Below are positions 1 to 64,000 of a stretch of 64,000 bases of DNA, piece by piece. The notes beneath the pieces were generated by a model that saw only the letters and a program-made list of their open reading frames with translations, made no database searches and had not been told where the DNA came from. Position numbers and translations under genes: made by a program. Every line of letters starts with the position of its first letter. Positions within the stretch are counted from its first letter, which is position 1. The stretch lies in contig NZ_QOHF01000024.1 in NCBI RefSeq assembly GCF_003319115.1, positions 1 through 64,000 of the forward strand, read 5' to 3'. This DNA is from Geodermatophilus sp. TF02-6. GTDB lineage: Bacteria > Actinomycetota > Actinomycetes > Mycobacteriales > Geodermatophilaceae.

Positions 1-136
1 GCTTGCGCGGGTCGGGCACCGCGGCCAGGGCCTGCAGCAGGCTGATCGACTCGGGCGCCGACAGCGGCCGGGCCGGCACTCCGGCGGCGGTGGCGGCATC
101 GGCCAGGGCGGTCGGGGAAGATGAGCTCGCGGGCAC
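1..136 (-). mobile_element. ISAs1-like transposase, N-terminal fragment (runs off left edge)
   Basis: On the minus strand a frame starts at a GTG near 136 and runs off the window. It contains SISLLQALAAVPDPRK, which resembles the start of ISAs1-family (H-repeat-associated) DDE transposases, where a leucine-rich helix precedes a VPDPR motif. Just upstream the sequences CGGGCACGGGCC (129-140) and GGCCCGTGCCCG (187-198) form an inverted repeat, so the IS end probably lies near 190-205. Only about 45 codons are present, so activity cannot be judged. The family call rests on one short motif. Confidence 0.5.
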
Positions 137-205
137 GGGCCTTCTCGCTGGTGGTCAAGGATTTCGACACCCTCAGATCACCACACGGCCCGTGCCCGCC
201 CTAAC

Positions 206-350
206 ACCGCAGGTCAGCGACGCGCTTCACGACTTTGCCTCGACCCTGCGCTGGAAGGCGCTGAACCGCATCCGACTGTGTCCCCAGCGAATCGGCGCCA
301 TCGCCAAAGCGGCACTCGTCCTGACCAACGCCGAGCGACCAATCCGTTGA
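206..350 (+). pseudogene. Possible transposase C-terminal remnant
   Basis: The plus-strand frame ending at 350 reads as a basic segment with WKALNRIRLCPQRIGAIAKA and then a stop. Arg-rich RIG-IAKAALVL-like tails occur at the C-termini of some DDE transposases, and the IS fragment next door supports that reading. No complete domain is visible and no start codon is convincing. From 351 to 565 I see no gene. Confidence 0.25.
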
Positions 351-565
351 GAACACCTCACTGTGCGGGGGTCGAGCAGCGCTTGGTAGGCCGCCGCTGT
401 CGCTGCGGCACGCCGCACCACAGCCGCCGGGCCGGCGTCCCGCGGACGAGGCGACGCTGGTCCCGCTCTCCGCCCGGGTGCGACGGCCCGCCCCCGGGCG
501 CGGCGCCACCCTGCGCGGTGGGACTGATCATGAGACCTCGGGCCGCTGCCGGTAGGTTGGGGCCC

Positions 566-868
566 GTGACCGTCGTCGAGACCATCCTCGTCTACGCGGT
601 GGCCCCGCTGGCCGTGTTCCTACTGCTGGCGCTGCTGACCCTCGTCCCCGGGCGCCGGCGCAGGCCGCGGTACAAGCCGGGGCAGCCCTGGGACCACGAG
701 CCGGTCTGGTACGCGCCGCACGAGGCCGGCAGCGGCCACGACTCGGCGCACGCCGACGGGCACGGCGGCGCCCGTGCCCTCACCGCCGGGCACGGCGGCG
801 CCCACGCCCTCACCGCCGCGCCCCAGGCCACGGGCCGCCCCCACGGCGGCGCCCGCGGGACCTGGTGA
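566..868 (+). CDS. Small single-pass membrane protein, histidine-rich tail
   Basis: This encodes a 100-residue protein with one hydrophobic segment at about residues 4-27 (ILVYAVAPLAVFLLLALLTL). A basic stop-transfer stretch (GRRRRPRYK) and a motif PGQPWDHEPVWY follow. The C-terminal third is a low-complexity His/Gly/Ala region with an imperfect repeat GHGGARALTA / GHGGAHALTA. The GTG at 566 is chosen because it begins the membrane segment. The gene lies 48 bp upstream of the DUF5130 gene and is probably cotranscribed. I do not recognise a function. The His-rich tail might bind metal, but that is a guess. Confidence 0.7.
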   Translation: MTVVETILVYAVAPLAVFLLLALLTLVPGRRRRPRYKPGQPWDHEPVWYAPHEAGSGHDSAHADGHGGARALTAGHGGAHALTAAPQATGRPHGGARGTW

Positions 869-916
869 CCCGATGACCCCCGACCGCCCCACCGCAACCG
901 CCCCCGGAGGCCGGAG

Positions 917-1375
917 ATGACCGGTGCGCTGGAAGTCACGTCGCACGACACGGCGACCAGGGACACCGCCCCGACTCGCACCGACGAGTCCGTCCCCGAC
1001 TCGCTGTTCAGCTACCGCGAGCTGCTGCGCCTCGACGAGGCGCTGACCATGTCCTCCCGGGAGACCGGCCTGCGCTTCACCCTCTACATCGGTGACCTCG
1101 GCCCGCAGACCCGCGCCCGGGCCGAGGAGCTCTTCGGGCGCTCCGGCGGCGACCTGGCCGAGTCCGTGCTGCTCGCCGTCTCGCCCGGCCAGCGGGTCGT
1201 CGAGGTCGTCACCGGCGCCGCGGCGTCCCGCCGGCTACCCGATCGGGCCTGCGCGCTGGCCGTGCTGTCGATGACCAACTCCTTCGGCTCCGGCGACCTG
1301 GTGGGCGGCATCGTCAACGGCCTGCGCCAGCTGTCGGACCAGGCCGGTCACCCGCGCCACCTGCGCCCGCACTGA
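917..1375 (+). CDS. DUF5130 family protein
   Basis: The 152-residue protein begins with about 30 hydrophilic residues. A compact domain follows (LFSYRELLRLDEAL, then LYIGDLG, then ESVLLAVSPGQRVVEVVTG), which resembles DUF5130, a family related to TPM domains and confined to Actinobacteria. In Mycobacterium tuberculosis a similar gene (Rv2468c, from memory) lies beside pepN and Rv2466c, and the order here is the same. A ribosome-binding site (CCGGAG) lies just before the ATG. Function is unknown. The gene is convergent with pepN. Confidence 0.75.
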   Translation: MTGALEVTSHDTATRDTAPTRTDESVPDSLFSYRELLRLDEALTMSSRETGLRFTLYIGDLGPQTRARAEELFGRSGGDLAESVLLAVSPGQRVVEVVTGAAASRRLPDRACALAVLSMTNSFGSGDLVGGIVNGLRQLSDQAGHPRHLRPH

Positions 1376-1389
1376 ACGAGGACCCCCGC

Positions 1390-1500
1390 CGAGCTCCCCT
1401 CGCAGGCTCGGAGAGGCCCAGGAGGGGCCGTCCCGGTGGGACAAGGGGTGGCCCCCTGCAGGGTCCCACCGCGAGCCTGCGAGTGCTGGGGAGCAGGGGG
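1390..1500. repeat. Two copies of a dispersed GAGC(C/T)TGCGAG palindromic repeat
   Basis: The 130-bp gap between the converging DUF5130 and pepN genes holds CTCGCAGGCTCGG (about 1399-1411) and, in the opposite sense, GCGAGCCTGCGAGTG (1471-1485). Both sit among C/G runs. The same core recurs near 7000, 16650, 51990 and 52040, always close to stop codons, so it may act as a terminator or mark a repeat family of this genome. Confidence 0.6.
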
Positions 1501-1505
1501 TCCTC

Positions 1506-4055
<2,550 letters not shown>

Positions 4056-4209
4056 GCAGGGCAGCTTCCCACGCGGCCCCGACACCCCTCGGCAGGCCGC
4101 GGGAGCGGGCGACTCGCGGGGTGCGGGAACAACCGGTCCGCCGGCCGGCTTGGGGACCGGCAGAGACCTCCCCGGCGCGCCGCCGGGCTCGACGCGAGGA
4201 GCGACAGGC

Positions 4210-4875
4210 ATGACCGAGGCAGTGCAGAGCGCGCCCGTCACGGCACGCGTGGACTTCTGGTTCGACCCGTTGTGCCCGTGGGCGTGGCTGACCAGCCGCT
4301 GGGTCCTGGAGGCGGCCAAGGTCCGCGACATCGACCTGCACTGGCACGTCATGTCCCTGGCGGTGCTCAACCGCGGGCGCGACCTGCCGGAGGACTACCA
4401 GGCGATGATGGAGCAGGCGATCGGCCCGGTGCGGGTGGCGATCGCCGCGGCGCAGCAGCACGGCGAGGAGGTCCTCGGCGACCTCTACACGGCCATGGGG
4501 ACGCTGCGCCACCACGAGGGCAAGGAGCTCGACGAGATCGTCGTCCCGGCGCTCGAGCGGGTCGGCCTGCCGACGTCGCTGGCCGAGGCCGCCACCTCCA
4601 CCGAGTACGACGAGGCCCTGGAGAAGAGCCACCACGAGGGCATGGACCCGGTCGGCGACGACGTCGGCACCCCCGTCGTGCACATCGACGGCGTGGCGTT
4701 CTTCGGCCCGGTGATCAGCAAGGTGCCCACCGGGGAGGACGCCGGCCGGGCCTTCGACGGCGCGGTCCTGCTGGCCAACCTGCCCGACTTCTGGGAGCTC
4801 AAGCGGACCCGGCTCTCCGGCCCCGATATGGACTCCGTGCCGGCCGACACGCTGGAGCTGACGAGCCGCCGGTGA
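4210..4875 (+). CDS. DsbA-fold oxidoreductase of the Rv2466c (mycoredoxin-2-like) type
   Basis: This 221-residue thioredoxin/DsbA-fold protein begins [13 protein letters not shown] after about 13 residues. The inserted helical domain and the cis-Pro region (GTPVVHIDG) match the Rv2466c family. Rv2466c is a mycothiol-linked reductase in M. tuberculosis that activates thienopyrimidine prodrugs. The active-site motif here is C22-P-W-A25: the nucleophilic Cys is kept, but the resolving Cys of a CPWC motif is Ala, which would force a monothiol mechanism. It sits divergently from pepN and near rpiB, the same neighbourhood as in M. tuberculosis. The ATG follows a purine-rich GAGGAGCGACAGG. Confidence 0.85.
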
Positions 4876-4883
4876 CCCCACTG

Positions 4884-4920
4884 GAGTGCGACGGCGCAGG
4901 AAACCTGCGCTGTCGCACTC
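4884..4920 (+). terminator. Strong hairpin after the DsbA-like gene
   Basis: GAGTGCGACGGCGCAGG (4884-4900) pairs with CCTGCGCTGTCGCACTC (4904-4920) around an AAA loop. That is 17 pairs with one G-U. It lies 9 bp after the stop codon and 30 bp before the SDR start, so it probably ends transcription of the upstream gene. There is no U-tract, as is common in actinobacteria. Confidence 0.75.
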
Positions 4921-4949
4921 CGCTCGGGCGGCCCTGGCATGCTGACGCG

Positions 4950-5705
4950 GTGCCGCACCCCGTCCGCCAGCGCATCCTGATCACCGGCGCCAGCTCCGGC
5001 CTCGGCGAGGGCATGGCCCGCCGGTTCGCCGCGATGGGCCGCGACCTCGCACTCGCCGCCCGCCGCACCGACCGGCTCGAGGCGCTGCGCGACGAGCTGC
5101 TCGCCGCGCACCCCCGCATCCGGGTGGCCACGGCCGCCCTCGACGTCGACGACGCCTCCGCGGTGGAGAAGACCGTGCCCGAGCTGGTCGACGAGCTGGG
5201 CGGGATCGACCGGTTCGTCGCCAACGCCGGCATCGGCAAGGGCGCCCCGGTGGGCACCGGCGCGGCCTGGGCGAACCGGGCCACGCTGTTCACCAACGTG
5301 CTGGGCACCCACGCCCAGTGCGAGGCGGCGCTGGAGCTTTTCCGCGCCCAGGGCGCCGGCCACCTCGTGGTCGTCTCCTCGGTCGCCTCGATCCGCGGCA
5401 TGCGCGGCAGCCGGACCGCGTACGGCGCCAGCAAGGCCGCCCTCAACGCGCTGGCCGAGGGGATCCGCTCCGACGTCCTGGGCGCCGGCATCCGGGTCAC
5501 CACGGTGCTGCCCGGCTACATCGCCACCGAGGTCAACGCCGGCCGCCGCGGCCCGTTCACCGTCGGCCTGGACACCGGCGTCGACGCCCTCACCGCGGCG
5601 ATCGAGCGGGAGCCGGTGCGCGCCTGCGTCCCCGAGTGGCCGTGGCGGCCGGTCGCGGCGGCGCTGCGGGTGCTGCCGCTGCCCGTCGTCCGCCGGCTCA
5701 CCTGA
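4950..5705 (+). CDS. Short-chain dehydrogenase/reductase
   Basis: The 251-residue classical SDR has the cofactor motif TGASSGLGEG at about residues 10-19, NAG at about 91-93, the catalytic Ser in VVSSVAS, and YGASK (Tyr-x-x-x-Lys). An Arg-rich ARRTDRLEAL stretch after the second strand suggests NADP(H) preference. Substrate cannot be read from the sequence. The GTG at 4950 places the Rossmann fold close to the N-terminus, as usual. A strong hairpin separates it from the gene upstream. Confidence 0.9.
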   Translation: MPHPVRQRILITGASSGLGEGMARRFAAMGRDLALAARRTDRLEALRDELLAAHPRIRVATAALDVDDASAVEKTVPELVDELGGIDRFVANAGIGKGAPVGTGAAWANRATLFTNVLGTHAQCEAALELFRAQGAGHLVVVSSVASIRGMRGSRTAYGASKAALNALAEGIRSDVLGAGIRVTTVLPGYIATEVNAGRRGPFTVGLDTGVDALTAAIEREPVRACVPEWPWRPVAAALRVLPLPVVRRLT

Positions 5706-5785
5706 GCGCCGGGGCGGGTGGGCCAGCAGCCCGATCTCCGCCCCGCCGATACGCAGCAGCGCCCAGTCGCCGTCGCGGCTGCGGT
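5706..5785 (-). pseudogene. Possible glyoxalase/VOC fragment
   Basis: In the gap between the SDR and the DUF429 gene, the minus strand reads VHRSRDGDWALLRIGGAEI and then GLLAHPP. This resembles a single strand pair of a vicinal-oxygen-chelate (glyoxalase) domain, with no start and no remainder of the fold. It may be the relic of a deleted gene. The evidence is one short stretch of plausible protein sequence, so confidence is low. Confidence 0.2.
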
Positions 5786-5791
5786 GAACCC

Positions 5792-6457
5792 TCACCAGGC
5801 GATGCGCATCGGGCGGCCGCGGGCGTCGGTCGCCCCGTCCCCGACGCACTCGGCGGTGCCGTCGGCGACCCGCCGCGCCGACCAGGCGGCCGCGCAGGCG
5901 TCGAGGGCGTCGACCGTCGGGACGCCGGCCGGCGCGGCGGCCAGCGCGTCGAGCACGTCCATCACCGGCACCAGTGCCCGCACCCGCTGCGCCAGCCCGC
6001 GGGCGGTGGCCTTGCGGTCGCGCACCCGCTCGTCCAGCGCGCGGAAGGCCAGCTCCGGGTGCACCTCGACCACGGAGCCGGCCGGCGGGTCGCCGAGGGC
6101 GTCGTCGAGGGAGCGGATCGCCGGCACCAGGTGCCACGCCTGCACCGACAGGGCCTTCCCGGAGGCGGCCCGGGAGACCCGGCAGGCCTCGGTGTGGTCG
6201 CGCGCCCCCAGCACGGCGCGCAGCGGAGCCGGGAACACCGAGCTGCCCGCGCGGCCCAGGCGGCGCCGCGCGGCGGCGTCGCAGGCCCGCGGGCCGTCGT
6301 CCGGGAGGCCGATCGGCATGTCGACGCCGACCGCCGCGACGTCCGGCACGGCCAGGACGGCGGCCGCGTCGGCCAGCGCGAGCAGCTCCACCGTGCGGCC
6401 CTCGAGCCGCGCGCCCACCCAGCCGCCGCGGACGCCGTCGACTCCCAGCACCGCCAC
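5792..6457 (-). CDS. DUF429 family protein (predicted RNase H-like nuclease)
   Basis: The protein has 221 residues. It opens with VLGVDGVRGGWVGARL and has GVDMPIGLP, FPAPLRAVLG, VEVHPELAF and VDALDACAAAWSA. These are the characteristic blocks of DUF429, predicted to be an RNase H-like fold with acidic catalytic residues. Biological role is not established. The GTG at 6457 gives the canonical N-terminus. It is divergent from rpiB with only 26 bp between the starts, so the two promoters must overlap. Confidence 0.85.
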   Translation of the reverse strand: MAVLGVDGVRGGWVGARLEGRTVELLALADAAAVLAVPDVAAVGVDMPIGLPDDGPRACDAAARRRLGRAGSSVFPAPLRAVLGARDHTEACRVSRAASGKALSVQAWHLVPAIRSLDDALGDPPAGSVVEVHPELAFRALDERVRDRKATARGLAQRVRALVPVMDVLDALAAAPAGVPTVDALDACAAAWSARRVADGTAECVGDGATDARGRPMRIAW

Positions 6458-6483
6458 CGCCGCAGCCTGACAGACTCCCCGCC

Positions 6484-6963
6484 ATGCGCGTCTTCGTCGG
6501 CACCGACCACGCGGGCCTGGAGTTCAAGGAACACCTGAAGAGGGCACTGGCCGACGCCGGCCACGAGCCGGTCGACTGCGGGGCGTACGAGTACGACCCC
6601 GAGGACGACTACCCGCCGTTCTGCTTCGAGGTCGGTGAGCGCACGGTCACCGAGCCGGGCAGCCTCGGCGTGGTCATCGGCGGCTCGGGCAACGGCGAGC
6701 AGATCGCGGCCAACAAGGTCCCCGGGGTGCGCGCCGCCCTGGTGTGGAACCGGGAGACCGCCGAGCTGGCCCGCCAGCACAACGACGCCAACGTCGTCTC
6801 CGTCGGCGCCCGCCAGCACAGCGTCGAGGAGGCCACCGAGCTGGTGCTGACCTTCCTCGCCACGCCGTTCAGCGAGGAGGAGCGGCACGCGCGACGGATC
6901 GGGCTGATCACCGACTACGAGCAGAACCGGCACCGTCCCGCCGGCGGGTTGCCCACCAGGTGA
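6484..6963 (+). CDS. rpiB: Ribose-5-phosphate isomerase B
   Basis: This 159-residue protein of the RpiB/LacAB family interconverts ribose-5-phosphate and ribulose-5-phosphate in the non-oxidative pentose phosphate pathway. It starts MRVFVGTDHAG-LEFK and carries the phosphate/anion-hole loop VIGGSGNGEQIAANK. The position held by the catalytic Cys in some homologues is Ser (GSGNGE), as in mycobacterial RpiB. HNDANVVSVGAR is also typical. Length and start are normal. It belongs to the pepN / Rv2466c-like cluster conserved with M. tuberculosis (Rv2465c). Confidence 0.95.
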   Translation: MRVFVGTDHAGLEFKEHLKRALADAGHEPVDCGAYEYDPEDDYPPFCFEVGERTVTEPGSLGVVIGGSGNGEQIAANKVPGVRAALVWNRETAELARQHNDANVVSVGARQHSVEEATELVLTFLATPFSEEERHARRIGLITDYEQNRHRPAGGLPTR

Positions 6964-6989
6964 CGCCGTGGAACGGCCCCGTCCGGAGG

Positions 6990-7015
6990 CTCACCACGAG
7001 CTTGCGGGTGGTGAG
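6990..7015. terminator. Bidirectional hairpin between convergent rpiB and the Eis-like gene
   Basis: CTCACCAC (6990-6997) pairs with GTGGTGAG (7008-7015), with GTCC/GGAC as a possible outer stem. The loop contains CGAGCTTGCGGG, the core of the dispersed repeat seen elsewhere in the window. The hairpin lies between two stop codons facing each other. Confidence 0.6.
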
Positions 7016-7030
7016 AGGGACGAGGTCCTC

Positions 7031-8272
7031 TCAGAACTCGTCCGGGCACCAGGGGGTGACCGGCCAGCGGAACGCCGTCCCGGCCTGGGTGACCGCGCCC
7101 GGGCTGACCTCGCTCACCCGGCCGGCCGCCTGCAGCGTGGCCAGCGACACCCCGCCCAGGTAGGCCGCGGCCAGCGCCTCGACGTCGAGCACCAGGTCCG
7201 GGTCGGCGTCGGTGCGTGCGCAGAAGGCCCCGGCCGGGTGCCCGCGCAGCCACCAGCGCCCGTCGTTCCACGGGCAGAAGCGGTCGCGCACCTCGAGCAC
7301 CAGGTCGATCGGCGCCGGGTAGCGGCGGGCGGCCAGGGCGCGGCCGACGTCGACCAGCCGCACCCACAGCGCGTCCACCGGCCGGGAGTGCAGGGCCCGG
7401 GGGTCGGCCAGCAGGTGGCGCAGCGGGTCGTCCGCCGAGGCGTCCGGCGCCCGCACCGTGCGCACCAGGTCGATGGAGAGCAGGAACCGCCACAGCGCGG
7501 CGTACGCGGACGTCGTCGTGCTCCGGACCTCCTCGACGGTCAGCGTCGCGTCGGTCTCGCCGTCCTCGGTCCAGGCGGCCTTGACCCGGTAGGCGGCGTA
7601 CCCGGTGACCGTGCCGTCGGGCTCGGTGTGCAGCAGGTACCGCCGCTCGGTGGCGCCCCGGCGCTCCCCGGGGTCGTCACGCAGGTCGCGGGCCCACCAC
7701 CGGTCGTCCCGGGCCATGTTCCCCGGCACCCAGCGGCGCACCCGCTCGTGCAGGTCGGGCGCGGCGGCGCGGTAGTCGTCGACGGACACCAGGTCGACCC
7801 GGCCGGTGCCCGGGTCGACGTCCGGGCGCAGCCGCAGCCGGGCCACGTCGCCGGAGAGGTTGCCCCGCCAGGTCGCCGGCGCGTAGCCGAAGCGGCCGTA
7901 GATGGACGACTCCGACGCCCACAGGGCCGCCACCGGCTCGCGCTGCTGCTCGCGCAGCTCGGTGAGCTGGCGCCGCATCACCGCCGTCAGCACGCCGCGC
8001 CGGCGGTGGGTGGGGGAGACGCTCACCCAGGTCACCCCGGCGCAGCCCACGACGGCGCCCGGGACGGTGAGCTGCCGGCTGTAGACGCCGGCGGTGGCGA
8101 CCACCCGCGCGCCGTCCCACAGGGCCAGGGTGCGGTCCAGCTCGACGTGCGGGGGAGGGGCGTCGGTGAAGGAGGCGGGCGGCTCCTCGGCGAAGGCGGA
8201 GAAGAGGGCCCGGCTGAAGGTCGGCCACTCCTCCGGTGCGACGGGGCGGAGCCGGTCGGCGAGATCGGTCAC
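7031..8272 (-). CDS. Eis-family GNAT N-acetyltransferase
   Basis: The protein has 413 residues with the tripartite Eis architecture. An N-terminal GNAT domain carries the acetyl-CoA loop (VSVSPTHRRRGVLTAVMRR at about residues 85-103), a second GNAT-like region follows, and an SCP2-like C-terminal domain ends in FRWPVTPWCPDEF. A free terminal carboxylate in the active site is known for Eis. The family acetylates amines of aminoglycosides, peptides and other substrates; the substrate here is unknown. It diverges from a MarR gene across 67 bp, which makes that regulator a natural candidate to control it. Confidence 0.88.
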   Translation of the reverse strand: MTDLADRLRPVAPEEWPTFSRALFSAFAEEPPASFTDAPPPHVELDRTLALWDGARVVATAGVYSRQLTVPGAVVGCAGVTWVSVSPTHRRRGVLTAVMRRQLTELREQQREPVAALWASESSIYGRFGYAPATWRGNLSGDVARLRLRPDVDPGTGRVDLVSVDDYRAAAPDLHERVRRWVPGNMARDDRWWARDLRDDPGERRGATERRYLLHTEPDGTVTGYAAYRVKAAWTEDGETDATLTVEEVRSTTTSAYAALWRFLLSIDLVRTVRAPDASADDPLRHLLADPRALHSRPVDALWVRLVDVGRALAARRYPAPIDLVLEVRDRFCPWNDGRWWLRGHPAGAFCARTDADPDLVLDVEALAAAYLGGVSLATLQAAGRVSEVSPGAVTQAGTAFRWPVTPWCPDEF

Positions 8273-8339
8273 CGGAGCTGTCTACCGGGGCGCCGCGCCG
8301 CAGCGCGACCGGGCCGGGGACGGCGTCCCGGCTGCCACC

Positions 8340-8777
8340 ATGCCGCACGTGGACGAGCAGCGGCCGATCGGCTGGTGGGTCAAGCGGCTGGACACGCTGC
8401 TCGAGGAGGTCGTCGACCGGGTGGTCGCCCCCGAGGGCCTCACCCGCCGGCACTGGCAGGCGTTGCACGCACTGGCCGGCGGCCAGGAGGACCGGGCCGC
8501 CCTGCGCACCGCGTTGGCCGACTTCTCCGCCGCAGACGCGGTCGACGCGGTCGTCTCCGACCTCGCCGGTCGCGGCTGGGTCGAGCCGGGCGACGGCGAC
8601 CGCGTGCGGCTCACAGCCGATGGGCGCAGCGCGCACGACCGGATCGCCGTCACGGTCACCCGGGTGCGCCGGCACCTCGCCGACGGGCTCTCCGCCTCCG
8701 AGTACGAGCGCACCATCCTGGTGCTGCGCCGGATGGTCGAGAACGTCTCCCGGGCCCTGGACCGCACGGAGCGGTGA
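8340..8777 (+). CDS. MarR-family transcriptional regulator
   Basis: The 145-residue winged-helix protein has a helical N-terminus (IGWWVKRLDTLLEEVVDRVV), a recognition region (LTRRHWQALHALAGG), the wing (GWVEPGDGDRVRLTADG) and a C-terminal dimerisation helix (LVLRRMVENVSRAL). MarR proteins usually repress a divergent neighbour and release DNA on binding a small ligand. The neighbour here is the Eis-like acetyltransferase. The ATG at 8340 gives the standard length. Confidence 0.85.
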   Translation: MPHVDEQRPIGWWVKRLDTLLEEVVDRVVAPEGLTRRHWQALHALAGGQEDRAALRTALADFSAADAVDAVVSDLAGRGWVEPGDGDRVRLTADGRSAHDRIAVTVTRVRRHLADGLSASEYERTILVLRRMVENVSRALDRTER

Positions 8778-8986
8778 ACCGGGCCGCCCGGACGGTCTCG
8801 CCGCATCGCCCGCTGTCGGCTGGTCACCACGGGTGAGCCCACGCCGTCCGCGGCGGGGGCGTGGCCACGGCAGCCAGCGTTGCGCTCCCGGCGCCCCGTC
8901 CGGTGGCCTCGCTAGGGTCGCGGGGACCGAGCGCGCCGACGTCGTCGTGCCACCGCGCGACCGCGCGCCCGGCGGAGGAGGGAGCC

Positions 8987-10639
8987 GTGCGCACCACGGG
9001 GGTGCCGTTCGTCCTGACGGCGGTCGTGCTCACCGCCGGCTGCAGTCTGACCTCGGGTGGCGCCGGGGCCGACGAGGCCGCGCAGGTGGCGACCTCGGCT
9101 CCCGACGCCCGGCTCACCCTGGTCGCCGACGCCGACCCCGTCGCCTCCGCGGCGTCGACCAGCCGGGCGCTGTTCGACTCCGCCGAGGTCGCGGTCGTGG
9201 CGCGCGACGGGGACGCGGCCGGCACGCTGCTGGGCGCCTCGGCCGCCACGGGGCTCGGCGTCCCGCTGCTGCTCGAGCCGGCCGGGAGCGGCACCGCCGA
9301 CGCCCTCACCGCGGAGCTCGACCGGCTGGGGACGACGACGGTGCTCACCGTCGGCGACGCCGACGAGGCCGGCCTCGGCGACGGCGACCTCGAGGTGGTC
9401 GCCGTCCCCGCCGCGCCGGACGCCGTCGCCGAGGCCACCGGGCTCGACCTGGACCGGGTGCAGCAGGTCGACGACGGCGCGGCGCCGGCCGCGGTCGCCG
9501 GACTGGACCCCGACCAGCCCGCCGCGCTGGTGCCCGCGGGCGCCGGGTCGGCGCCGGCCGAGGGCGACGTGCAGCAGCTGCCCGCCGTCGAGCGGGCCGA
9601 CCCCCTCGACGAGACGCTGGTCATGTCCACCGGGACGCCGGAGGCCCTGGCCGGCATCGCCACCGCCCGCGCGGCCGGTGCGCGGGTGCAGCTCACCGAC
9701 GGGGTGACCGACCCGCGGGGCTCGACCGACGTGGTCACGCTGCTCGGTGAGGCGAAGCCGGCCACGGTCGTCGCCCTGGGCGCCGGGTTCGCCGCCGAGA
9801 ACGGCCTGGACTGGGAGCTCGACACCGCCGCCACGGGCACGCAGCTGCCCGGAGGCGGGCAGCTGCTGTTCCCCAGCCACTTCTTCGTGGCCCTCTACGG
9901 CTCGCCGGGCACCGGCGCCCTCGGCGTCCTGGGCGAGCAGGACGCACCGGCCGCGGTCGAGCGGGCCCGCGCGCACGCCGCGCCGTACGAGTCGCTGGTG
10001 ACCGACGCGACCGTCGTCCCGGCCTTCGAGATCATCGCCACCGTGGCCTCGGCGGCCCCCGGGCCCGACGGCAACTACTCCACCGAGCTGTCGGTCGACG
10101 AGCTGCGGCCGTGGGTGGAGGCGGCCGGGCAGGCCGGGCTCTACGTCGTCCTCGACCTGCAGCCCGGGCGCACCGACTTCCTCACCCAGGCCCAGCTGTA
10201 CCAACCGCTGCTGGAGCTGCCGTACGTGGGGCTGGCCCTCGACCCCGAGTGGCGGTTGGCGCCCGACCAGGTGCACCTCGCCCAGATCGGGTCGGTGTCG
10301 ATCGACGAGGTCAACCGCGTGGTCACCTGGCTGGCCGACCTCACCCGCGCCAACCGGCTGCCGCAGAAGCTGCTGGTGCTGCACCAGTTCCAGGTGCGGA
10401 TGATCCCCGACCGCGAACGCCTGGACACCTCCCGCGACGAGCTGGCGATCATGGTCCACGCCGACGGCCAGGGCACCCAGCCCATGAAGCAGGACACCTG
10501 GCGGGTGCTGCACCAGACCGGGCCGGAGTCGCTGTACTGGGGGTGGAAGAACTTCTACGACGAGGACTCCCCGATGCTCACCCCGGAGCAGACGATCGCC
10601 GAGGTCCAGCCGCGGCCCGAGCTGGTGACCTACCAGTAG
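8987..10639 (+). CDS. Secreted lipoprotein of unknown function
   Basis: This 550-residue protein starts at a GTG with a good ribosome-binding site (GGAGGAGGGA). A short signal peptide ends in a lipobox (VLTAG-C) at about residues 14-19, so it should be acylated and anchored outside the membrane. The first half is a set of alpha/beta segments (for example TTVLTVGDADEAGL and STGTPEALAGIATARAAG) that look like repeated Rossmann-like or cell-wall-binding modules. The second half (WVEAAGQAGLYVVLDLQPG, YVGLALDPEWRL, LLVLHQFQVRM) looks like a TIM-barrel, perhaps a glycoside-hydrolase-type fold. Catalytic residues cannot be assigned. Confidence 0.75.
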   Translation: MRTTGVPFVLTAVVLTAGCSLTSGGAGADEAAQVATSAPDARLTLVADADPVASAASTSRALFDSAEVAVVARDGDAAGTLLGASAATGLGVPLLLEPAGSGTADALTAELDRLGTTTVLTVGDADEAGLGDGDLEVVAVPAAPDAVAEATGLDLDRVQQVDDGAAPAAVAGLDPDQPAALVPAGAGSAPAEGDVQQLPAVERADPLDETLVMSTGTPEALAGIATARAAGARVQLTDGVTDPRGSTDVVTLLGEAKPATVVALGAGFAAENGLDWELDTAATGTQLPGGGQLLFPSHFFVALYGSPGTGALGVLGEQDAPAAVERARAHAAPYESLVTDATVVPAFEIIATVASAAPGPDGNYSTELSVDELRPWVEAAGQAGLYVVLDLQPGRTDFLTQAQLYQPLLELPYVGLALDPEWRLAPDQVHLAQIGSVSIDEVNRVVTWLADLTRANRLPQKLLVLHQFQVRMIPDRERLDTSRDELAIMVHADGQGTQPMKQDTWRVLHQTGPESLYWGWKNFYDEDSPMLTPEQTIAEVQPRPELVTYQ

Positions 10640-10726
10640 TCGCGCCGTCCCCCGGACGGGGTCCGGTCCTGCCGTTTGGTCGGTGCCCTGTGGTGAGCTG
10701 ACGCCCCGTCCCGGAGGAGGCCTCTC

Positions 10727-11704
10727 GTGACCGTCGTCGTCGACGAGCTCGACCCGCGGCTGCTCGCGCACCGGCGAGAGCTGACCGGTTACTGCTACCG
10801 CATGCTCGGGTCGGCGTTCGACGCCGACGACGCGGTGCAGGAGACGATGGTGCGGGCCTGGCGCGGGCTGGCCGACTTCGAGGGCCGCTCGGCGCTGCGC
10901 TCGTGGCTGTACCGGATCGCCACCAACGTCTGCCTCGACCAGCTGTCCGGCCGGCAGCGCCGCGCGCTGCCGATGGACCTCTCCGGCTCCCCGTGGCAGC
11001 CGGTCGAGGCGTCGCTGGCCGCCCGCCGGCCGGGCTCGGCGTGGGTCGAGCCGGTGCTCGACCGGCAGGTGGTGGCCGACGACGCCGACCCGGCCGAGCG
11101 GGCGGTGCAGCGGGAGTCGATCCGGCTGGCCTTCGTGGCCGCCCTGCAGCACCTGCCGCCGCGGCAGCGCGCGGTGCTGCTGCTGCGCGACGTGCTGCGC
11201 TGGCGGGCCGCCGAGGTGGCCGAGCTGCTCGACACCACGGTCGCCTCGGTCAACAGCGCCCTGCAGCGCGCGCGGGCGACGCTGGCCGACACCGGTGGGG
11301 AGCCGGGGCCCGCGCCGCTGGACGACGGCGAGCGCGACCTGCTCGACCGCTACGTCGACGCCTTCGAGCGCTACGACATCGAGGCCCTCGTCGCGCTGAT
11401 GCACGAGGACGCCACCCAGCACATGCCGCCGTTCGAGATGTGGCTGCGCGGCCGGGCCGACATCGGCGCCTGGATGCTCGGCCCGGGCAGCGGGTGCCGG
11501 GGTTCCCGGGTGCTGCCCACGCGGGCCAACGGCGTCCCCGCTCTCGCGCAGTACCGGCCGCGTCCCGGCGGTGGTCACGAGCCGTGGGCGCTGCACGTGC
11601 TCGAGGTGCGCGACGGCCGGGTCGCGCACGTCTCCAGCTTCCTCGACCTCGAGGGCGACCTCTTCCGCCGGCTCGGGCTGCCGGAGCACCCACCGGCGGG
11701 TTGA
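10727..11704 (+). CDS. ECF sigma factor with C-terminal SnoaL-like domain (SigG/TIGR02960 type)
   Basis: The 325-residue protein has sigma region 2 at about 16-85 ([20 protein letters not shown], then [17 protein letters not shown]). Region 4 is at about 130-190 ([20 protein letters not shown]), with an HTH in [20 protein letters not shown]. After about residue 200 comes a SnoaL/NTF2-like domain ([20 protein letters not shown], then [16 protein letters not shown]). In this group the fused domain is thought to replace a separate anti-sigma factor, and none is visible nearby. The GTG start follows GGAGGAGG. Confidence 0.9.
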
Positions 11705-11853
11705 CCCGCGCGTGTGGCGCGGCTCGTGGGACCGGACGGCGGCACGCCGACGGCTGCGGCGGCCCGCCGAGAGGTCTGGCTCCCGTTGACGCGGGCGAGG
11801 TGGCCCCGTGGAGGAGGGGCTCACTCCGTCCCACTTGAACCTACAGCGCACCA

Positions 11854-11873
11854 GGGGTCTTGCGGCAAGACCC
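11854..11873 (+). promoter_or_regulatory. Rifamycin-associated element (RAE)-like inverted repeat upstream of helR
   Basis: GGGGTCTTGCGGCAAGACCC contains a perfect 9-bp inverted repeat (GGGTCTTGC / GCAAGACCC) around one G. As I recall, RAE is a 19-bp inverted repeat with CTTGCGGCAAG at its centre, found before rifamycin-inactivation genes and helR in actinomycetes, and required for rifamycin induction. The core here is identical to that, and the next gene is a helR homologue, so site and gene support each other. The flanking 11705-12049 holds no convincing gene. Confidence 0.8.
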
Positions 11874-12049
11874 GGGTCGGGCCGCAGAATCGCCGGCCGA
11901 GGCCAGAAGCCACGGGCTAGTCGCGACCTGCACGTCCAGCGTCGTCCACGCGGGGACCGGCGCCCTTCGTCGGCCGACCTCAAAGTGCCTGCTGCACAGT
12001 GCCTGCTGCGCGCAGTGGTCGCACACGACCTCCGATCGGAGCTGATGAC

Positions 12050-14212
12050 GTGAACCCCCTGACCACCAGCGCGTTCGACCTCCCCGACCGCCTCGCCGCC
12101 AAGGCCGACCCGGCGCTGATCGCCGACGACGAGCAGCACTTCGCGGCCATCGCGGAGAGCCTCGAGCAGTCGATCGCCGACCTGACCGACCGCCTCGAGG
12201 CCGAGCGCAGGGCGCCCGGCGGCACCGGCCAGGAGGCGCTGGACCGCGACCTGGAGATCCACCGGCTGACCGCTCGCCTGCGCACCCTGCGCCGCTTCGG
12301 TCTGGACCTGTGCCTCGGACGCATGGACCCCGCAGACGACTCCGAGCCCGTGTACACCGGTCGACTCGGCCTCACCGACAGCGCGGGTCGTCGGTTGCTG
12401 CTCGACTGGCGCTCGCCCGCGGCCGAGCCGTTCTTCGCAGCCACCCACGCCGACCCGATGGGGCTGACCAGCCGCCGCAGGTACCGGTGGACCCGCGGCC
12501 GGATCAGCGACTACTGGGACGAGGTCTTCACCCCCGACGGGTTCGAGGGGCACGCCGCCGCGCTCGACGACCAGTCCGCCTTCCTCGCCAGCCTGGGCGG
12601 CAACCGGTCGGACCGCATGCGGGACGTGCTCGGCACCCTCCAGGCCGACCAGAACGCCATCATCCGCGCGGGCTCGGACGGCGCGCTCGTCGTCGACGGC
12701 GGCCCGGGTACGGGGAAGACCGTCGTAGCCCTGCACCGCACCGCCTACCTCCTCTACTCCGACCCGCGCCTCGGCCACCATGGAGGCGGCGTGCTGTTCG
12801 TCGGTCCGCACCAGCCCTACCTGGCCTACGTGGCCGACGTCCTGCCCAACCTCGGGGAGGAGGGCGTGCAGATCTGCACCCTGCGCGACCTCGTCCCGGA
12901 GGGTGCCGCGGCGACGACCGAGACCGACCCGGACGTGGCCCGCCTGAAGTCGTCCATCGACGTGGGAACGGCGATCGAGACGGCCGTCCGGTTCTACGAG
13001 GAGCCGCCGACCGAGGGGACGACGGTCGAGACGCCCTGGTCCGACGTCTGGTTGAGCGCCGACGACTGGGCCGAGGCGTTCGAGGCGCCGGATCCCGGCA
13101 CTCCGCACAACGAGGCGCGCGACCAGGTCTGGGAACACCTGCTCGACATCCTGGTGGACGAGCACGACGTCGACGTCCCGGCTGATCTCGTCCGGAAGGC
13201 GCTGCTGCAGGACAGTGAGCTGCTCACGGCCGTCAACCGCGCGTGGCCGCTGCTCGAGGCGCCCGACCTCGTCGGAGACCTGTGGTCGGTCCCCGCCTAC
13301 CTGCGCACGTGCGCTCCCTGGCTCAGCCCCGCTGAGGTCCGGGCGCTGCAGCGCCGGGACCCCCAGGCGTGGACGGTCTCCGACCTGCCGCTGCTGGACG
13401 CGGCGCGGCAGCGGCTCGGCGACCCGGAGACCTCACGGCGCAGGCGACGGCAGCAAGCCATCGTCGCCGCCGAACGCGCGCGCATGGCCGACGTCATCGA
13501 CCGCTTGATCGAGGCCGACGACTCCGAGCTGCTGCTCATGACGAGCCTGCGCCACCAGGACCTGCAGGACGCCCTCGTCGACGACGGTGCGCTGCCCACC
13601 GCCGATCCGGACCTGCTCGCCGGCCCGTTCGCGCACGTCGTCGTGGACGAGGCCCAGGAGCTGACCGACGCGGAGTGGCAGATGCTGCTGAGCCGCTGCC
13701 CGTCCCGCAGCTTCACCGTCGTCGGGGACCGCGCCCAGGCCCGGCACGGGTTTCCCGAGTCCTGGCGGGAACGGCTGGAGCGCATCGGGCTCGACCGGAT
13801 CGACCTGGCCTCCCTGAGCATCAACTACCGGACGCCGGAAGAGGTCATGGCTGAAGCCGAGCCGGTCATCCGGGCCGTGCTCCCGGACGCCAACGTGCCG
13901 ACCTCCATCCGCAGCACCGGCGTCCCCGTCGTCCACGGGTCCGCCTCGGACCTGGACTCGATCCTCGACGCCTGGCTCGCCGCGCACGCCGAGGGGATCG
14001 CCTGCGTCATCGGCGATCCCGTGTTCCGGGCGGGGTTCAGGACGGGGTCCCGCGTCCGGTCGCTGACCCCGGAGCTGGCGAAGGGGCTCGAGTTCGACCT
14101 GGTCGTCCTCATCGACCCCGAGGCGAACGGCTCGGGCATCGAGGCAGCGGTCGACCGCTATGTCGCGATGACCCGTGCGACCCAGCGACTCGTCATCCTC
14201 ACGAGCTCCTGA
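12050..14212 (+). CDS. helR: HelR, RNA polymerase recycling motor ATPase (HelD family)
   Basis: The 720-residue superfamily 1 helicase-like ATPase has an N-terminal coiled-coil arm (about residues 25-90, DEQHFAAIAESLEQSIADL), Walker A GGPGTGKTVV at about 223, Walker B VVVDEAQEL at about 530, and later SF1 motifs (VVGDRAQARHG, SINYRTPEEV, VAMTRATQRL). HelD-type proteins push into the RNA polymerase channels and release stalled enzyme. The shorter actinobacterial HelR version is reported to displace rifamycins and give tolerance. The GTG start at 12050 follows GGAGCTGATGAC. The RAE-like site 180 bp upstream suggests rifamycin-inducible expression. Confidence 0.9.
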   Translation: MNPLTTSAFDLPDRLAAKADPALIADDEQHFAAIAESLEQSIADLTDRLEAERRAPGGTGQEALDRDLEIHRLTARLRTLRRFGLDLCLGRMDPADDSEPVYTGRLGLTDSAGRRLLLDWRSPAAEPFFAATHADPMGLTSRRRYRWTRGRISDYWDEVFTPDGFEGHAAALDDQSAFLASLGGNRSDRMRDVLGTLQADQNAIIRAGSDGALVVDGGPGTGKTVVALHRTAYLLYSDPRLGHHGGGVLFVGPHQPYLAYVADVLPNLGEEGVQICTLRDLVPEGAAATTETDPDVARLKSSIDVGTAIETAVRFYEEPPTEGTTVETPWSDVWLSADDWAEAFEAPDPGTPHNEARDQVWEHLLDILVDEHDVDVPADLVRKALLQDSELLTAVNRAWPLLEAPDLVGDLWSVPAYLRTCAPWLSPAEVRALQRRDPQAWTVSDLPLLDAARQRLGDPETSRRRRRQQAIVAAERARMADVIDRLIEADDSELLLMTSLRHQDLQDALVDDGALPTADPDLLAGPFAHVVVDEAQELTDAEWQMLLSRCPSRSFTVVGDRAQARHGFPESWRERLERIGLDRIDLASLSINYRTPEEVMAEAEPVIRAVLPDANVPTSIRSTGVPVVHGSASDLDSILDAWLAAHAEGIACVIGDPVFRAGFRTGSRVRSLTPELAKGLEFDLVVLIDPEANGSGIEAAVDRYVAMTRATQRLVILTSS

Positions 14213-14324
14213 CGTCGGCCACGACCTCGTCGAGCTGGTACCTCGACTCGGCGAGGCGGACGGCCTCGCCGGACACCTCCGCGCGGGGCGTCGACCGTGC
14301 TCCGTGAGTGGTGTGGGACCGGGC

Positions 14325-15140
14325 TCAGGAGGCGTCCGGTGGACGGCGGTCCTCGGCCGGTGTGGTGAGCAGCGCCAGCCCGGCGTCGAGGCAGCCGCGT
14401 AGCGCCAGCGCGTCGGCGGCCACCGCCGAGACCAGGGCGGCTGGTCCGGCCAGCGGCAGCACCGCCGCGGTGTCGCCGAGGAGCACCGGCTGCGGCGGCC
14501 GGTCGGCCCAGCCGGGGTCGACGACGACGAGCGAGCCCAGCGCCCGCCGTCCCCCGGTCACCGCCGCGCTGTCCCATCCTGTCGCACCGGGGCCGACCGC
14601 CAGGTGCTGGTTGAGCAGCGGCCGTCCCTCGACCCGGACGTGCAGCTGCTGGGTCACCGCGCCCGGCTGCTCTGCGTGCCGGCCCAGCAGCAGCTCCTCG
14701 CGCAGCACCAGGCGGGCACCGGGCCCGAGCTCGACGGACACGTCGGTGCGGTGGTCGCAGCCGCGGGCGGCGATCACCGGCTCGGGCAGCCAGACGAGGG
14801 TGGCGCCGGCGCCGACCCGCACGCTGGTGCTCAGGGCCGACTGCTCACCGTGCGGGCCGGGCAGCAGCAGGCTCGCGGAGACCTCTCGGAGCACCAGGGT
14901 GCTGCCCGCCCCGACGTCCACGGTGAGCGTGAGTTGATCGCCCCCGATCGGCCCTGCGGCGCCCGCGGTGAGGCAGACCCGGGCGGCGCTCGGGTCGTGT
15001 GCGGTCCACGGTTCGGGTCCCTTGGGGTGGGTGAGGCGCAGCATGAGCGGGGCCTGCGAGCGCAGGGTGCTGACCCGGTTGCGGGCCGCGCCGCCGGGCG
15101 GCGCGACGCGCTCCGTGGCGAGTGCGGCGGCGGCGCGCAT
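14325..15140 (-). CDS. ureD: Urease accessory protein UreD
   Basis: The 271-residue UreD/UreH protein acts as scaffold for nickel insertion with UreF and UreG. Recognisable blocks are LMLRLTHPKG, GGDQLTLTVDVGAGSTLVLR, VWLPEPVIAARGCDHRTDVS and RLVLREELLLGRH. Its ATG overlaps the ureG stop codon (TGATG), which signals translational coupling. It is the last gene of the ureABCFGD operon, a gene order common in Actinobacteria. No ureE is present anywhere in the cluster. Confidence 0.92.
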   Translation of the reverse strand: MRAAAALATERVAPPGGAARNRVSTLRSQAPLMLRLTHPKGPEPWTAHDPSAARVCLTAGAAGPIGGDQLTLTVDVGAGSTLVLREVSASLLLPGPHGEQSALSTSVRVGAGATLVWLPEPVIAARGCDHRTDVSVELGPGARLVLREELLLGRHAEQPGAVTQQLHVRVEGRPLLNQHLAVGPGATGWDSAAVTGGRRALGSLVVVDPGWADRPPQPVLLGDTAAVLPLAGPAALVSAVAADALALRGCLDAGLALLTTPAEDRRPPDAS

Positions 15141-15919
15141 CACCCGGTGGCGGTTCCCGCGCCGATGCTGGGGCCGTGCGGCGGTGACACCGCTTCGGTG
15201 GACCGGCCTGTTGCGCCCGTCGGTCGGTCCTCGCCGAGGCGGGCACGCACCCAGGCGGCGACCGGTGCGGCGGTGGGGTCCTCGACGAGGGACAGGAAGA
15301 CCGTCGGCAGCTGGCCGCGCTGGGCGCGGGCGTCGCGGTCCATCACCGACAGGTCGGCGCCGACCTGCCCGGCCAGGTCGGTCTTGTTGATCACCAGCAG
15401 GTCGGCTCGGGTCACCCCGGGGCCGCCCTTGCGCGGCACCTTGTCCCCGCCGGCGACGTCGACGACGTAGACCTGGTGGTGGACCAGGCCGCGGCTGAAT
15501 GTGGCGGTGAGGTTGTCCCCGCCGCTCTCGACCAGCAGCAGCTGCACGCCCGGCAAGCTGTCCTCGAGGTCTTCCAGCGCCTCGAGGTTGGCCGAGATGT
15601 CGTCGCGGATGGCGGTGTGCGGGCAGCAGCCGGTCTCCACCGCGCGCACCCGCTGCTCGGGCAGGACGCCGTTGCGCAGCAGGAAGTCGGCGTCCTCGGT
15701 GGTGTAGATGTCGTTGGTCACCACGGCCAGGTCCACCTCCCCGCCCAGCGTGCGGCACAGCGCGGCGACCAGCGCGGTCTTGCCCGAGCCGACCGGGCCG
15801 CCGATGCCGATGCGCAGCGCCCGGCCGGGTGTGCGCGGCAGCGCGCCGGCGGGATCGCCGTGCGGGTGCGGGTGTTCGTGGTCGGTCTCGGAGTCGTGGG
15901 TGTGTTGGTCAGGACGCAA
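15140..15919 (-). CDS. ureG: Urease accessory GTPase UreG
   Basis: This 259-residue SIMIBI-class GTPase delivers nickel to urease. It has P-loop [14 protein letters not shown] at about residues 35-48, [11 protein letters not shown], the CPH nickel/zinc motif in [25 protein letters not shown], and the guanine-specificity NKTD. The N-terminus is His-rich (about nine His in the first 26 residues, [15 protein letters not shown]), a metal-binding extension that may compensate for the missing UreE. The only usable in-frame start is a TTG at 15919 that overlaps the end of ureF. The C-terminal tail after RARLGED is longer than usual. Confidence 0.93.
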
Positions 15920-16712
15920 AGAGACGCACCTCCCAGGTGGCGTGCTGTTGTGCGGCGAGGTCGAGCAGCGGGGTGCTGCTGGCGGGCAGGTCGGCGGGGT
16001 CGGCGGCGGCGTGCCGGTCGGCGTCGGCGGCGACCTCGTCGAGGAGCGGCCCGAGCCGGGCGAGCGCGGCGTGGGTGGCGAACGGGTCGAGTCCGAGCAG
16101 CCGGACGGCGGCGGTGGCCGGCCCGGCGACGGCGTCGTGGACGGCGGCCAGCGCCGCGGCCCGGGGCGGCAGGCCGGAGACGGCGCACGCGGCGCCGAGG
16201 ACGACGGGGTGGTGCGGGCCGGCGCCCAGCTGGTCCCAGCACGGGTGGGAGCGGATGACGCGCATCCCGCGCAGCAGTTGGCGGCCCAGCTTGCGCGAGG
16301 TGGCGCGCAGCGCGGGCGAGGGGGTGCGGGCGTCGAGCTCCGCGTCGAGGGCCCCCAGGGCGGCGAGGTCACCGCGGGTCAGGCTCGCGCAGGCGGCGGC
16401 GGCGAAGGCGGCCGCCACGGTCCCGCTGGTGGCGGCACGGCCGCGCAGGAAGTCCTCCAGCGACGCCACGTCGTGGACACCGCCGGCGGCCACCGTGGGT
16501 TCGAGGCCGCCGGAGTGGGCGTGCCCGCCGGCCGGCAGGCGGCCGTCGGCGAGCAGCAGCAGCGCCGCTTCGGCCCCCGTGCAGGGACCCGCCGCGAGCT
16601 CGAACGGCCCGGTCCCGGGGCTCCGGCCCCTTGCAGGGGCCCACCGCGAGCTTGCGAGTGGCGGGGGGCAAGGGGTCCTTCTACGAGGGGGGAGGGGGAC
16701 GGGGTCCTTCAT
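15909..16712 (-). CDS. ureF: Urease accessory protein UreF
   Basis: The core runs from [20 protein letters not shown] to the C-terminus ([12 protein letters not shown]) and matches UreF, which joins UreD and UreG in the urease activation complex. The start is uncertain: the first in-frame start codon is ATG 16712, and it forces translation of about 40 residues encoded by an intergenic GC-rich repeat (a copy of the dispersed GAGCTTGCGAG element). No ATG, GTG or TTG is visible in frame between there and the conserved core. The true start could be a rare codon nearer 16600. It is only 19 bp from the ureC stop. Confidence 0.85.
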
Positions 16713-16731
16713 GGGGGGCAAGGGGGCCCTT
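16625..16731. repeat. Dispersed palindromic repeat and C/G-rich runs at the ureC-ureF junction
   Basis: The segment contains CCACCGCGAGCTTGCGAGTGG (core at 16641-16661), able to fold into a hairpin. It also has three degenerate direct copies of GGGG(T/C)CCTTCxxG with preceding GGGGCAAG (near 16664-16680, 16700-16712 and 16714-16734). It sits inside the urease operon and overlaps the apparent 5' end of ureF, suggesting that an element inserted or expanded there. Confidence 0.6.
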
Positions 16732-18441
16732 CTAGAACAGGAAGTACCTCTGGGCCATGGGCAGCTCGGTGGCCGGCTCGTGCTCGATGAGCTCGCCGTC
16801 GACGCGGACGCTGTAGGTGTCCGGGTCGACCTCGATGCGGGGCATGGCGGTGTTCTCGGGCAGGTCGTCCTTGGTGCGGCCGCGCACGTTCTCGATGGCG
16901 ACCAGCGGCCGGCGGGTGGCCAGCCGGTCGGCCAGCCCGTCGTCGACGGCGGCCGGGGAGACGAACGCCACGCTGGTGTCGGCGGCGGCCGGGCTCTTCG
17001 CGTTGAACCCCAGCCGGGGCAGCACCGGGTGCGGGGTCGGTACCGAGGCGTTGGGGTCACCCAGTTCGGCGAGCGCGACCATGCCCGCCTTGAACACCAT
17101 CTGCGGTCGGATGCCGAACAGCGCCGGCTGCCAGAGCACCAGGTCGGCCATCTTGCCCGGCTCGACCGAGCCGATCTCCCGCTCCAGCCCGTGGGCGACG
17201 GCCGGGCAGATCGTGTACTTCGCGACGTAGCGGCGGGCGCGGTGGTTGTCGGCGCGGCCGTCGCCGGGCAGCGAGCCGCGCAGCTGCTTCATCCGGTGCG
17301 CGGTCTGCCAGGTGCGGATCACGACCTCGCCGATGCGGCCCATGGCCAGCGCGTCGGAGGACATGATCGACAGCGCCCCGAGGTCTTGGAGCACGTCCTC
17401 GGCGGCGATCGTGCCGGCGCGCACCCGGCTCTCGGCGAAGGCCAGGTCGTTGGGCACCTGCGGGTTGAGGTGGTGGGCGACCATCACCATGTCCAGGTGT
17501 TCGGCGATGGTGTTGTGCGTGAACGGCCGGGTCGGGTTGGTCGAGGCCGGCAGCACGTAGGGCTCGCTGGCGATGCGGATGATGTCCGGGGCGTGCCCGC
17601 CGCCGGCTCCCTCGGTGTGGTAGCTGTGGAACGTCCGGCCCTTGGCCGCGGCCAGCAGGGTCTCCACGAACCCGGACTCGTTGAGGGTGTCGCTGTGGAT
17701 GGCGACCTGCACGCCGGACTCGTCGGCGACGCTGAGGGAGGCGTCGACGGCGGCCGGGGTGGCGCCCCAGTCCTCGTGCACCTTGAACCCGGCGGCTCCG
17801 CCGCGCAGCTGCTCCCACAGCGCCTCGTGCGAGACGGTGTTGCCGCGGGCCAGGAACAGCACGTTCACCGGCCACGGGTCGAAGGCGTCCAGCATCCGCT
17901 GCAGCCACCACGCCCCCGGGGTCGCCAGCGTGGCCTTGGAGCCCTCCGTGGGGCCGGTCCCGCCGCCCACCACGGTGGTGGTCCCGGCGGTGAGCGCCTC
18001 CTCGAGCATGTCCGGGACCACGAAGTGCACGTGGGTGTCGACCGCGCCGGCGGTGAGGATCAGGCCGTTGCCGGTGGTGATCTCCGTCGACGGGCCGATC
18101 ACCAGGTCGGGGTGGACCCCGTCCATGGTCTCGGGGTTGCCGGCCTTGCCCAGCGCGGTGATCCGGCCGTCCCGGATGCCCACGTCGGCCTTGACCACGC
18201 CCCAGTGGTCCAGCACCACCGCGCCGGTGATCACCAGGTCCGGGGTGCCCTCTGCGCGGGTGGCGCGGGACTGGCCCATCGACTCGCGCACCGACTTGCC
18301 GCCGCCGAACACCGCCTCGTCCCCGCCGGCGCAGCGGTCCTCGGTGATCTCGATGAACAGGTTGGTGTCGGCCAGCCGGATGCGGTCGCCGGTGGTCGGC
18401 CCGAAGGAGGCGTCGTACTCCTGCCGGCTGATCTCAGCCAT
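16732..18441 (-). CDS. ureC: Urease subunit alpha
   Basis: The 569-residue catalytic subunit hydrolyses urea to ammonia and carbamate at a di-nickel centre. The Ni ligands are visible in [16 protein letters not shown] and [12 protein letters not shown]. The carbamylated Lys is in [13 protein letters not shown], and the mobile-flap His is in [10 protein letters not shown]. Length is normal. It overlaps ureB by 8 bp, implying coupled translation. All active-site residues I can check are intact, so the enzyme should be functional if the accessory genes work. Confidence 0.97.
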
Positions 18442-18928
18442 CGAGCTCGCCCGCGCACTCGCCGCGCAGCCCGGCCACGATCCGCTGGCCGCCGAGAGGG
18501 ATCAGCTCCACCTGTTCGGCGGCGCCCGGCTCGAAGCGCATGGACCCTCCTGCCAGGACGTTGAGCCGCCGACCCCAGGCCGCCTGGCGGTCGAACTCCA
18601 GCGCCGGGTTGACCTCGGCGAAGTGGTAGTGCGAGCCGACCTGGACCGGCCGGTCGGCGGTGTTCTCCACCCGCAGGGTGAGCACGTCCCGGCCCGCGTT
18701 GATCACCACCGGGTCGTCGCCGTAGAGCACCTCGCCGGGGATCAGCGGCTCGTCGACCTCCGGGTGGTCTCCGGTGTAGTGGCGGCGCTCGGCCTGCCGC
18801 TCGTTGGTGCCCGGGCGGCGCGGCAGGCTGGGGTTGTTGGACCCGCTGTGCGGGTGACGGTCCAGGTCCTGGCGGCGGGCCGGCCCGCGGCCGCCGGGGT
18901 CGTCACTGGGGTGCTCGCGGCGGCTCAT
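18434..18928 (-). CDS. ureB: Urease subunit beta
   Basis: The 164-residue protein has the conserved core from about residue 58 ([20 protein letters not shown], then [20 protein letters not shown], then [15 protein letters not shown]). The first 55 residues are a hydrophilic, charged extension ([20 protein letters not shown]) not found in short UreB proteins but common in actinobacteria. It assembles with UreA and UreC. The ATG at 18928 is preceded by the repeat-rich ureA-ureB gap. Confidence 0.94.
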
Positions 18929-18965
18929 GCGGGGTCCCCGCGAAAGCGTGAGCGCGGCGAGCGGT

Positions 18966-19047
18966 TGCCGGGGTCCCCGCGGCGTTGTGGAGCGAAGCGG
19001 AGCAACTGCCGGGGTCCCCGCGGCGTTGTGGAGCGAAGCGGAGCAAC
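18966..19047. repeat. Perfect 41-bp tandem duplication in the ureA-ureB gap
   Basis: A 41-bp unit (starting TGCCGGGGTCCCCGCGGCGT and ending AGCGAAGCGGAGCAAC) occurs twice with no mismatch, at 18966-19006 and 19007-19047. A degenerate half copy lies on the ureB side, and a GTTGTGGGGTGGC pair is on the ureA side (19048-19073). Each unit contains the palindrome CCGGGGTCCCCG, so the mRNA between ureA and ureB should carry two hairpins that could tune expression or stability. Confidence 0.8.
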
Positions 19048-19085
19048 GTTGTGGGGTGGCGTTGTGGGGTGGCTTCGTGGGGTGC

Positions 19086-19388
19086 TCATGAGATCGGCGC
19101 CGTGACGGTGATGAGCTTGGTGCCGTCCGGGAACGTGGCCTCCACCTGCAGCTGGCCGAGCATCTCGGGCACGCCGTCCATCACCTCGTTCCGGCGCAGG
19201 ACCTCGCGTCCGGCGTCCATCAGATCGGCGACCGTCCGGCCGTCGCGGGCGCCCTCCAGCAGGAACGAGGTGATGAGCGCGGTGGCCTCGGGGAGGTTGA
19301 GCTTCAGGCCCCGGTCCTTGCGTTCGGCGGCGAGCTTGGCCGCCGTGTAGATCATCAACCGTTCCCGCTCGTGCAATGTCAGCAGCAC
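19086..19388 (-). CDS. ureA: Urease subunit gamma
   Basis: This 100-residue UreA is the standard size. It has [38 protein letters not shown] and the C-terminal [14 protein letters not shown]. The GTG start at 19388 follows a GGGAGGT ribosome-binding site. It is the first gene of the urease operon, so the operon promoter should lie between 19389 and about 19540, but I could not pick confident -35/-10 boxes. Confidence 0.95.
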
Positions 19389-19541
19389 CGCTACCTCCCG
19401 AGGCCGATGACTCGACGGTGACCCCGCGTCGCGCCCGTCGTGACGCCGGTCACCATGCCAGCCTGCCGTCGGACACGCCAGCCAGGACGCGCTTTCGCCG
19501 GGGTGCGTAGACGGGCAGGGCGAGCGGGTAGGAGCGGTGCC

Positions 19542-19685
19542 ATGAGCTTCGGCGGGTGTGCAGGAGGAGTACTGCTCGTGTCGGCGGCGTTCCGTGCCGG
19601 GTGCTGCCAGTCCGCCGACTGCGCGGTCCTGGTGCTCCCAGACGCGCGTCCGGCGGCGCTCACCGCCGACGCGACCGGGGACTGA
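19542..19685 (+). CDS. Possible small Cys-rich protein
   Basis: This is a 47-codon frame starting at an ATG with a well-spaced GGAG. It encodes a hydrophobic N-terminus ([17 protein letters not shown]) and several cysteines (AGCCQSADC), and ends 33 bp before the next gene. No family is recognised. It is the only candidate gene in the 330-bp gap between ureA and the membrane protein and may equally be non-coding. Confidence 0.3.
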
Positions 19686-19718
19686 CCGCCACCGGGCCGG
19701 CTCCATCGGCGAGGCACC

Positions 19719-20786
19719 GTGTCAGCCGCGAGAGGCGGGATCCCGGCCAGTAGTCGGTCAGGCGCCACTGCCGCTGGCGCAGCATCCAGCAGCGGGCTGG
19801 TGCGCGACCTGAACGGAGCGGGCCTGGCGCAGGCGTTCTGGGTCGCCGCCGTGGTCACCGTGCTGGCCATCCGCGGGTTCCTCGCCGCCACCGGCTATCC
19901 GCAGGTCGGTGGTTCCCGGCTGCACGTCGCGCACATGCTCTGGGGCGGACTGGGCATGCTGGTTGCGCTGCTGCTGCTGTTGCTGTTCGTGGGCAGCTCC
20001 GTCCGCACCGCCGCGGCGTGGATCGGCGGAGTGGGCTTCGGCAGCTTCATCGACGAGCTGGGCAAGTTCCTCACCCAGGACAACGACTACTTCTTCCGCC
20101 CGGCGGTCGCGCTGATCTACGCCGTGTTCGTCGCCGTGTTCCTCCTTGTGCGGTACGTGTCGTGGCGGCGGGCGCCGTCCCGGGCCGAGCGGCTGAGCTA
20201 CGCCTACGGAGCGCTGACCGACCTGGCGGCGGGACAGCTGGGCCCGCGCCGTCGCCGCCAGGCCCTGGACCTGCTCGGGAGCGACGGCGACGAGCTGGTC
20301 GGTGAGGTCCGGGCGTTGCTCGACCGGGTCCCGGCCGACACGCAGTCGCCGAGCCGGTGGGCCCGCCTCACCCGGCTGGCCACCACGCTGCCCCGTCGGG
20401 TGTACGACCTCGCCGCCCACCCCGCCGTGCGGCGGGCGGTGATCGGCCTGTTCTTCCTGCTGGCCGGTGGCATCGTCGCGGCGACGCTGGTCGCCTTTCT
20501 CCAGCGCGGTGACCTCACTCCGCCGCTGGACGCGGTGACCGTCGGCTCGGTGGTGACCGTGATCGCCGTCGGTGCGTGCAGCCTGCTCGGGGTCTGGCAG
20601 CTGCTGCGCGGCGCGCGGGTCGCCGCGCTGCGGCTCTTCCGCTGGGCCGCGCTGGTGGCCCTGTTCGTCGGGCAGTTCGTCGCCTTCATCGCCCTGCAGT
20701 TCGCCGCCCTGGCCGGCCTGGCCGTGAACCTGCTCGTGCTGGCCGCGCTGCGCGTCGAGCTGGCCGTCGAGACCGACGCGCAGTAG
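19719..20786 (+). CDS. Polytopic membrane protein of unknown function
   Basis: The 355-residue protein has about seven hydrophobic segments: near residues 36-56 ([19 protein letters not shown]), 70-90 ([20 protein letters not shown]), 95-110, 127-143 ([17 protein letters not shown]), 240-262 ([20 protein letters not shown]), 280-298 and 310-345. A cytoplasmic stretch of about 90 residues lies between the fourth and fifth. The conserved-looking [12 protein letters not shown] suggests a real family that I cannot name. The next hydrolase gene follows after 6 bp, so the two are probably cotranscribed. Confidence 0.75.
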
Positions 20787-20792
20787 CCGCCG

Positions 20793-21599
20793 GTGACGGT
20801 CGGCCGAGCACAGGACAGCCGGGTCGAGCGGCGCTTCGACCGGGTCGGCACGCTGAGCATCCACACCCGCTGGGCAGGCGACCCGGCCGCCTCTGGCCGG
20901 CCGGTGGTGCTGGTGCCCGGCCTGGGGATCTCCGGCAGGTACATGGTCCGGCTGCTGCGGCTGCTGGCAGCCGACCGGCCGGCGGTGGCGCTGGACCTGC
21001 CGGGCATCGGCCGCAGCAGCCGCCCCGAGCGACCGCTGACCCTGGTCGAGATGGCCGACGTGCTCGTGGCGTGGCTGGACGCCGTCGCTCTGGAGCGCCC
21101 GGCCCTGCTCGGGCACTCCCTGGGGGCCCAGGTCGTCGCGCACGTCGCCGACCAGCGCCCCGCACGAGTGAGCTGTCTGGTGCTGGCCAGCCCCTCCCGG
21201 GACCCGAGCGCCCGCCGACCGTGGCAGCAGGCGCTGCGGCTGTTGCGGGACGCTCCCCGCGAGGCGCCGTCCCTCGTCCCGATCGCGGTCACCGACTACC
21301 TGGGCGCCGGCCCGTGGCGGATGTGGCGCACCCTGCGGCAGTCCCTGCACACCGATGCTGTCGCGCGGCTGTCCCGCCTGGAACACCCGACGCTCGTCGT
21401 CCGCGGGGAGCGCGATCCGCTGGTCTCCGCGGCCTGGGCCGACACCGTCACCGGTCTGCTCCGGCACGGGACGCTCGTCACGCTGCCCGGCGCGCCGCAC
21501 GCGGTGAACTACACGACGGCGCGGGCTCTGGCCGCGGTCGTCCGCCCGTTCCTCACCGCCCACGCCGGCGGCGCGGAGCCCGATCGGAGAGGGCGGTGA
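20793..21599 (+). CDS. Alpha/beta hydrolase
   Basis: The 268-residue alpha/beta-fold hydrolase has oxyanion region VLVPGLGISGRYM, nucleophile elbow GHSLGAQ (Ser about 110), acid in VRGERDPLVS and catalytic His in LPGAPHAVNY. The triad is complete. Substrate is unknown; ester or C-C bond hydrolases of this size are common. It follows the membrane protein gene by 6 bp, pointing to a two-gene operon. Confidence 0.85.
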   Translation: MTVGRAQDSRVERRFDRVGTLSIHTRWAGDPAASGRPVVLVPGLGISGRYMVRLLRLLAADRPAVALDLPGIGRSSRPERPLTLVEMADVLVAWLDAVALERPALLGHSLGAQVVAHVADQRPARVSCLVLASPSRDPSARRPWQQALRLLRDAPREAPSLVPIAVTDYLGAGPWRMWRTLRQSLHTDAVARLSRLEHPTLVVRGERDPLVSAAWADTVTGLLRHGTLVTLPGAPHAVNYTTARALAAVVRPFLTAHAGGAEPDRRGR

Positions 21600-21649
21600 C
21601 CGGAGGCAGCCGTCTCGTGGTCGCGGCGTGGTGGCGGGAATCGACCACC

Positions 21650-21869
21650 TGACCGTCGCGGGTGCCGACCAGGCCGACGCCGTCGGTGATGTGCAGGGTC
21701 TGGCCGACGGCGTGGCGGTGCCAGTTGGTGCGGGCGCCGGGGGTGAACCGGACGAGGGCGACGGTCATCCGCGACGGCTCGCTGCCGCTGTAGACGGGGT
21801 CACGTAGACGTCGCCGGTGAAGTTCGAGGCCGGTGCCTTCGCGGTGGGGTGGACGGGTCTGAGTTCCAC
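21650..21869 (-). pseudogene. Broken cupin gene (frameshift plus truncation)
   Basis: From a GTG at 21869 the minus strand reads VELRPVHPTAKAPASNFTGD and then VYVTP. The protein continues in another frame as YSGSEPSRMTVALVRFTPGA and RTNWHRHAVGQTLHITDGVG. The His pattern (HRHAVGQTLH) is a cupin metal site. One missing base near 21797 explains the shift (GTG ACC CCG then TC TAC). The second half of the barrel is absent after GTRDGQVV. Intact versions of this cupin usually sit beside the zinc dehydrogenase and carboxymuconolactone decarboxylase genes that follow here. Confidence 0.7.
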
Positions 21870-21897
21870 CGGTGCTCCTCGGGTGGTCCGGGGCCGG

Positions 21898-22920
21898 TCA
21901 GGGGCGCAGCAGCGTCTTGATCGCGCGCCGTTCGTCCATCGCGGCGTAGCCCTCGGCGGCCTGCTCCAGCGGCAGCTCCAGGTCGAAGACCTTCCCCGGG
22001 TCGATGGCGCGGGTGCAGATCAGCTCGATCAGCTGGGGCAGGAAGCGGCGCACCGGCGCCGGGCCGCCGTGCAGCTGCACGGCGGAGAAGAACAGCTCCT
22101 CACCGGGCAGCTCGACGCCGTGGGCGACGCCGACGTAGCCGACGTGCCCACCGGGGCGGGTCGATCGGATGGCCTGCAGCATCGACTCCTGGGTGCCCAC
22201 CGCCTCGATCACCGAGTGCGCCCCCAGCCCGCCGGTGAGCTCCTCGACCGCCGCGACGCCCTCCTCGCCGCGCTCGGCCACGATGTCGGTGGCGCCGAAC
22301 TCCCGGGCCAGCGCCTGGCGGGGCGCGTGCCGGCTCATCGCGATGATCCGCTCGGCGCCCAGCTGCCTGGCCGCCAGGACGGCGAGCAGGCCGACCGCGC
22401 CGTCCCCGACCACGGCGACGGTCGTGCCGGGCTGCACGTCGGCGGCGGTGGCGGCGAACCAGCCGGTGCCCAGCACGTCGGAGGCGGCCAGCAGGCCGGG
22501 GACCAGGTCGTCGGCGGGCAGCTCGGGGGTGGCGACCAGGGTGCCGTCGGCCAGCGGGATGCGGGCGTACTCCGCCTGGGTGCCGATGGCGCCCATCGGC
22601 TCGGCGTGCACGCAGCGGGACTGGTAGCCGGCCCGGCAGATCTCACAGGTGTTGTCCGAGGCGAAGAACGAGCCCACCACGAACTGGCCCGGCCGGATGG
22701 TGCGGACGTCGCTGCCGACCTCCTCGACGACGCCGACGTACTCGTGCCCCATCGGGGCCGGCTCGTTCACCTCCTCGATGCCGCGGTAGGGCCACAGGTC
22801 CGAGCCGCACACGCAGGTGGCGGCCAGCCGGATGACCGCGTCGGTGGGCTGCTCGATCCTCGGGTCCGGGCGGTCCTCGACGCGGACGTCGCCGGGGGCG
22901 TGCAGAACTGCTCCTCGCAT
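21898..22920 (-). CDS. Zinc-dependent alcohol dehydrogenase
   Basis: This 340-residue medium-chain dehydrogenase has the catalytic zinc site in CVCGSDLWPYRG and GHEYVG. The structural zinc cysteines are CEICRAGYQSRC, with fewer cysteines than the classical four-Cys lobe. The Rossmann motif is VVGDGAVGLLAVLAA, and the ending (RRAIKTLLRP) is typical of this subgroup. It probably oxidises or reduces an unidentified alcohol/aldehyde. It heads an operon-like group with the carboxymuconolactone decarboxylase-like and MFS genes and the degraded cupin. Confidence 0.9.
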   Translation of the reverse strand: MRGAVLHAPGDVRVEDRPDPRIEQPTDAVIRLAATCVCGSDLWPYRGIEEVNEPAPMGHEYVGVVEEVGSDVRTIRPGQFVVGSFFASDNTCEICRAGYQSRCVHAEPMGAIGTQAEYARIPLADGTLVATPELPADDLVPGLLAASDVLGTGWFAATAADVQPGTTVAVVGDGAVGLLAVLAARQLGAERIIAMSRHAPRQALAREFGATDIVAERGEEGVAAVEELTGGLGAHSVIEAVGTQESMLQAIRSTRPGGHVGYVGVAHGVELPGEELFFSAVQLHGGPAPVRRFLPQLIELICTRAIDPGKVFDLELPLEQAAEGYAAMDERRAIKTLLRP

Positions 22921-22970
22921 GGTGGTGTTCCTCTCGGTTGGCGGGGTGGGTGGTGCCGTGGGGAGTGCGG

Positions 22971-23297
22971 TCAGTTGCCGCGCAAGACCTGCTCGGCGAC
23001 TGCCATGGCGGAGAAGGCCTTCGGCCAGCCGGCGTAGAACGCCAGGTGGGTGATGGCCTCGACCAGCTCGCTCTCGGTGGCGCCGTTGTCCTTCGCCAGC
23101 TGCAGGTGGTAGGTCGGCTGCTCGGTGTCGCCACCGGTGGTCAGCGCGGCGACCGTGACGAGGCTGCGCTCCTTCGGTGACAGGCCCGGGCGCGTCCACA
23201 CCTGGCCGAAGAGCACGTCGTCGGTGAACCCGACGAAGGCCGGGGCGAAGTCGCCCAAGGCCTGCTGTGCGCCGGAGGGCTGCTCGTCGTCTGCCAT
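22971..23297 (-). CDS. Carboxymuconolactone decarboxylase family protein
   Basis: The 108-residue all-helical CMD/AhpD-like protein has LSPKERSLVTVAALTTGG and the partner motif HLQLAKDNGATESELVEAI. The Cys-x-x-Cys of AhpD-type peroxidases is absent, so it is of the decarboxylase-like type. It lies between the dehydrogenase and the exporter in the same orientation. Role in the operon is unknown, though such genes accompany quinone or aldehyde stress modules. Confidence 0.85.
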   Translation of the reverse strand: MADDEQPSGAQQALGDFAPAFVGFTDDVLFGQVWTRPGLSPKERSLVTVAALTTGGDTEQPTYHLQLAKDNGATESELVEAITHLAFYAGWPKAFSAMAVAEQVLRGN

Positions 23298-23353
23298 GTC
23301 CGTGTCCTCTCGTCGTTCGTGCCGCCGGGGAGCGGTGGGCGGTCGGGTGCTGC

Positions 23354-24745
23354 TCAGGCCGGTCGCGGAGCGCGGGGGAGCAGCAGGCTCGCGGCCGCGG
23401 CGGCCAGGGCGACGGCCGCGGCGATGAGCAGGCTGGTGCGCAGGCCGTGCAGGAAGCCGGCCGGCGTGGTGAGCAGGGCGCCGAAGACGGCGACGGCGAG
23501 CGCGCCGCCGATCTGCCGGCTGGTGTTGAACACGCCGCTGGCGGTGCCGGCGCGGGAGTCGGGCACGGTGTTGAGCAGGACCGCGGTCACCGGTGGCATG
23601 ACCAGCGGTCCGGCCAGGCCGACCAGCACCATGAGCGCGGCCAGCAGCTCCACCTGGCTGTCGGCGGGGACGATGGCCAGGGCGACCATGCCCGCCGTCA
23701 TGGCCAGCAGGCCGGTGGTGACCAGTGCCCGGGCGCCGAACCGCTCGGCCAGCCGCGCGCTGAACGGCGTGAGGACCAGGCCGATGAGCATCATCGGCAG
23801 GAACGCCACCCCGGTGCCGAACGACGACAGGCCGCGGACCTCCTGCAGGTACAGGCTCATCAGGAACGGCAGCCCGTAGTAGCCGGCGACGAACGCGAAG
23901 CCCACGGCGACGGCGACGCTCACGGTGCGGGTGCGGAACAGGTCCAGCGGCACCATCGGGTGCGTACCGCGCGCCTGCACGGCAAGGAAGGCGGCCAGCG
24001 CGAGCACCGCCACTGCAAAGGCGGCCAGCACCCGGGGTGCGCCGAACCCGGCGGCGCCGGCCTCGATCGCCCCGTACGTCAGCCCGCCCATCGCCAGGAC
24101 GGCGGTAATCTGCCCGGCCCGGTCGAACGGCGCCGGCCGGTGCGGCGAGCGCGCCGTGCGGGCCAGCAGGAGCAGGGCGGTCACACCGACCGGCAGGTTG
24201 ACGACGAAGATCAGCCGCCAGGAGACCAGGGTGAGCAGCCCGCCCAGCACCGGGCCCGCCGAGGACGCGACCGAGCCGCCCAGCGCCCAGATCGCCACCG
24301 CCCGGGCCCGCTCGACCGGATCCGGGTGGGCCTGGCCGATCAGCGCCATCGACGACGGCATCATCACCGCGGCCGCGGCGCCCTGCACGAACCGGGCGGC
24401 GACCAGCGCGGTGAGGCTCGGGGCCAGCCCGCAGGCCAGCGAGGCGACGACGAACCCGACCACCCCCGCGCCGAAGGCGCGGCGGGCGCCGAAGCGGTCG
24501 GTCAGCGACCCGGCCGACAGCAGCAGCGCGGCGAACATCAGCGTGTAGCCGTCGACCACCCACTGCAGCCCGGTGATGCCGCCGCCCAGCTCGCCCCGGA
24601 TCGACGGCAGGGCCACGTTGACCACGACGGCGTCGAGGGTGACCACGAAGAACCCCAGGACCGCCGCGGTCAGCGCCGCACTCGAACCCTCGGCACCGGC
24701 TGCGCCGGCCGCGGGGGCCACGTCGTCGCCCAGCGATCTGACCAT
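23354..24745 (-). CDS. MFS transporter, DHA2 (EmrB/QacA) family
   Basis: The 463-residue protein has about 14 hydrophobic segments, as expected for drug:H+ antiporters of the 14-TMS group. Motif A-like SLTDRFGARRAFG follows the second helix. Motif D1/C-like sequences (LDAVVVNVALPSI, WRLIFVVNLPVG) are clear. Substrate is probably a toxic organic compound. It is divergent from the HTH regulator at 24893, the likely controller. Confidence 0.9.
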   Translation of the reverse strand: MVRSLGDDVAPAAGAAGAEGSSAALTAAVLGFFVVTLDAVVVNVALPSIRGELGGGITGLQWVVDGYTLMFAALLLSAGSLTDRFGARRAFGAGVVGFVVASLACGLAPSLTALVAARFVQGAAAAVMMPSSMALIGQAHPDPVERARAVAIWALGGSVASSAGPVLGGLLTLVSWRLIFVVNLPVGVTALLLLARTARSPHRPAPFDRAGQITAVLAMGGLTYGAIEAGAAGFGAPRVLAAFAVAVLALAAFLAVQARGTHPMVPLDLFRTRTVSVAVAVGFAFVAGYYGLPFLMSLYLQEVRGLSSFGTGVAFLPMMLIGLVLTPFSARLAERFGARALVTTGLLAMTAGMVALAIVPADSQVELLAALMVLVGLAGPLVMPPVTAVLLNTVPDSRAGTASGVFNTSRQIGGALAVAVFGALLTTPAGFLHGLRTSLLIAAAVALAAAAASLLLPRAPRPA

Positions 24746-24892
24746 GTGCTCCCGGTCCTCCGGCGGTCCGGTCCGGCTCGTGAACCAGCCACGTTCCAGG
24801 CAACGCCGGTTCGCGCTGGAGTGGGAGACCCGCTCGAGAGGGGTACCGGCAGGGACCCCCAGGCGGCCCGGGCGCGACCTAGCGTGGATGCC

Positions 24893-25771
24893 GTGGACAC
24901 CAGCAAGGACCTCGGCGAGTTCCTGACCAGCAGGCGCGCCAGGATCACTCCACAGCAGGCGGGCCTGACCCTCTACGGGGGCAACCGGCGCGTCCCCGGC
25001 CTGCGCCGCCAAGAGGTGGCGATGCTGGCGGGGCTCTCCGTCGAGTACCTCACCCGGCTCGAGCGGGGCACCGCCGGCGGCGTCTCCGACAGCGTCCTCG
25101 ACGCGCTGGCCCGGGCTCTGCAGCTCGACGAGGCGGAGACCTCGCACCTGTTCGACCTCGCCCGCGCCGCCCGGGGCAGCCACCGGGGACCGCGTCGCCA
25201 GTCGCAGTCCCGGGTGCGGCCGAGCGTGCAACGCATCCTCGACTCGATGACCACCACGCCGGCGTTCGTGCGCAACGGGCGCCTCGACGTCCTGGCGACC
25301 AACCCACTCGGGCACGTCCTCTACGCGCCGGTCTTCGACGAGCCCGCGCGGCCGGCGAACCTCGCCCGGTTTTGCTTCCTCGACCCCCGCGCCGGCGAGC
25401 TGTACCCGAACTGGGACGACGCCGCGGACACCTCCGTCGCCCTGCTGCGCACCGAAGCCGGCCGCGACCCCTACAACAAGGCCCTGACCAACCTCGTCGG
25501 CGAACTGGCCACCCGCAGCGACGCCTTCCGCACCCGGTGGGCGCGCCACGACGTCCGCCTGCACCGCACCGGGTCCAAGCGCTTCTGCCACCCCGTCGTC
25601 GGCGAGCTGGCCCTCGCCTTCGACGCGATGGAGCTGCCGGCTGACCCCGGGCTGACGCTGACGGCATACAGCGCCGAACCCGGGACCGCGGAGGAGAAGC
25701 TGCGCCTCCTGGCCAGCTGGGCGGCGACGGTCGCGCAGCCGGAGACGGCACCCGCCGCGGATCAGGCTTGA
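24893..25771 (+). CDS. Helix-turn-helix regulator (XRE N-terminus, MmyB-like ligand domain)
   Basis: The 292-residue protein has an N-terminal XRE-type HTH (LGEFLTSRRARITPQQAGL, GLRRQEVAMLAGLSVEYLTR, LERG) at about residues 6-85. A MmyB-like domain follows (VRNGRLDVLATNPLGHVLYA, FCFLDPRAGELYPNWDDAA). Such regulators sense small, often lipid-like, ligands and control adjacent oxidoreductase genes. The 147-bp gap to the divergent MFS gene must hold both promoters. An in-frame GTG at 24884 is an alternative start. A degraded relative lies at 30871. Confidence 0.88.
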   Translation: MDTSKDLGEFLTSRRARITPQQAGLTLYGGNRRVPGLRRQEVAMLAGLSVEYLTRLERGTAGGVSDSVLDALARALQLDEAETSHLFDLARAARGSHRGPRRQSQSRVRPSVQRILDSMTTTPAFVRNGRLDVLATNPLGHVLYAPVFDEPARPANLARFCFLDPRAGELYPNWDDAADTSVALLRTEAGRDPYNKALTNLVGELATRSDAFRTRWARHDVRLHRTGSKRFCHPVVGELALAFDAMELPADPGLTLTAYSAEPGTAEEKLRLLASWAATVAQPETAPAADQA

Positions 25772-25890
25772 GCTGCGCCGGAGGAACCGGCGGCGGCGCG
25801 AGCGAGCGTGCGGACCGCGCCGGCCGCCGCCTCGGCGAGGAGGCCGGCCTTCCGGAGGCGACACCACGCCCGGTGGGACGCGGGCCTGGG

Positions 25891-27975
25891 TCAGGGCAGG
25901 TCGGCCAGCAGCTTGTCCAGGGTCACCGGCAGGTGCCGCACCCGGACGCCGGTGGCCCGGTGGACGGCGTTGACCACGGCCGCGGCGGTGCCGACGATGC
26001 CGATCTCCCCGATGCCCTTGGTGCCCATCGCGTTGACGTACGGGTCGTGTTCGTCGAGCCAGTGCGCCTGCACGTCGCCCACGTCGGCGTTGACGGTGAT
26101 GTGGTACTCGGCGAGGTCGTGGTTGGCCACCTGGCCGATGCGGTCGTCCCAGACGCTGTTCTCGTGCAGCGCCATCGACAGGCCCATGGTCATGCCGCCG
26201 ACGAACTGCGACCGGGCGGTGCGCGGGTTGATGATCCGGCCCGCGGCGAAGACGCCCAGCAGCCGCGGCACGCGCAGCTCCCCGGTGTCGGCGTGCACCC
26301 GCACCTCCGCGAACTGCGCGCCGAAGGCGTAGGGCGCGTGGTCCTCGTCCTGCGCGGCCTGGTCGACGCTGTTCTCCGCCTCGTCGCCGTCGGCGGGGTC
26401 GCGGCCGAACTTCTCCCGGAACGTCCGTGCCGCCTCCACCACGGCCGAGCCCCAGGTGTTCATCCCCGAGGAGCCGCCGGCCACCGACGCGATCGGGTAG
26501 CGGGTGTCGCCGATGCGCACCTCGACGTCCTCGACCGGCACGCCGAGCGCGTCGGCGGCGATCTGCGGCAGCGTCGTCCAGGTGCCGGTGCCGAGGTCGG
26601 CGGCGCCGATCTCGGCGACGTAGCGGCCGTCCTCGTAGCGGACGATCGCCGTCGACTGCGCCATCCGCTGGGTCGGGTAGACCGAGGAGGCGACCCCCGT
26701 GCCGACCAGCCAGTCGCCGTCGCGGTGCCGCGGCGGGGGGCGGTCGGCCCAGCCGAACCGCTGCGCGCCCTCGCGCAGGCACTCCACCAGGTGCCGGCTC
26801 GACCAGGGCTTGCCGGTCTCGGGGTCGACCTCGGGCTCGTTGCGGATGCGCAGCTGGATCGGGTCGATGCCGAGGGTCTCGGCGAGCTCGTCGAGGGCGA
26901 CCTCGGGGCCGAACATGCCCGGGCACTCGCCGGGCGCGCGCATCCAGGAGTTGACCGGCACGTCGAGGGCGGCCAGCCGGTGGGTGGTCCGCCGGTTGGG
27001 CGAGGCGTACATCATCCGGGTGGGGACGCCGGTCTGCTCGGCGAACTCCTTGACCCTGGAGGTCTGCTCGACGACGTCGATGGCGATCGCCTGGAGCCGG
27101 CCCCGGTGGTCGGCGGCGAGCTGTACCTGCTGGATGGTCGGGGTGCGGTAGCCGGCGAGGGTGAACATCTGCTGCCGGGTCAGGGCGAGCTTGACCGGTC
27201 GGCCGGGCACTGCGCGTGCGGCCATCGTGGCGAGCATGACGTTGGCGTGCGGCTCCCCCTTGGCGCCGAAGCCGCCACCCACGTAGGGGCAGACCACCCG
27301 CACCTGGTCCTCCGCCAGGCCGAACACCTCGCAGACCGCAGCCCGGTCGGGGTGCACGCCCTGCGTGGAGTCCCACAGGACGAGCTGTCCGCCGTCCCAC
27401 AGCGCCGTCGTGGCGTGCGGCTCCAGCGGGTTGTTGTGGTACATCGCCGTCGAGTAGGTGTGCTCGAGGGTGACCTCGGCGGCGGCCATCGCGGCGGCGA
27501 CGTCACCCTCGGACGTGTCGCTCTCCGCGCCGTCGCCCAGCGCGTCAGGCCTGTACAGGTCGTCGCGGTCGACGGACAGCTCGGTGTCGTGCGGCCGCTC
27601 GTCGTAGGTGACGACGACGGAGTCGGCCGCCTGCCGGGCCAGCTCGCTGGTCTCGGCCACCACCACGCCGACGAGCTGCCCGCGGAAGGCGACCTCGTCG
27701 GACTGCAGGACGGCGTACTCGCGATCCTCGGTGGAGGCCAGCCGCTCGGCGGTGAACGGCGTCAGGACGACGAGGACGCCATCGAGCGCTTCGGCCGCGG
27801 TGGTGTCCATCGCGGTGACCCGGCCGCGGGCGACCGTGGCTTGCACCGGGAAGGCGTAGGCAGGCCGGTCCACGGGTGTCTCGTAGGCGTAGGTCGCGGT
27901 GCCGCGCACCTTGGCCACGCCGTCGCGGCGGACCAGGTCCCGGCCGATGGCCCTCGGTTCGAGCAGGTCAGTCAA
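25891..27975 (-). CDS. Aldehyde oxidoreductase molybdenum-binding subunit (PaoC/YagR type)
   Basis: This 694-residue member of the xanthine oxidase family carries the MoCo/substrate segments GGGFGAKGEPHANVM, RAPGECPGMFGPE and GGSSGMNTWG. The catalytic Glu is in GTKGIGEIG near residue 656. The start is a TTG at 27975, one base after the stop codon of the FAD subunit. It forms a three-subunit enzyme with the two following entries and oxidises aldehydes or N-heterocycles to acids. No dedicated MoCo chaperone (xdhC/paoD) is visible next to it. Confidence 0.92.
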   Translation of the reverse strand: MTDLLEPRAIGRDLVRRDGVAKVRGTATYAYETPVDRPAYAFPVQATVARGRVTAMDTTAAEALDGVLVVLTPFTAERLASTEDREYAVLQSDEVAFRGQLVGVVVAETSELARQAADSVVVTYDERPHDTELSVDRDDLYRPDALGDGAESDTSEGDVAAAMAAAEVTLEHTYSTAMYHNNPLEPHATTALWDGGQLVLWDSTQGVHPDRAAVCEVFGLAEDQVRVVCPYVGGGFGAKGEPHANVMLATMAARAVPGRPVKLALTRQQMFTLAGYRTPTIQQVQLAADHRGRLQAIAIDVVEQTSRVKEFAEQTGVPTRMMYASPNRRTTHRLAALDVPVNSWMRAPGECPGMFGPEVALDELAETLGIDPIQLRIRNEPEVDPETGKPWSSRHLVECLREGAQRFGWADRPPPRHRDGDWLVGTGVASSVYPTQRMAQSTAIVRYEDGRYVAEIGAADLGTGTWTTLPQIAADALGVPVEDVEVRIGDTRYPIASVAGGSSGMNTWGSAVVEAARTFREKFGRDPADGDEAENSVDQAAQDEDHAPYAFGAQFAEVRVHADTGELRVPRLLGVFAAGRIINPRTARSQFVGGMTMGLSMALHENSVWDDRIGQVANHDLAEYHITVNADVGDVQAHWLDEHDPYVNAMGTKGIGEIGIVGTAAAVVNAVHRATGVRVRHLPVTLDKLLADLP

Positions 27976-27976
27976 C

Positions 27977-29002
27977 TCATGCCTCCGGGGTCAGGTCGCG
28001 CAGCGTGGCCACGAGCGCGCGGGTGAGCAGCGGGATCTTGAAGCCGTTGCCGCCGTCGATGCCGGGCTGCGGCTGCGCGCCCGCCAGCTCGGCGGCCACG
28101 GCCGCGCGGTAGGAGTCGACCGTGGCCGGGCGCCCGCTCAGCGCCTGCTCGGCGCGGGTGGCCCGCCAGGGCTTGTGCGCCACCCCGCCGAGGGCAATGC
28201 GGACGTCGGCGACCTGCCCGTCCTCGACGGCGACGACCGCCGCCACCGACACCAGCGCGAAGGCGTAGGAGGCCCGGTCGCGCACCTTGCGGTACGCCGA
28301 GCGGACACCGGCCGGCAGCGGCGGCAGGTCGATGGCGGTGATCAGCTCGCCGTGCTCGAGCACCGTGTCGCGGGACGGGTCGTCGCCGGGCAGCCGGTGC
28401 AGGTCGACGAAGGGGACGGTCCGCGCACCGGCCGGACCGAGCACCTGCACCTGCGCGTCGAGCGCGGCCAGCGCCACGGCCATGTCCGAGGGGTGGGTGG
28501 CGGTGCAGGTCTCCGGCGCCGTGGCGTCGGGCAGCGCCGCCGGGACCCCGAGGACGGCGTGGTAGCGGGTGTAGCCGCCCACCGCCGAGCAGCCGCTGCC
28601 CGGCTCGCGCTTGTTGCAGGCGGTGGTGACGTCCTGGAAGTAGACGCAGCGGGTGCGCTGCAGCGGGTTGCCGCCGGTCGTGGCCACGTTGCGCAGCTGA
28701 CCGGTCGCGCCGGACAGCAGGGCCTGGGCCAGCACCGGGTACCGCTCCCGCACCCGCCGGTCGGCCGCCAGCTCGCTGTTGGTGACGGAGGCGCCGACGC
28801 GGATTCCGCCGTCCGGGAGGTCGCTCACCTCGCGGCTGGTGAGCGTGCGGACGTCGACGACCAACTCCGGGCGGGCGACGCCCAGCTTGAGGTGGTCGAC
28901 CAGGTTGGTGCCCCCGGCCAGGAAGACGGCGTTCGGCTCGGCGGTGACGTCGCGCACGGCCTCGGCGACACTGCCCGGGCGGGCGTAGGCGAACGGCTTC
29001 AC
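27977..29002 (-). CDS. Aldehyde oxidoreductase FAD-binding subunit (PaoB/YagS type)
   Basis: The 341-residue protein has the FAD loop FLAGGTNLVDHLKLGV and GATGQLRNVATTGGN. The insert QRTRCVYFQDVTTACNKR followed by EPGSGC carries the extra cysteines that bind a [4Fe-4S] cluster in E. coli PaoB and are absent from ordinary xanthine dehydrogenases. The GTG start overlaps the stop codon of the iron-sulfur subunit gene (GTGA), showing coupled translation. Confidence 0.92.
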   Translation of the reverse strand: MKPFAYARPGSVAEAVRDVTAEPNAVFLAGGTNLVDHLKLGVARPELVVDVRTLTSREVSDLPDGGIRVGASVTNSELAADRRVRERYPVLAQALLSGATGQLRNVATTGGNPLQRTRCVYFQDVTTACNKREPGSGCSAVGGYTRYHAVLGVPAALPDATAPETCTATHPSDMAVALAALDAQVQVLGPAGARTVPFVDLHRLPGDDPSRDTVLEHGELITAIDLPPLPAGVRSAYRKVRDRASYAFALVSVAAVVAVEDGQVADVRIALGGVAHKPWRATRAEQALSGRPATVDSYRAAVAAELAGAQPQPGIDGGNGFKIPLLTRALVATLRDLTPEA

Positions 29003-29592
29003 GCCTGCACACCCCCGGCCTGCTGCACCGCCGGGACGATGTTGACGTAGGCGGCGCAGCGGCACAGGTTGCCGCTCATGCGCTCGGCGACCTCGTCGTG
29101 GGTCAGCGCTGTGTCGACGCTGACGTCGGCGGTGAGGTCCTCGGTCACGTGGCTGGGCCAGCCGCGGCCGACCTCGTCCAGCACGCCCACGGCCGAGCAG
29201 ATCTGCCCCGGGGTGCAGTAGCCGCACTGGAAGGCGTCCCGGTCGAGGAAGGCCTGCTGCACCGGGTGCAGCTCGCCCTCGGGCGCCAGGCCGTCGGCGG
29301 TGGTGATCTCCGCGCCGTCGTACGCGACCGCCAACGCCAGACAGGTGAGCGCCCGCTCGCCGTCGAGGAGCACCGTGCACGCGCCGCACTGGCCGTGGTC
29401 GCAGCCCTTCTTCGGGCTGGTGTTGCCCAGCCGCTCGCGCAGCAGGTCGAGCAGGGTGGTACGGGTGTCCACGGTCAGCCGGCGGACCTCACCATCGACC
29501 CGCAGCGAGATCTCGGCGTCCATGGTGGACGGACGTGCCGGGACCGGCTGAGCGCCGACCGATCCGACACCTGAGGTGCTCGAGTTGCTCAT
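28999..29592 (-). CDS. Aldehyde oxidoreductase 2Fe-2S subunit (PaoA/YagT type)
   Basis: The protein of about 197 residues has a plant-ferredoxin cluster motif (KKGCDHGQCGACTVLLDG) and a second helical cluster (FQCGYCTPGQI, then GNLCRCAAY). Both [2Fe-2S] clusters of the family are therefore intact. E. coli PaoA is exported by Tat; no twin-arginine signal is seen here, only a 25-residue polar leader, so the enzyme is probably cytoplasmic. The ATG at 29592 is preferred, and a GTG at 29598 with a closer GGAG is possible. Confidence 0.92.
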   Translation of the reverse strand: MSNSSTSGVGSVGAQPVPARPSTMDAEISLRVDGEVRRLTVDTRTTLLDLLRERLGNTSPKKGCDHGQCGACTVLLDGERALTCLALAVAYDGAEITTADGLAPEGELHPVQQAFLDRDAFQCGYCTPGQICSAVGVLDEVGRGWPSHVTEDLTADVSVDTALTHDEVAERMSGNLCRCAAYVNIVPAVQQAGGVQA

Positions 29593-29762
29593 GGTCACTG
29601 ATCTCCGTCCTGCTTCGGATGGCTGGGGGGCAGGGGTCGGTCAGCAAGGCCGCTCCGGCTTGCGGGGCGGGTCCAGCCGACGGGCTGGCGCCGTCAACGA
29701 CGAGGCGCAGGGCCGGCGGCCGTGGATCGGACGACTCGGGGTCGCCAGCACCCGGAGACTGG

Positions 29763-29925
29763 TCAGGGGGTGATGAGGACCTCGGGGTTCTTGCGGTCGG
29801 CCATGGCCCGGTACCCGCCGGGCACGTCCTCAAGCCCGATGGCGGAGTCGAAGACCTCCCCGGGCTGGATGGTGCCGCTGAGGATGTCGGGCATCAGCTC
29901 ATCGATGTAGGCGCGGACAGGAGGG
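29763..29925 (-). pseudogene. C-terminal remnant of a zinc alcohol dehydrogenase
   Basis: The minus strand reads RAYIDELMPDILSGTIQPGE and VFDSAIGLEDVPGGYRAMAD, then RKNPEVLITP and a stop. That is a clear C-terminus of a medium-chain dehydrogenase. Nothing upstream continues it: the frame is lost about 20 bp before the SDR stop codon at 29947. The rest of the gene has been deleted. The region 29599-29762 otherwise shows no gene. Confidence 0.75.
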
Positions 29926-29946
29926 TGGCGCAGGTGCCGGCGGCCG

Positions 29947-30723
29947 TCAGCGACCGACGGTCTGGCCGCCGTCGACGACCAGGGCGTGGCCGACGGCGAA
30001 GGCGCCGAGGTCCGAGCACAGCCACAGCACCGCCGAGGCGATCTCCTCGGGGCGGCCCATCCGGCCGACCGGTTCCTGGCCGACCATCCGCTCGTGGCCC
30101 TCGTCGGTGCCGCCGGTGACCCGGCCCATCATCGGGGTGTCGATGACGCCGGGGCAGACGGCGTTGATCCGGATGCCGGCGTCCGCGTACTCCAGGGCGG
30201 CGGACTTGGTCAGCCCGATGACGCCCCACTTGGCGGCGGCGTAGCCGGCCTGTCCGGGGATGCCGATGACGCCGGCGCCGGAGGAGGTGTTCACGATCGC
30301 CCCGCCGCCGGCCTGCTGCAGCAGCGGGATCTGGTGCTTCATGCAGAGGTAGACGCCGGTGAGGTCGACGTCGAGGATCTTGGTCCAGTCGGCGGTGGAC
30401 AGCTCGGCGATCGGCGTCAGGGACTGCTCGATCCCGGCGTTGTTGAAGGCCACGTCCAGGCGGCCGAAGGCCTCCACGGTCCGGGCGAGGGCGGTCTGGA
30501 CGTCGGTCTCGACGGTGACGTCGCAGGTCAGGGCCAGCGCCTGCCCACCGGCCTCCTCGATGAGGCGGGCGGTCTCGACGACGTCGGCCTCCGGCAGTCC
30601 GGCGACTGCGACCCGGGCACCCTCGGCGGCGAACGCCAGCGCGGTGGTGCGGCCGATGCCGCTACCGGCACCGGTCACGAAGGCGACCTCGTCGGTGAAG
30701 CGCTGCGTGCTGTTCTCGGTCAT
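29947..30723 (-). CDS. Short-chain dehydrogenase/reductase, 3-oxoacyl-ACP reductase-like
   Basis: The 258-residue classical SDR has [20 protein letters not shown], the Asp/Asn region [12 protein letters not shown] at about 90-93, catalytic Ser in [15 protein letters not shown] for Tyr-x-x-x-Lys and the C-terminal GHALVVDGG. The ending resembles FabG/glucose dehydrogenase-like enzymes. It is flanked by relics of a dehydrogenase and of an HTH regulator, so it looks like the survivor of a decayed oxidoreductase locus. Confidence 0.9.
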
Positions 30724-30786
30724 GGGCTCCTCTCGAACGGGCTGGAGCCCGGGGACGGGGCTCGCTGGGTCGACAGCGCACGGACT

Positions 30787-30830
30787 TCTTCGATCGCCCC
30801 TCTTCGATCGCCCTTCTTCGATCGCCGTCG
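30787..30830. repeat. Three tandem 14-bp units with a CGATCG core
   Basis: TTCTTCGATCGCC recurs with exact 14-bp spacing (CGATCG at 30791, 30805 and 30819). The unit lies upstream of the SDR on the minus strand and before the regulator remnant on the plus strand, where operators for a divergent regulator would be expected. Confidence 0.55.
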
Positions 30831-30870
30831 CGGTGTCGGGTCACTCGGCGAGTCGTTCTCTCCCGAGCAG

Positions 30871-31047
30871 GTGTACCCATGGGATGCGTTTCTGGCCACC
30901 CGCCGGGCCAAGCTCGGTCCTGAGCAGGTCGGCCTGCTCTCCTCGGGCCGTCGGCGGGTCCCCGGGCTGCGTCGGGAAGTGGTCGCGGTGCTCGCCTGCA
31001 CCGTCACCGCGGCGGTGTGCGCGTGTACGCGGACCCCACTCGAGTGA
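30871..31047 (+). pseudogene. Truncated MmyB-like HTH regulator
   Basis: The frame from GTG 30871 reads VYPWDAFLATRRAKLGPEQV, GLLSSGRRRVPGLRREVVAV and LA. It matches the N-terminal HTH of the regulator at 24893 (EFLTSRRARITPQQAGL, RRVPGLRRQEVAMLAG). The similarity stops within the HTH, followed by unrelated sequence and a stop codon. The gene is a relic. From 31048 to the GH3 start there is only leader sequence with a CACCCTG triplet repeat near 31180. Confidence 0.65.
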
Positions 31048-31210
31048 GGAAGGGGCACGCAGAATGCGGTACATGCGTGTGCGAGAGGCCGGCGTTCGCG
31101 AGGGGCTGGCGGAAAGGTGGGCCGGCTCGCGCTGGGGAGGATCGTCCCGCAGCGCGTCGCTCTACCGCCGCCCCCGCACCCTGCACCCTGCACCCTGCGA
31201 AGGAGCACCG

Positions 31211-33598
31211 ATGTCCGATGACACTGCCCAGGGGCTCGACGTCCCAGCCCTGCTCGTCCAGCTGACCCTCGAGGAGAAGGCCGCGCTGCTCGATGGCGCC
31301 GACTTCTGGCGTACCACTCCGGTGGAGCGGCTGGGCGTGCCGGGGCTCCTGCTGTCCGACGGGCCGCACGGCCTGCGCAAGCAAGCGGTGGGCGGAGACC
31401 ACCTGGGGCTCGGCAGCAGCGTCCCGGCGACGTGCTTCCCGCCTGCGGCCGGCTTGGCGTCCAGCTGGGACACCGGCCTGCTCACCCGGGTCGGCGAGGC
31501 CCTGGGCCGGGAGTGCCGTGCGCAGGGCGTGTCGGTGCTGCTCGGCCCCGGCGTCAACATGAAGCGGTCGCCGCTGTGCGGGCGGAACTTCGAGTACTTC
31601 TCCGAGGACCCGCTCCTGGCCGGCGAGCTCGCCGCCGCGCTCGTCGACGGCGTGCAGTCCCAGGGCGTCGGCACGTCGCTCAAGCACTTCGCGGCCAACA
31701 ACCAGGAGACCGACCGCATGACGGTCTCCGCCGACGTCGACGAGCGCACCCTGCGCGAGATCTACTTCCCGGCCTTCGAGCGGGTCGTCACCCGGTCCGA
31801 GCCGTGGACGGTGATGTGCTCCTACAACCGCGTCAACGGCGTCTACGCCTCCGAGGACCCCTGGTTGCTGACCGACGTCCTGCGCGGCGAGTGGGGCTTC
31901 GAGGGCCTCGTCGTCTCCGACTGGGGGGCGGTCAGCCGCCGTGACGCCGGCGTCGCCGCCGGCCTCGACCTCGAGATGCCCTCCTCGTCTGGCGGCGGCA
32001 CCCGCACCGTCCTCGAGGCGCTGCGCTCGGAGGCGCTGTCCGAGGCCGACGTCGACCGCGCCGCCTCCCGCGTCCTCGCGCTCGTCGACCGCGCGCTGCG
32101 CGGGCAGGCCGTTCCGGTGGAGGCGGTCGACGTCGACGCGCACCACGCCCTCGCGCGCGAAGCGGCCGCCGCCAGCGCCGTGCTGCTCAAGAACGACGGC
32201 GCGATCCTGCCCCTCGACCCCGACGCCGCGGGAGCCGTCGCCGTCGTCGGAGAGATGGCTCGCACCCCGCGGTTCCAGGGCGCGGGCTCCTCCCAGGTCA
32301 ACCCCACCCGACTCGACACCGCTCTGGACGCGCTGCGCGCGGCCTTCGACGGCCGGCGCGAGGTCACCTTCGCCCCTGGGTACCGGGTCGAGACCGACGC
32401 GGCCGACCCTGCGCTGGTCGAGGAGGCCGTGCGCGCCGCGGACGCCGCCGAGGTCGTCGTGCTGTTCCTCGGTCTGCCGCCGTCATGGGAGTCCGAGGGT
32501 TACGACCGCGCCTCGATGGACTTGCCGACCGCCCAGGTCGAGCTGCTGCACGTGGTGGCCGACGCGAACCCTCGCGTCGTCGTCGTGCTGTCCAACGGTT
32601 CGGTCGTCACCGTCGCCCCGTGGCAGGACCGCGCCCAGGCGGTGCTCGAGGGCTGGCTGCTCGGTCAGGCCGGCGGGTCCGCGACGGCCGACCTCCTGCT
32701 CGGCGCCGTCGGCCCGTCCGGCCGGCTCGCCGAGACCATCCCGGTCCGGTACGAGGACACCCCGACCATCGGCGCGTTCCCCGGCGAGCACGGCCACGTC
32801 CGCTACGGGGAGGGCCTGCTCATCGGCTACCGCTGGTACGACGCGCACCGGCTGCCCGTCGCGTACCCCTTCGGTCACGGGCTGACCTACACCACGTTCG
32901 CGTACTCCGACCTCGACGTGTCCGCCAGCCCGGGACCTCCCACCGAGGTCGACGTCCGGCTCACCGTCACCAACACCGGCGATCGGGCCGGCCTCGAGAC
33001 GGTCCAGGTCTACGTGGCCGACCCCGAGGCGAGCGTGTACCGGCCGGAGCAGGAGCTGCGGGCCTTTGCGCGGGTCGCGCTCCAGCCCGGCGAGAGCGCC
33101 TCGGTCACCCTGGTGCTCGCTCGCCGCGCGTTCGCCTTCTGGCACACCCCTCAGGGCCGCTGGGTGGTCGAGGGCGGCACGTTCGGCATCCGCGTCGGGG
33201 CGTCCTCCTCCGACGTCCGCCTCGAGGCCGACGTCCAGCTGTCCGGCGACGACCTCACCCCCCCGCTGACCGTCGAGGCGACGGCCGACGCGTGGCTGGC
33301 CCATCCTCAAGCCGGACCCTGGCTCCGGCAGTCCCTCGGTGACGGGGAGTTCGCTCGGCTGATGTCCGACCCGCGCAACGGGCAGATGCTGCGCGCTGTC
33401 CCCCTGCAGCGGCTCTCCCGCATGCCCGGCTTCCCCATCAGCGAAGAACAGGTGACCCACGCAGCAGCCCGCTACGCAGACCGAGCAGCTCTGCTGCCCA
33501 TGCGCGGCGCAGCCCCGCCAGGCGACGTCGCATCACCCCCCTCCGCTCATGCCGCGTCGTCTGCCACGCCGTCGAGCCGCCCGCCGCGTTCGACGTAG
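31211..33598 (+). CDS. Beta-glucosidase, glycoside hydrolase family 3
   Basis: The 795-residue GH3 enzyme has an N-terminal TIM barrel (LLSDGPHGLRK, GRNFEYFSEDPLLAGE, KHFAANNQE) with the nucleophile Asp in GLVVSDWGAV. The alpha/beta sandwich (VLLKNDGAILPLD, YPFGHGLTYTTFAYSD) and a C-terminal fibronectin III-like domain follow. No signal peptide, so it acts in the cytoplasm on imported oligosaccharides. The ATG follows AAGGAG. The last 35 or so residues (AASSATPSSRPPRST) look like read-out into foreign sequence, so the original C-terminus may have been lost. Confidence 0.93.
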   Translation: MSDDTAQGLDVPALLVQLTLEEKAALLDGADFWRTTPVERLGVPGLLLSDGPHGLRKQAVGGDHLGLGSSVPATCFPPAAGLASSWDTGLLTRVGEALGRECRAQGVSVLLGPGVNMKRSPLCGRNFEYFSEDPLLAGELAAALVDGVQSQGVGTSLKHFAANNQETDRMTVSADVDERTLREIYFPAFERVVTRSEPWTVMCSYNRVNGVYASEDPWLLTDVLRGEWGFEGLVVSDWGAVSRRDAGVAAGLDLEMPSSSGGGTRTVLEALRSEALSEADVDRAASRVLALVDRALRGQAVPVEAVDVDAHHALAREAAAASAVLLKNDGAILPLDPDAAGAVAVVGEMARTPRFQGAGSSQVNPTRLDTALDALRAAFDGRREVTFAPGYRVETDAADPALVEEAVRAADAAEVVVLFLGLPPSWESEGYDRASMDLPTAQVELLHVVADANPRVVVVLSNGSVVTVAPWQDRAQAVLEGWLLGQAGGSATADLLLGAVGPSGRLAETIPVRYEDTPTIGAFPGEHGHVRYGEGLLIGYRWYDAHRLPVAYPFGHGLTYTTFAYSDLDVSASPGPPTEVDVRLTVTNTGDRAGLETVQVYVADPEASVYRPEQELRAFARVALQPGESASVTLVLARRAFAFWHTPQGRWVVEGGTFGIRVGASSSDVRLEADVQLSGDDLTPPLTVEATADAWLAHPQAGPWLRQSLGDGEFARLMSDPRNGQMLRAVPLQRLSRMPGFPISEEQVTHAAARYADRAALLPMRGAAPPGDVASPPSAHAASSATPSSRPPRST

Positions 33599-33910
33599 CG
33601 CCAGAAGGCGGCGTGTTCGGTCGATCCGGCGCCGCCGAGGAACTGGCGCTGGGCCGGCTGCGTGCGGTGTGGACCGGGCCGCCCGTACCGCCGGCTGGCG
33701 CGGTCCGCAGACCTCGTCGCCATCGCCGTCCGCGCCAGCCAGCCGGGCCCGTCCTCGTCGGCTCCGCGCGGGCAGGCGCCGGCCAGCGGGGCACCGGGGT
33801 CGCGCACGGTGCCGCCGCGGCGGCGGCCCTCCGGCGGAGGGGAAGCGAACGCACCGGCGCCTGGTGCGGCAAGTCAGCGCCGGCTGGGGGCCGGCGACGG
33901 GTGGACGCCC
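33599..33910. other. Gap between GH3 gene and left island end, with possible gene debris
   Basis: No complete gene is seen. The minus strand at about 33547-33640 reads STEHAAFWRYVERGGRLDGV before a stop, which looks like a real protein C-terminus of unknown family overlapping the end of the GH3 gene. The rest is GC-rich sequence without a convincing frame. This was the sequence left of the tRNA-Gly gene before the island arrived. Confidence 0.4.
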
Positions 33911-33955
33911 GGAGCGGGTGACGGGAATCGAACCCGCATGGCCAGCTTGGAAGGC
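33911..33955 (-). repeat. Left attachment site (partial tRNA-Gly copy)
   Basis: These 45 bp are identical to 43830-43874, the 3' half of the intact tRNA-Gly gene (acceptor 3' strand, T-arm and anticodon 3' side). The copy stops inside the anticodon region, so it is a displaced tRNA fragment left by site-specific integration. The integrase gene ends 98 bp away. Confidence 0.9.
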
Positions 33956-34052
33956 GGGACGCCTTGGGACTGTATGCGCTGCTCAGCGGCACATTCAGGT
34001 GGCTGGACAGGCCCGCATGACCACTATGTGACCAATCGCCTGCAGGTGGGCG

Positions 34053-35186
34053 CTACGTCGGCCGACCGTCCGTGTCGTCGTCCGGCGCCTCGGTGAGCGC
34101 GTCGAGCATGGCATCGAGGGCACGGGCGATGTCGGCGTCGCGGTCGTCCGCGGCGTGCTGGTAGAGCAGGGCGGCGGCGGGGGAGGAGTGGCCGAGCCGG
34201 CGCATGAGCTCCTTCGTGGTCGCGCCGGTGGCCGCGGCCAGGGTGGCGCCGGTGTGGCGCAGCTCGTGCGGTCGGACCGCCGGCAGGCCGATGGCGTTCG
34301 CGGCTCGGCGGAAGGTCGAGTTCCAGTTGCTACGGGCGAGGTATCCGCCGGAACTGGTGGAGAACAGGAGGGACTCCGGAGGAGCGGAGACGTGCTTCTC
34401 CAGGTGATCCTCCAGTACGGCTGCGATCCCGGCGGGGAGGGGCACCGTTCGGTGCCCGGCGTCGGTCTTGGTCTCGCCCACCACCCACCGGCCGCCGACG
34501 CGCCGGACCGAACGTTCGACGCGCAGCCGGCCACCGGCCAGGACGTCGGACCGTCGCAGGGCGGTGGCCTCACCGAACCGGAGTCCGCCGAAGGCCAGGA
34601 CGAGCACGAGCGCGCGGTAGCGCTCGGTTCTCCTGTCTTGCCCCAGTCGTTCTGCCAGCTGCAGGACCTCGGCCGCGGTGAGGGCACGAGAGGGCAGCGA
34701 GGCGTTGGGCGTGCCGGCACCGCGCAGTCGGCACGGGTTGGACGCGATGGCTTCGTCGGCGACTGCCACGTTGAGTACAGCGCGCAGCAGTCGGTAGGAC
34801 TGCGCCAGCGACGTCGGGCCGGTCGTTCGGCCGGCCCTCGCATGCCAGGCGCGGATGGCGGCCGGGGTCACTTCGTCGACGGGGACATCACTCCATGGCT
34901 CGGCGAGATGGTGACGCCACAGGCCCGCGTAGAGAACCCGGGTGCCCTCCCGCAGGTCACTGCGGACGAGGTAGTCCTCGGCGTACTCGCCAACGGTGCG
35001 GTGGACGGCGTTCGGAGCTCGCCAGCTCTTGCGCAGGAGGTCAGCCTGCTGGCTCGCCAGCCAGGCCCACGCGTCGGCCTTGGCGTTGAAGACCTTGGCG
35101 TGACGGCGGCCATCGGGGGCGAGATACCGGGCGCGATAGCGGCCGCTCGGGAGCCGGTCAACCGACCCGAACGTCCGCTTGGCCAT
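34053..35186 (-). CDS. int: Tyrosine-type site-specific integrase
   Basis: The 377-residue phage-like integrase has an N-terminal AP2-like arm-binding domain (RYRARYLAPDGRRHAKVF) and a SAM-like core-binding domain (about 60-150). The catalytic domain has the first Arg in FGGLRFGEATAL, the HELRHTGATLAA box (His-x-x-Arg), the GHSSPAAALLYQH box and its Tyr nucleophile. All catalytic residues are present. It faces the left attachment site, the usual arrangement for tRNA-targeting elements, and should catalyse integration and excision of the 33911-43874 island. Confidence 0.95.
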   Translation of the reverse strand: MAKRTFGSVDRLPSGRYRARYLAPDGRRHAKVFNAKADAWAWLASQQADLLRKSWRAPNAVHRTVGEYAEDYLVRSDLREGTRVLYAGLWRHHLAEPWSDVPVDEVTPAAIRAWHARAGRTTGPTSLAQSYRLLRAVLNVAVADEAIASNPCRLRGAGTPNASLPSRALTAAEVLQLAERLGQDRRTERYRALVLVLAFGGLRFGEATALRRSDVLAGGRLRVERSVRRVGGRWVVGETKTDAGHRTVPLPAGIAAVLEDHLEKHVSAPPESLLFSTSSGGYLARSNWNSTFRRAANAIGLPAVRPHELRHTGATLAAATGATTKELMRRLGHSSPAAALLYQHAADDRDADIARALDAMLDALTEAPDDDTDGRPT

Positions 35187-35227
35187 GCCGCGACCGTGCC
35201 GGGAGCGTCAGCGGTTGTCCGCCGTCG

Positions 35228-35443
35228 TCACCGCTGACAGTGGACACGGGCCGCGTCCACAAAGGCCTCTAGCGTCGACCGCTCCAGGCGCACATACTTG
35301 CCGACTTTGACGAAGGCGATGCGGCGCTCGGTGATGAGTCGGCGGATGAAGCGCTGCCCGGTGCCCAGGTACCCGCCGGCCTGCGCGACGGTCAGCAGCG
35401 GACCCCGGTCGCGATCCTGACCTCGGGCCGGTCGTGTCGTCAT
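35228..35443 (-). CDS. Excisionase-like small HTH protein
   Basis: The 71-residue protein has a MerR/HTH_17-type DNA-binding helix pair (LLTVAQAGGYLGTGQRFIRR) and the wing KVGKYVRLERSTLEAFVD. This matches the excisionase or AlpA-like proteins that lie immediately upstream of integrases in actinobacterial elements. It is transcribed toward the integrase with a 41-bp gap. It probably directs excision and may regulate int. Confidence 0.85.
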   Translation of the reverse strand: MTTRPARGQDRDRGPLLTVAQAGGYLGTGQRFIRRLITERRIAFVKVGKYVRLERSTLEAFVDAARVHCQR

Positions 35444-35537
35444 GGGATCGAGCGTCGCCCGTGTCCCCCAGTACTTCTCCCGTGGTCCTCCTGTTCGTCC
35501 TTCCGGTCACTGGCGCACCGTGTGATCATGGAGGGCG

Positions 35538-35789
35538 ATGAGCGCGGATGCGGGCTTTGAGGTCGTGGTGGGTGCCGACGGCGGCATCGCACCGGAGGAG
35601 CTGGCGCGTCACGGTGTCCGGCCGGGCGCGCACCTGCGCATCGTGGCCGAGGTCGACCGCCCCCCGATCCGACCGGCCTATGGCGCGCTCCGGGGGCAGC
35701 TCCCTGAGGTGTCCTGGGAGGACTTCGAGGCGGCTAGCCGCCTGGCCGTCGAGGACGTCGAGTCTGGCCCCACATTCCCCGACCGGTGA
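35538..35789 (+). CDS. Antitoxin, AbrB-like (VapB type)
   Basis: The 83-residue protein has an N-terminal swapped-hairpin-like segment (FEVVVGADGGIAPEELARHG, VRPGAHLRIVAEV). The acidic C-terminal part (VSWEDFEAASRLAVEDVESG) is suited to wrap a toxin. Its stop codon overlaps the GTG of the PIN-domain gene, the standard antitoxin-first order of vapBC operons. It should neutralise the toxin and repress the operon. Confidence 0.75.
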   Translation: MSADAGFEVVVGADGGIAPEELARHGVRPGAHLRIVAEVDRPPIRPAYGALRGQLPEVSWEDFEAASRLAVEDVESGPTFPDR

Positions 35790-36199
35790 GGGTCGTCGCT
35801 GACACGCATGCCCTCGTCTGGTTCCTCGAGGCCGATCAGCGCCTGGGCGTTCGGGCTCGAGAGGTGCTCCAGCACTCGCAGCAGGACCCCGACGGCGGCA
35901 TCGTCGTCTCGGTGGCCAGCCGCCTCGACCTGCACTACCTCCAGCGGGCCGGTCGGTTCAGCCCGGCCGACGTCCAACGCTGGTGGGCGGTCACGGAGGA
36001 CCCGAGCTGGAACATCAGCTCGGCCGCCATCACGGGCGCCATCGTCGCCTACTTCGACTCGGCGGAGCTGGCCGCGCTCCGGGATCCGTGGGACCGGCTG
36101 ATCACGGCCACGGCAATCGACCTTGGAGTTCAGCTGGTCAGCAAGGACCGCGCCATCACCGCGGTCGCGGAGACCGGTGCCGTCGAAGTCATCTGGTGA
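35786..36199 (+). CDS. PIN-domain toxin (VapC-like ribonuclease)
   Basis: This 137-residue PIN domain has the first acidic residue in VVADTHALVWFLEAD and the late acidic pair in LRDPWDRLITATAIDLG and LVSKDRAI. The mid-domain acidic position (usually Glu in SxxSxxE) falls in VVSVASRLDLHYL, where Asp/Leu replace the normal Glu, so activity may be weakened. PIN toxins cleave tRNA or rRNA. The gene overlaps its antitoxin (GTGA). It stabilises the island if functional. Confidence 0.85.
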   Translation: MRVVADTHALVWFLEADQRLGVRAREVLQHSQQDPDGGIVVSVASRLDLHYLQRAGRFSPADVQRWWAVTEDPSWNISSAAITGAIVAYFDSAELAALRDPWDRLITATAIDLGVQLVSKDRAITAVAETGAVEVIW

Positions 36200-36452
36200 C
36201 CGGACCGGACTGTCCTGGCCACGACGGGCACTCGCGGACCTCCTTGTCGAGGCGGCCTGGTTCTGCCCTCCTCGGCGTCAGGGGACTCGTCACAACAAGT
36301 TCCCCGACGCCGGAGTGCATGAGGTGTGTCGACTCGGGATCTTGTAGTTCTCCAGTACCGCCGGGGCGGTCGTGACGTCCTCATCGCGGAGCCGAGAGCT
36401 GATGGCCCAATGAGGCTCCCGTCGCGGTGGCTTGCAAGATAACTTGTGAGTC

Positions 36453-36707
36453 GTGGATGATGTGGTGATCCTCCCCAGCGCGCTCAAGCGCGGGTACATC
36501 GAGGAGGACATCCGCCACGCACTGCGCAACGCCGTCGACGTGTTCCCCGACCAGGGCGACCACCACCTGACCGTGGCGGTCGGCCCAGCCACCACCGGAG
36601 CCATCCTGGAGGTGGGCTACGACTGCGATGAGGACGGCCGCTACGTCGTCGTCCACGTCATGGAGCGGCGCAGCAAGTACGACCGCACTCGAACGAGGAA
36701 GAGGTGA
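36453..36707 (+). CDS. Small BrnT/DUF4258-like putative toxin
   Basis: The 84-residue protein reads VILPSALKRGYIEEDIRHAL, with a middle beta segment (HHLTVAVGPATTGAILEVGY) and ends VVVHVMERRSKYDRTRTRKR. The layout (helix with a conserved His, strands, and a terminal His-x-Met-x-x-R motif) resembles RelE-like BrnT/DUF4258 toxins. It overlaps the next gene, whose HTH suits an antitoxin. The 250 bp upstream (36200-36452) hold no gene; an AT-richer CTTGCAAGATAACTTGTGAG near 36430 may be the promoter. Confidence 0.6.
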   Translation: MDDVVILPSALKRGYIEEDIRHALRNAVDVFPDQGDHHLTVAVGPATTGAILEVGYDCDEDGRYVVVHVMERRSKYDRTRTRKR

Positions 36708-36997
36708 TGCAGATGCCCCGCAGCTACGACGAGATCGTCGCCCTCTCCGAGGAGATGACCCGCTCCCTCGAGGAGGACCGCAGCGAGCCGACCATCCCGC
36801 CGGCCGAGTCGGCCCTGCGCGCGGCCGCACTGCGCCGCTCGCTGGCCGAGAGCGACCTCGGCCAGGCCGTGGTCGCTGCCCGGGCAGCGGGCGTGTCCTG
36901 GGACCGGATCGGTGACGCTGTCGGCACCTCCGGTGAGGCGGCTCGGCAGAAGTACGGGCGGTTGACGGCCGGCGTGCGCGAGGTCCGACCCGCGTAG
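36704..36997 (+). CDS. HTH antitoxin-like partner of the BrnT-like protein
   Basis: The protein of about 97 residues starts at GTG 36704 or ATG 36707 and overlaps the upstream stop codon. An acidic N-terminal helix (YDEIVALSEEMTRSLEEDRS) is followed by a C-terminal helix-turn-helix (AARAAGVSWDRIGDAVGTSG, EAARQKYG). The small toxin-like gene before it and the coupling indicate a toxin-first TA pair. Specific family not recognised. Confidence 0.6.
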   Translation: MMQMPRSYDEIVALSEEMTRSLEEDRSEPTIPPAESALRAAALRRSLAESDLGQAVVAARAAGVSWDRIGDAVGTSGEAARQKYGRLTAGVREVRPA

Positions 36998-37278
36998 CGC
37001 ACGCGGGCACACGGAGAGCGGTGAAGAGGCGACCGCGGACGTCGACCGGACCCGCAGTGCGCGGTGGCCGGTTCGGCTCCGACGACGGTCGAGGTCTCGC
37101 GCAGGTCGACGTCCGGCGACGGTCGAGGTCTCGCGCAGGTCGACGTCCGGCGATCGCGACCGCTGCAGGCGGCCGGGCACTCCGCCAGCAGCAGCCAGTC
37201 CCTGCCGCGCATGGAACGCGCGTTCACCCCAGTGAACGGGGCGTGTCACGGGCACAGAGCCCGAGAGCGCATCGCACC
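36998..37278. other. Non-coding stretch with a perfect 34-bp tandem duplication
   Basis: A 34-bp unit beginning CGACGGTCGAGGTCTCGCGC occurs twice without mismatch at 37083-37116 and 37117-37150. No convincing gene is present. The spacer follows the second TA pair and precedes a possible small zinc-binding protein. Confidence 0.6.
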
Positions 37279-37476
37279 ATGCCCTACATGGAGACGATGT
37301 GGAAGTGCAGCGACGTGGACTGTGACGGCCAGGCCGTCACCGGCTGGTCCGTTCCGGACCCGAGGCTGGTGTGCGCCGAGCACCGTGACCAGCTCGCGGA
37401 CCGCCGCGCCGTGGCGATTCCCACCGGCAACGGCGGCATGACCGTTCAGCTGCTGACGCAGTACCGGCGACCCTGA
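37279..37476 (+). CDS. Possible small zinc-binding protein
   Basis: A 65-codon frame from ATG 37279 encodes MWKCSDVDCDGQAVTGWSVP, then LVCAEHRDQL. The Cys-x4-Cys ... Cys-x-x-His pattern could bind one zinc ion. The remainder is short and polar and ends QLLTQYRRP. There is no family match I can name. Island location and the metal pattern argue for a real gene, but start and coding status are uncertain. 37477-37701 shows nothing further. Confidence 0.45.
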   Translation: MPYMETMWKCSDVDCDGQAVTGWSVPDPRLVCAEHRDQLADRRAVAIPTGNGGMTVQLLTQYRRP

Positions 37477-37701
37477 GCCCGCCCTCCGAGCCCGGGATTC
37501 GACGAGCACTGCGACAGGGGGCCTCCGCTCGACCGGGGGAGCGGTGACGTGGGATTCGGCATCGGTTCGTGGAGGGTGGAGGTTGCGAGCGTCGAGCACC
37601 TCGGCCGCCTGTTCCTCCAGTCGGGCACCTGGGCGTATCCGCTGTGGGAGCCCGTGAGGTCCGTTCGGGCGCGGTGGTTTTCGACCGCTGGAGGCTGACC
37701 C

Positions 37702-37854
37702 GTGCTGGAAGACGACGTCGCTGCGCTACTGGCCAATGTGGACACACGCCTGGGGAGCGACTGGGTGGAGTGGCCCGGCGGCCGCCCGGGGGAGGCGGAG
37801 GTCGCGCTGGTCGACGCCGTCATGTCCATCCGGGCGCGGTACGGCCGGCCGGGC
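37702..37854 (+). pseudogene. N-terminal fragment of an unidentified gene
   Basis: From GTG 37702 the frame reads LEDDVAALLANVDTRLGSDW, then VEWPGGRPGEAEVALVDAVM and SIRARYG. It looks like a normal protein start with a conserved-looking AEVALVDAV-SIRARYG block. At about 37855 it runs directly into the antisense of a helicase fragment, so the remainder is lost. The family is not recognised. Confidence 0.45.
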
Positions 37855-38145
37855 GGCCAGGAAGGTGCCCACGTACAGCCCGCCGAGCTGGTCGAGCGCC
37901 TGCGGTCCGAGTCGCTCTGCCACCCGCGCGCTGATGCGCTCCTTCAGCGACGCCGCGGCGCGCTCGGTGAAGGTGAAGGTGAAGGCGACGATGCTGCTCG
38001 CCAGTGCTCCCTCCGCCAGGAGGGCGGCCACCCGCTGCGAGACGACCTCGGTCTTGCCCGATCCGGCGCTCGCGATGATCTGGACGTGCGAGCCGCGGTG
38101 CTGAGCCGCCGCGAGTGCCTGGCCCTGGAGAACGGGCACCGCCAT
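37855..38145 (-). pseudogene. N-terminal fragment of a UvrD-like helicase
   Basis: From ATG 38145 the minus strand encodes VQIIASAGSGKTEVVSQRVA (Walker A of an SF1 helicase). AFTFTFTERAAASLKERISA (motif Ia, with a duplicated Thr-Phe) and LDQLGGLYVGTF follow, and similarity then ends at the junction near 37855. UvrD-like helicases are frequent in defence islands. Only about 95 of at least 600 residues remain, so it is inactive. Confidence 0.75.
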
Positions 38146-38348
38146 TGAACCCCCGGAGGTCTTCCGCGAACCCTGCTCGTGCGGGATGCGGGTCGCCGGG
38201 AGACGGTACGCACGGAATGGGCTCTGGAACCGTCGGTGGCGTAACGGGTGGTTCCGCTGAGACGGGTGGGCCGATTACGGTCCGTTCGGTCTTGGTTCCT
38301 GTCGGTGCTGTGTGACACGGTGCCGGGGTAGTCGCTGAACGGGGACGG

Positions 38349-38885
38349 ATGAGCGGCATCGCGGTGGTGGACCAGCCCGACGCGGACCGGGTGGTCGTGT
38401 GGCACGTCAGCGTGGGGGACGGCCTGGAGTCGACGATGGCCGGCGCCTGGGTGCTGCCGGCCGACGACGAGTGGATCGAACAGCTTCTCATCGGTCGGCT
38501 GCTGGTGACGACGGACGCGGCGGCCGGCCGGTTCGGCGTGGGGGCCGATGCGAGAGCGCTCGCCGCAGCCGTGCAGGGCGAGGTCGATGCGCTCGACCGG
38601 GCCTTCACTGCACACCTGGCGACGCTGCCGTCGTCCCGCCGCCAGCTCGTCCGGCCCCGCTGGCCTCGGGTCCCCGGGGAGGCCACGCCGACGACCGCGG
38701 GGGACCCGGTGGCGTCCGGAGCGCTGACACTCGCCCGCTGGCTGTCCGATCTCCTCGTCGCCTGGGGCAAGGTCGAGGGCCTGCGTCTGGCGCGGCCGTT
38801 CCTGGAGGCGCACGGAGGAGCGGCGGCGCGAACGTATCCGCCCGGCTGGCCGGGCAGCGTCGAGACGACGGGTGCGGCGGCATGA
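38349..38885 (+). CDS. Unknown protein, first gene of the nuclease-ATPase cassette
   Basis: The 178-residue protein begins VVDQPDADRVVVWHVSVGDG with AGAWVLPADDEWIEQLLIGR, a beta-rich start. A helical middle (LAAAVQGEVDALDRAFTAHL) and an amphipathic stretch (ALTLARWLSDLLVAWGKVEG) follow, and it closes with TYPPGWPGSVE. No motif indicates an enzyme. Its stop codon overlaps the ATG of the exonuclease gene (ATGA), so the two products are made together and may interact. The 203 bp upstream should contain the cassette promoter. Confidence 0.75.
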   Translation: MSGIAVVDQPDADRVVVWHVSVGDGLESTMAGAWVLPADDEWIEQLLIGRLLVTTDAAAGRFGVGADARALAAAVQGEVDALDRAFTAHLATLPSSRRQLVRPRWPRVPGEATPTTAGDPVASGALTLARWLSDLLVAWGKVEGLRLARPFLEAHGGAAARTYPPGWPGSVETTGAAA

Positions 38886-40168
38886 GCGTCGCCGTCGTCG
38901 ACCTGGAAACCACCGGGGTGTACCCAAGCGTCGACCGCGTCGTGGAGGTCGGCGTCGTCCTGCTTGACGACGCCGGCGCCGTGGAGGACGAGTTCTGCAC
39001 CGTGGTCGACCCGGGCCGCGACGTCGGGGCGACGTCGATCCACGGCCTCCGTGCCTCGGACGTCGTCGGCGCTCCCACCTTCGCCGAGGTGGCCCCGTAC
39101 CTGGCCGCGCTGCTGGCCGGCCGGGTGGTCGCCGCGCACAACGCGCTGTTCGACCTGCGCTTCCTCGCCCGCGAGTTCGGTCGAGCGGGGCTGCCGATCG
39201 GGTTGTCGCCGGCGTTGTGCACCATGCGGCTGGCCGGCTTCTTCGACCGGTCGATGCGCTCGTTGGCGTCCGTCTGCGAAGCGCTGTCCATCGCGCACGA
39301 CCGTGCACACGCGGCACTCGAGGACGCCCGCGCGACCGCGACGGCACTGTGCCGTCTGCGCGAGCTGCTCGGGGACGACGCGCTGACCGACGCCGCGCTC
39401 ACGGTCGACTTCGACCTCGACGGCGCCTATCGCGGATCGGGAGGCGTGTCCACGCGCGAGTGGGCGGTCCTGCTGGCCGAGGTGTCGGTGAGCCGGCGAC
39501 CGTACGTGGACCCCTGCCGCAGCGTGACCCGATCACGAGCGGCGGCCGCCCGGCTGGAACGCGACAGCTACCTGCCCAACCTGGTGTCGGCACTCCCCGA
39601 CCTGGCCGCCGCCCCGCCGACGATGGCGCCGTACCTGGCGGCGCTCGACCAGGTGCTCGAGGACCGGCTGGTCAGCGTCAGCGAGGCCGACCAGCTGATC
39701 GCGCTGGCCGGGGAGCTCGGGTGCGCGCCGGGTCACGTGCAGGCTGCGCACCGGCTCTATCTCGAGGCGTTGGCGACCGTCGCTCTTGCCGACGACATTG
39801 TGACGGAGGCGGAGCGTCAGGATCTCGACCGGGTCGCCGTCCTGCTGGGCATGCGGCCCGACGACGTCGACACCGCACTGACCATGGTCCGGTCCGGCGC
39901 ACGGGTGTCGCTCCCGCGCGGCGCGCGAGGCCTGTCGCCCGGCGACACGATCGTCTTCACCGGCGAGATGGCGCGCCCCCGGTCAGCGTTCGTGGAAGCC
40001 GCCCGCGCCGCCGGCCTCGAGCCGATGAACGCGGTCTCGGGCAGGACCGATGTGCTCGTGTGTGCCGACCCGGAGTCGCAGTCGGGCAAGGCACGCAAGG
40101 CCCGCGCCCTCGGCGTGCGGGTGATCGGTGAGGTGGCGTTCTGGGAGTCGGTCGCCCGCGTGGGCTGA
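38882..40168 (+). CDS. DnaQ-like 3'-5' exonuclease with TerB-like and BRCT domains
   Basis: The 428-residue, three-part protein starts with a DEDDh exonuclease at residues 1-165: DLETTGVYPSVDRVVEVGVV (motif I), HNALFDLRFLAREF (motif II) and the motif III region HDRAHAALEDARATA with His and Asp. A helical TerB-like middle domain spans about 235-335 (ALATVALADDIVTEAERQDL). A C-terminal BRCT domain (GDTIVFTGEMARPRSAFVEA, GRTDVLVCADP, SGKARKARALGVRVIGE) spans about 345-428. BRCT domains bind DNA ends or phosphoproteins. All catalytic acids appear intact. It is followed after 21 bp by the ATPase gene. Confidence 0.92.
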   Translation: MSVAVVDLETTGVYPSVDRVVEVGVVLLDDAGAVEDEFCTVVDPGRDVGATSIHGLRASDVVGAPTFAEVAPYLAALLAGRVVAAHNALFDLRFLAREFGRAGLPIGLSPALCTMRLAGFFDRSMRSLASVCEALSIAHDRAHAALEDARATATALCRLRELLGDDALTDAALTVDFDLDGAYRGSGGVSTREWAVLLAEVSVSRRPYVDPCRSVTRSRAAAARLERDSYLPNLVSALPDLAAAPPTMAPYLAALDQVLEDRLVSVSEADQLIALAGELGCAPGHVQAAHRLYLEALATVALADDIVTEAERQDLDRVAVLLGMRPDDVDTALTMVRSGARVSLPRGARGLSPGDTIVFTGEMARPRSAFVEAARAAGLEPMNAVSGRTDVLVCADPESQSGKARKARALGVRVIGEVAFWESVARVG

Positions 40169-40189
40169 TCACGAAGGGGAGGTTGTTGG

Positions 40190-42658
40190 GTGTCCACGAG
40201 CGCGGGGGACGACGGCCTGCACGAGCGGCTCTCCCAACGGGTGGACCGGTCCGCGCTGTCCGAGGCGGCCAAGCTCGTGGTCCTCAGCGCGTTTTGGGGG
40301 AATGACGAGTTCGAGGCGGCGCTCGACGGGGCGGTCCACGGGAAGGTCGCCGCGGTGCCCACGGTGGAGCCGGCCGACGTTCCGCGGACCTACCTGACGG
40401 CGGTCACGGTCGCCGGCTTCCGGGGGATCGGACCGCAGACGACGCTGGACTTGCAGCCCGGGCCGGGCCTCACCCTCGTCGTTGGCCGCAACGGATCGGG
40501 CAAGTCGAGCTTCGCTGAGGCTGCCGAGATCGCGCTGATCGGCACCAACGCGCGCTGGCAGGACCGCACGTCGGTGTGGCGGGAGGGATGGCGCAACCTC
40601 CACCGCGGCGACGCGCAGCCCTCGGTGCGGGTCGACCTGCACATCGACGGCGAGCCGGGCATCACGCGGGTGGCCCGCGAGTGGGAGGGCGAGGACGTCG
40701 ACGAATCACGGGTCTGGGCGCAGCGGCAGGGGGCGCGACGGGAGTACGGCGAACTGGGCTGGGGCGACGCGCTGACGGCCTACCGGCCGTTCCTCTCCTA
40801 CTCCGAGCTGGGGTCCGTGCTCGGCAAGCCGTCGGACCTCCACGACGCGCTGTTCCGCATCCTCGGCCTGCAGAAGGTGGCCGACGCCCAGGGGCGGCTG
40901 CACCGGGCCTTGACCGACCTGGAGAACCGGCGCAAGGAGTGCGCGACCGAAGGCAAGGAGTTGTTGGCCGCCCTGCGCGCCGCCGCCGACGACCGCGCCG
41001 CGTGAGCCGCCGAGGCGCTCGGTGGGAAGGTACCGGACTTCGACGCCGTCGCCGACGTGATCCGGGTTGACTGGGCTCCGGACGGTGATCTGGCAGTGCT
41101 GAGGGCGTGGGCCGGCATCACGCCCCCGAATCCTGGGGCAGCACACCGCGCGGCCGAGGCGCTCGACGCCGCTGCCGGTGCCGTGCAAGGGCTGACCGGC
41201 GGCGACAGCGACCAGACGCGCCGCCTGGTGTCGCTGCTCGAGCAGGCGATGGCCCACGCCGACCATGCCGAGGGCGCTGACTGCCCGGTGTGCGGCGCAC
41301 AGGGGCGGATCGATGCCGCGTGGCGCGTGGCCACAGAGGAGCAGCTGAACCGGCTGCGCCAGGCAGCCGAAGCCGCCGATCGCGCCCACGCCGCACTCCG
41401 CAGCGCTCGCTCCGCCGTCCAGAACGTCGCCCTGCCCCCGCCCCCAGCGCTGCATCAGGCACCCCCGCCCGGCGTCGATGCGGCTCAACTGCAGGCGATC
41501 TGGTCCGCCTGGACGGCGGCCGTCCAGGCCGACGATCCGGCGACCGCGGTCGCCGCCCTCCGAACCGACACCGTCCCGCTCGCGGAGCTGGTCAGCGCAG
41601 CGTCCGAGGCGGCCGGCAAGGAACTGCGGCGCCGAGAGGACGCCTGGCAGCCCCTGGCCGAGCGGTTGAGCGCACACCTGCCTCGGGCCCGCGCGGTGGT
41701 CGAGCAGGCGCAGGTGCACGCCGACGTCAAGGCCGCCCGCGACTGGCTGAAGGGCCAGGCGGACGGTCTCCGGGACGAGGGCCTGCGGCCGATCGCCGAC
41801 CATGCCGCTGAGGTCTGGCGGCAGCTGCGCCAGGAGAGCAACGTCGACCTGGGGCCGGTGCGACTGGAGGGCGCGAAGACCCGGCGACGGGTGGCGCTCG
41901 ACGTCACCGTCGACGGCGACGCGGGGGCGGCGCTGGGCGTGATGAGCCAAGGCGAGCTGCACGCGCTCGGCTTCGCGCTCTTCCTGCCCCGGGCGATGCT
42001 CGACCAGAGCCCATTCTGCTTCGTCATGATCGACGACCCGGTGCAGGCCATGGACCCGTCGAAGGTCGACGGCCTCGCTCGCGTGCTGGCCGGCACCGCG
42101 GTCACCCACCAGGTCGTCGTCTTCACCCACGACGACCGGCTCTCCGACGCCGTCCGCAGGCTCCAGCTTCCGGCGACCATCTGGGAGGTCGTGCGCCGGG
42201 AACGCAGCGTCGTCGAGTTGCGGCGATCCGACCATCCCGTGACGCGCTACCCCGACGACGCCCGGGCGGTCGCCCGGAGCCAGAGCCTCACCGACGCGGC
42301 AAAGAGCCGGGTGGTCGCCGGCTTCTGCCGGAGCGCGCTGGAGGCCGCCTGCCACGACGTCGTGCGGAGGCGGCGTATCGGCCGAGGCGACCGTCACGCC
42401 GACGTCGAGGCGGCGCTGAACCAACCGACCACGCTGACGGCCACCACGGCGCTGGCACTGTTCGACGACCCGGGCAGAGGAGACCAGGTGCTCCCGCACT
42501 ACAACAAGCGCCTGGGCCGGTGGGCGGGGGACGTGCACCAGGCGTGCAACAAGGGCGTGCACGGCGGAGCTGCGTTCGACGCGATAGATCTGGTCGAGAA
42601 GGCGCAGAAGGTGGCCGACTTCCTCCGAGCCCTCGGCCCGGCCGCGGCAGTCCCGTGA
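40190..42658 (+). pseudogene. Rad50/SMC-like ATPase interrupted by an in-frame TGA at 41003
   Basis: One reading frame spans 823 codons except for TGA at 41003-41005; both sides look like native protein (LRAAADDRAA then AAEALGGKVPDFDAVADV). The first part (271 residues) carries Walker A VVGRNGSGKSSFAEAAEIAL. The second carries a CxxC zinc hook (DCPVCGAQG), coiled coil, signature MSQGELHALGFAL, Walker B FVMIDDPVQAMDP, H-loop VVFTHDD, and a helical C-terminus (FCRSALEAACHDVV). Neither half has a full ATPase site. A CGA-to-TGA change would explain the stop. Alternatives are readthrough, or two chains that assemble (a GTG at 41057 could restart). Confidence 0.8.
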
Positions 42659-43056
42659 CGGAGTCCGAGGAGCTTCTCGCCCAGGCCGACCAGCTTCTCC
42701 GCCACGGGAGCTCGGACGCCGGTGGCTGGTGGCCGCGGACCGCTGCCTTCCTCATCCGTGCCGCTCTCGAACTGGAACTCCGAGCCTTCTGGGACCGCGC
42801 CGAGCCGGGCACGGAAGGGGCGCCGATGCGGGCGCAGCTGCTCGTGCTTGCGACGCGGACACCGCCGGGGGCCGGGACCGCGCGGGACGTCGCTGCCGCC
42901 TGGCACGCGCTGAGCAGGGCCTGCCACCACCACCCCTACGAGCTGGCGCCGACTGCTGCGGAGCTTCGGGCCTGGCATGCGGACGTGGCCGGGCTGAGTT
43001 CCGCACTGCGCGTCCGCAACACCGCTGAGTACGTGTACGGAACAGCCGGGAGCTGA
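42655..43056 (+). CDS. Small helical protein coupled to the ATPase gene
   Basis: The 133-residue, mostly helical protein has ESEELLAQADQLLRHGSSDA, FLIRAALELELRAFWDRAEP, and then AARDVAAAW-like and LSRACHHHPYELAPTAAELR segments. The pattern of two long helices with a conserved aromatic/Arg region could be HEPN-like, but no clear R-x4-6-H catalytic motif is evident. The GTG overlaps the ATPase stop codon (GTGA), so the protein probably works with the ATPase, possibly as adaptor or effector. Family not recognised. Confidence 0.75.
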   Translation: MTESEELLAQADQLLRHGSSDAGGWWPRTAAFLIRAALELELRAFWDRAEPGTEGAPMRAQLLVLATRTPPGAGTARDVAAAWHALSRACHHHPYELAPTAAELRAWHADVAGLSSALRVRNTAEYVYGTAGS

Positions 43057-43058
43057 CG

Positions 43059-43949
43059 ATGGCCAGATCGATCCGTGACTGGTTCGCTGACCGCGAGTCG
43101 GGGTCCCTGGACGACGCGATGGACGACGAGGTCGTCGAGCGGCAGGCTCCTTGGGATCTCGCGCCCTTCCGGAGCGCTCCGTCGCAAACCCCGCAGCGGA
43201 GCAGCGCCCCCTCCCGACGGGTCGGCTCTGGGGGGACCCAGAAACGGGCGCAGCCTCGAGGCCGGGTGCCGGGAAGGGTCCCCGCCGCGTCATCCGTCTC
43301 CCAGCCGGTCGCCTCCGCTCCCGTCGTGCCGCGCGCCCTACGTGAGCGAATCACGGTGGCCATCCGGCTCCACCCTGGCCTCGGCGCCCGACGAGTGGCG
43401 GCGGCCCTGCGCGCCGCGGGGACGGACGTGACCAAAGCCCAAGTCGCCCTGCTGCTGCGCGACCTCGCGCCGCCGACTGGCAGGGCTTCGACCGCACCTG
43501 CGGCCCGAGCGGCGCGGCGGCGCTGGGAGTGGAAGCCGCCGCCCGGCCTCGCTGACACCTCTGTGCGGCTCGTGCGGGGTGGCGATCAGCCATCTCGGCA
43601 TGTGCCGCTGCTCGTGAGGTGGTGGCCGACTCGCCAGAACGCTCTTGTCGGTGGCGGGCTGGCCTTGGAGCCGACCGGCTCCGGCTCACTGGGTCACTGG
43701 GTCACTTACTGTAAGCAGCGGCCAAACGCGGTGGTCGGGGGCCAACAGGGGTCAGCATCGTTAAGGCACGGAAGGAGGCGCACTCGTCGGCTGAGCTGCG
43801 AAAACTGGCGTCTGAGCTGGTCAGTACGTGGAGCGGGTGACGGGAATCGAACCCGCATGGCCAGCTTGGAAGGCTGGGGCTCTGCCATTGAGCTACACCC
43901 GCGAGACTCTGGCAAGAGGACCCGCGAGCAACGCGTCCCCTCACCGTGA
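43059..43949 (+). CDS. Winged-helix-like protein whose frame runs through the attachment site
   Basis: The frame starts 2 bp after the previous stop. Residues 1-90 are low-complexity and charged (SIRDWFADRESGSLDDAMDD). Residues 92-140 resemble a small winged helix (RERITVAIRLHPGLGARRVA, AALRAAGTDVTKAQVALLLR). After about residue 180 the frame has no stop and passes antisense through the right attachment site and the tRNA-Gly gene. The C-terminus is therefore probably not native: the gene may have lost its stop, or its product ends in tRNA-derived sequence. Confidence 0.5.
   Translation: MARSIRDWFADRESGSLDDAMDDEVVERQAPWDLAPFRSAPSQTPQRSSAPSRRVGSGGTQKRAQPRGRVPGRVPAASSVSQPVASAPVVPRALRERITVAIRLHPGLGARRVAAALRAAGTDVTKAQVALLLRDLAPPTGRASTAPAARAARRRWEWKPPPGLADTSVRLVRGGDQPSRHVPLLVRWWPTRQNALVGGGLALEPTGSGSLGHWVTYCKQRPNAVVGGQQGSASLRHGRRRTRRLSCENWRLSWSVRGAGDGNRTRMASLEGWGSAIELHPRDSGKRTREQRVPSP
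43829..43902 (-). tRNA. tRNA-Gly (anticodon TCC)
   Basis: The 74-nt minus-strand gene runs from GCGGGTG (43902) to CACCCGCTCCA with CCA encoded. The D-arm AGCTCAATGGCAGAGC, anticodon loop CTTCCAA (TCC, Gly) and T-arm GGGTTCGATTCCC all fold normally with a 7-bp acceptor stem. It is the integration target of the 33911-43874 island, and its 3' half comes from the element. Confidence 0.97.
43830..43874 (-). repeat. Right attachment site (within tRNA-Gly)
   Basis: These 45 bp are identical to 33911-33955 and cover the 3' half of tRNA-Gly up to the anticodon arm. Integration regenerated a complete tRNA at this end. Just inside the element, near 43685-43710, a tandem TCACTGGG repeat and GTCACTTACTGTAAGCAG may be integrase arm sites. 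Confidence 0.9.
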
Positions 43950-44392
43950 GGAGCCCCGACGATCGCGATCGACCGGGCTCCCAGTCCGGGTAGAGGGTAG
44001 CGCGAGGCCCTGGCGCGGCGGGGCGGGGCGTGGGACGACCTGCGCTGCGGTCCTCCTGACCACGAGAGCGGAGTGTCCCGGACGTGCGGGGGTGCTACCC
44101 CGGCGGCCGGGACAGCACCGCCGCCGCTGACGTGCCGAGGCCGGCCGTCCGAGGGTCGCGCCGGTCGGCGTAGAGCCGGCGGTCGACCTGCGGTCAAAGG
44201 CGTGCCAGGTCACGATTGCGCCATGTGCCCGGGTCGCGGCAGAGGGCGTGGTTGGCTAGCTGGCTGCTGGCGTCGCCGTCGTCCCCGGCAGGGCCTTCGA
44301 CGTCCCCAGATACCCGTGGCTGTGCGTCGGCGCCCTCACCGCCACCAATCGACTGGTCGAGCACCCGAGCCGGGCAGGGGAGTGACGCCGGG
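43903..44392. other. 490-bp intergenic region, no gene seen
   Basis: Between tRNA-Gly and the hydrolase gene I find no frame with plausible protein character, tRNA or strong hairpin. It should contain the tRNA promoter (reading leftward) and the promoter of the hydrolase (reading rightward). Confidence 0.5.
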
Positions 44393-44474
44393 ATGACCAG
44401 AGCAGCGGCGAACCCCCCCGGCTCCTCCGGGGGCCGGGCTGTCCCGGAGCCGGCTCGAACTGACCGTCGACGGG

Positions 44475-45263
44475 GTGCCCCTGGACCTGGCCGTGGCCTC
44501 CCGGGCCGGGGAGGGGGCACCGGTCCTCTTCCTGCCCGGGTTCGGGTCCACCGAGGAGGACTACACCGACGTCGCCCTGCACCCGGCCCTCGACGACCGC
44601 CCGGTCATCGCCTACGACGCACCCGGCTGTGGGCAGACGACCTGCGGGGACCTCTCGGCCGTCTCGATCCCCTTCCTGGTCGCCACGGCCTCCGCCGTGC
44701 TCGCCACCCCGGGAGTGGACCGGTTCCACCTCGTCGGGCACTCGATGGGCGGCCTGACCGCGCTGCTGCTCGCCGACCGCGACCCCGCCCGGGGGGTCGG
44801 CTTCGTCGACATCGAGGGCAACGTGGCGCCCGAGGACTGTTTCCTGTCCCGCCAGATCATCAGCCACCCGCACTCCGATCCGCAGGGCTTCCTCACCGAG
44901 TTCGCCGACCGGGTGTGGAGCTCCGGGGAGTACTCGAGTGCGCTGTACGCGGCCGGCCTGCCGCACAAGGTCCGTGCCGAGGCGGTGCGGCCGATCTTCG
45001 CGTCGATGGTCGACCTCTCCGACCACGGCCAGCTGATGCAGCGGTTCCTCCGGCTGCCGTTCCCGCGGGTGTTCGTGTACGGCGAGCAGAACCGCTCCCT
45101 GTCGTACCTGCCGACGCTGGCCGACCACGGCGTCGAGCTGGCCGAGATCCCGCACAGCGGGCACTGGCCGATGTACTCCAATCCACCGGCGATGTGGTCG
45201 CGGATCACCGAGTTCGTGACCCGGACCAGCGCGGACGACACCGATCGCAACCGCGTGTCCTGA
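44475..45263 (+). CDS. Alpha/beta hydrolase, N-terminus uncertain
   Basis: The 262-residue alpha/beta hydrolase has VLFLPGFGSTEEDYTDVALH, nucleophile elbow VGHSMGGLTALLLAD, acid region VFVYGEQNRSLSYL and catalytic His in IPHSGHWPMYSNP. The only in-frame start is GTG 44475, but coding-quality sequence extends upstream (LSRSRLELTVDG). An ATG at 44393 with its own leader is in a different frame, and the two are separated by a C7 run at 44413-44419. One C fewer would join them into MTRAAANPPAPPGAGLSRSR and onward. Confidence 0.85.
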   Translation: MPLDLAVASRAGEGAPVLFLPGFGSTEEDYTDVALHPALDDRPVIAYDAPGCGQTTCGDLSAVSIPFLVATASAVLATPGVDRFHLVGHSMGGLTALLLADRDPARGVGFVDIEGNVAPEDCFLSRQIISHPHSDPQGFLTEFADRVWSSGEYSSALYAAGLPHKVRAEAVRPIFASMVDLSDHGQLMQRFLRLPFPRVFVYGEQNRSLSYLPTLADHGVELAEIPHSGHWPMYSNPPAMWSRITEFVTRTSADDTDRNRVS

Positions 45264-45300
45264 CCGTGGTCCGCAGCCCACGACCGACGAAGGAGGCAAC

Positions 45301-46245
45301 GTGCAGGCAGTGGTCATCGAACGCACCGGCGGACCCGAGGTGTTGACCGTCCGCGAGATCCCCGATCCCGAGCCCGGCGACGGGCAGGTGCTGGTGGACG
45401 TCGAGGCCGTCGGCGTCAACTTCCGCGACGTCTACGAGCGCGAGGGCCGGCCGCCCTACGGCGCCGAGGTGCCCACGATCGTCGGTGCGGAGGGCGCCGG
45501 GACCGTCGTCGGCACCGGGGGGCGGGTCGCCTGGCTGGGCGTCGCCGGCAGCTACGCGGCCCGGGTGGTCGCGCCGCGCGACGAGCTGGTGCCGGTGCCC
45601 GACGACGTGCCCCTCGACGTCGCCGCCGCCGTCATGCTCCAGGGCTGCACCGCCCAGTACCTCGCTGCCGACTCGTACCCCGTCGCCGAGGGCGACTGGG
45701 CGGTCGTGCACAGCGCGGCCGGCGGTGTCGGCCTGCTGCTCACCCAACTCGTGCGCGCCCGCGGCGGTCACGTGCTGGCCACGACCTCGACCGAGGACAA
45801 GGCCGACCTCGCCCGGGCCGCCGGCGCCGACGACGTCGTGGTCGGCTACGAGGGGTTCGCCGAGCGGGTCCGCGAGCTCTCCGGTGGCGAGGGAGCGGCA
45901 GCGGTCTACGACGGCGTCGGCCGGACGACGTTCACCGCGGGGCTGACCGCGCTGCGGCCCACCGGGCGGATGATCCTCTACGGCGCCGCCAGCGGGCAGC
46001 CCGAGCCGCTGGAGCTCCAGCAACTGGCAGCGCACGGCTCGCTCTACGTGCAGCGGCCGACGCTGGGCACCTACACGCGCACCCCGGAGATGCTGCGCCA
46101 GCGTGCCGGCGCGGTCCTGGACCTCGTCGCCACCGGGCGGCTCGACGTCCGCATCGGCGGGCGCCGTCCGCTGGCCGAGGCCCGGCGGGCGCACGAGGAC
46201 CTCGAGGGGCGGCGGACCACCGGCAAGCTCCTGCTGCTGCCCTGA
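45301..46245 (+). CDS. NADPH:quinone oxidoreductase (zeta-crystallin-like MDR)
   Basis: The 314-residue zinc-free medium-chain reductase opens MQAVVIERTGGPEVLTVREI. It has VGVNFRDVYEREG, the cofactor loop HSAAGGVGLLLTQL (AAxxGVG), the ADP-ribose region TTSTEDKADLARAAGAD, and closes RRTTGKLLLLP. The zinc-binding cysteines of alcohol dehydrogenases are absent. It reduces quinones by one or two electrons using NADPH. It follows the hydrolase by 37 bp in the same direction. The GTG has a GGAGG upstream. Confidence 0.92.
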   Translation: MQAVVIERTGGPEVLTVREIPDPEPGDGQVLVDVEAVGVNFRDVYEREGRPPYGAEVPTIVGAEGAGTVVGTGGRVAWLGVAGSYAARVVAPRDELVPVPDDVPLDVAAAVMLQGCTAQYLAADSYPVAEGDWAVVHSAAGGVGLLLTQLVRARGGHVLATTSTEDKADLARAAGADDVVVGYEGFAERVRELSGGEGAAAVYDGVGRTTFTAGLTALRPTGRMILYGAASGQPEPLELQQLAAHGSLYVQRPTLGTYTRTPEMLRQRAGAVLDLVATGRLDVRIGGRRPLAEARRAHEDLEGRRTTGKLLLLP

Positions 46246-46336
46246 AGGACGCCGACGCACCGGAGACGTGATGCCGCACCACGGAGCTCGTGACGCGGCC
46301 GCACGGTGACGTGCAGGGTCCGACCGCCGTCGACCG

Positions 46337-46987
46337 TCACGACCGGACCGCGGTGCCCAGGATCTGCGGGTTCGCCGGGAGGGGGACCTGCGTCTCCGGG
46401 AACGCGAAGCGCTCCAGGCGGTCGACGGTGAAACCCGCGGCCGCGATCGCCGCGGCGGTGTCCCTCGCCGTGTGGCAGCCGCCGCCGAACGCCGGCCAGA
46501 CGCTGGCGTCGAGCAGTCGCTGCACCCGGGCCAGGCCAGGCCGGTCGGCGCGCACGTGCTCCCAGAAGTGCAGCCGGCCGCCGGGGCGCAGGACCCGGTG
46601 GACCTCCCGCAGCGCGGTGGCCTGGTCCGGCACGGTGCAGAGCACCAGCGAGACGACGGCCGCGTCGAAGGCACCGTCGTCGGCCGGCAGCCGGTCGGCC
46701 GTGCCGTCCACGACGGTCACCGGCACCGGGGCCGCGGAGGCCGCCCGCCGGGCGAGGTCGCGCAGGTGGCCCTCGGGTTCCACGGCGACCGCCTCCGTGA
46801 CCGCCGAGGGGTAGTGGCGGAAGTTCGCGCCCGTCCCCGCCCCGACCTCCACCACGCGGCCGACGACGCCCGCGAGCAGCCGTTGCCGGTGTCCCGCGGC
46901 TCCGTGGTCCTCCAGCGACGACGCCTGCCGTGCCCAGAACCGAGCGAAGACCGGGTGCCGGACCCTCGCGTCGCCCCTCGTCCCCAC
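46337..46987 (-). CDS. Class I SAM-dependent methyltransferase
   Basis: The 216-residue methyltransferase has motif I VVEVGAGTGANFRHY, the acidic motif II region AVAVEPEGHLRDLA, VVSLVLCTVPDQATALREVH and the C-terminal block RPGGRLHFWEHVRAD. The pattern is that of Methyltransf_11, similar to phospholipid or small-molecule methyltransferases. The GTG at 46987 follows GGGAGGCGGCG. Substrate is unknown. Confidence 0.88.
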   Translation of the reverse strand: MGTRGDARVRHPVFARFWARQASSLEDHGAAGHRQRLLAGVVGRVVEVGAGTGANFRHYPSAVTEAVAVEPEGHLRDLARRAASAAPVPVTVVDGTADRLPADDGAFDAAVVSLVLCTVPDQATALREVHRVLRPGGRLHFWEHVRADRPGLARVQRLLDASVWPAFGGGCHTARDTAAAIAAAGFTVDRLERFAFPETQVPLPANPQILGTAVRS

Positions 46988-47160
46988 CGCCGCCTCCCGT
47001 CCTCGCCGTACCGGTGCAGACTGCCCCGATCGCCTCCCGCGCGGCAGCCCGCCCCCCACCGCGCCGACGAGGCGACCCGCGTGCCGGAGCGGGTCGGAGG
47101 CCGGCTCACCGGCGCGGCCTCGGGCCGACCGCGGGCTCGGCCTACACTCGTGCTCCGCCA

Positions 47161-47234
47161 CGGGGTGTGGCGCAGCTTGGTAGCGCACCCGCTTTGGGAG
47201 CGGGGGGCCGTGGGTTCAAATCCCGCCACCCCGA
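47161..47234 (+). tRNA. tRNA-Pro (anticodon TGG)
   Basis: The 74-nt gene starts CGGGGTG and closes CACCCCG plus A. The D-arm is GCGCAGCTTGGTAGCGC, the anticodon loop TTTGGGA gives TGG, and the T-arm is GTGGGTTCAAATCCCGC. CCA is not encoded. It lies about 95 bp upstream of tig, a neighbourhood frequent in actinobacteria. Confidence 0.97.
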
Positions 47235-47329
47235 CCGTCGCGCATCTGTCTCTAGACTCGGAGGTCGAGCCGGCGTCGTCGGTCCCGCCCGGCGCCCGTC
47301 CCTGACTGCGATCGAGGAGCACTGCCGCT

Positions 47330-48847
47330 GTGAAGAGCACCATCGAGGAACTGGGCCCGACGCGGGTCCGGATGGCGATCGAGGTGCCGTGGGGGGACCT
47401 GGACCACGCCTTCGGTGAGGTCTACAAGGAGCTGGGCCGCCAGGTGCGCGTCCCCGGCTTCCGCCCCGGCAAGGTGCCCAACCGGGTCATCGACACCCGC
47501 ATCGGCCGGCCGCTCGTGCTCGAGCAGGTCGTCCAGCACGCCGTCCCGGAGGTCTACTCCGAAGTCGTCCGGGAGAACCAGGTCCGCGTGCTGGGTCAGC
47601 CCGACATCGAGGTGACCCGCCTCGACGACAACGACACCCTGGCCTTCACCGCCGAGGTCGACGTCGCCCCGAAGCTCGAGCTGCCGTCGCTGGACGAGCT
47701 CGCGGTCACCGTCGACGACGTCGAGGTCACCGACGAGGAGGTCGACCAGCAGATCGCGGTCATGCGCGAGCGCTTCGGCATGCTCACCGGGGTCGAGCGC
47801 CCCGCGCAGGACGGCGACTTCGTCTCCATCGACCTGGAGGCCCGCCTGGACGACGAGGTGCTCGAGGACGGCTCGACCACCGGCATGTCCTACGAGGTCG
47901 GCTCCGGCAGCCTCATGGAGGGCCTCGACGACGCCGTCCGCGGGCTGTCCGCCGGCGAGTCGGCGACCCTACAGACCGAGCTGCACCAGGGCCCCGACGC
48001 CGGGCGGACCGCCGACGTCACCGTCACCGTCCGCTCGGTGAAGGAGAAGGAGCTCCCGGAGCTCGACGACGAGTTCGCCTCCACGGCCAGCGAGTTCGAC
48101 ACCCTCGAGGAGCTCCGCGAGGACGTCCGCACCCGCCTGGCCCGCACCAAGGTGCTGCAGCAGGGCGCGCAGGCCCGCGACAGGCTGGTCGAGCACCTGC
48201 TCGAGGCCATCGAGGTGCCGGTCCCGGACAACCTGGTCGAGCGCGAGATCGAGTGGCGCAACCGGGCCATGGAGTCCGAGTTGCAGCAGGCCGGCATGGA
48301 CTGGGACACGTTCCTGCAGATGTCCGGGGTCGAGGACCGCGAGGCCTACGACGCCGACCAGCGCAGGAACATCGAGGAGGCGGTGCGCACCCAGTTCATC
48401 CTGGACGCCGTCGCCGACGCCCGGGAGGTCACCGTCGACAACGACGACCTGTCGGCGCAGGTCATGGCCCAGGCCCAGCGCAACCGGGTGAGCCCGGAGC
48501 AGTACGCCCAGCAGCTGCAGCAGAGCGGCAACATCGCCGAGTTCGTCGCCGACGTCCGCCGGACCAAGACCCTCGCCCAGCTGCTCGAGCAGACGAGGAT
48601 CTCCGACGCCTCCGGCAACGTCGTCGACCTCGAGGCGCTGCGCCCGAAGACGGTGTCGGCGCCGGCGGCCGACACCGCGGCCGACACCGCGGCCGACGAG
48701 GACGCCGCGACCGAGGACGCCGCGACCGAGGACGCCGCCCAGGACGTCGCGACCGACGAGGCCCCCGACGCCGAGGTCGCCGACGCCGCCGCGGTCGAGG
48801 CGACCGAGGGCGCCACCGAGGACACCGAGGACGTCACCAGGGGCTGA
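47330..48847 (+). CDS. tig: Trigger factor
   Basis: The 505-residue ribosome-associated chaperone and peptidyl-prolyl isomerase has the ribosome-binding signature VPGFRPGKVPNRVI in the N-terminal domain. The FKBP-type PPIase domain is at about 155-240 (DGDFVSIDLEARLDDEVLED). The C-terminal helical arms follow, and then a 60-residue acidic Ala/Asp/Glu/Thr tail (ATEDAATEDAAQDVATDEAP). The tail is common in actinobacterial homologues. It precedes clpP1-clpP2-clpX, the classic order linking folding to proteolysis. Confidence 0.96.
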   Translation: MKSTIEELGPTRVRMAIEVPWGDLDHAFGEVYKELGRQVRVPGFRPGKVPNRVIDTRIGRPLVLEQVVQHAVPEVYSEVVRENQVRVLGQPDIEVTRLDDNDTLAFTAEVDVAPKLELPSLDELAVTVDDVEVTDEEVDQQIAVMRERFGMLTGVERPAQDGDFVSIDLEARLDDEVLEDGSTTGMSYEVGSGSLMEGLDDAVRGLSAGESATLQTELHQGPDAGRTADVTVTVRSVKEKELPELDDEFASTASEFDTLEELREDVRTRLARTKVLQQGAQARDRLVEHLLEAIEVPVPDNLVEREIEWRNRAMESELQQAGMDWDTFLQMSGVEDREAYDADQRRNIEEAVRTQFILDAVADAREVTVDNDDLSAQVMAQAQRNRVSPEQYAQQLQQSGNIAEFVADVRRTKTLAQLLEQTRISDASGNVVDLEALRPKTVSAPAADTAADTAADEDAATEDAATEDAAQDVATDEAPDAEVADAAAVEATEGATEDTEDVTRG

Positions 48848-49118
48848 CCAGCCACGGACAGTGTGACCGCGCCGTCCCAGCCCGAGACCCGGGGCCGGGG
48901 CGGCGTCGGTCGTCCCGGGGGAGGAGCGGCGCACCGCCGGCTGCGCCCTCGGCGAACACCCCCCGCGCCGGGACTGCCGCCCCGCACGTGCGCGTTAGGG
49001 TCGACGCAGACCCAGCCGACCACCGGGGACACCCGCCCCCGCGGTGTCCCCGGGCCCGCACCACCAGCCCCGCCAGCGAGACCGACTGCGCGGCAGTCCT
49101 ACGGAGGTCACCGCACCC

Positions 49119-49754
49119 GTGAGCACCAACCCGAACCCGGCGGGCGCGCCGCTCCTGCGCGCAGCCGCCGGGGGGATGAACCTCAACGACTCCGTCTACG
49201 AGCGCCTGCTCCGCGAGCGCATCATCTTCCTCGGCAGCCAGGTCGACGACGTCATCGCCAACCAGCTGTGCGCCCAGATGCTGCTGCTGTCAGCCGAGGA
49301 TCCCAAGCAGGACATCCACCTCTACATCAACTCGCCCGGTGGCTCGGTCACGGCCGGCATGGCCATCTACGACACCATGCAGTTCATCGACTGCGACGTC
49401 GCCACCTACGGCATGGGCCTGGCCGCCTCGATGGGCCAGTTCCTGCTCACCGCCGGCACCAAGGGCAAGCGCTACGCCCTGCCGCACGCGCGGATCATGA
49501 TGCACCAGCCGTCGGCCGGCGTCGGCGGCACCGCCTCGGACATCGCCATCCAGGCCGACCTGTTCCGGCGGACCAAGCGTGAGCTCAACGAGCTGCAGTC
49601 CTTCCACACCGGGCAGGACATCGAGCAGATCGAGCGCGACTCCGACCGCGACCGCTGGTTCACCGCGCAGGAGGCCCTCGACTACGGCTTCGTCGACCAC
49701 GTGGTGAGCCGGGCGGCCATGACCGACAGCGCGAACCCGGTCACCGACAACTGA
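49119..49754 (+). CDS. clpP1: ATP-dependent Clp protease proteolytic subunit 1
   Basis: The 211-residue ClpP serine peptidase has [20 protein letters not shown], the nucleophile Ser in [11 protein letters not shown], catalytic His in [11 protein letters not shown] and the Asp further on. The GTG at 49119 gives an N-terminal propeptide-like stretch before [12 protein letters not shown]. In actinobacteria ClpP1 and ClpP2 form a mixed double ring that works with ClpX or ClpC1. The second subunit gene follows after 17 bp. Confidence 0.96.
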
Positions 49755-49771
49755 GGTCCGGAGGGACTTTG

Positions 49772-50401
49772 ATGAGCAGTTTCCAGATGCCCTCCAGCCG
49801 CTACGTGCTGCCCTCCTTCGTGGAGCGGACCAGCTACGGCATGAAGGAGTCCAACCCCTACAACAAGCTCTTCGAGGAGCGGATCATCTTCCTCGGGGTG
49901 CAGATCGACGACGCGTCGGCCAACGACGTGATGGCCCAGCTGATCACGCTGGAGTCCGCCGACCCCGACCGCGACATCACCATCTACATCAACTCGCCCG
50001 GCGGCTCCTTCACCTCGCTGATGGCGATCTACGACACCATGATGTTCGTCCGGCCCGACATCCAGACCGTCTGCATGGGCCAGGCCGCCTCCGCCGCCGC
50101 CGTCCTGCTCGCGGCCGGGACGCCGGGCAAGCGGCTGGCGCTGCCGTACTCCCGGGTGCTGATCCACCAGCCGTCGGGCGAGTCCGGCGGCCAGGTGTCG
50201 GACCTGGAGATCCACGCGGCCGAGATCCAGCGGGTCCGGTCGCAGATGGAGGAGATCCTGGCCCGGCACACCGGCCAGACGGTGGACCAGGTCCGTCTCG
50301 ACATCGAGCGCGACAAGATCCTCACGGCCGAGGAGGCGAAGGCCTACGGCATCGTCGACCAGGTCATCCAGAGCCGGAAGCTGAACGCGCTGCCGGCCTG
50401 A
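49772..50401 (+). CDS. clpP2: ATP-dependent Clp protease proteolytic subunit 2
   Basis: The 209-residue paralogue has [20 protein letters not shown], nucleophile Ser in [14 protein letters not shown] and His in [13 protein letters not shown]. All triad residues are present. The N-terminal [20 protein letters not shown] is the typical ClpP2 leader. The ATG follows GGAGGGA; a TTG immediately before it is less likely. It pairs with ClpP1 to give an active tetradecamer. Confidence 0.96.
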
Positions 50402-50411
50402 TCCGTCGAAT

Positions 50412-50456
50412 CGGTACGGGTCGAGTGTGCGCGTGTCGCGCCCTCGACCCGTACCG
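50412..50456 (+). terminator. Perfect 14-bp hairpin after clpP2
   Basis: CGGTACGGGTCGAG (50412-50425) and CTCGACCCGTACCG (50443-50456) pair perfectly around a 17-nt loop, 10 bp after the clpP2 stop. It likely ends or attenuates the clpP1P2 transcript before clpX. The remaining 50457-50691 probably carries the clpX promoter; I see no gene there. Confidence 0.75.
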
Positions 50457-50691
50457 TCGGGGGAGACGGGACGCACGTGGTCGGCCGTCGGCCGTGGTCG
50501 GGCGAGTCATCGCCGGTCGCGGCCGGGGTCGGCGGGTACCGTCGGCGAGCGCCCGATCCCCGGCCGCCAGGGCCGGGAGGAGAGCCTCGCGGAGCACCAC
50601 GACAGGCGGGGCCGGACACGGGACATCGGTGTGGTCAACATGCAGGCGCCTGGGCCCAGGAGCCTGATTTCCCCGAGGTGGAGGTCAGCAG

Positions 50692-51963
50692 GTGGCACGA
50701 ATCGGTGAGAGCGGCGACCTGCTCAAGTGCTCGTTCTGCGGGAAGAGCCAGAAGCAGGTCAAGAAGCTCATCGCGGGCCCCGGGGTCTACATCTGCGACG
50801 AGTGCATCGACCTCTGCAACGAGATCATCGAGGAGGAGCTGTCGGAGTCGTCGGACCTGAAGTTCGACGAGCTGCCCAAGCCCAAGGAGATCCACGACTT
50901 CCTCGAGCAGTACGTCATCGGCCAGGACAAGGCCAAGCGGGCGCTGTCGGTCGCGGTCTACAACCACTACAAGCGCGTGCAGGCCGGTGGCGCCGGCAGC
51001 CGCGACGAGTCGGTGGAGCTGGCCAAGTCCAACATCCTGCTGATGGGGCCGACCGGCTGCGGCAAGACCCACCTCGCGCAGACCCTCGCCCGGATGCTGA
51101 ACGTGCCGTTCGCCATCGCCGACGCCACCGCCCTCACCGAGGCCGGCTACGTCGGTGAGGACGTCGAGAACATCCTGCTCAAGCTCATCCAGGCCGCCGA
51201 CTACGACGTCAAGCGGGCCGAGACCGGGATCATCTACATCGACGAGGTCGACAAGATCGCCCGCAAGAGCGAGAACCCGTCGATCACCCGCGACGTCTCC
51301 GGCGAGGGCGTGCAGCAGGCGCTGCTGAAGATCCTCGAGGGGACGACGGCGTCGGTGCCCCCGCAGGGAGGCCGCAAGCACCCGCACCAGGAGTTCATCC
51401 AGATCGACACGACGAACGTGCTGTTCATCGTGGGCGGCGCCTTCGCCGGGCTGGAGAAGATCATCGAGCAGCGGGCCGGGAAGCAGGGCATCGGTTTCGG
51501 CTCGGAGATCCGCAGCCGGAAGGAGATCGACGAGGCCAACGCCTTCGCCGAGGTCATGCCCGAGGACCTGCTGAAGTTCGGGATGATCCCCGAGTTCATC
51601 GGCCGGCTGCCGGTGATCACCAGCGTGGAGAAGCTCGACCGCGAGGCGCTGATCAACATCCTCACCGAGCCGAAGAACGCCCTGGTGCGCCAGTACCGGC
51701 GGCTGTTCGAGCTCGACGGGGTGGACCTGGAGTTCACCGACGACGCCCTCGAGTCGATCGCCGACCAGGCCATCCTGCGCGGCACCGGCGCCCGCGGGCT
51801 GCGGGCGATCATGGAGGAGGTCCTCCAGTCGGTCATGTACGACGTCCCCAGCCGGGACGACGTCGCCTCCGTGGTGATCACCAAGGAGGTCGTGCTGGAG
51901 CACGTCAACCCGACGATCGTGCCGCGCAAGCCCGCTCGCGCCCCCCGCGAGAAGAGCGCGTAA
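50692..51963 (+). CDS. clpX: ClpX, ATP-dependent unfoldase of the Clp protease
   Basis: The 423-residue AAA+ protein has an N-terminal zinc-binding domain (KCSFCGKS then CDECIDLC), Walker [14 protein letters not shown] at about 120 and Walker [12 protein letters not shown]. The pore loop is GYVGED, the ClpP-docking IGF loop is GIGFGSEI and sensor 2 is [11 protein letters not shown]. It unfolds tagged substrates and feeds them to ClpP1P2. Start and length are normal. Confidence 0.97.
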
Positions 51964-51974
51964 GGACCCCTCCG

Positions 51975-52075
51975 CCCCCCACGCCTCGCAGGCTCGGCGC
52001 GGGTCCCTGCGGAGGGGCCGCCGTCCTCCCCACCCTTCGCAGGCTCGGGGAGGCGCCCGGGACGGGGCCGGTCGA
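51975..52075. repeat. Two copies of the dispersed palindromic repeat after clpX
   Basis: CCTCGCAGGCTCGG (51984-51997) and CTTCGCAGGCTCGG (52035-52048) lie between the clpX stop and the convergent SGNH hydrolase stop. Each is embedded in C/G-rich arms (CCCCTCCG...CGGAGGGG and CCTCCCC...GGGGAGG) that can form long hairpins. Position and structure suggest a bidirectional terminator. Confidence 0.6.
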
Positions 52076-52107
52076 CCGTCGGCGAGCCGGAGTCGGACGA
52101 CCGCCGC

Positions 52108-52788
52108 TCACCCCCGCTCCGAGCTCAGCACCGAGTGAAGGGCGCGGCCGATGAGCCGGGCGCCCCGCGCCGAGGGGTGCATGCCGTCGTCGCTCATCCC
52201 GGGCAGCCAGTGGCCGGCCCCGTCGCCCACCCCGGCCATCGGGTCGACCAGCTGCCAGCCGGCGGAGCGGGCCAGGTCGGCCAGCCGGGCGTTGAACGCC
52301 TGCACCCCGGCGGCGACGGCGTCCTCCGGCGGGATGGTGGAGAACACCACGCGCGCCGGCTGCACGGTCCGCACGAGGGCCTCGAGGTCGGCCGCCGACT
52401 GCTCGAACGGCGCGTCCACGTCGACGTCGTTGCTGCCGGCCATGACCACCACGACGTCGACCCGCGGGAACTGCCCGCCGGCCACCCGGTCGGTGACGCC
52501 GGCGAGCACGTCCCCGGTCGTGGCGCCGGCGTGCGCCCAGCCGCCGACCACCCGCACACCCGCGTCCGTCGCGGAGGTGGCCCAGGACAGCTCGCCGATG
52601 TCGCCGTCGTCGAAGTCGGCCGAGTCGGCCTCGGTGACGGAGTCGCCGACGGCCGCCACCGTCAGGACCTCGGCGGCCGGAGCGGGCCGGGCGGCGGCCG
52701 GGGCGCAGCCCGCCGTCCCGGCCAGGGGCACCGCCGCCTCGGCCAGGAGCACCGCCGCCCAGGCCGCCGCGGCCCGCCGTCCCCTCAC
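52108..52788 (-). CDS. Secreted SGNH/GDSL hydrolase
   Basis: The 226-residue protein has an N-terminal signal-like hydrophobic segment ([17 protein letters not shown]) ending near a Cys (GTAGCAP), so it may be a lipoprotein. The SGNH blocks are [11 protein letters not shown] (Ser nucleophile), Gly in the following block, [11 protein letters not shown] (Asn) and [14 protein letters not shown] (Asp-x-x-His). It probably deacylates a lipid or carbohydrate outside the membrane. The GTG overlaps the stop of the MprF-like gene (GTGA). Confidence 0.9.
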
Positions 52789-55328
52789 GCCGAGCGGGCC
52801 AGCTCGTGCCGTGACCCGCGCCGGGACCGGTGGCCGCGGGCCAGCGCGACGGCCAGCCGGGCGGCCTGCACCGGCGTGACGTGCGGCAGGTAGGCCCGGG
52901 AGACCGCACGGGCGATCCGGGGCAGGTCGGCCGTGCCCGGGTACACCAGCCACAGCGGCCGGTAGCGCGGCTGGAACTTGGCCTTGAAGGCCAGCAGCGA
53001 GCGGAACCCGTACACCGGCTCCATCGTCCGGCCGGCCAGCTCGAGCAGCCGGGTGACGGCGCCCCGGTCGGCGGCCTCGGCGGGCAGCGCCAGGGGGGCG
53101 CCCGACAGGCTCACGAACTGCGTCCCCTCGGCCTGGAAGGCCAGCGCCGCGGTCGCGATCAGGAACTCGACCACGCCGGCAGGGGCGTTGCGCCCGCGGC
53201 GCATGACGTCGAGGGTCCACCCGACCGGACGGCCGTCCCGGTGCGCCGGCAGCCAGCTGGTCACGCCCAGCACCCGGCCGGCGGCGTCCACGGCCAGCAG
53301 GCAGCGGACGTCGTCGTCGGCCAGCTCGTCGAGCCCGCCGAGGGTGAAACCCATCTCCGGCAGCCCCTTGGCGGCCAGCCACTCCTCCGACAGCCGGACC
53401 AGCTGCTCGCGCAGCCCGAGCGGGGCCTGCGACCAGGTGACCCACCGGGCGTCAATCCCCTCCCGCCGGGCGCGGTTGAGCGCGGTGCGCACGTCCTGCC
53501 AGCGCCGGCCGGTGAAGGCCAGGTCCCCCAGGGGCAGCCAGGTCTCGGCGGCGACCTGCACCTGCCGGGCTCCGGTGCCGGCCAGGGCCCCGGCCACCTC
53601 GTCGGTCACCGCGTACCAGCAGGGCGTCCACCCGTGGTCCTCGCACCAGGCGGTGAAGGCCCGCACCGCGGTCCCCCGCGCGGCCGGCGGCCCGACCGGG
53701 TCCCCGGTGGTGATCGCCACGCCGCCGAGCACCCGGTAGGCGACGACGACGGCCGCGTCGGGGGAGAACCAGTGGCGGTTGCCGATCCAGGTGGCCATGA
53801 ACGACAGCGGCCCGTCACCGTGCCGGTCGACCAGCGCCCGGGCGCGCAGCGCGTCCCCCCGCGGCGCGCCCGGGCGCACCAGGCGGACCGCGGTGACCAG
53901 CAGCAGCGTCCACGCGGCGACGCCGGTCCAGTCGGCGAGCAGCCGCGCCCCGTCGTGCAGCGGCACCAGCGGCGCCAGGACCTCCCCCAGGTAGCCCGGC
54001 GGCAGCATCCGCACCGGCAGGTCGGCCAGCAGGGCCAGGGGGGACGGCGCTCCGGCGAACTGCGCGCGCAGCAGCCAGCCGACGCCGACGTAGCCGGCCG
54101 CGAGCACCGCCGTCCCGGCCGCGGCGGCCAGCACCCAGCGCCGGGCGGTGCCCGGGGCGGCGCGGACCGGGAAGCGGTCGCGGGTGAGCAGCAGGAGGAC
54201 CAGGACGGCGAGCGGCGCGACCAGCGGTGCCACCAGGGAGACCGCGGGCAGGCTGCCGGGGCGCACCCCGAGCAGCGGCAGCTCCTCGGCGGGGGCGCGC
54301 AGGACCGTGGCCACCACCAGGCCGCCGACCGTGGTCAGCACCGCCCCGAGCACCACGGCGCCCACCCAGGCCGCACGCCGTCCCCGGCGCAGCCCCTCGG
54401 CCAGCACCAGCTGCAGCACCACTGGCAGGATCGACAGCAGCGCCGGGCCGTGGCCGGTGAGCCGGGCCCGGGCCTCCAGCACCCGGCAGTCGGCCACGTC
54501 GCCCCCCGGGGCGCACACCGCGCGCAGCTGGTCGCGGTGCGGAGCCCCCGCCACGAACAGGTGGGAGACGACGGCCCACGGGCCGTCCGGCGTCCGTGAC
54601 AGCGCCGCCGCCAGCGGTCCCAGCGCGGTCACCGCCAGCACCAGCGCCACCAGGGCGCGCCCCTCCCGCCGGCTGGGGTACGACGCCGCCGGCCCGTCCT
54701 GGGGACGGCGCAGCAGCGCGCCGGCGGCGAGCCCGACCAGCCAGCCGGCCAGCCGGGCCACGTCGCCGGCGGTCCCCGAGTACAGCACCAGCGCGGTGAG
54801 GCTGATCGACAGCAGCAGCCGCACGCGGCGGCGCCACAGCGCGGGCATCCGGGCCGTGGCCAGGCCCGCGGCGGCGAGCAGCCCCGAGAAGGGCCCGAGC
54901 ACCACCGTGGGCGCGATCTCCCGAGCCCACGCGTCGCCGGCGCCGGCCAGGACGGCGATCACGGCCAGCCCGGCGGCGTTGCCCAGGACCTGCCCGGCGA
55001 CGACGGCGCCCAACGCCGGCCAGCTGCCCAGCCACCGCTCCGCGGGACCGAGCAGGACCACGACCGCGACCGCGGCGACGGCCAGGGACCCCGGCCCGGC
55101 GCACCACAGCGCCGAGGTGAGCAGCCCGTGCGCCGGTCCGGACGCCGCGGCCCCGACGGCGTGGGTCAGCGCCGGCGCGGGCCCGGAGACCAGCGTGCCG
55201 GTGACCAGCGCGGTGCCGAGCAGCACGAGGAGCGCCGCGGCGGTGACCGGGAAGCCGCCGACCGGGCCGACCTGCACCCGCAGCCGCTCCCCAGGGTGCG
55301 CGGGTGGGCTGGTGACGTGCGTGCTCAC
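52785..55328 (-). CDS. MprF-like aminoacyl-phosphatidylglycerol synthase homologue (DUF2156) with rhomboid-like membrane part
   Basis: The 847-residue protein has 12 or more hydrophobic segments in the first 500 residues, including a rhomboid-like block (GPFSGLLAAAGLATARMPAL). A soluble C-terminal DUF2156 domain (about 515-820) follows: FMATWIGNRHWFSPDAAVVV, LGGVAITTGDPVGPP, FVSLSGAPLAL and LLAFKAKFQPRYRPLWLVYP. That domain uses aminoacyl-tRNA in MprF/LysX-type enzymes that modify phosphatidylglycerol and reduce cationic-peptide sensitivity. No LysRS domain is present. Start and stop both overlap neighbours by GTGA, so all three genes are translationally coupled. Confidence 0.88.
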   Translation of the reverse strand: MSTHVTSPPAHPGERLRVQVGPVGGFPVTAAALLVLLGTALVTGTLVSGPAPALTHAVGAAASGPAHGLLTSALWCAGPGSLAVAAVAVVVLLGPAERWLGSWPALGAVVAGQVLGNAAGLAVIAVLAGAGDAWAREIAPTVVLGPFSGLLAAAGLATARMPALWRRRVRLLLSISLTALVLYSGTAGDVARLAGWLVGLAAGALLRRPQDGPAASYPSRREGRALVALVLAVTALGPLAAALSRTPDGPWAVVSHLFVAGAPHRDQLRAVCAPGGDVADCRVLEARARLTGHGPALLSILPVVLQLVLAEGLRRGRRAAWVGAVVLGAVLTTVGGLVVATVLRAPAEELPLLGVRPGSLPAVSLVAPLVAPLAVLVLLLLTRDRFPVRAAPGTARRWVLAAAAGTAVLAAGYVGVGWLLRAQFAGAPSPLALLADLPVRMLPPGYLGEVLAPLVPLHDGARLLADWTGVAAWTLLLVTAVRLVRPGAPRGDALRARALVDRHGDGPLSFMATWIGNRHWFSPDAAVVVAYRVLGGVAITTGDPVGPPAARGTAVRAFTAWCEDHGWTPCWYAVTDEVAGALAGTGARQVQVAAETWLPLGDLAFTGRRWQDVRTALNRARREGIDARWVTWSQAPLGLREQLVRLSEEWLAAKGLPEMGFTLGGLDELADDDVRCLLAVDAAGRVLGVTSWLPAHRDGRPVGWTLDVMRRGRNAPAGVVEFLIATAALAFQAEGTQFVSLSGAPLALPAEAADRGAVTRLLELAGRTMEPVYGFRSLLAFKAKFQPRYRPLWLVYPGTADLPRIARAVSRAYLPHVTPVQAARLAVALARGHRSRRGSRHELARSA

Positions 55329-56653
55329 GACGTCAGCCCCGTCCGGTGCGCCAGCCACGGCAGCGCGTCGGTCAGGCCGTCCCCCCACACCTTCCACTCG
55401 TGCCGGCCGGGTAGCTGCGTCGCGGTGATCGCCATGCCGGCCGCCGTGGCGGCGGCGGCGACCGTGCGCTGCTGGGCGGCGTAGCCCGGGTCCTGCGTAC
55501 CCACCACGAGGTAGCCGGCCGATCCGGGGTAGACGCGGCCGCGCAGCTCCTGCAGGGGGTCCACGGCCGCGAGGGCGGCGGCGTCCCCGCCGAAGGCGGC
55601 CTGCGCGGTGCGCTGCGGATCACCCAGGGTCGGGCCCTGCTGCCCCGAGGCGTCGTAGAAGGTCGGGAAGAGGGTCGGGTGGGCGACCGCCAGCTGCAGG
55701 GCGCAGGTGCCGCCGTAGGAGAGGCCGCCGACGGCCCAGTGCGCGGTGTCCTGGTCGACCTGCAGGTCGTGGTCCACCCAGTCCACGACGTCCTGCGCGA
55801 GGTAGGTGTCCGCGTGGCCCAGGGCCGAGTCGGTGCACAGGGGGTCGGCCACCTCGCCGCCGAGGGCGTCGGGCATGACGACCACCGGCGCCAGGCCGGC
55901 GTGCGCCGCGGCGAAGTCGTCCATCCGCTGGGCCAGCCGGCCACCGTCCAGCCAGTCACGGGGGCTGCCGGGCTGGCCGCCGATCAGCACCAGCACCGGC
56001 AGCAGGGGACGGTGCGCCGTCAGGTAGGCCGGGGGCAGGTAGATCCACGCCGGGCGGGCGGTGAACCCCGACCGGGTACCCGGGATGGCGACCTGGGTGA
56101 CCGCACCGTGTGCCGGGAGGTCCTGCGGCGGGTGCCACGTCTGTGCCAGCGGACCGGCCGGCAGACCGGCTGGCGCAGCCGCGGCCGCCGGCACCGCGGC
56201 GTCCAGGACGGTGCGCGCGTCGACCTCGTCGGGCATGGGCAGCTGCAGCGCGGTGGCGAGCGTCGGGAAGGAGCCGTAGACCGCGTCGACGCCGTCGGCG
56301 GCGCCCAGGACCACCAGCAGCGCCGCGCCGGCGCCGAGCACCCGGACCCACCAGCGCCGGCCCGCCCACCCGACGGCGAGGAGCACCGGCGCCAGCAGGC
56401 CGACGCCGATCCAGGCGTAGGCGTCCAGCGGCAGCGGGTCGGGCCACGGGTGGGTGACGTCGAGCAGCAGCCACACCGCCGCGACCAGCAGCAGCGCGCC
56501 GGCCGCGGCGACGGGCACCCGGCGCGTCCACCAGGGCCTGCCCCGACGCAGCAGCAGGACGCCGGTGCCGAGCACCACCGCCACGAGCAGGGCAGCGTGC
56601 AGGGGCCCGTGCAGGAGTGAGAGCTCCGTCACCCATCGCCAGTCGCGGGACAC
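55325..56653 (-). CDS. Membrane-anchored esterase (Esterase D/antigen 85-like alpha/beta hydrolase)
   Basis: The 442-residue protein has four hydrophobic helices in the first 150 residues (ALLVAVVLGTGVLLL, VAAAGALLLVAAVWLLL, AWIGVGLLAPVLLAVGWAG, VLGAGAALLVVLGAADGV). An external esterase domain follows: PVLVLIGGQPGSPRDWLDGG, nucleophile elbow GGLSYGGTCALQLA, acid in VVGTQDPGYAAQ and His in LPGRHEWKVWGDG. The GTG at 56653 is chosen for its GGGGAGG site; GTG 56632 is possible. It heads the operon with the MprF-like gene, suggesting work on envelope lipids. Confidence 0.88.
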   Translation of the reverse strand: MSRDWRWVTELSLLHGPLHAALLVAVVLGTGVLLLRRGRPWWTRRVPVAAAGALLLVAAVWLLLDVTHPWPDPLPLDAYAWIGVGLLAPVLLAVGWAGRRWWVRVLGAGAALLVVLGAADGVDAVYGSFPTLATALQLPMPDEVDARTVLDAAVPAAAAAPAGLPAGPLAQTWHPPQDLPAHGAVTQVAIPGTRSGFTARPAWIYLPPAYLTAHRPLLPVLVLIGGQPGSPRDWLDGGRLAQRMDDFAAAHAGLAPVVVMPDALGGEVADPLCTDSALGHADTYLAQDVVDWVDHDLQVDQDTAHWAVGGLSYGGTCALQLAVAHPTLFPTFYDASGQQGPTLGDPQRTAQAAFGGDAAALAAVDPLQELRGRVYPGSAGYLVVGTQDPGYAAQQRTVAAAATAAGMAITATQLPGRHEWKVWGDGLTDALPWLAHRTGLTS

Positions 56654-56900
56654 CTCCGCCTCCCCGTCCGCCGCGTCCCCGATGCGGGGAGCCTGGGCCG
56701 GGTTGCTGGGCGTCGCCTGTGCGCCGCACGTGGATCGGCTGACCGGTGGCGGGGCGTCCGCCCAGCGGTCGCGCCGCCGCGGGGGAGCGGCCAGCGCGAC
56801 AGGGCTCCGGCGGGCCGCCGGCACCGGCGTCCAGGGAGTCCACAGCAGGACCGGGACGATTCCCAGCCGATCTCCAGGGACACGGGTGTAGGCCTGCGGG

Positions 56901-57749
56901 GTGAGCACGCGACGGGGGTTCCTGCTGGGGGCGGCGGCCGGCGCGGCCGGCGCGGCTGCCGGCGCCACCGGGGCCCGGCTGCTCGGTGAGGACGAGGACG
57001 GGATCCGGGCCGGCGCGACCGCCGCCGAGCGACGGTTCCTGGAGACCGCGGGAGCCGCGGCGGAGTTCTCCGACGTGGGCCGCCTCGGGACGCACCGGAT
57101 CGTCTGGTCGCTCACCACGACACAGCCGCTGGTGGCGCTCACCTTCGACGACGGGCCCACCCCGGAGTACACCCCGCGCATCCTCGACGCGCTGGCCGCC
57201 GTCGGGGCCACCGCCACCTTCAACGTGACGGGCTACAACGCCGTCCAGCACGCGGACCTGCTGCGGCAGGTCGTCGCCGCCGGGCACGAGCTGGGCAACC
57301 ACACCTGGACCCACGAAGACCTCTCCCGGCTGACGCCCGCCCGGACACGGGAGCAGATCGTCCGCTGCGCCGAGGAGGTCGAACAGCTCGTGGAGCGGCG
57401 GTTCACCAGCTTCCGGCCGCCCCGAGGCGAGCTGACCGGGTCGGCGCTGCAGATCTGCGCCGAGCTCGGCTACGAGGTGCGGCTGTGGTCGTGCACCCGC
57501 GGACCAGGCGACAGCGGCGACCCCCGGGAGGTGGCCCGCTACGTCGGCAGCACCCCACTGGCCGGTGACGTGGTGGGCCTGCACGACGGCATCGGCCGGG
57601 GCACCTTCGCGCCGCGCGCGGCCTTCGCGATCAACCTCTCCGCCCGCCGCGAGGTCGAGGTCCGGGCCCTGCCCGAGGCGCTGGCCCGGCTGGGCGAGCG
57701 GGGGCTCTCGGTGGTCAGCGTCGACCGCGTGCAGGCCGCCGGCTCGTAG
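56901..57749 (+). CDS. Polysaccharide deacetylase (NodB homology, CE4), exported
   Basis: The 282-residue protein begins STRRGFLLGAAAGAAGAAAG, a twin-arginine-type signal (RR-GFLLG) with a hydrophobic core. The CE4 domain starts at about 75 with LVALTFDDGPTPEYTP (catalytic and metal Asp). It continues with GHELGNHTWTHEDLS (metal His-x3-His), RPPRGELTG and LHDGIGRG (catalytic His). It removes acetyl groups from peptidoglycan or chitin-like polymers. It diverges from the esterase operon, with about 250 bp between starts. Confidence 0.92.
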   Translation: MSTRRGFLLGAAAGAAGAAAGATGARLLGEDEDGIRAGATAAERRFLETAGAAAEFSDVGRLGTHRIVWSLTTTQPLVALTFDDGPTPEYTPRILDALAAVGATATFNVTGYNAVQHADLLRQVVAAGHELGNHTWTHEDLSRLTPARTREQIVRCAEEVEQLVERRFTSFRPPRGELTGSALQICAELGYEVRLWSCTRGPGDSGDPREVARYVGSTPLAGDVVGLHDGIGRGTFAPRAAFAINLSARREVEVRALPEALARLGERGLSVVSVDRVQAAGS

Positions 57750-57760
57750 TCGGCTCCCGC

Positions 57761-58822
57761 TCACACCCGGACGACCACCCCCCGGTGGGCGAGCGCCGCG
57801 CACACCGACCAGACCACGGCCACGCTGGCCAGCGCCCAGACCCACGCGGCCACCGGGGCGCCGGCCCACCGGGTGAGCTCCCGCACCAGGACCGGTCGCA
57901 GCACGTCGTCGAGCACCGCGCCGAACAGCAGCTCGGAGACGACGAAGGCCACGATCGCGTTGCGGCCGAGCACCTCCAGCTGGGGGAACGGCCGGCGCCA
58001 CCCGCGGGTGTCGACCAGCCAGAGCGCCGCGGCCAGCACCAGCAGCCCGATGCCCCCGGTGACCAGCACGTAGGACGGCGTCCACAGCCGTTTGTTGACC
58101 GGCAGCACCGGGGCCAGGAGCAGGCCGACCGCGAGCGGCGCCAGCGCCCCGGCCGCCAGCCGGCGGACGGCGGCGGCCCCGTGGCGCTGCAGCGCCCGCC
58201 CGGCCAGCACGCCGGTGAACACCGTGGCCGCGCTGGGCAGGTACGAGTGCGGGGCCTCCGCCGAGAAGGACACCCCCACGGTCCGGTCCGACCACGCCGC
58301 CCAGGACAGCTCGGGGGTCAGGGACGGGTGACCGGCCCCAGGGGGCGGCAGGAGGACGGAGACCAGGCCGATGGTCAGCAGCACGCCGGCGGCCACGGGC
58401 ACCTGCGCCCGCCGGGGCAGCCGCAGCAGCAGCCAGCACAGCAGGTAGGCGCCGGCGATGTGGCCGAGGACCCCGGTCGCCACGCCGCCGAAGCCGTACT
58501 TCGCGGTGACGACCAGCCAGCCGAGCACGGTCAACCGGACGACGCGCAGCAGCGCGGCCCGGGGCCGCTGCGCCCGCCGGGAGAACGGCATGGAGACGCC
58601 GACCAGCAGGAGGAACACCGGGAAGACCACGTCGGCCACGCGCAGCCCGTGCCACGGCGCGTGCACCAGCTGCCGGCCGATCGCGTTCCCGCCCCGGTTG
58701 TCGACCAGGAGCATGCCCACGATCGCCAGCCCACGGGCGACGTCGACCCCGTGCAGCCGGGGCACGGGCGGTGCGGACACCGCCGCCGGCGAGCCGACCC
58801 CGGAACCCGACACCGGACCCAC
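57761..58822 (-). CDS. Membrane acyltransferase, DUF1624/HGSNAT-like
   Basis: The 353-residue protein has about 10 transmembrane segments and the opening RLHGVDVARGLAIVGMLLVD. The HVAPWHGL-like block (VHAPWHGLRVADVVFPVFLL) and GVSMPFSRRAQRPRAALLRV follow. These features match heparan-alpha-glucosaminide N-acetyltransferase and YeiB-like families that move acyl groups across the membrane. Substrate is unknown. It ends 11 bp from the convergent deacetylase stop. A GTG at 58813 is an alternative start. Confidence 0.85.
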   Translation of the reverse strand: MGPVSGSGVGSPAAVSAPPVPRLHGVDVARGLAIVGMLLVDNRGGNAIGRQLVHAPWHGLRVADVVFPVFLLLVGVSMPFSRRAQRPRAALLRVVRLTVLGWLVVTAKYGFGGVATGVLGHIAGAYLLCWLLLRLPRRAQVPVAAGVLLTIGLVSVLLPPPGAGHPSLTPELSWAAWSDRTVGVSFSAEAPHSYLPSAATVFTGVLAGRALQRHGAAAVRRLAAGALAPLAVGLLLAPVLPVNKRLWTPSYVLVTGGIGLLVLAAALWLVDTRGWRRPFPQLEVLGRNAIVAFVVSELLFGAVLDDVLRPVLVRELTRWAGAPVAAWVWALASVAVVWSVCAALAHRGVVVRV

Positions 58823-58843
58823 CGCCCGGGTGCGATCGCCGGG

Positions 58844-61447
58844 TCAGTCCCCGTCGGGTGCGGCCAGGACGACGTCGACGCGCAGCTCGCCCGGACCCGG
58901 CGCGATCTCCAGCGTGGCGATCCGGCCGGCGTCGACCAGGTCGGATCGCGCGGCCTCCAGCGCCGCGACCTGCGCGGCCGGCGCGGTCACCGTCGCGGAG
59001 GCCACGTCGGCGCGCATCGACTGCTTGGCGTCGGACTTGGCCTTGCGGACCGCGGCGAGCGCCGCCGACACCACCGACACCACCGCCGGGTCACCGCCGG
59101 TCGGCAGCTCCGAGGCGGTCGGCCACAGCGAGCGGTGCACCGAGCCGGACTGCCACCAGGACCAGACCTCCTCGGTGACGAACGGCAGCACCGGCGCGAA
59201 CAGCCGCAGCTGCACCGACAGCGCGATCGCCAGGGCGGCCTGCGCCGAGCGGGCGGCCCCGGAGCCGTAGGCCCGGGACTTGACCAGCTCGACGTAGTCG
59301 TCGCAGAACGCCCAGAAGAACGCCTCGGTCACCTCGAGCGCCCGGGTGTAGTTGTAGGCGTCCATCGCCGCCGTCGCCTCGTCGACCACCGCGGCCAGCC
59401 CGGCCAGCAGACCGCGGTCGATCGGCTCGGTGACCTCGTCGGTCGACGCCGAGGCCGTGGCGCCGAGCCCCAGCACGAACTTGCCGACGTTGAGGATCTT
59501 GATGGCCAGCCGGCGGCCGACCTTCATCTGCGCCTCGTCGAACGGCGAGTCCGCCCCCGGCCGGGCCCCGGCGGCCCGCCAGCGCACCGCGTCGGTGCCG
59601 TAGCGCTCGAGCACGTCGACCGGCGTGACGACGTTGCCCTTGGACTTCGACATCTTCTTGCGGTCGGGGTCGACGACGAAGCCGGAGATGGCCGCGTGCG
59701 TCCACGGCACCGTGCCGAACTCGTAGTGCGAGCGGACCACGGTCGAGAACAGCCAGGTGCGGATGATGTCGTGCGCCTGGGGCCGCAGGTCCATCGGGAA
59801 GACGTGCGCGAACAGCTCCGGGTCGGTGTCCCAGCCCGAGGCCACCTGCGGCGACAGCGACGAGGTCGCCCAGGTGTCCATGACGTCGGGGTCGGCCACG
59901 AACCCGCCCGGCTCTCCCCGCTGCGACTCGTCGAACCCGGGTGGGACGTCGGACGACGGGTCGACCGGCAGCGTCTCCTCGGCCGCGAGGACCGGGTCGT
60001 CGTAGACCGGCGCGCCCTCGGTGTCGAGGCGGTACCAGACCGGGAACGGGACGCCGAAGAACCGCTGCCGGCTGATCAGCCAGTCGCCGTTTAGGCCCTC
60101 GACCCAGTTCTCGTAGCGGTAGCGCATGTGCTCGGGGATCCACTGGATCTCCCGGCCGCGCTCGATGAGCGCCTGCCGCAGGTCGGCGTCCCGGCCGCCG
60201 TTGCGGATGTACCACTGCCGGGTGGTGACGATCTCCAGCGGCCGGTCACCCTTCTCGTAGAACTTGACCGGGTGGGTGATCGGCGTGGGCTCGCCGTCGA
60301 GGTCACCGGAGGAGCGCAGCAGCTCGACCATCCGCTCCCGGGCCGCGTGCGTCGTCCGGCCGGCCAGCTCGGCGTACGGCCCGGCGGGGACCCCGACCGG
60401 CGGGTCGGCGACCAGCCGGCCGTCCCAGCCGACGACCGCGCGGGTGGGCAGCTGCAGCTCCCGCCACCAGGTGACGTCGTTGAGGTCGCCGAAGGTGCAG
60501 ATCATCGCGATGCCCGTGCCCTTGCCCTGCTCGGCGAGGCGGTGGGCGACCACGGGGACCTCGACGTCGAACACCGGCGTGCGCACCGTCCGCCCGAACA
60601 GCGGCCGGTAGCGCTCGTCGTCGGGGTGGGCCACCAGCGCCACGCAGGCGGGCAGCAGCTCCGGCCGCGTGGTCTCGATGAACACCGGGCCAGTGGGCGG
60701 GTCGGGTCGGGTGGCGACAGGATGGAAGGAGATCCGGTGGTAGGCGCCCGGGCGCTCGCGGTCCTCGAGCTCGGCCTGGGCCACCGCCGTCCGGAAGGTG
60801 ACGTCCCAGAGGGTCGGCGCCTCGGCGGCGTAGGCCTCGCCGCGGGCCAGGTTGCGCAGGAACGCCCGCTGCGCGGTGGCGCGGGAGGTCTCCGAGATGG
60901 TGCGGTAGACGTCGGACCAGTCCACCGACAGCCCCACGCGGCGCCACAGCTGCTCGAAGGCCGCCTCGTCCTCGGCGGTCAGCCGCTCGCACAGCTCGAC
61001 GAAGTTGCGCCGCGAGACCGGGACCTGCTCCTTGCCCGGCTTCGCCGGCGGCTGGAGGTCGGGGTCGTAGGGCAGCGAGGGGTCGCAGCGGACGCCGTAG
61101 TAGTTCTGCACCCGGCGCTCGGTGGGCAGGCCGTTGTCGTCCCAGCCCATCGGGTAGAAGACGTGCTTGCCGCGCATCCGCTGGTAGCGGGCGACGACGT
61201 CGGTGTGCGTGTAGCTGAACACGTGCCCGACGTGCAGCGAGCCGCTGGCCGTCGGCGGAGGGGTGTCGATCGAGTAGGTCTGCTCGCGGGGCGCGGACAG
61301 CGCCGCCACGCGGTCGAAAGCGTAGGTGTCGCCCTCGGCCCAGCGGGCGGTCCACTTCTCCTCGAGCCCGTCCAGCGACGGCTTCTCCGGTGCACCGGCG
61401 CCCGCTCCCGGGACGGTGCTCTCCGGGGCGTGGATGTCGGTGGTCAT
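58844..61447 (-). CDS. valS: Valyl-tRNA synthetase
   Basis: The 867-residue class I synthetase has the HIGH-type motif [18 protein letters not shown], a CP1 editing domain ([20 protein letters not shown]), [12 protein letters not shown] near residue 605, the anticodon-binding helical domain and a short C-terminal region. The ATG at 61447 follows GGAGG with good spacing; ATG 61456 is possible. It charges tRNA-Val and clears mischarged Thr. It is divergent from folC, with 42 bp between the starts. Confidence 0.96.
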
Positions 61448-61489
61448 GCCCTCCATCCTAGGAAGCGCGCGGCTGGCATCCTGAGACGG

Positions 61490-62866
61490 ATGAGCACCGG
61501 GGCGGGCAGAGGGCACGCCGGCGACGCCGCCGGTCTGGCGCGCGTGGAGGAGGAGCTGCTCGCCCGCTGGCCGGAGAGCCGCCTGGAGCCGTCGCTGACC
61601 CGCATCTCCGCCCTGGTCGACCTGCTCGGCTCGCCGCAGCGCGCCTACCCGGTGGTCCAGGTGGCCGGGACCAACGGCAAGACGACGACGGCCCGCATGG
61701 TCGACGAGCTGCTGCGCGGCTTCGGGCTGCGGGTGGGCCGGTTCACCAGCCCGCACCTGCAGTCGGTGCGCGAGCGGATCGTCCTCGACGGCGAGCCGGT
61801 CAGCGCCGAGCGGTTCGTCGAGACCCACGACGACGTCGCGCCCTACGTGCAGATGGTCGACGCCGCCGGGGAGCACCCGATGAGCTTCTTCGAGGTCACG
61901 GTCGGCATGGCCTACGCCACGTTCGCCGACGCCCCGGTCGACGTCGCCGTCATCGAGGTCGGCATGGGCGGCCGGTGGGACGCCACGAACGTCGCCGACG
62001 CCCGGGTCGCGGTCGTCACCCCGGTCGCCCTCGACCACGCCGAGTACCTGGGCCCGGACGTCGCCACCATCGCGGGGGAGAAGGCCGGGATCATCAAGCG
62101 GGACGCGATCGCCGTCCTGGCCCGCCAGCAGCCGGCGGCTCTGGACGTGCTGGTGCGCCGCGCCGTCGAGGTGGAGGCCGTGGTGGCCCGGGAGGGCACC
62201 GAGTTCGGCGTCCTCGACCGGCGGGTCGCCGTCGGCGGCCAGCAGCTGCGGCTGCAGGGCCTCGGCGGTGAGTACGACGAGGTCTACCTGCCGCTGTTCG
62301 GCGCCCACCAGGCGCAGAACGCCGCGACCGCGCTGGCCGCCGTCGAGGCGTTCCTCGGTGCGGGCGCGGCGTCCGGGCCGATCGACACCGACACCGTGCG
62401 CGCCGCGTTCGCCGCCGTCCGCTCGCCCGGCCGGCTCGAGCGGGTGCGCACCAGCCCGACGGTGCTGGTCGACGCCGCGCACAACCCCGCCGGCATGGCG
62501 GCCACGGTGGAGGCGATCCGGGAGTCGTTCGACTTCGTTCGACTCGTGGGAGTCATGGCCTCCGTGGGCGGTAAGGACGCCATCGGGATGCTGCGCGAGC
62601 TGGAGGGGATCTGCGCCGAGCTGGTCGTCACCCAGAACGGCTCGTCGCGTGCCATGCCGGCCGACGAGCTGGGCGCGCTGGCCGTCGACGTCTTCGGCGC
62701 CGACCGGGTCAGCGTCACCCCGCAGCTGCCCGAGGCCCTCACCGAGGCGATCGAGCTGGCCGAGGCCGGTCCGGACGACGCGCTCGGCGGGTCGGGCGTC
62801 CTCGTCACCGGCAGCGTGGTCACGGCGGGGGAGGCCCGCACCGTCCTGGGCGGCCGCTCGTCATGA
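61490..62866 (+). CDS. folC: Bifunctional folylpolyglutamate / dihydrofolate synthase
   Basis: The 458-residue Mur-ligase-like protein has P-loop [20 protein letters not shown], the omega loop [48 protein letters not shown] and the C-terminal domain DAAHNPAGM. It adds glutamate to folates and usually also makes dihydrofolate from dihydropteroate. Its stop overlaps the start of the DUF4233 gene (ATGA). The ValS-FolC-DUF4233-Ndk order is standard in Actinobacteria. Confidence 0.96.
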
Positions 62867-63252
62867 GCGCCTCCGACCCGGCGCGGGCGGCCCGGGCGCT
62901 GCGGGGAGCCGCGGCGGGTGTGCTGGTGCTCGAGGGCATCGCCGTGCTCTTCGTGCCGCGGGGCATCGCCCAGACCCAGGAGGGCCTGGGCGGGGTCCGG
63001 CTGACGCTGCTGCTGGTCCTGGCCGTCGCGCTCGTGCTGGCCAGCGGGGTGCAGCGCCGTCCCCAGGGTCTGGTCGTGGCCACCGCGCTGCAGGTGCCGC
63101 TGCTGGCGACCGGCGTGCTCAACAGCGTCATGTGGTTCGTCGGCGGGGCGTTCGTGCTGATCTGGCTGTACCTGCTGCAGGTCCGCAGGGAGCTGCTCGG
63201 CTCCGCCTTCCGGGAGCCCGCGCCGCGGGAGGACGGCGAGACCGCCGCGTAG
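62863..63252 (+). CDS. DUF4233 membrane protein
   Basis: The 129-residue protein has four hydrophobic helices ([67 protein letters not shown]) and a basic, then acidic, C-terminal tail. It matches DUF4233, always found between folC and ndk in actinobacteria, with unknown role. Start overlap with folC indicates coupled translation. Confidence 0.92.
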
Positions 63253-63263
63253 GCTGCCCGCTC

Positions 63264-63680
63264 GTGTCCGATGCCACCCGCACCCTGGTCCTCGTCAAGC
63301 CCGACGGCGTCGCCCGCGGCCTGGTCGGCGAGGTGATCACGCGCCTGGAGGCCAAGGGCCTGCGCCTGGTCGCCGCCGAGCTGCGCACCCTGACCCGCGA
63401 GGTCGCCGAAGAGCACTACGGGGAGCACCGCGACAAGCCGTTCTTCGGCTCGCTGGTCGAGTTCATCACCGGCGGCCCGCTGCTCGCGCTGGTCGTCGAG
63501 GGCCCGCGGGCGGTCGAGGCGTTCCGCGCGCTGGCCGGCGCCACCGACCCGGTCAAGGCCGCGCCTGGCACCATCCGCGGCGACTACGGCCTCGAAGTGC
63601 AGAACAACATCGTGCACGGCTCGGACTCCGACGAGTCCGCCGCCCGCGAGATCGGCATCTTCTTCCCCGACCTCGGCTGA
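63264..63680 (+). CDS. ndk: Nucleoside diphosphate kinase
   Basis: The 138-residue enzyme transfers the terminal phosphate between nucleoside tri- and diphosphates. It has [47 protein letters not shown] and the catalytic His in [13 protein letters not shown]. The GTG start gives the standard length. It is last in the folC group and is followed by a very strong hairpin. Confidence 0.97.
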
Positions 63681-63686
63681 GCTGAA

Positions 63687-63759
63687 CCACCCGGGCATGG
63701 GAAGCAATACCTGTGTTCTGACCGCCCGGACGCCGGTATCGCTTCCCATGCCCGGGTGG
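63687..63759 (+). terminator. Perfect 19-bp inverted repeat after ndk
   Basis: CCACCCGGGCATGGGAAGC (63687-63705) pairs perfectly with 63741-63759. The stem can continue inward with ATACC/GGTAT after one mismatch, leaving a short GC-rich loop. It starts 7 bp after the ndk stop codon and should terminate the folC-ndk transcript. Confidence 0.85.
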
Positions 63760-63797
63760 GGGAACCGCGGGAGGGGCCCGGCTACCCTGGACCGGTC

Positions 63798-64000
63798 ATG
63801 AACGGTGCCTCGCTCTACCCCCGCCTCGAACCGCTCCTCGCCCAGGTGCAGAAGCCGATCCAGTACATCGGCGGTGAGCTCAACGCGCAGGTCAAGGCGT
63901 GGGACGACGTCGCCGTCCACTGGGCGCTGATGTACCCCGACGCCTACGAGGTGGGGCTGCCCAACCAGGGCCTGATGATCCTCTACGAGGTGCTCAACGA
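63798..64000 (+). CDS. B12-binding radical SAM protein, TIGR03960 type (N-terminus only)
   Basis: The frame from ATG 63798 runs off the window. It starts LYPRLEPLLAQVQKPIQYIG followed by GELNAQVKAWDDVAVHWALM and YPDAYEVGLPNQGLMILYEV. This is the conserved opening of the TIGR03960 family (B12-binding plus radical SAM), whose paralogue TIGR03936 is usually adjacent and which lies near the rne/rplU cluster in actinobacteria. Only 67 residues are visible, so the radical SAM cluster cannot be seen. Confidence 0.85.
   Translation, partial: MNGASLYPRLEPLLAQVQKPIQYIGGELNAQVKAWDDVAVHWALMYPDAYEVGLPNQGLMILYEVLN

Follow-up and report, generated by a model that had tools for sequence, protein, structure and literature searches.

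RloC, as described in two reports, is an ABC ATPase of the Rad50 type that carries a zinc hook, and some RloC-like proteins sit in mobile neighbourhoods together with restriction genes (PMC3710099, PMC2610378). Lamassu (LmuABC) is outlined in a third report as combining a small SMC-like ATPase, in many cases bearing a CPxCG-type hook, with a small partner protein and varied effectors; according to the same report the Walker B motif of LmuB carries a Glu-to-Gln change (PMC10586767). A Rad50/SMC-like ATPase with a zinc hook is also encoded in the window, i.e. the whole 64,000-nt stretch of DNA from the soil actinobacterium Geodermatophilus sp. TF02-6 analysed in this work, in a row of genes that the original prediction put forward as a coupled cassette and a candidate undescribed defence system. 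This cassette is damaged, and it is not clear that it forms a single coupled system; it consists of two separable modules, of which module A comprises g1 and an exonuclease of the PADLOC family PDC-S48, and module B the zinc-hook ATPase and its small partner g4. The sequence itself shows which genes are there, the damage, the marks of mobility, the pairing of the ATPase with g4 and the neighbourhoods rich in defence genes, and the cassette is probably what is left of a mobile defence island after decay, its two modules also occurring apart. The features of the island are as follows.

33911-33958, no strand: att-like direct repeat, left end (48 nt, 98 % identity with 43830-43877, spacing 9919 bp)
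34053-35186, minus strand: tyrosine recombinase (integrase; NCBIfam tyrosine recombinase models, best 4.1e-17, under the curated cut-off)
35228-35443, minus strand: excisionase-like HTH_17 protein (HTH_17 1.4e-8, above the Pfam cut-off)
35538-36199, plus strand: ORF pair, a small ORF without match (35538-35789) and a PIN-domain protein (35786-36199)
37702-37853, plus strand: 5' end left over from a gene that encodes 219 aa in relatives from Blastococcus, with no homology beyond the deletion junction
37726-38145, minus strand: truncated UvrD-type helicase remnant, homology over about the first 119 residues
37854-37859, no strand: deletion junction (flanks 37853/37860), at which Blastococcus sp. 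MG754426 has about 10.9 kb more
38349-38885, plus strand: g1, 178 aa, weak DUF6218 match (E 0.0011, under the Pfam cut-off)
38882-40168, plus strand: g2, 3'-5' exonuclease of the DEDDh type (PADLOC PDC-S48), with a TerB-like and a BRCT-like part
40190-41005, plus strand: g3, N-terminal half of a Rad50/SMC-like ATPase with the Walker A lobe, terminated by the in-frame TGA at 41003-41005
41006-42658, plus strand: g3, C-terminal half, frame unchanged, with CPVC zinc hook, signature, Walker B and an extra C-terminal domain
42655-43056, plus strand: g4, 133-aa small partner protein with the conserved W..LS.a.HhH.YEL motif (profile match)
43059-43949, plus strand: g5 frame, first ~137 residues conserved, weak HTH, conserved end in another frame
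43829-43902, minus strand: tRNA-Gly (tcc), integration site (ARAGORN; Rfam tRNA 68.5 bits)
43830-43877, no strand: att-like direct repeat, right end, within tRNA-Gly(tcc), paired with 33911-33958

The cassette-bearing island extends over 9.9 kb between the 48-bp repeats, one of which lies within the tRNA-Gly gene. Repeats at a tRNA gene, an integrase and an excisionase-like gene, by which an integrative element was to be recognized, were all present. The predicted integrase island was borne out by an integrase (below the NCBIfam cut-offs), an excisionase-like gene and a PIN gene (PIN 3.1e-7, above the Pfam cut-off) that overlaps a small ORF, possibly as a VapBC-like pair as judged from the overlap. 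A search for the integration site gave matches in 21 of 21 genomes, the source genome included, mostly to the tRNA end. A tRNA-Gln call at 37197-37293 was dropped as it fell under the Rfam threshold. The att-like repeats, the truncated UvrD-type gene and the deletion junction had not figured in the original prediction.

The assignment of g2 to PDC-S48 was based on two profiles, one of them matched nearly end to end (430.6 bits, 1.6e-129, residues 3-425 on profile positions 6-406 of 411), and a relative in locus L041 reached 5.8e-160. Among PADLOC models g2 matched only PDC-S48 and DEDDh models. The proposed architecture of this protein held for the exonuclease domain (RNase_T in Pfam, 7.8e-20), in which the active-site residues D7, E9, D91, H143 and D148 are all present. 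The TerB (5.7e-4) and BRCT (0.016) matches remained under the Pfam cut-offs, the latter being backed by matches of the C-terminal part to DNA ligases of solved structure, in the region that carries BRCT (2.1e-6 and 1.4e-5). The exonuclease may still work in this genome. PDC-S48 is itself only a candidate phage-defence family, found here beside g1, the ATPase and g4, and a literature search by its name returned no paper. The 'S' presumably stands for a single-gene candidate. A match to a named defence-system HMM, which the original prediction had listed as evidence against itself, was therefore obtained for the exonuclease, with a family of candidate status. g1 adjoins the exonuclease in several relatives. 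In the plasmid search the exonuclease gave no match at 1e-40. Ribosomal-protein-like and ssb-like genes were noticed by eye close to its relatives in L091 and L092.

The newer part of the cassette appears from these searches to be the ATPase-g4 pair. Only generic or partial Pfam, NCBIfam and PADLOC models matched the ATPase, and none of these collections gave a match above cut-off for g4, so that 'undescribed' is half right, as it falls for the exonuclease. At E 1 neither g1 nor g4 matched any PADLOC model, and g4 had no match among PDB sequences. The intact ATPase of the Blastococcus locus L033 was hit by 23 PADLOC families at 1e-5, and the ATPase matches Rad50/SMC proteins among solved structures; the structure model of the ATPase was poor (mean pLDDT 48.8), its quality being insufficient for fold searching. 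The zinc-hook ATPase was confirmed by its motifs, as Walker A, signature, Walker B and CPVC are distributed across the two halves, and not as an intact gene, since the region 40190-42658 on the plus strand is split by the in-frame TGA. The CPxC motif was invariant in 15 aligned relatives and present in 38 of 39 rows of a wider alignment, the remaining row being the window half that does not contain that part; Walker B reads Asp-Asp-Pro in all 38 rows covering it. The dN/dS values over the five gene parts compared were 0.09-0.32, indicating purifying selection, with the exception of one g4 pair (0.76).

In 34 of the 38 loci from the order a g4 profile match immediately follows the ATPase, and g4 was absent from all three loci in which the ATPase is cut before its C-terminal domain (L067, L070, L074; Fisher p 0.0005). 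Each paired loss of the domain and the neighbouring g4 could have been a single deletion. A common origin of the domain and g4 was rejected, as profile comparison gave a probability of 2 (P 0.009). HEPN assignments were not supported either: in the C-terminal domain the Rx4-6H motif is not conserved, the His being kept with no conserved Arg at the spacing, and the motif is not present in all g4 proteins. The literature search on the ATPase and exonuclease architecture found no description of an ATPase-g4 pair.

Genome searches scored 3 to 8 candidates per genome and the resulting counts are lower bounds: at least 36 of 200 genomes of the order gave a strong ATPase match (1e-20 or better) and at least 15 of 296 genomes of the phylum a match at 1e-40. 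The plasmid search with the ATPase gave three matches, the phage search none, and among viral contigs compared with the ATPase alignment 16 loci showed partial matches only.

The window copy has lost DNA at the deletion junction. To its left the sequence corresponds to L101 up to 13902 and to its right to L033 from 6980 on the same contig; the gene remnant on the left matches L101:13668-13902 and L103:7677-7862 at the DNA level, up to window position 37853. The ~10.9 kb missing in comparison with Blastococcus includes most of a UvrD-type helicase-nuclease gene, which is full-length in four relatives (906 profile positions) and for which a PD-(D/E)XK nuclease domain was demonstrated in L033. 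The fifth gene is probably frameshifted, judging from the frame change. Described originally as a winged-helix-like protein, it gave a sub-threshold HTH_21 match in Pfam (E 0.02), with its conserved start and end in different frames, so that this description was not sustained; g5 is present in L033 and L035 and absent from L034 and L037. The window copy thus carries three lesions, and with the helicase lost and the ATPase split the combined system is probably inactive in this genome. Since the island is decaying, relatives rather than the window copy are suited to tests.

The proposed link to defence was strengthened by the mobile island, by neighbourhoods of both modules that were enriched relative to one control set, and by restriction-modification and TIR genes beside relatives. 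Scoring of neighbours, as had been suggested, yielded 59 PADLOC families at 1e-20 for the ATPase (131 proteins, 35 loci) and 81 for the exonuclease (82 proteins, 21 loci), including, among the matches listed, DrmA, DrmD, HerA and Type I enzymes, in comparison to 4 for the control (140 proteins, 20 genomes). PADLOC families overlap, so the family numbers should not be read as numbers of genes. Among the exonuclease loci, several (L080-L083) belong to one family with shared neighbours. A few of the 59 families possibly come from module A itself because the ATPase-neighbour set took in a fragment of an exonuclease (L076:7196-7618) and a relative of g1 (L041:6020-6691). Relatives carry the cassette next to Type III restriction-modification genes, in Blastococcus also next to a TIR gene. 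One Blastococcus stretch of 23.8 kb, bounded by repeats of the tRNA-Met end, contains the intact cassette along with TIR, Type III restriction-modification, UvrD-PDDEXK, relaxase and integrase genes.

The tight joining of the genes was upheld: g1, the exonuclease, the ATPase region, g4 and the g5 frame (from 43059) all follow each other on the plus strand, with an ATGA overlap between g1 and the exonuclease, a 21-base gap before the ATPase and a GTGA overlap between the ATPase and g4. These overlapping codons and short spacings would fit one coupled five- or six-gene DNA-end machine of the RecBCD or SbcCD kind, made of the UvrD-type helicase-nuclease, g1, exonuclease, ATPase and g4, largely in line with the original prediction. 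Four relatives keep the order and have a divergent UvrD-type gene; a second g1-exonuclease-ATPase-g4 order exists in genome G188 (L041; ATPase 45 %, exonuclease about 41 % identical), ATPase-g4 is immediately preceded by a DEAD-helicase/DEDDh fusion in L056, and of the 10 genomes in which these searches located both gene families, 3 have them no more than about 10 kb apart. However, the four full-order relatives are at least 85 % identical to one another's reference ATPase, which makes them close to one event, and in L041 about 700 bases separate the exonuclease from the ATPase. An exonuclease-family gene (E 1e-15 or better) adjoins the ATPase in only 2 of 38 loci from the order and lies elsewhere in the fetched stretch in 3, leaving 33 without it, whereas the exonuclease with g1 occurs without the ATPase at seven loci (L036, L080, L081, L082, L085, L094, L097). 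A single machine is thus rather unlikely, and the pairing of the exonuclease with an ATPase of its own, put forward originally, appears weak, g4 being the regular partner. The genes might also be DNA-repair genes of the chromosomal kind that travel on a mobile element and play no part in immunity, as the Rad50/SMC and DnaQ-like homology, the annotation of relatives on two Streptomyces plasmids as double-strand break repair and the housekeeping-like genes near two exonuclease relatives would suggest. The patchy distribution of the ATPase, the adjacent restriction, DISARM-type, BREX-type and TIR genes and the repeat-bounded mobile elements at tRNA genes speak against this quite improbable explanation.

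It is likewise unlikely that the ATPase functions in this genome, the TGA being an assembly error or read through, or the halves acting as two chains. Both halves retain their motifs and are under purifying selection, and an in-frame GTG follows the TGA at 41057. Nevertheless, the intact ATPases of four relatives are open at this position, with a sense codon in place of the TGA, the same cassette is damaged at two more points, by the deletion and by the probable frameshift in g5, and dN/dS of the window halves (0.15-0.31) lies on the upper side of that of relatives (0.14-0.23). Programmed readthrough was considered and not favoured.

If the favoured reading of a decayed mobile defence island is right, the ATPase would, by analogy with other families, dimerise via its zinc hook and recognise ends or replication-like structures in invading DNA. 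An ATP-dependent change in its head could then pass via the extra C-terminal domain to g4, which would be an effector stopping the infected cell or a regulator. The exonuclease, guided to nicks or ends by its BRCT-like part, might trim this DNA at its 3' ends; in close relatives with an intact cassette its gene is a neighbour of a UvrD-type helicase-nuclease gene. A bolder proposal, which we put forward tentatively, is that ATPase-g4 forms an undescribed two-gene immune system of Actinomycetota, in which the C-terminal domain of the zinc-hook DNA sensor docks and controls g4 as a new small effector, and alongside which PDC-S48, the DEAD-helicase/DEDDh fusion and UvrD-PDDEXK would be interchangeable modules on mobile elements. 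Were this true, protection by the ATPase should require both its own C-terminal domain and g4, and the candidate family PDC-S48 would gain a biological setting testable in intact relatives. A zinc-hook ATPase with a small partner would then join the Rad50/SMC-like immune proteins RloC, Lamassu and Wadjet.

Known systems resemble the locus in part. Wadjet Jet models matched neither the L033 ATPase (1e-5) nor g1, g2 and g4 in PADLOC, and no Mre11-type phosphoesterase, as in Rad50-Mre11 or SbcCD, was found by Pfam among the scanned cassette proteins. With Gabija the locus shares the UvrD-type gene, which in L033 matches GajB profiles across the helicase part but bears a PD-(D/E)XK domain, and GajA matches of the ATPase are confined to short N-terminal stretches (best 27 bits); a GajA-TOPRIM plus GajB pair was not found, with GajA matches short and the UvrD-type gene truncated in the window. 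The arrangement in L056, where the helicase-DEDDh fusion follows BrxC/D and TerB_N/TerB_C genes, recalls BREX-type loci, but the scanned window cassette proteins have no BrxC/D, PglZ or methyltransferase match. LmuB profiles matched the ATPase partially (60.9 and 49.4 bits), below mad3 (78.6), a profile to which 5 of the 140 proteins of the control set gave a match at 1e-20 as well. No PADLOC match to the LmuA effector or the LmuC partner was found among g1, g2 and g4, and Walker B is Asp-Asp-Pro here in contrast to the Glu-to-Gln change of LmuB, if the positions are equivalent as we infer. With RloC the window ATPase shares the Rad50-like build and the zinc-hook CxxC (CPVC), but its C-terminal domain has no conserved Rx4-6H HEPN motif and its regular partner is a separate protein, g4.

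The five reading frames named in the original prediction were all recovered on the + strand, at the positions given there. The genes are real and their setting is mobile and defence-rich, with the following layout in the window:

33911, left copy of a 48-nt direct repeat (98 %)
38349-38885, + strand, g1
38882-40168, + strand, exonuclease
40190-42658, + strand, zinc-hook ATPase
42655-43056, + strand, small protein g4
from 43059, + strand, g5 frame
43829-43902, tRNA-Gly(tcc) gene, which holds the right repeat copy
43830, right repeat copy

g1 runs into the exonuclease gene through an ATGA overlap, and the ATPase gene into g4 through a GTGA overlap. Within the approximately 9.9 kb between the repeats also lie genes for an integrase and an excisionase-like protein, and a small ORF that overlaps a PIN-domain gene. 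The nearest named exonuclease relatives, except for one MAG labelled Streptosporangiaceae, belong to Blastococcus and Geodermatophilus, which places the window source near these genera. Several genomes of the genus (e.g. G152:C12, G498:C8 and G500:C12) carry, besides the full tRNA-Gly gene, partial copies of its end on one contig with it, which suggests a repeated integration hotspot. The island also contains a tandem array of three 34-nt copies at 17-nt spacing (37078-37145), and a putative, unconfirmed tRNA-Gln (37197-37293) lies just beyond it.

The exonuclease (428 aa), matched almost end to end by the PADLOC phage defence candidate PDC-S48, had been described as carrying TerB-like and BRCT domains. 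Its RNase_T domain (Pfam) was confirmed, the TerB and BRCT matches stayed below threshold, and the C-terminal part matched the BRCT-bearing part of DNA ligases. The DEDDh residues D7, E9, D91, H143 and D148 are in place, with at most two departing rows per position among the aligned rows covering it. Judging from its domain families, the enzyme probably uses the BRCT-like part to recognise the DNA ends that it trims. The ATPase is similar to Rad50/SMC heads, and no aligned row that covers its CPxC motif departs from it. Its structure model had low confidence overall (mean pLDDT 48.8); the central helices on both sides of this motif were modelled with usable confidence.

Of 200 genomes searched in the order, 36, counting the window's own, gave an ATPase match at E 1e-20 or better; in the phylum, 15 of 296 gave one at 1e-40. 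Forty regions were fetched around ATPase matches, and the 38 with strong matches are the basis of the order-locus counts. According to the g4 profile, g4 lies directly downstream of the ATPase in 34 of these 38 loci, including L075 with both genes in pieces. In three of the four loci devoid of g4 (L067, L070, L074) the C-terminal domain of the ATPase is absent as well; the fourth, L076, is divergent (joint absence, Fisher p 0.0005, 38 loci). This is only moderate evidence that g4 acts with the C-terminal domain, since the two adjoin and one deletion could take both. Pfam, NCBIfam and PADLOC yielded no specific model for this recurring ATPase-g4 pair, and the exonuclease is a named candidate; the proposal of an undescribed system is thus half right at best and may apply to the pair. 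Two Streptomyces plasmids, L143 (non-mobilizable by typing) and L144 (conjugative), encode an ATPase of the same family, small downstream genes and adjoining TPR and DUF6119 genes, with an NB-ARC gene also in L143.

The cassette had been proposed to form a single coupled exonuclease-ATPase system, which is possible and weakly supported. In 2 of 38 loci the first gene upstream of the ATPase belongs to the exonuclease family (E 1e-15 or better): L041 (gap of approximately 700 bases) and L056 (exonuclease fused to a DEAD helicase, after BrxC/D and TerB genes). Three more (L063, L065, L076) have such a gene elsewhere in the fetched stretch. In these searches both families turned up in ten genomes, within approximately 10 kb of each other in three (G000, G077, G188). 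By our own estimate, genomes of 5-7 Mb would rarely have them so close by chance; common islands explain the closeness as well as joint function does. The gene order in L056:8367-17571 (TerB_N/TerB_C protein, BrxC/D, DEAD helicase-DEDDh exonuclease fusion, ATPase, g4) reads as a BREX-type gene set joined to the ATPase-g4 module.

The window copy of the cassette is probably broken. The predicted zinc-hook ATPase retains its other motifs, and its gene is interrupted by a single in-frame TGA (41003-41005) where relatives have a sense codon. In g5, the start and the conserved end stand in different frames. Four of six exonuclease relatives from a scan of genome contigs (L033, L034, L035, L037) have the window order g1, exonuclease, intact ATPase (821-822 aa) and g4, and all four match a 906-position UvrD-type profile end to end, with a PD-(D/E)XK domain seen on the L033 protein. 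Of the UvrD-type gene in the window (37726-38145, - strand) approximately the first 119 residues are left. Window 37617-37853 aligns with L101:13668-13902, and the window from 37860 on aligns with L033 from 6980. In Blastococcus these two points lie approximately 10.9 kb apart on one contig, and both genes interrupted at the junction are complete there, which places the deletion in the window. The dN/dS values for the gene parts compared (0.09-0.32, save one g4 pair at 0.76) indicate purifying selection, those of the window ATPase halves being 0.15-0.31 versus 0.14-0.23 among relatives. The losses therefore look recent, or may in part be sequence errors. The fragmented pair in L075 shows that ATPase and g4 have decayed in another genome too.

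Blastococcus sp. MG754426 carries, 23.8 kb from its tRNA-Met gene, a 44-bp copy of the end of that gene. The stretch between them encodes a TIR protein (PDC-S35 and Pfam TIR), a 219-aa protein, a partial-PDC-S11 protein, a ResIII-domain protein, a Type III methyltransferase, two small proteins, UvrD-PDDEXK, g1, exonuclease, ATPase, g4, a TrwC relaxase, and a small excisionase-resembling and an integrase-like protein, these two recognised by eye and through a 38 % match to the integrase of the window. The cassette of Geodermatophilus ruber adjoins relatives of these Type III genes, with a DUF4011/MTES_1575 helicase-nuclease further downstream.

Both modules showed enrichment near defence genes against one control set. 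Neighbours were taken from our own gene caller: on either side, the two nearest genes encoding 100 aa or more. The ATPase neighbours (131 proteins from 35 loci, after 3 of 134 were dropped because of their size; the set includes an exonuclease piece and a g1 relative) matched 59 PADLOC families at 1e-20, with ZacB, ZacC, Hhe, Type I methyltransferase and Type IV restriction models among the 25 listed. The exonuclease neighbours (82 proteins from 21 loci, 2 of 84 left out) matched 81 families, partly from related genomes with common neighbours, with DrmA, DrmD, HerA, Type I enzymes and NERD-helicase models among the matches listed. The control consisted of 140 proteins encoded far from the ATPase in 20 of the genomes that carry it, and matched four families (mad3 in five proteins; DolB and each of two PDC-M37B models in one). 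The contrast is large; the families overlap and were listed only in part, so these are not gene counts. In L091 and L092 the exonuclease relative lies near genes resembling, by eye, ribosomal-protein and ssb genes, not a defence-like context. A four-gene set (approximately 270, 380, 500 and 450 aa, the last helicase-like; 32-47 % identical) occurs near the ATPase-g4 module in three genomes (L104:9670-14592, L040:11252-18467 and L049); its L104 copies matched no PADLOC model at 1e-8.

By analogy with RloC and Lamassu, the ATPase would sense foreign DNA and then act through g4. In the RloC account of PMC3710099, a C-terminal RNase is governed by the Rad50-like region. The likeness lies in the Rad50-like ATPase region, the proposed partner here being the separate g4. 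An RloC-type RNase signature was sought in the ATPase C-terminal domain and g4 and was not found as a conserved feature, so RloC membership is not claimed. In Lamassu, as presented in PMC10586767, a separate effector is thought to be controlled by an SMC-like sensor, an arrangement resembling that proposed here for the ATPase and g4.
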